The notes beneath the pieces were generated by a model. The model did no database searches, had not been told where the DNA came from, and was given only the letters and a program-made list of their open reading frames with translations. DNA of 20,766 bases from a virus, in the IMG/VR virus record IMGVR_UViG_3300031957_001273, positions 1-20,766 of that record; one strand, given 5' to 3'. The position numbers and the translations under genes were made by a program. Within the stretch, counting starts at the first letter, position 1. The number at the start of each line of letters is the position of its first letter. Of the stretch, positions 1 through 20,766 are shown one piece after another.

Positions 1-1
1 A

Positions 2-163
2 GTACAAGTAACAGAACGCGCTATTGACCGCGCCCATCAAATTGCTGTTGTTGCTCAAAAAGCTGACATTGCAGAAGACTTGCAGTATGCAGATAATATG
101 GGCAGTGCTATTGGTGCGATTGGTGCTATTGCATTTGAACGGCTGTTCCCAACTAAATCGTAA
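2..163 (+). CDS. C-terminal end of a virion protein (partial)
   Basis: An open frame enters from the left edge and ends at TAA 161-163, giving the last 53 residues of a protein. The tail is alanine- and isoleucine-rich and holds a small-residue stretch, GSAIGAIGAIA, that could pack against a membrane or form a glycine-zipper-like helix. It lies 13 nt before the next gene in the same direction, so it belongs to the late virion operon. A tail or internal virion protein is the likely role by position. Its family cannot be recognised from so short a fragment. Confidence 0.6.
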   Translation, partial: VQVTERAIDRAHQIAVVAQKADIAEDLQYADNMGSAIGAIGAIAFERLFPTKS

Positions 164-176
164 AGGATAAAATATT

Positions 177-518
177 ATGGGTTTTAGTTTAGGTAGCATA
201 GGTAAAGTAGTTGGTGGACTAATAGGCGGTCCTACTGGCGCAGTAATTGGGGCTGCTGCTGGTAGTTTGTTTGATAGCGGTGGCGGTGGGGCTGCTACCA
301 CCTCCAGCAGTGGTAGAAGTAGTGCAGTGCAAGGATTTTTAGACAGATCAGGCACGGCAGCTAGGGAAGGCCAAGAAAAGCTTAAAAATATTAAATATGA
401 AAATATAGCGGCGGCAGAAAAAGCTGCTGCTATTCTTAATGGGTATTTGCAAGAAAAACCTAGAGAGCAACGACAAGAAACTCAAGAAAGACTTAGAAAT
501 TTTAGTTTGTACCGCTAG
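177..518 (+). CDS. Small glycine-rich virion protein
   Basis: A 113-aa protein preceded by AAAGGA at 164-169, seven nt before the ATG. Residues 8-45 form a glycine/alanine-rich hydrophobic stretch (GKVVGGLIGGPTGAVIGAAA) of glycine-zipper type. A Ser/Gly linker follows, then a charged Lys/Glu/Arg helix from about residue 60 to the end. Membrane-inserting N-terminus plus soluble helix is typical of small internal virion (ejection) proteins of T7-like phages, and the gene sits just upstream of larger proteins of that kind. No named family is recognised; the virion role is inferred from position and composition. Confidence 0.6.
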   Translation: MGFSLGSIGKVVGGLIGGPTGAVIGAAAGSLFDSGGGGAATTSSSGRSSAVQGFLDRSGTAAREGQEKLKNIKYENIAAAEKAAAILNGYLQEKPREQRQETQERLRNFSLYR

Positions 519-527
519 GAAAAACTC

Positions 528-1139
528 ATGTCAATGAAAGAATACAACAGAAATCAAAAACGCGCTGTTACTCGCAAACAATCAGACGACTACGACAAAA
601 GCGGTATTGACCCGTTTTCTCGTGCCCCTGCTGGTTATAGTTTAACTCAGAGTCCCGGTAAGTGGCCGTGGGATAATCCTCCTGAAATTGTAGATGTAGA
701 CGATGCTTTTGAAAACATTAAAGAACGCATGATGGTTCCGGAACAACGGTATGACCTGTTACGTCTTATGGACGCTGGTATAGCTATTGAGACACTTGTT
801 CGTACAGCAACATTTGGAGCGTTTACCCAAGGGCTTATTACCCCTGATGTTGCAGAAATGCTTAACATTCCGTTGTCTGCACATCTTCTTGTCGAAGCAG
901 ATCGTGCTGGCATAACACCAAAATTTAACAACAATGTTAAACTAGATGTTTTACCTGACAAAGAAATTGCAGACATTATGCGTTCTCTTAATCCCGAAAG
1001 ATTTATGGAATATGTAGAAGGTAAAGCAAATCCCGATGCAGAAGAAGCGCCAGCAGAACCCACAAAAGAAACCATGAAAGGTTTTATGGCTTCTATGAAA
1101 AAAGACGTAGCACAACAGGAGAATACTGATGGGAATTAA
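528..1139 (+). CDS. Hypothetical virion-operon protein (203 aa)
   Basis: A soluble, acidic 203-aa protein with no signal peptide or membrane segment. AGGAAA lies about 7 nt before the chosen ATG; a second in-frame ATG is at 534. The N-terminal third is polar and proline-rich, with GYSLTQSPGKWPWDNPPE at about residues 37-54. The middle is helical, and the C-terminus is rich in Glu, Ala and Lys. The conserved-looking Trp/Pro segment resembles proteins I remember from the structural regions of marine phages, but I cannot name a family. It overlaps the next gene by 11 nt. A structural or assembly role is inferred from the neighbourhood only. Confidence 0.6.
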   Translation: MSMKEYNRNQKRAVTRKQSDDYDKSGIDPFSRAPAGYSLTQSPGKWPWDNPPEIVDVDDAFENIKERMMVPEQRYDLLRLMDAGIAIETLVRTATFGAFTQGLITPDVAEMLNIPLSAHLLVEADRAGITPKFNNNVKLDVLPDKEIADIMRSLNPERFMEYVEGKANPDAEEAPAEPTKETMKGFMASMKKDVAQQENTDGN

Positions 1140-3063
1140 TTGGGGAAGTGCTATTGCCAAAGGGGTTTCTGTTGCAGGAGCGCATTATCAAGCAGAAAGA
1201 GATAAGAAAGCAGCAGAAAAACGAGCTTTTGATGAAAAAACAAAACTTCTAGGCATACAACACGCAAATGCTATAAAGTTACAGGACAGAGAGTATGAAG
1301 GCAAAGTTAAAATTGAAACGGCAAAAAGAAACCGTAAAGACGCTTTAAGAAGTCAAATTAGAATTAGACCATTTATGGTTGCTGGTACTGAAGTACCGGG
1401 AGCAAGTTTTTTTTACGGTGGTGAAAACGTCAGTGCTAATGAATTTGATGAAGGTCTTAAAACTGCTTACGTTAGAGCAGCACAACATTTTCAAATAATT
1501 AAAAATAGCGGCATTGCTCCAGAGCAAGCACAGGAAATATGGGAACAATACTATGCTCCTGCTCTATCACGAGCAACAGGCAGTTTGTACACTAAATACG
1601 CTGGAGATAACGATAAGCTAAACAAGCTGCCTCCTTCTGCTTCTAACATTTTAGGATTGGAAGTAGGCCGTATGCCCGAAATACAAACCCTTTGGGAACA
1701 ACAGTACTCTTCTAATTTTAGCCCAGCAACAAGAGAGCAAATGGAATCGTGGAGAAAAGCAACTCGCGAGTTTGGCGTTGACGCTGAAAGCCTTGGTGCG
1801 TCTCCTACAAGAAACGCAAGTTTAAGTGCTAGAATAGGTAGTGGCAACCTAGATCAATTTGCCGAAAGTATCATGCTAAATAAAAATTTTCTTTCTGCTG
1901 CACAAGCATTTATTAATGCTACGGAAGAAGGAAGCGGTGCAAATTTAGATGAAGCTAGAGCTAATATGATTAATGCTACTCGCACGGCACTCGTTAATGG
2001 CAATCAAAATCTAGACCCCAGTATTACACAAACTTTATCAGATAGTAGAGTACTTCAAATTGGTTCGGACGCAACAGTTTTAGTACAACGCGCCCGTAGG
2101 AGAAATCCTGACAATCCTCAATTTGTAGAACTAAATCCTAGTTTTAGAGAAATAAAACCTTCAGAAATGAGACGCCAACTACGCCAAACTGGAATTAATC
2201 TTTCTAATGCAACAAAGTCTGTAGTAAAAAGTTTACTTAGCGAAAATCCTCCTGACGTTAGTAGATTAGGTGGAGAAACCCGTAGTTTAATTGCTAGTGT
2301 TTTAACAGGCGCACAAGAAGTTGGGGGAGTTGTACAAAACTTTTTTACTGGTTCAGGCGACAGTTTACGTTCTGGTGAATCTCTTCTTGAAGAAAGAGGA
2401 GACATTAAACTCTCTGAGCAATTGCTTTCTGAACTTAATACTGGCACTTTAACTGAAGACGATAAGAAACAACTTGAAATAATAGCAAGTAGAATTGAAG
2501 GTATACAAACACAAATAGATGAAACTGTTGAAGTTCTTAAAGCTTCGCCTGACAACATAACAGCAATGAACACCTATAACTTCCATATGGACAGACTTTA
2601 TTTAGCTTACGCTTACTCTAAGTTTGTTCAAGGTGGCGGTGGCGGTAACGCTGTTTCTAATGCTGACTTTCAAAACACTATGGCTGCTTTGTTTGGGGAG
2701 TTCGGTAATACACCAGCACAACAACGTGCCATTCTTGCTAGTGGAATGATGAGGTTACACCATCAACTACAAAAAGACTTGAAAAAAATGGAACTAGAAG
2801 AACGCTATGGTTTTGAGCTTGATAACAAAATAAGAGATACTTCTACTCCTTTTGCAAAAAGACTTGCTGATGTAGAATATCGTAGAAGGCAAGCTATTGT
2901 TGATGCAAGACCCGATGTAGGAGGAAACTATTACGAAAGTACAAACCAGTATTGGAGATTAGAAGGTATTAGTGATGCTAATTTCTCCGGTAGAACTGTT
3001 GAAGAAGAAGACGAAAGTCAACTTAATACAAGGGCAGGAACAGCAGGAAGTACTAACAAATGA
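1129..3063 (+). CDS. Putative internal virion protein (644 aa)
   Basis: A 644-aa protein whose start at 1129 overlaps the preceding gene by 11 nt and is preceded by AGGAGA. The N-terminus is small-residue rich (about residues 5-20). A long Lys/Glu/Ala-rich segment, residues 20-75, predicts coiled coil. The body is helical and Asn/Ser-rich, with a glycine run near residue 503 (GGGGG). No enzyme motif is visible. Size, helical content, and position immediately before the 1531-aa protein fit the middle-sized ejection proteins of T7-like phages (the position of T7 gp15). This assignment is by synteny and composition, not by recognised homology. Confidence 0.6.
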   Translation: MGINWGSAIAKGVSVAGAHYQAERDKKAAEKRAFDEKTKLLGIQHANAIKLQDREYEGKVKIETAKRNRKDALRSQIRIRPFMVAGTEVPGASFFYGGENVSANEFDEGLKTAYVRAAQHFQIIKNSGIAPEQAQEIWEQYYAPALSRATGSLYTKYAGDNDKLNKLPPSASNILGLEVGRMPEIQTLWEQQYSSNFSPATREQMESWRKATREFGVDAESLGASPTRNASLSARIGSGNLDQFAESIMLNKNFLSAAQAFINATEEGSGANLDEARANMINATRTALVNGNQNLDPSITQTLSDSRVLQIGSDATVLVQRARRRNPDNPQFVELNPSFREIKPSEMRRQLRQTGINLSNATKSVVKSLLSENPPDVSRLGGETRSLIASVLTGAQEVGGVVQNFFTGSGDSLRSGESLLEERGDIKLSEQLLSELNTGTLTEDDKKQLEIIASRIEGIQTQIDETVEVLKASPDNITAMNTYNFHMDRLYLAYAYSKFVQGGGGGNAVSNADFQNTMAALFGEFGNTPAQQRAILASGMMRLHHQLQKDLKKMELEERYGFELDNKIRDTSTPFAKRLADVEYRRRQAIVDARPDVGGNYYESTNQYWRLEGISDANFSGRTVEEEDESQLNTRAGTAGSTNK

Positions 3064-6000
3064 AGACTCCTACAGATATTACAAGACCTGATGGTCGTTT
3101 AACTCCTTCTGGCAAACCGTACACCAGAACAGGACACTTTGACTTGGGTGTAGCAGTCAGAGATGATGTTTTGGCGGGGGGACGTTTAACAGGTAACGTA
3201 GACACTGTGTTTGACTTTCCTATGAAGGAAGGACAGAGCGGCTTAGAAGGATACTTTTCAGCAGAGAGAGCGGAAAATGTTGACAGGGAACTTGCAGAGT
3301 TTCCAGTTGATCCTGAAAGGTATACCCCAAGTGAATTTTTGACGCAGCTTGAGATGGTTATGCAAGACGCATACACGGAATCAGGTATGAAAGTACTTGA
3401 CGACTCCTCAAAGTACAGCGATCTTGAAAGAAGAAATTTTCGTTCCCAACGAATTTACGACACTATGGTGCAAAACCCACCTTTGCTTGAGTACTTTGAA
3501 GAATTTTATCCTACTTTTATAGAGGAAATGTCTGAAAAATTTGTTCAAGATGAGGTTGTTGTTGGGCGTGGAGACATGGGTCAAAAAATTATTGCAGGTA
3601 AAGAGTACACACAGCCCTTTAACTTAAACCCTCTTATTAAAACAATGACCCTCCCCGGTCAAGCTGCTCCTTTTGACTTTCAAGATATTGAAAATAAAGT
3701 TGACAACGCAAACAAACTTATGTTTGGTTTGAGAACAGCTTATGGTGTTGCTGAAGCTGGTGGTGCAGCTATTGATTTTGCTGCTTCGCCAGAAGAACGT
3801 GTATTTGAAATGTTGTCTACATACGGTGAAATATTCAAGGCAAGCCCCTCACGTATGGCTGAGTGGCACAATTGGATGTTTAGAAATAATTTAAGAGAAG
3901 ATAGAGGTCCGCTGTTTACTGAAGAAGAAATAGAAAACATGACTTGGGAAAAACTGTCTACTTCTCCAAATGCTGTAACTTTTAGTGACTTGTTATTTAA
4001 TGACATGGGACGCGCGTTGTCTGCACTTGGCGTTACAAACGAAAACAATTATAGTATTAAAGTAGCTCCTCAAGGTATTGGTGGTAGGCCATCTACGCCA
4101 GAAGCTGCAACACAAGGTCCGGGCGATTTTCCTGTTGGTGGCGGTCCAAGTGGACTTAGCGAAACAGCATTAGGAATGATGTTTGGTGTGGGTGCTGTTA
4201 GGTTTGCTATAGAAGCTGGCAAAAGTGGTGTAAGAAGGTCTAGTAGGTTTTTTGATAAAGAAACCGGCCAGTACGATTGGGGTGCCCACTACAGCGAACT
4301 TGATAAACGAATGAGAGAGTCCGCTACTGTTTTTGGTAGGGGGTTTACTGCAATGCGCCGTGGAAGTTTGGATACCAGCCGCGCCGTAGGTAGAACGATA
4401 GCTATGGAAGAAGCCTACTCGTTAGGTTCCTTATACTCAGTAGACCAATTTACTAAATTTGCTACTGACGCTGGTTATTTTGAAGACCCAACAAAAATGA
4501 TGCTTGCAAGTCTGTTTGTAGGTTTTATGGCTCCAGTTTTGGGTGTAGGCACAGGAAAACCGCTTGCAAATTTTGGGTACAGGCAAGTACAGGGGTATGT
4601 AGATCGGTGGTTTGATCCTCAGTTTGCTGAATTATCTGAAGTTTTAGCACAAGGAAAAGGAAACACTACACTCGGCAGAAACATTGAAAGAGATTTGGGT
4701 AAAACTTTAAGTAGTCTTAAAGTAGAAGACCCAGAAGTATTTGAACTTTTAATGCGGGGACATGTAGCTTTTAAACAAAACCGACAATCAATTTTAGATG
4801 GTCTTACAGAAGCAGGAGTAGCTCCCGAAACTGTTGAAAGACTTGGAAAACTTATTTCTGGTTCGTTTGCCAGAGGAACTACCCTTTCGGTTATTGACGC
4901 TGCCAGACAAGCTGCTTCTATTCAAGGTAACTTTGGAATAGGGAAAGTAACAAGGGGCGCATTTAATAAACTTACGGGTCGGCGTTGGGGAAGCTCACTA
5001 GAAGATGATGTCAAAAGAAGCGCACAGTTGGAGTCTCTTCATAAACAACAACAAGAAGCTGTAAGAGGGTATGGTGAGATACTTTCTGAATTAACTATAG
5101 AGTTGACTAAGTTAGAAAACAGTGGCGCAGGTGTTCCTGACGCAATGCGGAAACTAGCAATCACAATGCGGGGTGAACACGCCCGTATCTTAGGTTTGCC
5201 CGAAGGAATGCTTAGAAATGTACAGGATGCTTTGCTAGATGTTTATGACATCAATAAAAGAATGCAACTAGGCCGCAACAACCCTGACAAGTTAAGCACA
5301 GGGGACGCTGAAAAACAACTTCAAGCAGCTTTTGATAGGTTGCCAGAAAGAGAACAGATACTTTTTGCTGATGAAATAAACGAACAATTTTTTTCTGGTG
5401 CAGACAACCAAGGATACGAAGGTGTTGTTGGGTTGCTGAGAAAAACTGAAGGTGTCCAAAAAGTTATTGACGAACAAACACAATTGGTTGATGATTTAAA
5501 CGGAACGTTGCGACGGGCTGGTATTTTAGATTCAAACAGTGAGTTATCAGGAAGTAGACCACCACAGGGTAAGTCAAGAAAAGGACAAACAACCCTTATG
5601 GATGAGGTTTACGCTGACAACAAAAGGCAGTCAGACGATAATTACGCGGCAGTTTATGCTGCTGCGGGAAACGAACCGGCTGTAGCTTCACGAGAGTTGG
5701 TAGTAGCTATCAACACTAAAATACAAGAGTTGGGTTTTAACTACGGTGCTGGGGGCCTTCAAGTTGCTCAAGACGCGCTTAGTGATCTTTCAAAGATGAA
5801 CCCTAGAGCTTTTGGTGAACTAGTTAAGTTACTGGGAAGGGCAATAGATGACCCCGAGGGCGAAGCACCCGATGCAAAAACTATTGACGATCTTTCTGCG
5901 GCACTGGAACCCTTAACTCTTAAAGAAGCAGTCCAATTTAGGTCTGAACTTAACAGCGAAGCCTACAGACTTTCCAAACTAAACAACTCAGATGCTAGAA

Positions 6001-7655
6001 GGGGCGCTGCAATACTACATGATATCTCCGGTATCGTAAGCACTAGGATTGAATACGCTGCTCCAGAAGGTAGTGAGTTAGCTGGTCTTTTAAACAACGC
6101 AAATAAATACTACAGAGAAAACGTAGCAGATTTATTTTTTGATCGTTACGTTAGAGCTTCTTTACAGGCAGATCGTAATGTATACAGCCCATTTGAAACT
6201 GCCTTTAGTCAAGCTACACTTAGGCGTAATCTAGCTGCTAGGGAAGATGCACCGGACGGGGAAATTGTTGAAGATACAACGCAAACACGCCGTGATATAT
6301 TTGACAGAATGTTCCCAGAAGACAGCCTTTTACGTGAAAGAGCAGTTAAAGAAATGCGTGATCTTATGCTTCGCAGGGTATACGGAGCAAGTGAATCAAC
6401 CCGCCCAACTAGTGTTGATTTTGTAAGAAGGCTTCGTACCCTTACCAACAGCGGAAATTCTCCTTTGTTTGAGATGCGTGAAAACGGTGGTTTTTTAGAT
6501 ATTCTTCTTGGAAGTGACGTTGAAGCCAGAGAATTTTTAAGGCTAGAAAATATTGCTGGTACTGTTTCAACAGATGCACGGGGTAACACCTTTATATCTG
6601 GTAACATGAGAAGGATGCTTGGTAGAGCAGCAGGAGATACTTTCAACAGTGATCCTTTGTTTAATCAAGCTACGTTGGAAGGAAACAAAGAAACTATTGG
6701 TAGAATTTTTGAAAAGGTAATTACAAGAGCTAGAGAAACAACCGAAAAAGATATGTCACCAACATTAGGTATTTTTGCTGACCTGTTTCAAAAGAAGGAT
6801 TTGGGTGCGGTTGCTGATGATCTTCTTGAAAAAATTCTTTCAAGGACAGATAAATCAGGGGCAAGCTTAAATTCCAGAGACACGTATCTAGGACTTCTTG
6901 ACGATGTTCGTAAAGTAGTAACAGAACAAGAATTTGAGGTTTTTGAACAAGCCATGCGAGCTAAAATAGTAGACGCAATGGTTCAGAAATCAACTGCTGT
7001 GGGTGCTATTGATCCTGAGAAAGCTGGCGTTAAAGTTCAACGTGTCGAGGCAGTAGGTTTTCAAGACTTACGTGGAGAACTTGAGGTTCACGGTGAATTG
7101 TACAGAGAAGTGCTAGGGCAATCAAATTATGAAAGTGTTGTAGGACTTATTAAAATTGCTTCTGTTTCAGACAATGCCACTGATTTGTTGGAATATTCAC
7201 AAGGTCTAAATAAAATGACTGAATCTGCCGCCCTGTCTCGTATGTGGGGTGTGGCTCGTGGTGTCGTCAGTTTGAAATACGTTGGGTCGGAGTGGTTGTT
7301 AAGATCACTAGCCTCTAATAAAAACAAAGCTTTGGTTGAAATACTGTCTACCCCCGGTCTTGCAGAGTATGTGCTTGATGGCGTAGACGCTGGTAGGGCG
7401 CGGTACAGTCCTTACGCAACAAGGTTTGTAGGTGGGCGACGACTAATTCCTATTATGGTTGGCATAATAAGTGAGGGTCAATCAAGAGAACACCATGAAA
7501 AAACAGCTCAAGCTTTGTATAATCTTTTAGAAGTTACCAACAGCACAGAGGATACTAACCTTCAAGACTTTGTTCTTAATGTTGTTAGTTTAACTATGGC
7601 TGTTAGAAACGAAGGAGAGCGAGAAAGACTGCTTGGGATAGCAGGATCAAACTAA
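3060..7655 (+). CDS. Very large internal virion (DNA-ejection) protein
   Basis: This 1531-aa protein is the largest in the window. Its ATG overlaps the previous stop as ATGA, indicating translational coupling. The N-terminal ~350 residues look soluble. A glycine/proline-rich stretch near residues 350-370 precedes a hydrophobic segment (ALGMMFGVGAVRFAIEAG). A second hydrophobic stretch is near 477-498 (MMLASLFVGFMAPVLGVG). The remainder is mainly charged helix. In podoviruses one giant helical protein (T7 gp16 type) forms the inner core and crosses the envelope during DNA ejection, and length and position match. I see no convincing lytic transglycosylase or lysozyme motif, unlike T7 gp16. The role is inferred. 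Confidence 0.65.
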   Translation: MKTPTDITRPDGRLTPSGKPYTRTGHFDLGVAVRDDVLAGGRLTGNVDTVFDFPMKEGQSGLEGYFSAERAENVDRELAEFPVDPERYTPSEFLTQLEMVMQDAYTESGMKVLDDSSKYSDLERRNFRSQRIYDTMVQNPPLLEYFEEFYPTFIEEMSEKFVQDEVVVGRGDMGQKIIAGKEYTQPFNLNPLIKTMTLPGQAAPFDFQDIENKVDNANKLMFGLRTAYGVAEAGGAAIDFAASPEERVFEMLSTYGEIFKASPSRMAEWHNWMFRNNLREDRGPLFTEEEIENMTWEKLSTSPNAVTFSDLLFNDMGRALSALGVTNENNYSIKVAPQGIGGRPSTPEAATQGPGDFPVGGGPSGLSETALGMMFGVGAVRFAIEAGKSGVRRSSRFFDKETGQYDWGAHYSELDKRMRESATVFGRGFTAMRRGSLDTSRAVGRTIAMEEAYSLGSLYSVDQFTKFATDAGYFEDPTKMMLASLFVGFMAPVLGVGTGKPLANFGYRQVQGYVDRWFDPQFAELSEVLAQGKGNTTLGRNIERDLGKTLSSLKVEDPEVFELLMRGHVAFKQNRQSILDGLTEAGVAPETVERLGKLISGSFARGTTLSVIDAARQAASIQGNFGIGKVTRGAFNKLTGRRWGSSLEDDVKRSAQLESLHKQQQEAVRGYGEILSELTIELTKLENSGAGVPDAMRKLAITMRGEHARILGLPEGMLRNVQDALLDVYDINKRMQLGRNNPDKLSTGDAEKQLQAAFDRLPEREQILFADEINEQFFSGADNQGYEGVVGLLRKTEGVQKVIDEQTQLVDDLNGTLRRAGILDSNSELSGSRPPQGKSRKGQTTLMDEVYADNKRQSDDNYAAVYAAAGNEPAVASRELVVAINTKIQELGFNYGAGGLQVAQDALSDLSKMNPRAFGELVKLLGRAIDDPEGEAPDAKTIDDLSAALEPLTLKEAVQFRSELNSEAYRLSKLNNSDARRGAAILHDISGIVSTRIEYAAPEGSELAGLLNNANKYYRENVADLFFDRYVRASLQADRNVYSPFETAFSQATLRRNLAAREDAPDGEIVEDTTQTRRDIFDRMFPEDSLLRERAVKEMRDLMLRRVYGASESTRPTSVDFVRRLRTLTNSGNSPLFEMRENGGFLDILLGSDVEAREFLRLENIAGTVSTDARGNTFISGNMRRMLGRAAGDTFNSDPLFNQATLEGNKETIGRIFEKVITRARETTEKDMSPTLGIFADLFQKKDLGAVADDLLEKILSRTDKSGASLNSRDTYLGLLDDVRKVVTEQEFEVFEQAMRAKIVDAMVQKSTAVGAIDPEKAGVKVQRVEAVGFQDLRGELEVHGELYREVLGQSNYESVVGLIKIASVSDNATDLLEYSQGLNKMTESAALSRMWGVARGVVSLKYVGSEWLLRSLASNKNKALVEILSTPGLAEYVLDGVDAGRARYSPYATRFVGGRRLIPIMVGIISEGQSREHHEKTAQALYNLLEVTNSTEDTNLQDFVLNVVSLTMAVRNEGERERLLGIAGSN

Positions 7656-7891
7656 TGGTTACCAACAACGGGGCTACCGACACAGAGTTAATGCTGGCTA
7701 TTGGCCGTCTTGAAGGAAAGATGGACGCGCTTATTCAATCCCACGAAAGACTACAGAGTGATATGAAAGATTTGTCTCGCAGAGTTAACACCCTAGAAAA
7801 AGAACGCTCCCGACTTTACGGTGCAGGGTTTATCCTTGCACTCATCGGGAGCGGTATTATGTGGATGATATCTACTTTTAAAGGATCATAA
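7655..7891 (+). CDS. Small coiled-coil protein with C-terminal membrane anchor (holin-like)
   Basis: A 78-aa protein starting at ATG 7655, whose A is the last base of the preceding TAA. Residues 10-52 form a charged heptad-like helix (RLEGKMDALIQSHERLQSD and SRRVNTLEKE). A single transmembrane segment at about 55-74 (LYGAGFILALIGSGIMWMIS) and a short basic tail follow. This layout resembles XhlA/holin-associated proteins and other phage lysis accessories. The next gene, one nt away, encodes a three-TM protein, so the two may form a lysis cassette. A structural membrane protein remains possible. Confidence 0.55.
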   Translation: MVTNNGATDTELMLAIGRLEGKMDALIQSHERLQSDMKDLSRRVNTLEKERSRLYGAGFILALIGSGIMWMISTFKGS

Positions 7892-7892
7892 T

Positions 7893-8330
7893 ATGTTAGG
7901 CGGACTTCCTGTAGAATTAATTACAATGCTTGGTTCATCTGTTCTGGGTGGTGTGATGTCCATTTGGGGACAGAGCATCAAGTCAAAAGAAGCCAACAAC
8001 AAAATGATGATGGCTATGATGAGCAAAGAAGCTGATGTCATTGACAAAGCTCGCCGGTATGAGAACCCTCACTTTGCTTGGACGCGACGGCTTATTGCTT
8101 TGAGTGCAATAGGAGCTATCATTGTTTGGCCCAAAGTAATTGCTGTCTTCTACCCAGACATTGCTGTTACGGTTGGCTGGACAGAGTTTAAGCCGGGGTT
8201 CCTGTTCTTTGATGGCAAGGAGATATTCCAGTGGAAGCAGATGACCGGCATGGTCATAACGCCACTCGACACACACCTTGTGTCTGCAATTGTTGGGCTG
8301 TACTTTGGTGGATCACTGGTTAAAAAGTAA
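7893..8330 (+). CDS. Putative three-TM holin-like protein
   Basis: A 145-aa protein preceded by AAAGGA, seven nt before the ATG. Hydrophobic segments lie at about residues 5-25, 66-87 (RLIALSAIGAIIVWPKVIAV) and 119-142. Between the first two is a Met-rich charged linker (NNKMMMAMMSKEAD). The order resembles the phage/GTA three-TM holin group, which permeabilises the inner membrane at lysis; I assign this from layout only. It is the last gene of the late operon and ends 4 bp from the stop of the converging gene. No endolysin or spanin is recognisable within the window, which weakens the lysis call. Confidence 0.5.
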   Translation: MLGGLPVELITMLGSSVLGGVMSIWGQSIKSKEANNKMMMAMMSKEADVIDKARRYENPHFAWTRRLIALSAIGAIIVWPKVIAVFYPDIAVTVGWTEFKPGFLFFDGKEIFQWKQMTGMVITPLDTHLVSAIVGLYFGGSLVKK

Positions 8331-8357
8331 CACTTCAATTTAACCTAGTCTTTTTAA
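8318..8357. repeat. Competing AT-rich inverted repeats at the convergent junction
   Basis: GGTTAAA (8318-8324) can pair with TTTAACC (8339-8345). Alternatively TTAAAAAG (8320-8327) can pair with CTTTTTAA (8350-8357). Both span the two converging stop codons. The stems are AT-rich and weak, so they may help termination slightly, but the stronger terminator lies at 8632-8662. Confidence 0.3.
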
Positions 8358-8682
8358 TCGCCTCGTATACCTCTTCGACTGTACCCTTCTTTTTGTCTAG
8401 GGGTTCTTCTATAACTTGTTCTGACGTAGGCATACCGCAATACGTTTCTACACTCTGCACGATAGCCTCAACTAGTTCTGTTGCATAACCAATAAGGTTG
8501 GCTATGTCGTGTGTGTAGTCAAAATCAGGTAGGGCTTCATCCATAAACTCTACAAACTCTTTTGTGTCGAGTTTGCTAACTTCAATAGCTGGTGATAAGG
8601 ACAAGTCTTTATCCAGCATCAAAGAAAAAGAAAGGACGTTGATAAAGCGTCCTTCTTTTTTTGTGTCCTGCATATCAGACAT
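8335..8682 (-). CDS. Hypothetical acidic protein, last gene of the early operon
   Basis: A 115-aa acidic protein with no membrane segment. Its ATG overlaps the RNR stop (ATGTCTGA, 8 nt), with GAGG about 6 nt upstream, which supports the long start. Residues 38-115 look like a normal soluble helical domain, rich in Glu, Asp, Val and Ala and ending in a Lys/Arg-rich tail. The first ~22 residues are encoded across a strong bidirectional hairpin terminator (8632-8662), so expression from the operon is probably reduced. No in-frame ATG with a good ribosome site lies downstream of the hairpin. No family is recognised. Confidence 0.55.
   Translation of the reverse strand: MSDMQDTKKEGRFINVLSFSLMLDKDLSLSPAIEVSKLDTKEFVEFMDEALPDFDYTHDIANLIGYATELVEAIVQSVETYCGMPTSEQVIEEPLDKKKGTVEEVYEAIKKTRLN
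8632..8662. terminator. Bidirectional rho-independent terminator
   Basis: AAGGACG (8632-8638) and CGTCCTT (8648-8654) form a 7-bp stem around a 9-nt loop. On the + strand it is followed by CTTTTTTTG. On the - strand the stem is followed by TCTTTTTCTTT. Both directions therefore have stem plus T-tract. It would stop late + transcripts about 300 nt past the last late gene and early - transcripts just after the RNR gene. Confidence 0.75.
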
Positions 8683-10612
8683 CGACTACCTCACAGACAT
8701 CACCCACGCAACTAAACTCTTGGGTGCCCTTTGTGTTGTCTTCCTTCTCGTACTCTTGGAGTTTGTAGAAATCAATCTCCTCTGGCATCCTAGACAACAG
8801 ATCACTGTAGGTAGTCTCGTCTATTTCTTCATACGGAGCTTGCGTGTAAATAGCGTCACTGTGTGGGAAGAAAGAAACCCCCGACATGAAGTCAAAGTTT
8901 TCGTATACCCACGCTGCAACAGCAAGCCACTCGTGTTCCTTAACCGTAATAGTAACGCTGGGCTTGTGTTCACACCAGTGCTTTTGGTACGTAAGCCAGA
9001 GTTCAAGATGTTCCAAAGGTGTAAGTTCATCGTTAATCATCGCTCCTTCCGGGGCTTTAATAGGAAAAGAAAACACAGCAGTGTTCTTGCTCTCGACATC
9101 CCCAACAGCATCCTCACATGGAATACCGGCATCTACTAGGAACTGTGTCAATGGGTCTTTCTTGTCCCCACGAACGCGCCTGATGTAGTGTTTGCTGTGT
9201 CGGGGGTGGATACCACTGGCAGCGTCTACAAGCTGGCTAACGGTCCCTGACGGCTTCACACAGGTAATGGCTGTACTCTGGGGTACGCCCAGTGACTCTG
9301 CCCACTTCTTGTTTGTGGTTACAGCAACTTCCCGCAAGCTTTCTAACACAGCAGCAAGATTACCGTTCTTACCATTAGTAAGGGTGTTGTCCAGAATGCC
9401 AGTCATGCTTACGCCCAGCAGTCTTTCTGCTTCTGTGGTGTCCTTCCAAATCTTTCTGAGGTATTTAAAATCAGTAAGAGTAGATTGATATGTACCCAAA
9501 ATAGTAGCAAGCTGTACTTTTTTAGCTAGACTTTCTTTTGTGTCGTTCTTTTTAACCACCACCTCTGTAAGATTACAGAACTGGTTGGGTCGTAGGATAA
9601 TCTCACAACAGGGGTTCGTACCAAACTCAAACTCTGGATCACGCCTACCATTGACAGCAACCTGCTTCTTGGCAGCAGCACGACTGAACATACCCCTCTC
9701 ACCTGACCGGCTCTCGTACAGTGAGTGCCACTCCTTCATAAACACGTTCATGTCAGGCACAGACTTATACACAGCAGAGTTATTAGCGTAGGACCGATAA
9801 CTGTGGTTGTTCCACCAGTCACCAGACTTGGATGCCCGTATCAGATCGTCGCTAAGATTGCTGAGAGAGATAAGGGCTGAACGGCGCACACCGCCTACAA
9901 CTACTACTTGTGCCGTCTTACAAACGAGATCATGACACTCTATGCTGCTTAATCGCCGTCCAGCCGCTTTAGTAAACATGTTAACTGCAAAGCGGAACAG
10001 ATCATTCAATGGCTCTGGGCCAGAGGCCCGTCCCCCAAAGGTCTTTAGCCGCGCACCGGCAGGACGTACAAGCGACATATCCCACGTTGGGATTTGCCCT
10101 GCGTACAGCAGAGACACCAATTCTTTAAATGCTCTTGCCCAACCTGACTTGCTGTCCTTAACTTTAATTATTGTTGTGCTGTCCTCAAAGTGTTCTGAAA
10201 CTTCTGGAAGCTTCTTGATGCACTCACGCTCAACAGAAAAGCCCACGCCTGTGCCATTCATAAGGATGTACAACACCTCATCAAAGGCTCTTGGGCTGTC
10301 GATAGGAACGTAGCTACAGTTGTATGAAGCTACATTGCACCGCTCAACAGCAGGGCCAGCAGTCATCAACAGCCGCATAGACGGCATGATATCTAGGTTC
10401 AGCACAGCACTCTGTAGTTCTGTACGCAGACTTTTGTCGAGACTAAAGTCATTACGTTTTTGGAGCCGCTCTTCCATGTAATTAAAGTATCGGTTGACAG
10501 TCTCGTCCCACGTTTCTCTGCGCTGTTCATCGTCCATCCAACGGGAGTAACGAGAAGTATGGATGTACTTCTGGTACGGGGTTGGGAGTTCAGTCATATT
10601 AGTTGTGTTCAT
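8675..10612 (-). CDS. Class II (adenosylcobalamin-dependent) ribonucleotide reductase, monomeric RTPR type
   Basis: A 645-aa enzyme that makes deoxyribonucleotides from ribonucleotides, probably triphosphates, using a coenzyme B12 radical. The active-site signature NPCCE is at 333-337, corresponding to the Asn, thiyl-radical Cys335 and Glu337 of Lactobacillus RTPR. Cys346 sits 11 residues later, as Cys419 does there, and Cys99 is the likely redox partner. The phosphate-binding-type segment CVKPSGTVSQL is at 451-461. The C-terminal shuttle pair is CVGDVC (635-640). All expected residues are present, so it should be active. It lies in a dNTP-supply block behind the MazG-like gene, 3 nt away. 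No separate small subunit is needed for this class. Confidence 0.95.
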   Translation of the reverse strand: MNTTNMTELPTPYQKYIHTSRYSRWMDDEQRRETWDETVNRYFNYMEERLQKRNDFSLDKSLRTELQSAVLNLDIMPSMRLLMTAGPAVERCNVASYNCSYVPIDSPRAFDEVLYILMNGTGVGFSVERECIKKLPEVSEHFEDSTTIIKVKDSKSGWARAFKELVSLLYAGQIPTWDMSLVRPAGARLKTFGGRASGPEPLNDLFRFAVNMFTKAAGRRLSSIECHDLVCKTAQVVVVGGVRRSALISLSNLSDDLIRASKSGDWWNNHSYRSYANNSAVYKSVPDMNVFMKEWHSLYESRSGERGMFSRAAAKKQVAVNGRRDPEFEFGTNPCCEIILRPNQFCNLTEVVVKKNDTKESLAKKVQLATILGTYQSTLTDFKYLRKIWKDTTEAERLLGVSMTGILDNTLTNGKNGNLAAVLESLREVAVTTNKKWAESLGVPQSTAITCVKPSGTVSQLVDAASGIHPRHSKHYIRRVRGDKKDPLTQFLVDAGIPCEDAVGDVESKNTAVFSFPIKAPEGAMINDELTPLEHLELWLTYQKHWCEHKPSVTITVKEHEWLAVAAWVYENFDFMSGVSFFPHSDAIYTQAPYEEIDETTYSDLLSRMPEEIDFYKLQEYEKEDNTKGTQEFSCVGDVCEVVDV

Positions 10613-10615
10613 TTA

Positions 10616-10984
10616 TTATACCCCACTTAAATCTGGTTTTTTGTAATTTGACGACTTCAACACTTTGCCGTCTTCCCTGTAAATCGGTTTGCCGTCATCC
10701 CCAAGCTTTGACATGTTGGACTCATGCACCCTATCAAAGATAGCATCCATGTCCCAGCCGTAATCAACGAACAGCCCAGTTAAAACATACAACAAGTCAG
10801 CCGCTTCTTTCTTCATGTTGAATGGCATAGGCTCATCAGAGGAGTACGAAAAAACTAAGGACAATGGAATTGCTTCCATCAACTCTTTGTACTCTTCTTC
10901 AATTAATTTTACACGCCTATGTATGGAGGGTGTCTGACCAAAGGCTTCTTGAAATTCCTTGACTGACTCATAGAACTTGTTCAC
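10616..10984 (-). CDS. mazG: MazG-like nucleotide pyrophosphohydrolase
   Basis: A 122-aa all-alpha NTP pyrophosphohydrolase, which hydrolyses (d)NTPs to NMP and PPi. Phage versions are thought to clean non-canonical dNTPs or alter alarmone levels. Metal-binding motifs are visible: EExxE at 30-34 within LIEEEYKELMEA, and ExxD at 60-63 within KKEAADLLYVLTG. The tail (HESNMSKLGDDGKPIYREDG) is typical of phage MazG/HisE-like proteins. The start is GTG at 10984, overlapping the upstream TGA as GTGA, with an AAGGG-type ribosome site. It is shorter than bacterial two-domain MazG, a single catalytic domain. It lies between the DUF3310 and RNR genes. Confidence 0.88.
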   Translation of the reverse strand: MNKFYESVKEFQEAFGQTPSIHRRVKLIEEEYKELMEAIPLSLVFSYSSDEPMPFNMKKEAADLLYVLTGLFVDYGWDMDAIFDRVHESNMSKLGDDGKPIYREDGKVLKSSNYKKPDLSGV

Positions 10985-11241
10985 AGCCCAACACCCTTTT
11001 CAAACTTTAGGTTAATGTCGTACTCTTCTCGCTTCTTTCGCAAGTAACTCAAGTACCACAGAGCCTTGTCTAAATCCTCCAAGGGCTTTCCCTTATGCTC
11101 ATAGCGAGCTAGGTACTTGCTTACGTTGCCCTCAAGATACCCCAAGAACTTTGTCTGTGACATTGACTCTTCTATCAATTGAATTGTTTCAAGATTACCT
11201 ACGTTGTAGTGAGCAGGGCTGTTAACATTGTCATTCGTCAT
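10981..11241 (-). CDS. DUF3310 protein (related to the T7 gp1.7 domain)
   Basis: An 86-aa protein. The start chosen is ATG 11241: GGAG lies 6 nt upstream and the reading frame overlaps the endonuclease gene by 11 nt. A longer frame to 11319 exists but would run deep into that gene. DUF3310 hallmarks are visible: NSPAHYNVGNLETIQLIEE (7-25), GNVSKYLARYEHKGK (38-52) and DLDKALWYLSYL (56-67). In T7 the DUF3310-containing gp1.7 is a nucleotide kinase, but that activity is not shown for short versions like this. Position beside MazG and RNR fits nucleotide metabolism, which is an inference. Confidence 0.85.
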   Translation of the reverse strand: MTNDNVNSPAHYNVGNLETIQLIEESMSQTKFLGYLEGNVSKYLARYEHKGKPLEDLDKALWYLSYLRKKREEYDINLKFEKGVGL

Positions 11242-11644
11242 TGTCATCTCCAAACAACCACTGGTCATTAATAACTCTGCTGTGGTATTTAAAACTGTGC
11301 TTGTCACACCAATCACCATAGGTTGTTTTTGATCGTTTGTTTATCTTGGTGTTAGCATTCATAAACACAAAGCGAACGTCAATGCTAGGATGCTGCTTGC
11401 GAAAAGTCAAATGTTTTGTCCTGTCTTCAGACGTAAAGAACCCTTTAGTTTCTACATAGAAGTTGTGTTCTGGTATGTAAAAGTCTGGGGTGTAGGTTGT
11501 AGGGTTTGGTACATACTCATAGGAGTCTGGTTCGTAGTCAAAACTAACACCACGTTTTATAAGATCACTTGCAAACCCAACCTCAAAATTACTTCTGTAC
11601 TTTGTGCCCATTGCATTTCGTGTCGAGCGTTTACGTTTTGACAT
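11231..11644 (-). CDS. T7 endonuclease I-like Holliday junction resolvase
   Basis: A 137-aa homologue of T7 gp3, which cuts branched DNA (Holliday junctions, mismatches) and in T7 also degrades host DNA. The catalytic residues match T7 endonuclease I: Glu21 (SNFE, like T7 Glu20), Asp54 (TYTPDF), Glu65 and Lys67 (VETKG). The following segments, DRTKHLTFRKQHP and TTYGDWCDKH, are also family-typical. Length (T7: 149 aa) is normal, and the N-terminus is basic (SKRKRSTRN). The start overlaps the end of the previous gene by 14 nt. It probably resolves replication or packaging intermediates. Confidence 0.95.
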   Translation of the reverse strand: MSKRKRSTRNAMGTKYRSNFEVGFASDLIKRGVSFDYEPDSYEYVPNPTTYTPDFYIPEHNFYVETKGFFTSEDRTKHLTFRKQHPSIDVRFVFMNANTKINKRSKTTYGDWCDKHSFKYHSRVINDQWLFGDDNDE

Positions 11645-12032
11645 AAGGGGGCCTGTATCTGGATTGCAAAGATTGGATGCTGTCTAAAAGAAACTCTTTA
11701 GTTTTGGGACACTCAGTATTCATTGGGCTGTTAGCCTCGCTAGATAAAAAATTTTGCTCAATAAAAACACAAGCACCATACTTTAACACATTGATTATGT
11801 TGTTTAAATCGTTCTGTATTTTTTTACAGTTTGACTTGTAGTTGTCATCATTCCAGTACGCTTCTATGGACATAGCAGGAACCCGCTTTATTGTTATTGG
11901 CAAACAACGATCATTCCCACGCTTCCAGCTTTCTCCTCCTTCTCGCTTTTCATTCTCAGCGTAAACAAAAAAACATTCTTTGTTAAAGTTAACATCAGAA
12001 TTAAAAATTCTGTTCACTACTAACACCGGCAT
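11631..12032 (-). CDS. Unknown protein (133 aa) in the recombination block
   Basis: Start ATG 12032 is chosen because it forms a TGATG junction with the upstream stop and has a strong GGAGGAA site at 12038-12044; an upstream in-frame ATG at 12065 lacks this. The 133-aa product contains a beta-rich N-terminus (MPVLVVNRIF), FFVYAENEKREGG at about 21-33, an invariant-looking LPITIKRVPAMS segment, a helical region CKKIQNDLNNIINVLKYG, and a C-terminal ECPKTKEFL. This order reminds me of a macro-like DUF7831-type fold seen in phages and bacteria (FxxxDNxxRxGG, PTK, CPxT), but the match is from memory and weak. Cofactor and role are unknown. It is more AT-rich than its neighbours. Confidence 0.6.
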   Translation of the reverse strand: MPVLVVNRIFNSDVNFNKECFFVYAENEKREGGESWKRGNDRCLPITIKRVPAMSIEAYWNDDNYKSNCKKIQNDLNNIINVLKYGACVFIEQNFLSSEANSPMNTECPKTKEFLLDSIQSLQSRYRPPYVKT

Positions 12033-12910
12033 CAAAGTTCCTCCGTAACATACTTGGAGTACCAAACCATTGGTGGGTTTGCTCTGGCAGAAGCAACCTT
12101 GTACTTCATCTCAGCCTTGGGCCAGCAATGTTCTTTGAAGTCACAGAAAGAACAGGTGGTGTTCAACACTCGGTTACCTGTCTTTTGTTTCCTGTACATC
12201 TCAGGCTCGTCTTCTAACTTCTGTACCTTAATCGTAGGGTCTTGAAGCACTGTCATGTTGTACTCTGCCTTAGCCAGAGCCGCCTCACGCTCTTCATCCT
12301 GTATAGATGGGGCGTTACACACCAACAGTTCACCAGACGACTTATTCATAACAATCCAACCACCGAAGGGCTTGTCTACGGCTGCGCTGTACAGGTAGCC
12401 CTGTAGCACATAACCAAAGGGGTCGTTGTCTTTAACCTTGTTGTAGTTTGCAAACTTGTTCATGTAGGCGTAAGGGCTTGCAGTTTTAATGTCCCACACC
12501 TTACCATCAATGATTACATCAAGTGTGCCATTAACTTTAACACCAGCTATTTCAAGCGATACCTTTTCTTGGTATGCCTCGACGTTTATCCCTGCCTCTT
12601 TCATTTCGACGTACAGCAATGACTCAAGCCAGTCCCCAAATAGGAACCTGTTGACAGCGTTGTAGTCCATCTTCTTGTTGACCTTGACGCCATCTCGTTC
12701 TAGCTGCTGTTGGCACAGAGGCTTGCCCAGACCAGACATACGAGGTCGCCACTTCTGTGTGGCCTTCTCGTTTGAGAACTGCCGTTCTGCTGACGCAATT
12801 AATTCATCTGACAACAGAGCAATAGAATCGGGGGAAAGTTTCCTCTCCCCCGAAACGACACCCTGCAAATAAATTTGCAAGTATTCTTTGATGAGGTTAG
12901 TCATCAGCAT
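12032..12910 (-). CDS. Cas4/RecB-like PD-(D/E)XK exonuclease with predicted Fe-S cluster
   Basis: A 292-aa nuclease of the RecB/Cas4/AddB group, which degrades or resects DNA ends. Nuclease motifs in order: FGDWLE (91-96), GTLDVI with Asp131, WDIKTAS with Asp140 and Lys142, and QGYLYSA with Gln170. Four Cys that could bind a 4Fe-4S cluster are Cys66 (SGLGKPLCQ) and the C-terminal CxxC-x5-C set at 253, 256 and 262 (CSFCDFKEHC). The N-terminal ~55 residues are helical without known motif. It fills the place of T7 gp6 exonuclease next to the gp3-like gene. Starts at 12910 and 12904 are both possible; both overlap the upstream gene. Not CRISPR-associated, as no array or other cas gene is present. 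Confidence 0.88.
   Translation of the reverse strand: MLMTNLIKEYLQIYLQGVVSGERKLSPDSIALLSDELIASAERQFSNEKATQKWRPRMSGLGKPLCQQQLERDGVKVNKKMDYNAVNRFLFGDWLESLLYVEMKEAGINVEAYQEKVSLEIAGVKVNGTLDVIIDGKVWDIKTASPYAYMNKFANYNKVKDNDPFGYVLQGYLYSAAVDKPFGGWIVMNKSSGELLVCNAPSIQDEEREAALAKAEYNMTVLQDPTIKVQKLEDEPEMYRKQKTGNRVLNTTCSFCDFKEHCWPKAEMKYKVASARANPPMVWYSKYVTEEL
12038..12044 (-). promoter_or_regulatory. Strong ribosome binding site fixing the start at 12032
   Basis: On the - strand GGAGGAA lies 5 nt before ATG 12032. It sits inside the last codons of the upstream nuclease gene. It decides the start of the 133-aa gene in favour of the TGATG overlap. Confidence 0.7.
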
Positions 12911-13724
12911 CCATTGATTCTACAATCCGTGCGTCAGCAAAGTCCCCACGGGCTTCTTTGTATTCTGACTCAATGTAAGCATTGTGAGAGTTAACAGCCT
13001 CAACAAACTTCTCAAGAATAGGCACATCAACCGCTGGGTCAAACTCAACGTAATCCTTAACGTCGATCTTTGACTTGTAGTAGATGTTCCCACCGTACTT
13101 CTGTCGTAGCGTAGAAAGCGTTGCTCTCGTATTAAACAGCAGCTTACCTTGCTTCTCTAGAGTCTTAATCCAATCCGCAACAGGCATGAAGTTACTGCCA
13201 CGAGCGTACCAGACAACGGGTGTAGCTTCGATAGAGTCAGTCTCGACCATACCGTAGACTACTTGGGCGCACTTGATGTTAGCTTGTAGTGTCCTCTCTG
13301 GATCATCAGAGGACAAGCCTTCCAAGTCACGCTTGTTGAGCTTACCACAGCGGATTCCACCAGCAGTGTCAAAGAACTCATCACCAAAGGATGCCCCTTG
13401 GATCGACATACTGCCGTAAGATTGCTCCGCATTGTCCCAGACAGTGTACATGTACCGTCGTAGGAATGGTCGGAAGGTTACTTCTTTGGAGTGTTGCCAC
13501 TGCCCAGAAGCATCCTTGAACTTCCACTGTCCTCTCGGAAGGGTGTTACCTTCTTCATCTTCAGTGTTATGTTCAATGGCAAGCTTGGGTAAAAAGTCAA
13601 CGCTTTGCGTAGACCCCGACTCACTAGCTTGACCCAGCAGAGCCATGATCCTAGCATTATCTGCTTTATCGGCTGTCACTAGATCAGTCAGTGATTGGGT
13701 TTCAACAACAGCTAAATTACTCAT
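12897..13724 (-). CDS. Putative single-stranded DNA-binding protein
   Basis: A 275-aa soluble protein, preceded by AAAGGA 8 nt before ATG 13724 and starting 3 nt after the polymerase stop. The core (about 40-215) is rich in aromatic and basic residues with beta character (GQWKFKDASGQW, VTFRPFLRRYMYTVWDN). The C-terminal tail is acidic (DARIVESMDADD), like the protein-interaction tail of SSB and T7 gp2.5. Position between DNA polymerase and the recombination nucleases is where T7-like phages place gp2.5. No sequence-level match to gp2.5 is recognised, so the function is an inference from tail, composition and synteny. A recombination mediator is an alternative. Confidence 0.55.
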   Translation of the reverse strand: MSNLAVVETQSLTDLVTADKADNARIMALLGQASESGSTQSVDFLPKLAIEHNTEDEEGNTLPRGQWKFKDASGQWQHSKEVTFRPFLRRYMYTVWDNAEQSYGSMSIQGASFGDEFFDTAGGIRCGKLNKRDLEGLSSDDPERTLQANIKCAQVVYGMVETDSIEATPVVWYARGSNFMPVADWIKTLEKQGKLLFNTRATLSTLRQKYGGNIYYKSKIDVKDYVEFDPAVDVPILEKFVEAVNSHNAYIESEYKEARGDFADARIVESMDADD

Positions 13725-13727
13725 TCA

Positions 13728-15269
13728 TTACGTCCTTTCGTAAACGCCGACTTCCTTTAAGTCGGACCAGTTAGTTCCAATCTTCAACTCAATGCCAACA
13801 GGCATATTGTACTCAACGCCAAACCTTAGAGAACACTCGTCTTTAAGACTTAGCATTGCATTCTTCATTAACTCTATACAGATTTCCTCTTCGTCAGGGT
13901 GAACATCCATAACAATACTATCATGTACTGTGTTACAGATCAAGCTTTTTATTCCACTTTCTTTAACTTTTTTATGCAGCACTACCAATGCGATAGGTAA
14001 AAGATCAGCCGTTGCAAATCCTTGAACAGGATAATTTTTTATTTGGGTTGAATTAGAGTAACCACCACTGGGATACTTCCTAACATTAGGAAACATGTAT
14101 TCCCTAGTTGATGGGAGAGTAAGCTTTTTCCTCACCAGTGCCTCGTTACATAGCCTCTGTTGCCATTCTGCAACACCAGAGTACTTCTCAAGAAATGCGG
14201 TGTAGTATCGACGTTCCGCCTCAGTGCCTGACGTACCACCATAGAGGGGTTTAAATGTGTGTGCCTTTGCGTCTTGTCGAGATACACCGATAATGTCCGC
14301 AGTATATGAGTGGACATCAATCTTATTCTTAACGTCTTCAAGAGCCTGTTTGTCTTGAGAAAGGAAAGCAGCCACCCGAAACTCTAGCTGACTGTAATCC
14401 CCCTCAAGTATCTTACCGTTTTCAAAACGGCTCACGATAGCAGCGCGAACAGGAAAAGTACCACTTCTAGGCATGTTCTGAAAGTTAGGATTGCGCGAAG
14501 ATAAGCGGCCCGTTGCTGTTATGCACTGCATAAACTGTGGATGTATGTATCCTTTCTTGTTTGTATTAATTTTAATATTTTCTATAAAAGTATTGAGGTA
14601 TGTAGAAAGAGCATTATACCTCATGTACTTTTCAAGAAACTCTCGTTTGTCCCCATCAACCTGTAAAAGCTTGCTGCGGATAGTTGTCATGTCTGTCTTG
14701 AAACCGTGAACAGACAAGTCCTTCTCGTTCTCTGGGCGTAAGCCAATGCCAGCCACATCTGGTGTTTCGTTGTAGACAGAGCCACGACCGAAGCAAGTCT
14801 TACACTTGCGGGGCATACCGTAGCTACCGTCCTTGCGTACAAACTCAACGCTGCCCCTGCCACCACAGTTGGTACAGTCTCTGCGCCTTGTCTTCTTGAC
14901 AGGCTTGACCAGTGGGATGTACTTCATAATGAACTGTCTGTGGGCTGTAGTCCTGACAAACTTCTTCTTACGCTTGCCGTCCTTCAAGACAGTGCCGAGA
15001 TCAAACTTTGCCTTCCATACCTTCTTGTCCTTAACAGCAAGAGAGTAGAAGAACTTGGACCGATCTTCGGCAGATGCAAGGTTGATGGGCGTGTCCCCAC
15101 ACAGATCGTTAATAATTCGATCAAGGTCTTCCGCTAGGTCAGCATACTCTTTCTTGAAGTCCCTCTCGATCTGAGAGAGCTTGTCAACATCAATCCGAAT
15201 GCCGTTTGTCTCTACGTCACAGAGAACACGACAGACATCCATGTGAAGCTTGACCACAGGTTCCATCAT
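13728..15269 (-). CDS. Family A DNA polymerase (polymerase domain) with DnaJ-type zinc finger in the thumb
   Basis: A 513-aa replicative polymerase lacking its own exonuclease domain. ATG 15269 is chosen because it overlaps the exonuclease stop as ATGA; an in-frame ATG at 15281 gives 4 more residues, but its AAAGGA directly abuts the ATG. The thumb start CDVETNGIRID (17-27) and INLASAED (62-69) precede a ~100-residue insertion with two CxxCxGxG motifs (132-163). Motif A is GDYSQLEFR with Asp291. Motif B is RQDAKAHTFKPLYGG with Arg331, Lys335, Phe339 and Tyr343. Motif C is VHDS with His449 and Asp450. All catalytic residues are present. Phe339 matches E. coli Phe762. A DnaJ-type insert in PolA is, to my knowledge, characteristic of HMO-2011-type phages. 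Confidence 0.93.
   Translation of the reverse strand: MMEPVVKLHMDVCRVLCDVETNGIRIDVDKLSQIERDFKKEYADLAEDLDRIINDLCGDTPINLASAEDRSKFFYSLAVKDKKVWKAKFDLGTVLKDGKRKKKFVRTTAHRQFIMKYIPLVKPVKKTRRRDCTNCGGRGSVEFVRKDGSYGMPRKCKTCFGRGSVYNETPDVAGIGLRPENEKDLSVHGFKTDMTTIRSKLLQVDGDKREFLEKYMRYNALSTYLNTFIENIKINTNKKGYIHPQFMQCITATGRLSSRNPNFQNMPRSGTFPVRAAIVSRFENGKILEGDYSQLEFRVAAFLSQDKQALEDVKNKIDVHSYTADIIGVSRQDAKAHTFKPLYGGTSGTEAERRYYTAFLEKYSGVAEWQQRLCNEALVRKKLTLPSTREYMFPNVRKYPSGGYSNSTQIKNYPVQGFATADLLPIALVVLHKKVKESGIKSLICNTVHDSIVMDVHPDEEEICIELMKNAMLSLKDECSLRFGVEYNMPVGIELKIGTNWSDLKEVGVYERT
14781..14876 (-). other. DnaJ-like zinc-finger insertion inside the polymerase gene
   Basis: Encodes CTNCGGRG, a 16-residue linker, then CKTCFGRG: two CxxCxGxG repeats, enough to bind one zinc ion. 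It is half of a full DnaJ central domain, which has four repeats. It is preceded by a very basic segment (KPVKKTRRRD). It falls between the FNxxS-like and the ST/YMRYNALSTYL thumb motifs, so it likely sits at the thumb tip near DNA. Confidence 0.85.
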
Positions 15270-15790
15270 TGGACAGACCATTCCTTTAAGTCTATTTCAA
15301 GTAACTCTGCCTGTGCCATTGCTAGGTCATAAGTAGAGTTAACGTCCTGTGTACCATACTCTTCTAAGATAGTCCATGACATCTCATCCGGCTGGGTACT
15401 CCAGTTGTCAATCAGTCCTGTTTTCTTTTGCTGCACGTTTCTTCTTTTACAACAGGCATCAAGGTTTATCTCTCTGTTCATGCCTCTGGCAAGCAAGTAC
15501 TCAACGCCCATTGTATCCCACACAGCAGCATCATAAACAAAGCCACTGTACAAGAGCCACTGAAGATCGTACTTGATGTTGTGACCAATCAGTAGCGTTG
15601 TGTTGGACAGTACATCCTGCAACAGCCCAAAGTTGTTGGGCGTAGGCGGCCTGTCGCTGTGAAAAAAACAGAGGTAATCCTTGTCTCCTGTGTCCGTCTT
15701 GTATCCAACAGACACCAATTGATTTTTGCCAGAGTATGGAGAACTATCTTTTTTAGAAAAGGTGTTCTCAATATCTAAACAGGTAATCAT
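15266..15790 (-). CDS. Separate 3'-5' proofreading exonuclease (DnaQ-like, PolA exo domain)
   Basis: A 174-aa exonuclease, the size of the T7 polymerase exonuclease domain but encoded as its own gene. Exo I is LDIE (Asp6, Glu8), Exo II is GHNIKYDLQWL (Asn71, Asp75), and Exo III is YGTQD (Tyr145, Asp149). All metal-binding residues are present. The segment WDTMGVEYLLARG (91-103) is typical of PolA exonuclease domains. The start overlaps the helicase stop as ATGA with AGGAAAG upstream, and the end overlaps the polymerase start as ATGA. It presumably associates with the polymerase in trans. A -1 frameshift making a fused protein is possible in the 30-nt overlap window. Confidence 0.92.
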   Translation of the reverse strand: MITCLDIENTFSKKDSSPYSGKNQLVSVGYKTDTGDKDYLCFFHSDRPPTPNNFGLLQDVLSNTTLLIGHNIKYDLQWLLYSGFVYDAAVWDTMGVEYLLARGMNREINLDACCKRRNVQQKKTGLIDNWSTQPDEMSWTILEEYGTQDVNSTYDLAMAQAELLEIDLKEWSVQ

Positions 15791-17007
15791 ACGTAGTACT
15801 TTCCTGTTGCAATGTTTAAGAATGCGTGGGCTGTACCATGCCAGCCATTGACCTTGTTCTTGCTGATAGTCAGGAACCTCGTGTTGTCATCAACACCCAA
15901 GCCCTTGCCTATGCCAAGGATGACATCTGCCTCACCAGCCTTGCCGGTACGACTGTTGTCCATCATGGAGAAGTCAATGATCTCCCGCTGGTGCGCCTCG
16001 TAGTTAGCCTGAGACACAGCCCAAACAAGACAGTCATTGCGCTTGCCCAGTTCACGGCCCATGACATACAACTCTTTGAGCCGCTCGTCACCGCGCCCAA
16101 AGTCACCACCAATCTTAACCTTATCTAGTTGGTCAATGAAGATAACATCGGGTTTGTTCAACGTGGTGAAGCTGTTTATCTCTGTGATGTCCGTGCCTAC
16201 GGAATCAATAACAACAAGGTTATTGCCAATAACATCATCGTAGGTAGATTTGTAATCATGCCTATTCTCCAGCAAAGTATATTTATCTATGTCAAAGAAA
16301 GCTGTTGTTATTCTCAGCTTTACTTTCTTGGCTAGTTCTTCGTTGGCCCAGTAGTGTACCTTCTTACCTTGTGCAAGGTATTGAGCCACAAGGTGGGCGC
16401 AGAAGCTGGTCTTGCCAACCTCTGGCCGTGCAAAAATGACACCGAAGTCAGCGCGGTTCATCCCCGGTAGATGCTCTTCCATAGAAGGGATACCAAACAA
16501 AAACTCTGGGGGCTTATTGTTGGACTCGACTAACTCATCAAAGCTTTCATGCACAATGGTAAAGGTTTCGTGCCCTTCCATTGAGTTGTTAATTACGCGG
16601 TCCATGAGCTTTGCGATGTCAGAGAAAGCGTTCTCATCGTCACCCACCCAGAACTGTACAGCCTTCTCACCTATCTGCTTCGCCATGCTACGTTGCCAGA
16701 ACTTCTTGGCATAGTCGTAGGCTAGGTTGTCGTCCATCTCTGGCACGTTGCACAGGCTGGTGATTAGTTCATTGGCCTCGTCGCCCTTGCTGTCGGGCAT
16801 GGCAGGGAACATCATCCCGTGAACAGCATGGACTGTCTTAGCATCCAACAGTTCAATGTTGTCATACTTCAGATGCGCCTCAGTGATGGCCTGTGATATA
16901 GACCGCCACTCCTTGGGAAACATCTGAGGTGTTATAAAATTTTTTATTTTTTCCCAGTGTTCTGTTCTGAGAGTGGAAGCAAGGAGGTTTAGTTCTAGGT
17001 TCTCCAT
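15787..17007 (-). CDS. DnaB-type replicative DNA helicase
   Basis: A 406-aa ATP-dependent 5'-3' helicase of the RecA fold. The N-terminal ~120 residues (LNLLASTLRTEHWEKI onward) resemble the DnaB primase-interacting domain. Walker A is ARPEVGKTS (193-201), the DnaB form of the P-loop. The catalytic Glu is in WANEE (220-224), Walker B is DVIFIDQ (287-293), motif H3 is VSQAN (331-335), and GKAGEADVILGI follows (355-366). GGAAG lies 7 nt before the ATG. It follows the primase and a 44-aa peptide, so primase and helicase are separate, unlike the fused T7 gp4. A loader gene is not visible. Confidence 0.93.
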   Translation of the reverse strand: MENLELNLLASTLRTEHWEKIKNFITPQMFPKEWRSISQAITEAHLKYDNIELLDAKTVHAVHGMMFPAMPDSKGDEANELITSLCNVPEMDDNLAYDYAKKFWQRSMAKQIGEKAVQFWVGDDENAFSDIAKLMDRVINNSMEGHETFTIVHESFDELVESNNKPPEFLFGIPSMEEHLPGMNRADFGVIFARPEVGKTSFCAHLVAQYLAQGKKVHYWANEELAKKVKLRITTAFFDIDKYTLLENRHDYKSTYDDVIGNNLVVIDSVGTDITEINSFTTLNKPDVIFIDQLDKVKIGGDFGRGDERLKELYVMGRELGKRNDCLVWAVSQANYEAHQREIIDFSMMDNSRTGKAGEADVILGIGKGLGVDDNTRFLTISKNKVNGWHGTAHAFLNIATGKYYV

Positions 17008-17010
17008 GTA

Positions 17011-17145
17011 CTAGCTTCCGTTCTTAATCATCCGCGACTGGGAAGGCGTAAGCTTCTTACGCATGTGGAGTGGTGGCTTCTTGTGCCTACGCTTGGAGCG
17101 TTTCTTGGGCGCGTAATCATTCTTGAAAGCAGATTTCTTAGCCAT
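17011..17145 (-). CDS. Very basic 44-aa peptide between primase and helicase
   Basis: A short ORF whose ATG overlaps the primase stop by 8 nt (ATGGCTAA) and whose TAG lies 3 nt before the helicase ATG, so it fills the gap exactly. Sixteen of 44 residues are Lys or Arg, concentrated in APKKRSKRRHKKPP (12-25) and MRKKLTPSQSR (28-38). No Cys or hydrophobic core is seen. Nucleic-acid binding or a link between primase and helicase is plausible. No family is recognised. Confidence 0.7.
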   Translation of the reverse strand: MAKKSAFKNDYAPKKRSKRRHKKPPLHMRKKLTPSQSRMIKNGS

Positions 17146-17980
17146 GATTGTGTTCTTTCTCTGTAAAAAATTCCTCAAGAGTTTCTTCGTCCATACTTTT
17201 TATGTCCACATTCGGGAACATAACAGACATGCCCTTGACCTTGTGCTTGAGTCTAGCACACATTGACATACTGTTCAATGCGGCGTCCTTATCTAAACAA
17301 ATCAATACTTTACTGTAGTTTGTTGTAGTTAAATGGCAGATAAGATTCTCTGACATTGCAGTACCGGACAGCGCAATGCCAACGTAGTTGTCCAGACTGG
17401 ATACAACACAAGCTGAAGGTATGTCCTCTACCACAACGGCAACAGCCCCCGAACCAATAACGTAGTCCGAAGGCTGGCTAGTGTACTTGTACCACTTGGG
17501 TAAACCTTTTTTGTAGAGGGTCCGACCAACAGCGTTTATGATTTTGCCGGGGGTTTTCAAATCGTTTACAAGAAACACAACACGATTAAGTTTTAAATCG
17601 TATTTAACTTTGATGTGTTTTTCTTTGTGCAGATGATAGCACTGTACCCTGTGCAAGTAGTCTACAGCTTCTTTGCTGTACTCTGGTTCAATGAAACTGT
17701 CGGTCGGTAAAAATTCTTTTGTTTCTACCACAGATTGTTTTCTGTCTGGCACGGTAAACAACGATCCAAGAGATGATGTTCTGTTTAGTCCAACAAACTC
17801 AACACCCTTGTTGTCGCAGTCAGCTTTAAAACAATTGTATATTACTTGAAAGGTATTCGGTAGGTACGTTGCAGAAAAGCTATTGCTGCCACCACAAACA
17901 GGACAATCTGTCCTTAGTCTGCCAAGCCCGACTGTTTCTTCTATACAGTCTTCGTTAGTCAGCAGGGTTTGGGAACTCAT
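17138..17980 (-). CDS. DNA primase (zinc finger plus TOPRIM, T7 gp4 N-terminal type)
   Basis: A 280-aa primase that synthesises RNA primers. The N-terminal zinc site is CPVC (26-29) with Cys50 and Cys55 (YNCFKADC), matching the T7 gp4/DnaG-like zinc-binding domain. A basic linker follows, then a TOPRIM fold with Glu185 (VVVEDIPSA) and Asp230/Asp232 (LICLDKD). About the size of the T7 gp4 primase half. GGAGAG lies about 9 nt before ATG 17980. The start overlaps the upstream 62-aa gene by 26 nt. It lies upstream of the helicase, from which it is split by the 44-aa peptide. Confidence 0.9.
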   Translation of the reverse strand: MSSQTLLTNEDCIEETVGLGRLRTDCPVCGGSNSFSATYLPNTFQVIYNCFKADCDNKGVEFVGLNRTSSLGSLFTVPDRKQSVVETKEFLPTDSFIEPEYSKEAVDYLHRVQCYHLHKEKHIKVKYDLKLNRVVFLVNDLKTPGKIINAVGRTLYKKGLPKWYKYTSQPSDYVIGSGAVAVVVEDIPSACVVSSLDNYVGIALSGTAMSENLICHLTTTNYSKVLICLDKDAALNSMSMCARLKHKVKGMSVMFPNVDIKSMDEETLEEFFTEKEHNHG

Positions 17981-18143
17981 TGAGGTATCTCTCCATTTCC
18001 TCTTCTAGCAGTTCTTCTTCATACTGCTTCTTCTTCATCTTCACCACCCGCTGGTGGTATTTTTTCTCCTGAAGCTCGTGTGCAAACTCGTTCCTTCTTT
18101 TGGGAGGCTTACGCTTTTCCCGATCTTTACGCTGGTGCTTCAT
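17955..18143 (-). CDS. 62-aa charged coiled-coil protein, first gene of the early operon
   Basis: A short ORF with a good ribosome site (AGAGGGG) just before ATG 18143 and directly downstream of the - strand promoter. The N-terminal half is basic (KHQRKDREKRKPPKRRNE), and the second half is a Lys/Glu helix with heptad character (KKKQYEEELLEEEMERYL). Being first in the operon, it would be made first. An early regulator or DNA-binding protein is possible but unproved. No family is recognised. Confidence 0.6.
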   Translation of the reverse strand: MKHQRKDREKRKPPKRRNEFAHELQEKKYHQRVVKMKKKQYEEELLEEEMERYLNEFPNPAD

Positions 18144-18171
18144 GGTCCCCTCTGATGGTTAATATAGGTTT

Positions 18172-18186
18172 ACCCCCTCACGGGGT
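18172..18186 (-). promoter_or_regulatory. Hairpin at the 5' end of the early transcript
   Basis: ACCCC (18172-18176) and GGGGT (18182-18186) pair around a 5-nt loop; flanking GTT/AAC (18168-18170, 18189-18191) adds outer symmetry. With the predicted start near 18186 the stem would lie at the very 5' end of the - strand mRNA. It could stabilise the mRNA, or act as an operator. Confidence 0.5.
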
Positions 18187-18192
18187 GTAACG

Positions 18193-18221
18193 ATCCTAGC
18201 AACCCAAGAAACTTGCGTCAA
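18193..18221 (-). promoter_or_regulatory. Sigma-70-like promoter for the leftward replication operon
   Basis: On the - strand, TTGACG (18221-18216) and TAGGAT (18198-18193) are separated by exactly 17 nt, matching 5/6 and 4/6 of consensus. The predicted start is near 18186, 43 nt before the first gene. It implies host RNA polymerase drives the replication genes. Confidence 0.65.
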
Positions 18222-18226
18222 CCCCC

Positions 18227-18255
18227 TTGCAAACATTTTTTTAGTGTGCTATCTA
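18227..18255 (+). promoter_or_regulatory. Sigma-70-like extended -10 promoter for the rightward genes
   Basis: TTGCAA (18227-18232) and TATCTA (18250-18255) are separated by 17 nt, and TGC at 18247-18249 gives an extended -10. The match to consensus is moderate. The predicted start is near 18262, leaving a leader of about 87 nt that contains the hairpin at 18292-18332. Confidence 0.45.
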
Positions 18256-18291
18256 CATAGGGTCGTAATAGAAGGGTGTCAATGAATTGAG

Positions 18292-18332
18292 GTTGGCAGC
18301 ACTGCAAGAATGAGGGTGGCACTTGCAGCAAC
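18292..18332 (+). promoter_or_regulatory. Bulged leader hairpin upstream of the first rightward gene
   Basis: GTTG (18292-18295) pairs with CAAC (18329-18332), and CTGCAAG (18302-18308) with CTTGCAG (18322-18328). This leaves a 6-nt bulge and a 13-nt loop. The hairpin ends a few nt before GGGAAGGAGAG, the ribosome site for ATG 18349. It may affect translation or be an operator. There is no other gene in 18144-18348. Confidence 0.45.
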
Positions 18333-18348
18333 ACGGGAAGGAGAGAGA

Positions 18349-18618
18349 ATGGAAGTCAAGAAAGTCACACCAACCCACGACAAAAGTTGGTACATAAAGT
18401 GGGCAGCCACGGCATTTGTAATTTTTGGGGCTGCTCTTAATTCTTTTGACATCGAGCCATACAACATAGCCTGTCTCATGGTGGGCACATCCCTCTGGTT
18501 AGTGGTGGGGTTGCTGTGGTTTGATCGTGCGTTGATAGTAGTTAATGCAAGCATACTCGCTATATACCTTGCAGGAATACTGTCTTATTTTTATTACACA
18601 GGTCTTACTCCAGTATGA
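18349..18618 (+). CDS. Small three-TM membrane protein
   Basis: Start ATG 18349 is chosen because GGAAGGAGAG lies just upstream; a longer frame from 18310 would begin inside the leader hairpin. The 89-aa protein has three hydrophobic segments: about 15-33 (YIKWAATAFVIFGAALNS), 39-57 (NIACLMVGTSLWLVVGLLW) and 61-83 (LIVVNASILAIYLAGILSYF). The WYIKW entry and FDRAL loop resemble small phage/bacterial membrane proteins of DUF6552 type, tentatively. As the first rightward early gene it could act on the host envelope. Its end overlaps the next gene as ATGA. Confidence 0.65.
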   Translation: MEVKKVTPTHDKSWYIKWAATAFVIFGAALNSFDIEPYNIACLMVGTSLWLVVGLLWFDRALIVVNASILAIYLAGILSYFYYTGLTPV

Positions 18619-19130
18619 TTAAAGTTGACATAACACCCGTTATGAAGCAGCGAGCTACTCGTAAAGCAAATGTAATGGGTAAGTTGTATGGTAGCATTAC
18701 CAAAGGCAAGGGCAACGGCATTGGTTTTCTTGGTGAAGAAGTCGCTAATTTTATTATGGGTGGCGACAACATCAACACCACAAAAAAGTACAACACAAAT
18801 TACGACATCGTGCTGCCCAACGGCACGACCGTTGAGGTCAAGACCAAGAAGACTTCTGTCGTACCCCTGCCCCACTACGATTGTAGTGTTGCCGCCCAGA
18901 ACACAGACCAGAAATGCGACTACTATGCTTTTGTAAGAGTACATGAAAGCAAGAAGGAAGGTTGGTTCTTGGGTTGGATAACTAAAAAGGCGTTCTATAA
19001 CAACGCACGTTTTATGAAGCGCGGGACTATTGATCGTGCCAATGGCTTTATGGTAAAAGCAGATTGCTACAACTTAGCTATAGATAAACTGTATCCGTTT
19101 AGTAAAAAGAAATGGCTTGGCTATGAGTAG
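18615..19130 (+). CDS. PD-(D/E)XK-fold nuclease
   Basis: A 171-aa protein starting within an ATGA overlap. The motif order fits the restriction-endonuclease fold: GFLGEEVANF with Glu41 on a helix, NYDIVL with Asp64, then a strand with the ExK pair VEVKTKK (Glu74, Lys76), and a later aromatic strand DYYAFVRV. The N-terminus and the C-terminal half are basic. Candidate substrates are host DNA or branched DNA. No closer family is recognised. This is a second nuclease set apart from the recombination block, so an early host take-over role is possible but inferred. Confidence 0.7.
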   Translation: MIKVDITPVMKQRATRKANVMGKLYGSITKGKGNGIGFLGEEVANFIMGGDNINTTKKYNTNYDIVLPNGTTVEVKTKKTSVVPLPHYDCSVAAQNTDQKCDYYAFVRVHESKKEGWFLGWITKKAFYNNARFMKRGTIDRANGFMVKADCYNLAIDKLYPFSKKKWLGYE

Positions 19131-19254
19131 ACCTGACGCGATGCTGAACACAATGGAAGCACTCTACGAACAGTTCATTGAGGAAGGGCTGTCACCAGAG
19201 GAAGCCGAAGCCAAAGTTGATGAAAGGATGGCGCATGAAACCCATGAAGATTAA
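19123..19254 (+). CDS. Acidic 43-aa small protein
   Basis: The ATG overlaps the preceding gene by 8 nt (ATGAGTAG), and the stop lies 20 nt inside the next gene, so it bridges the gap between them. It is acidic and helical (MEALYEQFIEEGLSPEEAE), with an SPEEAEAKV pattern like a helix-turn in small helical bundles. The ribosome site is weak, so expression would rely on coupling. Function unknown. Confidence 0.55.
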   Translation: MSRPDAMLNTMEALYEQFIEEGLSPEEAEAKVDERMAHETHED

Positions 19255-19540
19255 AATTGCTGCCTTTGATTTTGATGTAGATTTCGTACCTTTAAACGAT
19301 GAGATATTCGGAGACTTTTCATATATCAATGGTAGAATCCGAATCGAGAAAAATTTAAAGGGTCCATTACTTGTAGACACTTTGAAACACGAAATCAATC
19401 ACGCTATTTTTGCAGTGTATCAACTCAAGGGTAACAAAGATAGTGAAGAGCGTATTTGTTCTGTCATGGCAAGCGCAGAAACAGCACTTTGGCGAGACAA
19501 CAAATGGTTATTAGGTTGGATCAAGAAAAATTTAACGTGA
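19235..19540 (+). CDS. Small HExxH metallopeptidase-like (zincin) protein
   Basis: Start ATG 19235 has AAAGGA 7 nt upstream; a longer frame to 19178 would cover the small 43-aa gene. The 101-aa product has HEINHA at 52-57, with His52, Glu53 and His56 as zinc ligands/base, and SEER at 70-73 supplying a likely third ligand (Glu71 or Glu72). This spacing is typical of minimal phage zincins. The N-terminal half is beta-rich and would form the edge strand. Substrate unknown; it could cleave a host protein or be an inactive scaffold. It sits between nuclease and ThyX genes. Confidence 0.7.
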   Translation: MKPMKIKIAAFDFDVDFVPLNDEIFGDFSYINGRIRIEKNLKGPLLVDTLKHEINHAIFAVYQLKGNKDSEERICSVMASAETALWRDNKWLLGWIKKNLT

Positions 19541-19552
19541 GGATGATTGCTG

Positions 19553-20200
19553 ATGGGCTTAATTCAAGTTAACCGGATGGACTCTATGGGCACCGACCGG
19601 ACGGTAGTAAACGCTGCTCGTGTCTCCTTCGCCAAGCACAAAGATGAACTTGACAGTAGCGACGAGAAGCTAATCAAGTATCTCGCAGAACACGGGCACT
19701 GGTCACCATTCAGCCATGTGTTTATTCAGTTCAAGATTGACGCGCCTATATTCATAGCTAGACAGTTACAGAAACATCAGGTAGGGTTAGCTTGGAATGA
19801 GGTTAGTCGTAGGTATGTGGATAGCACGCCTGAGTTCTATACTCCTACTGAGTGGCGCAAACGGGCTAAAGATAAAAAGCAAGGTAGCTTATCTGAACCT
19901 ATTGCATCTCAAGGTATTGCTAATGCCATAAAGAAAGAAGCTGAAATTGTATGTGTTAATGCATACAACGCGCTACTAAGAAAGGACGTGTGCCCAGAAC
20001 AAGCACGAAGGGTGTTGCCGCAGGATATGATGACAAGCTGGTACTGGTCTGGTAGTCTATATGCGTTTAGTAGAGTTTGTAATCTGCGTTTAAAGAAAGA
20101 CGCGCAGGAAGAAACACGCGACGTAGCTCAACGCATCAGCGATCATTGTGCTGTTGAGTTTCCCATAAGTTGGAAAAATCTTGTAAAGGAAGATAAATAA
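19553..20200 (+). CDS. thyX: FAD-dependent thymidylate synthase (phage-type ThyX)
   Basis: A 215-aa enzyme converting dUMP to dTMP with FAD, NADPH and methylene-tetrahydrofolate. Start ATG 19553 is chosen (GAGG about 10 nt upstream); a TTG two codons earlier is also in frame. Family features: VVNAARVSF (18-26), HWSPFSH (49-55), the signature region ARQLQKHQVGLAWNEVSRRY (69-88) and LPQDMMTSWYW. The signature usually reads RHR-x7-S; here it is KHQ-x8-S, with Glu83 and Ser85 kept. The C-terminal NLR retains the dUMP-binding Arg. This looks like a divergent phage subgroup rather than a broken gene. With RNR and MazG it completes dNTP supply. Confidence 0.93.
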   Translation: MGLIQVNRMDSMGTDRTVVNAARVSFAKHKDELDSSDEKLIKYLAEHGHWSPFSHVFIQFKIDAPIFIARQLQKHQVGLAWNEVSRRYVDSTPEFYTPTEWRKRAKDKKQGSLSEPIASQGIANAIKKEAEIVCVNAYNALLRKDVCPEQARRVLPQDMMTSWYWSGSLYAFSRVCNLRLKKDAQEETRDVAQRISDHCAVEFPISWKNLVKEDK

Positions 20201-20201
20201 C

Positions 20202-20384
20202 ATGCCAGATAAAATTAAATCCGCACGAGCTAGAGCAAGGGCAGCGGGTGACGCCAAGAAGAAAGACAGAGCGTCTTGGTTTGAGAACCATGTCATTATC
20301 GATTGTGGTGGTGACGAGGAAAAGGAGCAGAAGCTCAAGGAAGTTTTGAAGGCTCGCGTAATTATGGGACAAAGTGGAGGTTGA
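20202..20384 (+). CDS. Small charged protein (60 aa)
   Basis: It begins one nt after the ThyX stop with AAGGAAG about 10 nt upstream. The N-terminal half is basic and alanine-rich (KSARARARAAGDAKKKDR, 6-23). A short conserved-looking core (WFENHVIIDCGG) and a charged helix follow. No family is recognised. Confidence 0.55.
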   Translation: MPDKIKSARARARAAGDAKKKDRASWFENHVIIDCGGDEEKEQKLKEVLKARVIMGQSGG

Positions 20385-20386
20385 CA

Positions 20387-20650
20387 ATGCAACATTATTT
20401 GCTTACGAAAGAAAACGCTGAAGTTATTTTAAATAAAGCTAGGCGTTTAAGGTGGGATGATGCCAATGAGATTATGGCTATCATGCGAGATTTGAAGCCA
20501 GTGAGGATCACCGATGGCGAAGAAAAAAGCCCAGAAGAAAAAGCCGACTTCACGAACAAGTTTAGCGGTACGGGTGATCGGAACGAGAGCAAAGAAAGGT
20601 CCGAAGCTAATGATAAATCCAACCCAAATGTGGGTGGCCCGGTTTACTAA
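20387..20650 (+). CDS. Hypothetical protein overlapping a second frame (87 aa)
   Basis: ATG 20387 follows GGAGG by 7 nt and the previous stop by 2 nt. The first ~43 residues look like a normal small domain (LLTKENAEVILNKARRLRWD, then DANEIMAIMRDLKPVRI). From about residue 44 the sequence becomes low-complexity and charged (GEEKSPEEKADFTNKFSG), exactly where the 54-aa ORF starts in another frame. The C-terminal part may be constrained by the overlapping gene, or the true gene may be shorter. Function unknown. Confidence 0.5.
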   Translation: MQHYLLTKENAEVILNKARRLRWDDANEIMAIMRDLKPVRITDGEEKSPEEKADFTNKFSGTGDRNESKERSEANDKSNPNVGGPVY

Positions 20651-20678
20651 TAGTTGGGAGGTGATCTATGATGATTGA
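20514..20678 (+). CDS. Basic 54-aa protein in the +1 frame (overlapping)
   Basis: ATG 20514 has GAGGA at 20503-20507, 6 nt upstream, a better ribosome site than many genes here. The product starts MAKKKAQKKKPTSR, continues with TSLAVRVIGTRAKKGPKL, and ends WVARFTNSWEVIYDD. It reads as a plausible basic protein with beta strands. It overlaps the preceding frame for 137 nt and the next gene by 11 nt. Function unknown; two genes in one stretch, or an indel, should both be considered. Confidence 0.5.
   Translation: MAKKKAQKKKPTSRTSLAVRVIGTRAKKGPKLMINPTQMWVARFTNSWEVIYDD
20656..20664 (+). promoter_or_regulatory. Near-perfect ribosome binding site
   Basis: GGGAGGTGA is almost fully complementary to the 3' end of 16S rRNA. 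It precedes ATG 20668 by 3 nt and ATG 20671 by 6 nt. It is the strongest ribosome site in the window and suggests high expression of the following gene. Confidence 0.7.
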
Positions 20679-20766
20679 TTGCAGTGAGTGCGATGGTTCT
20701 GGTACTATGTGGCTTAGGTACAGTCCGTGGTCCGACCAGCTAAAACAGCACGAGTGTGATTGCTGT
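20668..20766 (+). CDS. Start of a DnaJ-like zinc-finger protein (partial)
   Basis: An open frame from ATG 20668 (or 20671) runs off the right edge after 33 codons. It starts MMIDCSECDGSGTMW and contains CSECDGSG, a CxxCxGxG motif, then a CDCC group near the edge. Such small proteins with one DnaJ-like zinc finger occur in phages. The rest is outside the window, so function is unknown. Confidence 0.6.
   Translation, partial: MMIDCSECDGSGTMWLRYSPWSDQLKQHECDCC

What the first reader, a model, noticed from the sequence alone, without database searches (positions are those of the whole stretch)
14781..14876. DnaJ-type zinc finger inserted in the thumb of a family A DNA polymerase
Two CxxCxGxG repeats lie after a basic stretch between conserved thumb motifs. 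T7 polymerase has its thioredoxin-binding insert in the thumb too, but upstream of the FNxxS motif as I recall it; here the insert follows that motif. A zinc finger at the thumb tip could act as a processivity or partner-docking element. The insert is known from HMO-2011-type phages, but its function is not known to me.
Basis: partly seen in the sequence, partly recalled or inferred. Interest (0 to 1): 0.7.

Follow-up and report, generated by a model that had tools for sequence, protein, structure and literature searches.

The report
Zinc knuckle in phage polymerase thumb
A marine phage's DNA-copying enzyme carries a small zinc-binding knob, borrowed in design from the chaperone DnaJ, at the tip of the 'thumb' that grips DNA; the knob was already known from this phage group, but here it is placed precisely, shown to be absolutely conserved, and found in a version of the enzyme whose proofreading half is a separate protein.

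Summary
Two CxxCxGxG motifs lie exactly at window 14781-14876 (minus strand), in a family A DNA polymerase of an HMO-2011-type marine phage. The partial DnaJ domain in these polymerases is published, but described as lying "between the exonuclease and polymerase domains". Alignments with Bst, E. coli Pol I and insert-free relatives put it inside the thumb instead: an insert of about 100 residues in the H1-H2 loop at the thumb tip, after the FNxxS-type motif. The four cysteines are invariant in 237 of 237 relatives and match the second zinc centre (motifs 2-3) of DnaJ. The insert is basic (about +12 per 100 residues; rest of the protein about -0.7). AlphaFold predicts a mostly confident fold. 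I find no relative of the insert in other polymerases. Most likely it is a zinc-stapled thumb extension that grips the primer-template duplex and/or docks a replisome partner. That is inferred, not shown. Not previously described as far as I could find: in the window and 58 relatives the proofreading exonuclease is a separate, catalytically intact ORF, while every isolate checked has it fused.

The parts
13728..15281 (-). Family A DNA polymerase, 517 aa (513 aa from the ATG at 15269); no exonuclease domain in this chain
   Evidence: AlphaFold model pLDDT 90.5, pTM 0.80; VIA-align Z 30 to KlenTaq, 29 to Bst
15039..15086 (-). INLASAEDRSKFFYSL: counterpart of the thumb FNxxS motif and helix H1, immediately before the insert
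   Evidence: aligned to Bst NINSPKQLGVILFE and E. coli NLSSTKQLQTILFEKQ
14736..15044 (-). Whole thumb insert, about 100 aa (residues 76-178 of the 513-aa form), replacing a stretch of about 8 residues in Bst
   Evidence: profile gap between positions 73 and 181 against Bst chain positions 243 and 252; length 89-105 aa in 78 relatives, mean net charge +11.5
14957..14984 (-). Basic hairpin KDGKRKKKF (K96, K101, K103 basic in 94-100% of relatives that have the segment; largely deleted in the HMO-2011 subgroup)
14781..14876 (-). Zinc knuckle: CxxCxGxG, 16-residue hairpin with a nearly invariant basic pair (R/K-K-D-G), CxxCxGxG
   Evidence: four Cys 237/237; K/R at 145 and 146 in 100% and 98%; aligns to motifs 2-3 of E. 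coli DnaJ 1EXK, E 0.02
13764..14699 (-). Rest of thumb, palm and fingers (Pfam DNA_pol_A); catalytic DYSQLE and HDS motifs intact
15266..15790 (-). Separate 3'-5' proofreading exonuclease, 174 aa, DxE / N-D / Yx3D residues intact; its stop codon overlaps the polymerase start (CAATGATGG)
   Evidence: Pfam DNA_pol_A_exo1 E 1.6e-9; residues conserved in split relatives; fused in HMO-2011, HTVC033P, CRP-3, -207, -212, -235, -738
12897..13724 (-). Next gene downstream of the polymerase, 275 aa, acidic C-terminal tail; candidate single-stranded-DNA-binding partner (inference)
   Evidence: homologue with a complete C terminus in 214 ORFs of fetched loci, mean charge of last 20 aa -6.4; no Pfam, PHROG or PDB match
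15787..17007 (-). DnaB-like replicative helicase, upstream neighbour; its C terminus is not acidic
   Evidence: Pfam DnaB_C E 1.6e-10, PHROG 19 E 1.7e-52; sequence

Best explanation
It is a zinc-stapled extension of the thumb tip in the replicative family A polymerase of an HMO-2011-type phage. SHOWN: an insert of about 100 aa sits in the H1-H2 loop of the thumb; four Cys are invariant; the insert is strongly basic with a nearly invariant basic pair at the tip of the zinc hairpin; it is confined to this phage group in the collections searched. INFERRED: the four Cys bind one zinc, as the equivalent centre 2 of DnaJ does, and stiffen a beta stalk. INFERRED: because H1, H2 and their loop line the DNA minor groove in other family A enzymes, the stalk reaches along or over the primer-template duplex and its basic face holds the phosphate backbone. 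It would thus act as a built-in processivity element, doing at a different thumb site what T7 achieves with thioredoxin plus its own thumb insert. The basic tip may also, or instead, dock an acidic replisome partner.
For: Position: Bst; E. coli Pol I domain 1 ends at residue 594, after the FNLSS helix; insert-free relatives L262, L085, L086, L084 and E. coli Pol I have a short loop at exactly this point. Fold: strands 121-131 and 164-172 around the zinc knuckle; insert blocks pLDDT about 81-95. Invariant Cys: 237/237, equal to the catalytic Asp and His. DnaJ centre-2 match. Basic charge: +11.7 per 100 aa in the insert against -0.7 in the rest; conserved basic positions 82, 96, 101, 103, 126, 145, 146. 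H, H1 and H2 form a positive groove for the minor-groove backbone, and H1/H2 motions move the DNA, in apicoplast polymerase (PMC12529929). From memory: deletion of Klenow residues 590-613, this same thumb-tip region, lowers DNA affinity and processivity (Minnick et al. 1996; not in the library).
Against: No coordinates with DNA were available, so contact with DNA is not shown. Apart from the Cys/Gly frame and a few residues, the insert varies as much as the rest of the thumb (entropy 1.8-1.9 bits against 1.1 in palm/fingers), and the basic hairpin is deleted in the HMO-2011 subgroup, so not every basic element is needed. Zinc itself is inferred. Lower pLDDT (81-87) in parts of the insert means that its orientation relative to the thumb is uncertain.
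Confidence: 0.5

Rival explanations
1. Partner-docking platform: the basic zinc hairpin is chiefly a landing site for an acidic tail of a replisome protein, most plausibly the protein encoded next to the polymerase (12897-13724), as T7's thioredoxin-binding insert receives the acidic tails of gp4 and gp2.5.
For: The neighbour is conserved beside the polymerase, with an acidic C terminus (last 20 aa mean -6.4; last 25 aa at -3 or below in 190 of 207 relatives). T7 precedent: helicase tails bind a basic patch in the thumb insert (PMC12593628; PMC5997990) and SSB binds through that insert (PMC7699545). The tip basic pair is nearly invariant.
Against: The neighbour has no detectable SSB match. Charges do not co-vary as simple matching would predict: the most acidic tails go with the least basic inserts (Spearman +0.66, uncorrected for relatedness). 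The window's helicase tail is not acidic.
Confidence: 0.3
2. Purely structural staple: the zinc only keeps a long thumb loop folded and the loop has no specific contact.
For: Most non-Cys/Gly positions vary freely; length varies 89-105 aa.
Against: Absolute conservation of Cys, of K82, W85, F113 and T127, near-absolute conservation of the tip basic pair, and positive charge in all 78 aligned relatives.
Confidence: 0.12
3. Chaperone link: the DnaJ-like part recruits host DnaK/Hsp70 to the phage replisome, as hinted in the HMO-2011 papers by analogy with lambda.
For: Matches the DnaJ central domain and specifically centre 2. The papers cite DnaJ's role in lambda replication (PMC9038755).
Against: No J domain, no substrate-binding C-terminal domains, only half of the zinc domain, and little similarity outside the Cys/Gly frame. 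The same kind of knuckle occurs in unrelated proteins (the Anti-TRAP model also matches some members).
Confidence: 0.04
4. Redox or metal sensor: the four Cys switch polymerase activity with redox state or zinc supply.
For: CxxC pairs can be redox-active; the published maps of this phage group include glutaredoxin genes (PMC9038755, Fig. 1 legend).
Against: No direct evidence; the DnaJ-type frame is a classical structural zinc site.
Confidence: 0.04

Closest known systems
HMO-2011-type DNA polymerase (Puniceispirillum phage HMO-2011, Pelagibacter phage HTVC033P, Roseobacter phages CRP-1 etc.; PMC6918029, PMC9038755)
   Same: Same polymerase family, same partial DnaJ domain with two CxxCxGxG motifs at the same site; 46% identity to HTVC033P and 41% to HMO-2011 over the polymerase.
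   Different: Exonuclease and polymerase are separate ORFs in the window; they are fused in every isolate checked. Papers place the domain between exonuclease and polymerase domains; here it lies within the thumb.
T7 gp5 thioredoxin-binding insert
   Same: A basic insert in the thumb of a phage replicative family A polymerase.
   Different: T7's lies between helix H and FNPSS, has no Cys4 zinc knuckle and needs host thioredoxin; this one follows the motif, in the H1-H2 loop.
Escherichia coli DnaJ central domain, zinc centre 2 (motifs 2-3; PDB 1EXK)
   Same: CxxCxGxG, hairpin, CxxCxGxG with nearly the same spacing (24 against 22 residues from Cys to Cys).
   Different: Only two of four motifs, one predicted zinc, basic hairpin, in a polymerase rather than a co-chaperone.
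[quoted passage not shown]
   Same: Thumb inserts in family A polymerases, some linked to processivity or lesion bypass (PMC7699545).
   Different: No sequence likeness detected, and none of these is described as a DnaJ-type zinc element in the papers read.

Membership tests
HMO-2011-type DNA polymerase | Family A polymerase related to HMO-2011 DNAP | tested here: met
   tblastn: best full-length hits are all HMO-2011-type isolates, 38-46% identity over 96-100%
HMO-2011-type DNA polymerase | Partial DnaJ domain with two CXXCXGXG motifs (the criterion used in PMC9038755) | tested here: met
HMO-2011-type DNA polymerase | 3'-5' exonuclease domain in the same chain | tested here: not met
   exonuclease is a separate ORF 15266-15790; so this is a variant of the family rather than a standard member
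HMO-2011-type phage | Replication module: primase, helicase, DNAP, conserved neighbour, Cas4-like nuclease, endonuclease I, RNR | tested here: met
   capsid and terminase of the group were not sought in this 20.8-kb contig
T7-type thumb insert (thioredoxin-binding) | Insert between helix H and the FNxxS motif | tested here: not met
T7-type thumb insert (thioredoxin-binding) | Binds thioredoxin and raises processivity | not testable with these tools
   needs purified proteins
DnaJ (Hsp40) co-chaperone | J domain with HPD and four CxxCxGxG motifs | tested here: not met
   only two motifs and no J domain in the chain
DnaJ-type zinc centre | Two CxxCxGxG motifs in the centre-2 arrangement | tested here: met
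   E 0.02 by single sequence; 76 of 78 relatives match PF00684
DnaJ-type zinc centre | Binds zinc | not testable with these tools
   no metal measurement possible; inferred from the Cys4 frame

The most novel reading that the evidence does not exclude
The insert is a self-contained processivity and docking module at a second thumb site (H1-H2 loop), evolved independently of T7's thioredoxin-binding insert, and in the window's lineage it works in a two-subunit replicase in which proofreading is a separate protein recruited to the polymerase.
Probability: 0.3. Interest if true: 0.7.

Novelty: new variant of a known kind. Interest (0 to 1): 0.45.

Why it matters
HMO-2011-type phages are among the abundant viruses of the ocean (PMC9038755), so this is a widespread replicase. 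If the knuckle is a built-in processivity element, it is a second, zinc-based solution at a different thumb site from T7's borrowed thioredoxin, and would be of use in polymerase engineering. The split exonuclease shows that part of this group has a two-protein replicase. The 540-aa length filter in the published DNAP phylogeny (PMC9038755) would probably have left polymerases of this size out of the tree.

Tried and rejected
Spread outside the group: the insert alone, by tblastn at E up to 1 in 50,697 phage records, hits only the HMO-2011-type DNAPs plus one 636-kb uncultured phage whose match (L269) is a Cys-rich protein with many motifs, not a polymerase. One genome-contig scan gave HMO-type contigs binned in marine MAGs plus insert-free polymerases. 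Charge matching between insert and neighbour's tail as support for docking: the result went the other way. Artefactual frameshift as the cause of the exonuclease/polymerase split: rejected, since 58 fetched loci, several nearly identical to the window but others 50-86% identical, show it with varied junctions. SSB identity of the neighbour: no match in Pfam, PHROGs or PDB sequences. MAFFT with T7 in the set misaligned T7's thumb, so T7 was judged by reading its own sequence. Foldseek/VIA rows list no DnaJ chain for the whole model; that is inconclusive because the polymerase fills the list. Kang et al. 2013 (PNAS), the original HMO-2011 paper, is not held.

Full report
OBSERVATION. Pfam finds DNA_pol_A (E 8e-51) and, between residues 130 and 171, the DnaJ central domain at 23.5 bits, below its gathering score of 32.7. 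The weak score is not chance: in 237 full-length relatives all four Cys and the final Gly of each motif are invariant, like the catalytic residues, whereas the first Gly of the second motif varies in a third of them; 76 of 78 aligned relatives match the same Pfam model.

WHAT IT IS IN. The polymerase is closest to HTVC033P (46%) and other HMO-2011-type isolates. The contig carries that group's replication module: primase, DnaB-like helicase, exonuclease, polymerase, a conserved neighbour, Cas4-like nuclease, endonuclease I, MazG-like protein and a class II RNR. The DnaJ-type element in these polymerases is published (PMC6918029, PMC9038755) and has been used as the group's defining mark. The insert itself is therefore not new.

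WHERE IT SITS. The papers describe it as lying between the exonuclease and polymerase domains. Profile alignment says otherwise. Profile positions 3-73 match the Bst thumb up to NINSPKQLGVILFE, and the match resumes at position 181 with the Bst segment that begins KSKTGYST; some 107 positions replace about 8 Bst residues. In E. coli Pol I the first part ends at residue 594, in the helix after FNLSS. Insert-free relatives (a Myxococcota MAG polymerase L262, Stenotrophomonas phage L085, Vibrio phage L086) carry only a short loop at exactly this place. So the element lies in the H1-H2 loop of the thumb, after the FNxxS-type motif. In T7 gp5 the large insert comes before FNPSS.

ANATOMY. The model of the 513-aa chain has mean pLDDT 90.5 and pTM 0.80 and aligns to KlenTaq with Z 30 over 383 residues at 2.5 A. 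The insert (residues 76-178) contains a short helix around invariant K82 and W85, a basic hairpin (93-102), a helix (110-120), and a pair of strands (121-131 and 164-172) that flank the zinc knuckle. Pairing of these two strands as a stalk is my reading of the secondary structure; no coordinates were available. A fused relative gives the same picture (Z 35.8 to Bst over 531 residues). The knuckle aligns to motifs 2-3, zinc centre 2, of E. coli DnaJ (1EXK, E 0.02).

CHARGE AND CONSERVATION. Across 78 relatives the insert averages +11.5 net charge (range +3 to +24), or +11.7 per 100 residues, against -0.7 for the rest of the chain. Positions 82, 96, 101, 103, 126, 145 and 146 are basic in at least 94% of the (weighted) sequences that have them; 145-146 form the tip of the zinc hairpin. 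Other positions are about as variable as the rest of the thumb. The basic hairpin is largely deleted in the HMO-2011 subgroup.

MECHANISM. In family A enzymes helices H, H1 and H2 form a positive groove for the minor-groove backbone, and H1/H2 motions move the DNA (PMC12529929). A basic, zinc-stiffened extension growing from the H1-H2 loop is best read as extra grip on the primer-template duplex, hence processivity. This is inference. The main rival is docking of an acidic partner, with T7 as precedent. A candidate partner is the conserved neighbour at 12897-13724, whose last 20 residues average -6.4 in 214 homologous ORFs. But it matches no known family, and tail and insert charges do not co-vary in the direction that simple charge matching predicts (rho +0.66, uncorrected for relatedness). 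The chaperone-recruitment idea has only the resemblance in its favour.

A SPLIT REPLICASE. In the window the exonuclease (15266-15790) and the polymerase are separate ORFs with overlapping stop and start (CAATGATGG). Of 232 fetched loci with a scorable exonuclease, 58 are split and 174 fused (the fused count includes a few annotated records and outgroups fetched for comparison). The isolates HMO-2011, HTVC033P, CRP-3, -207, -212, -235 and -738 are fused. On the tree the trait needs two changes and is strongly clustered (quick method, with long outgroup branches, so the direction of change is not settled). The separate exonucleases keep the DxE, N-D and Yx3D residues wherever the alignment covers them. 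PMC9038755 kept only DNAPs over 540 aa for its tree, which would probably have removed polymerases of this size. I found no description of the split form in the papers read.

LIMITS. No coordinates were available, so distances to DNA could not be measured; zinc was not tested; papers outside the open library, including the original HMO-2011 genome paper, could not be read; relatives were capped at 80 per scan, so the split and fused counts reflect the three queries used, not natural frequencies.

Noticed in passing
window 15266-15790 (-) and 13728-15281 (-): Proofreading exonuclease and polymerase are separate overlapping ORFs, in the window and 58 relatives; fused in all HMO-2011-type isolates checked.
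   Followed up: yes
window 12897-13724 (-): Conserved protein directly downstream of the polymerase with an acidic C-terminal tail and no known family; candidate SSB.
   Followed up: partly
L037 and L042: About 200 bases lie between the end of the separate exonuclease and the start of the polymerase match, unlike the overlapping or near-abutting junctions elsewhere.
   Followed up: no
L269 (uncultured 636-kb phage LR756504.1, around 419784-419969): A large ORF with many DnaJ-like Cys motifs, not a polymerase, of unknown function.
   Followed up: no
window 3060-7655 (+): 1531-aa ORF without any Pfam match.
   Followed up: no
L085 1264-1530: In Stenotrophomonas phage StenR_269 a thioredoxin-domain protein is annotated close upstream of the related, insert-free polymerase.
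   Followed up: no
window 19547-20200 (+): ThyX-type thymidylate synthase on the plus strand, beyond the end of the minus-strand replication module.
   Followed up: no
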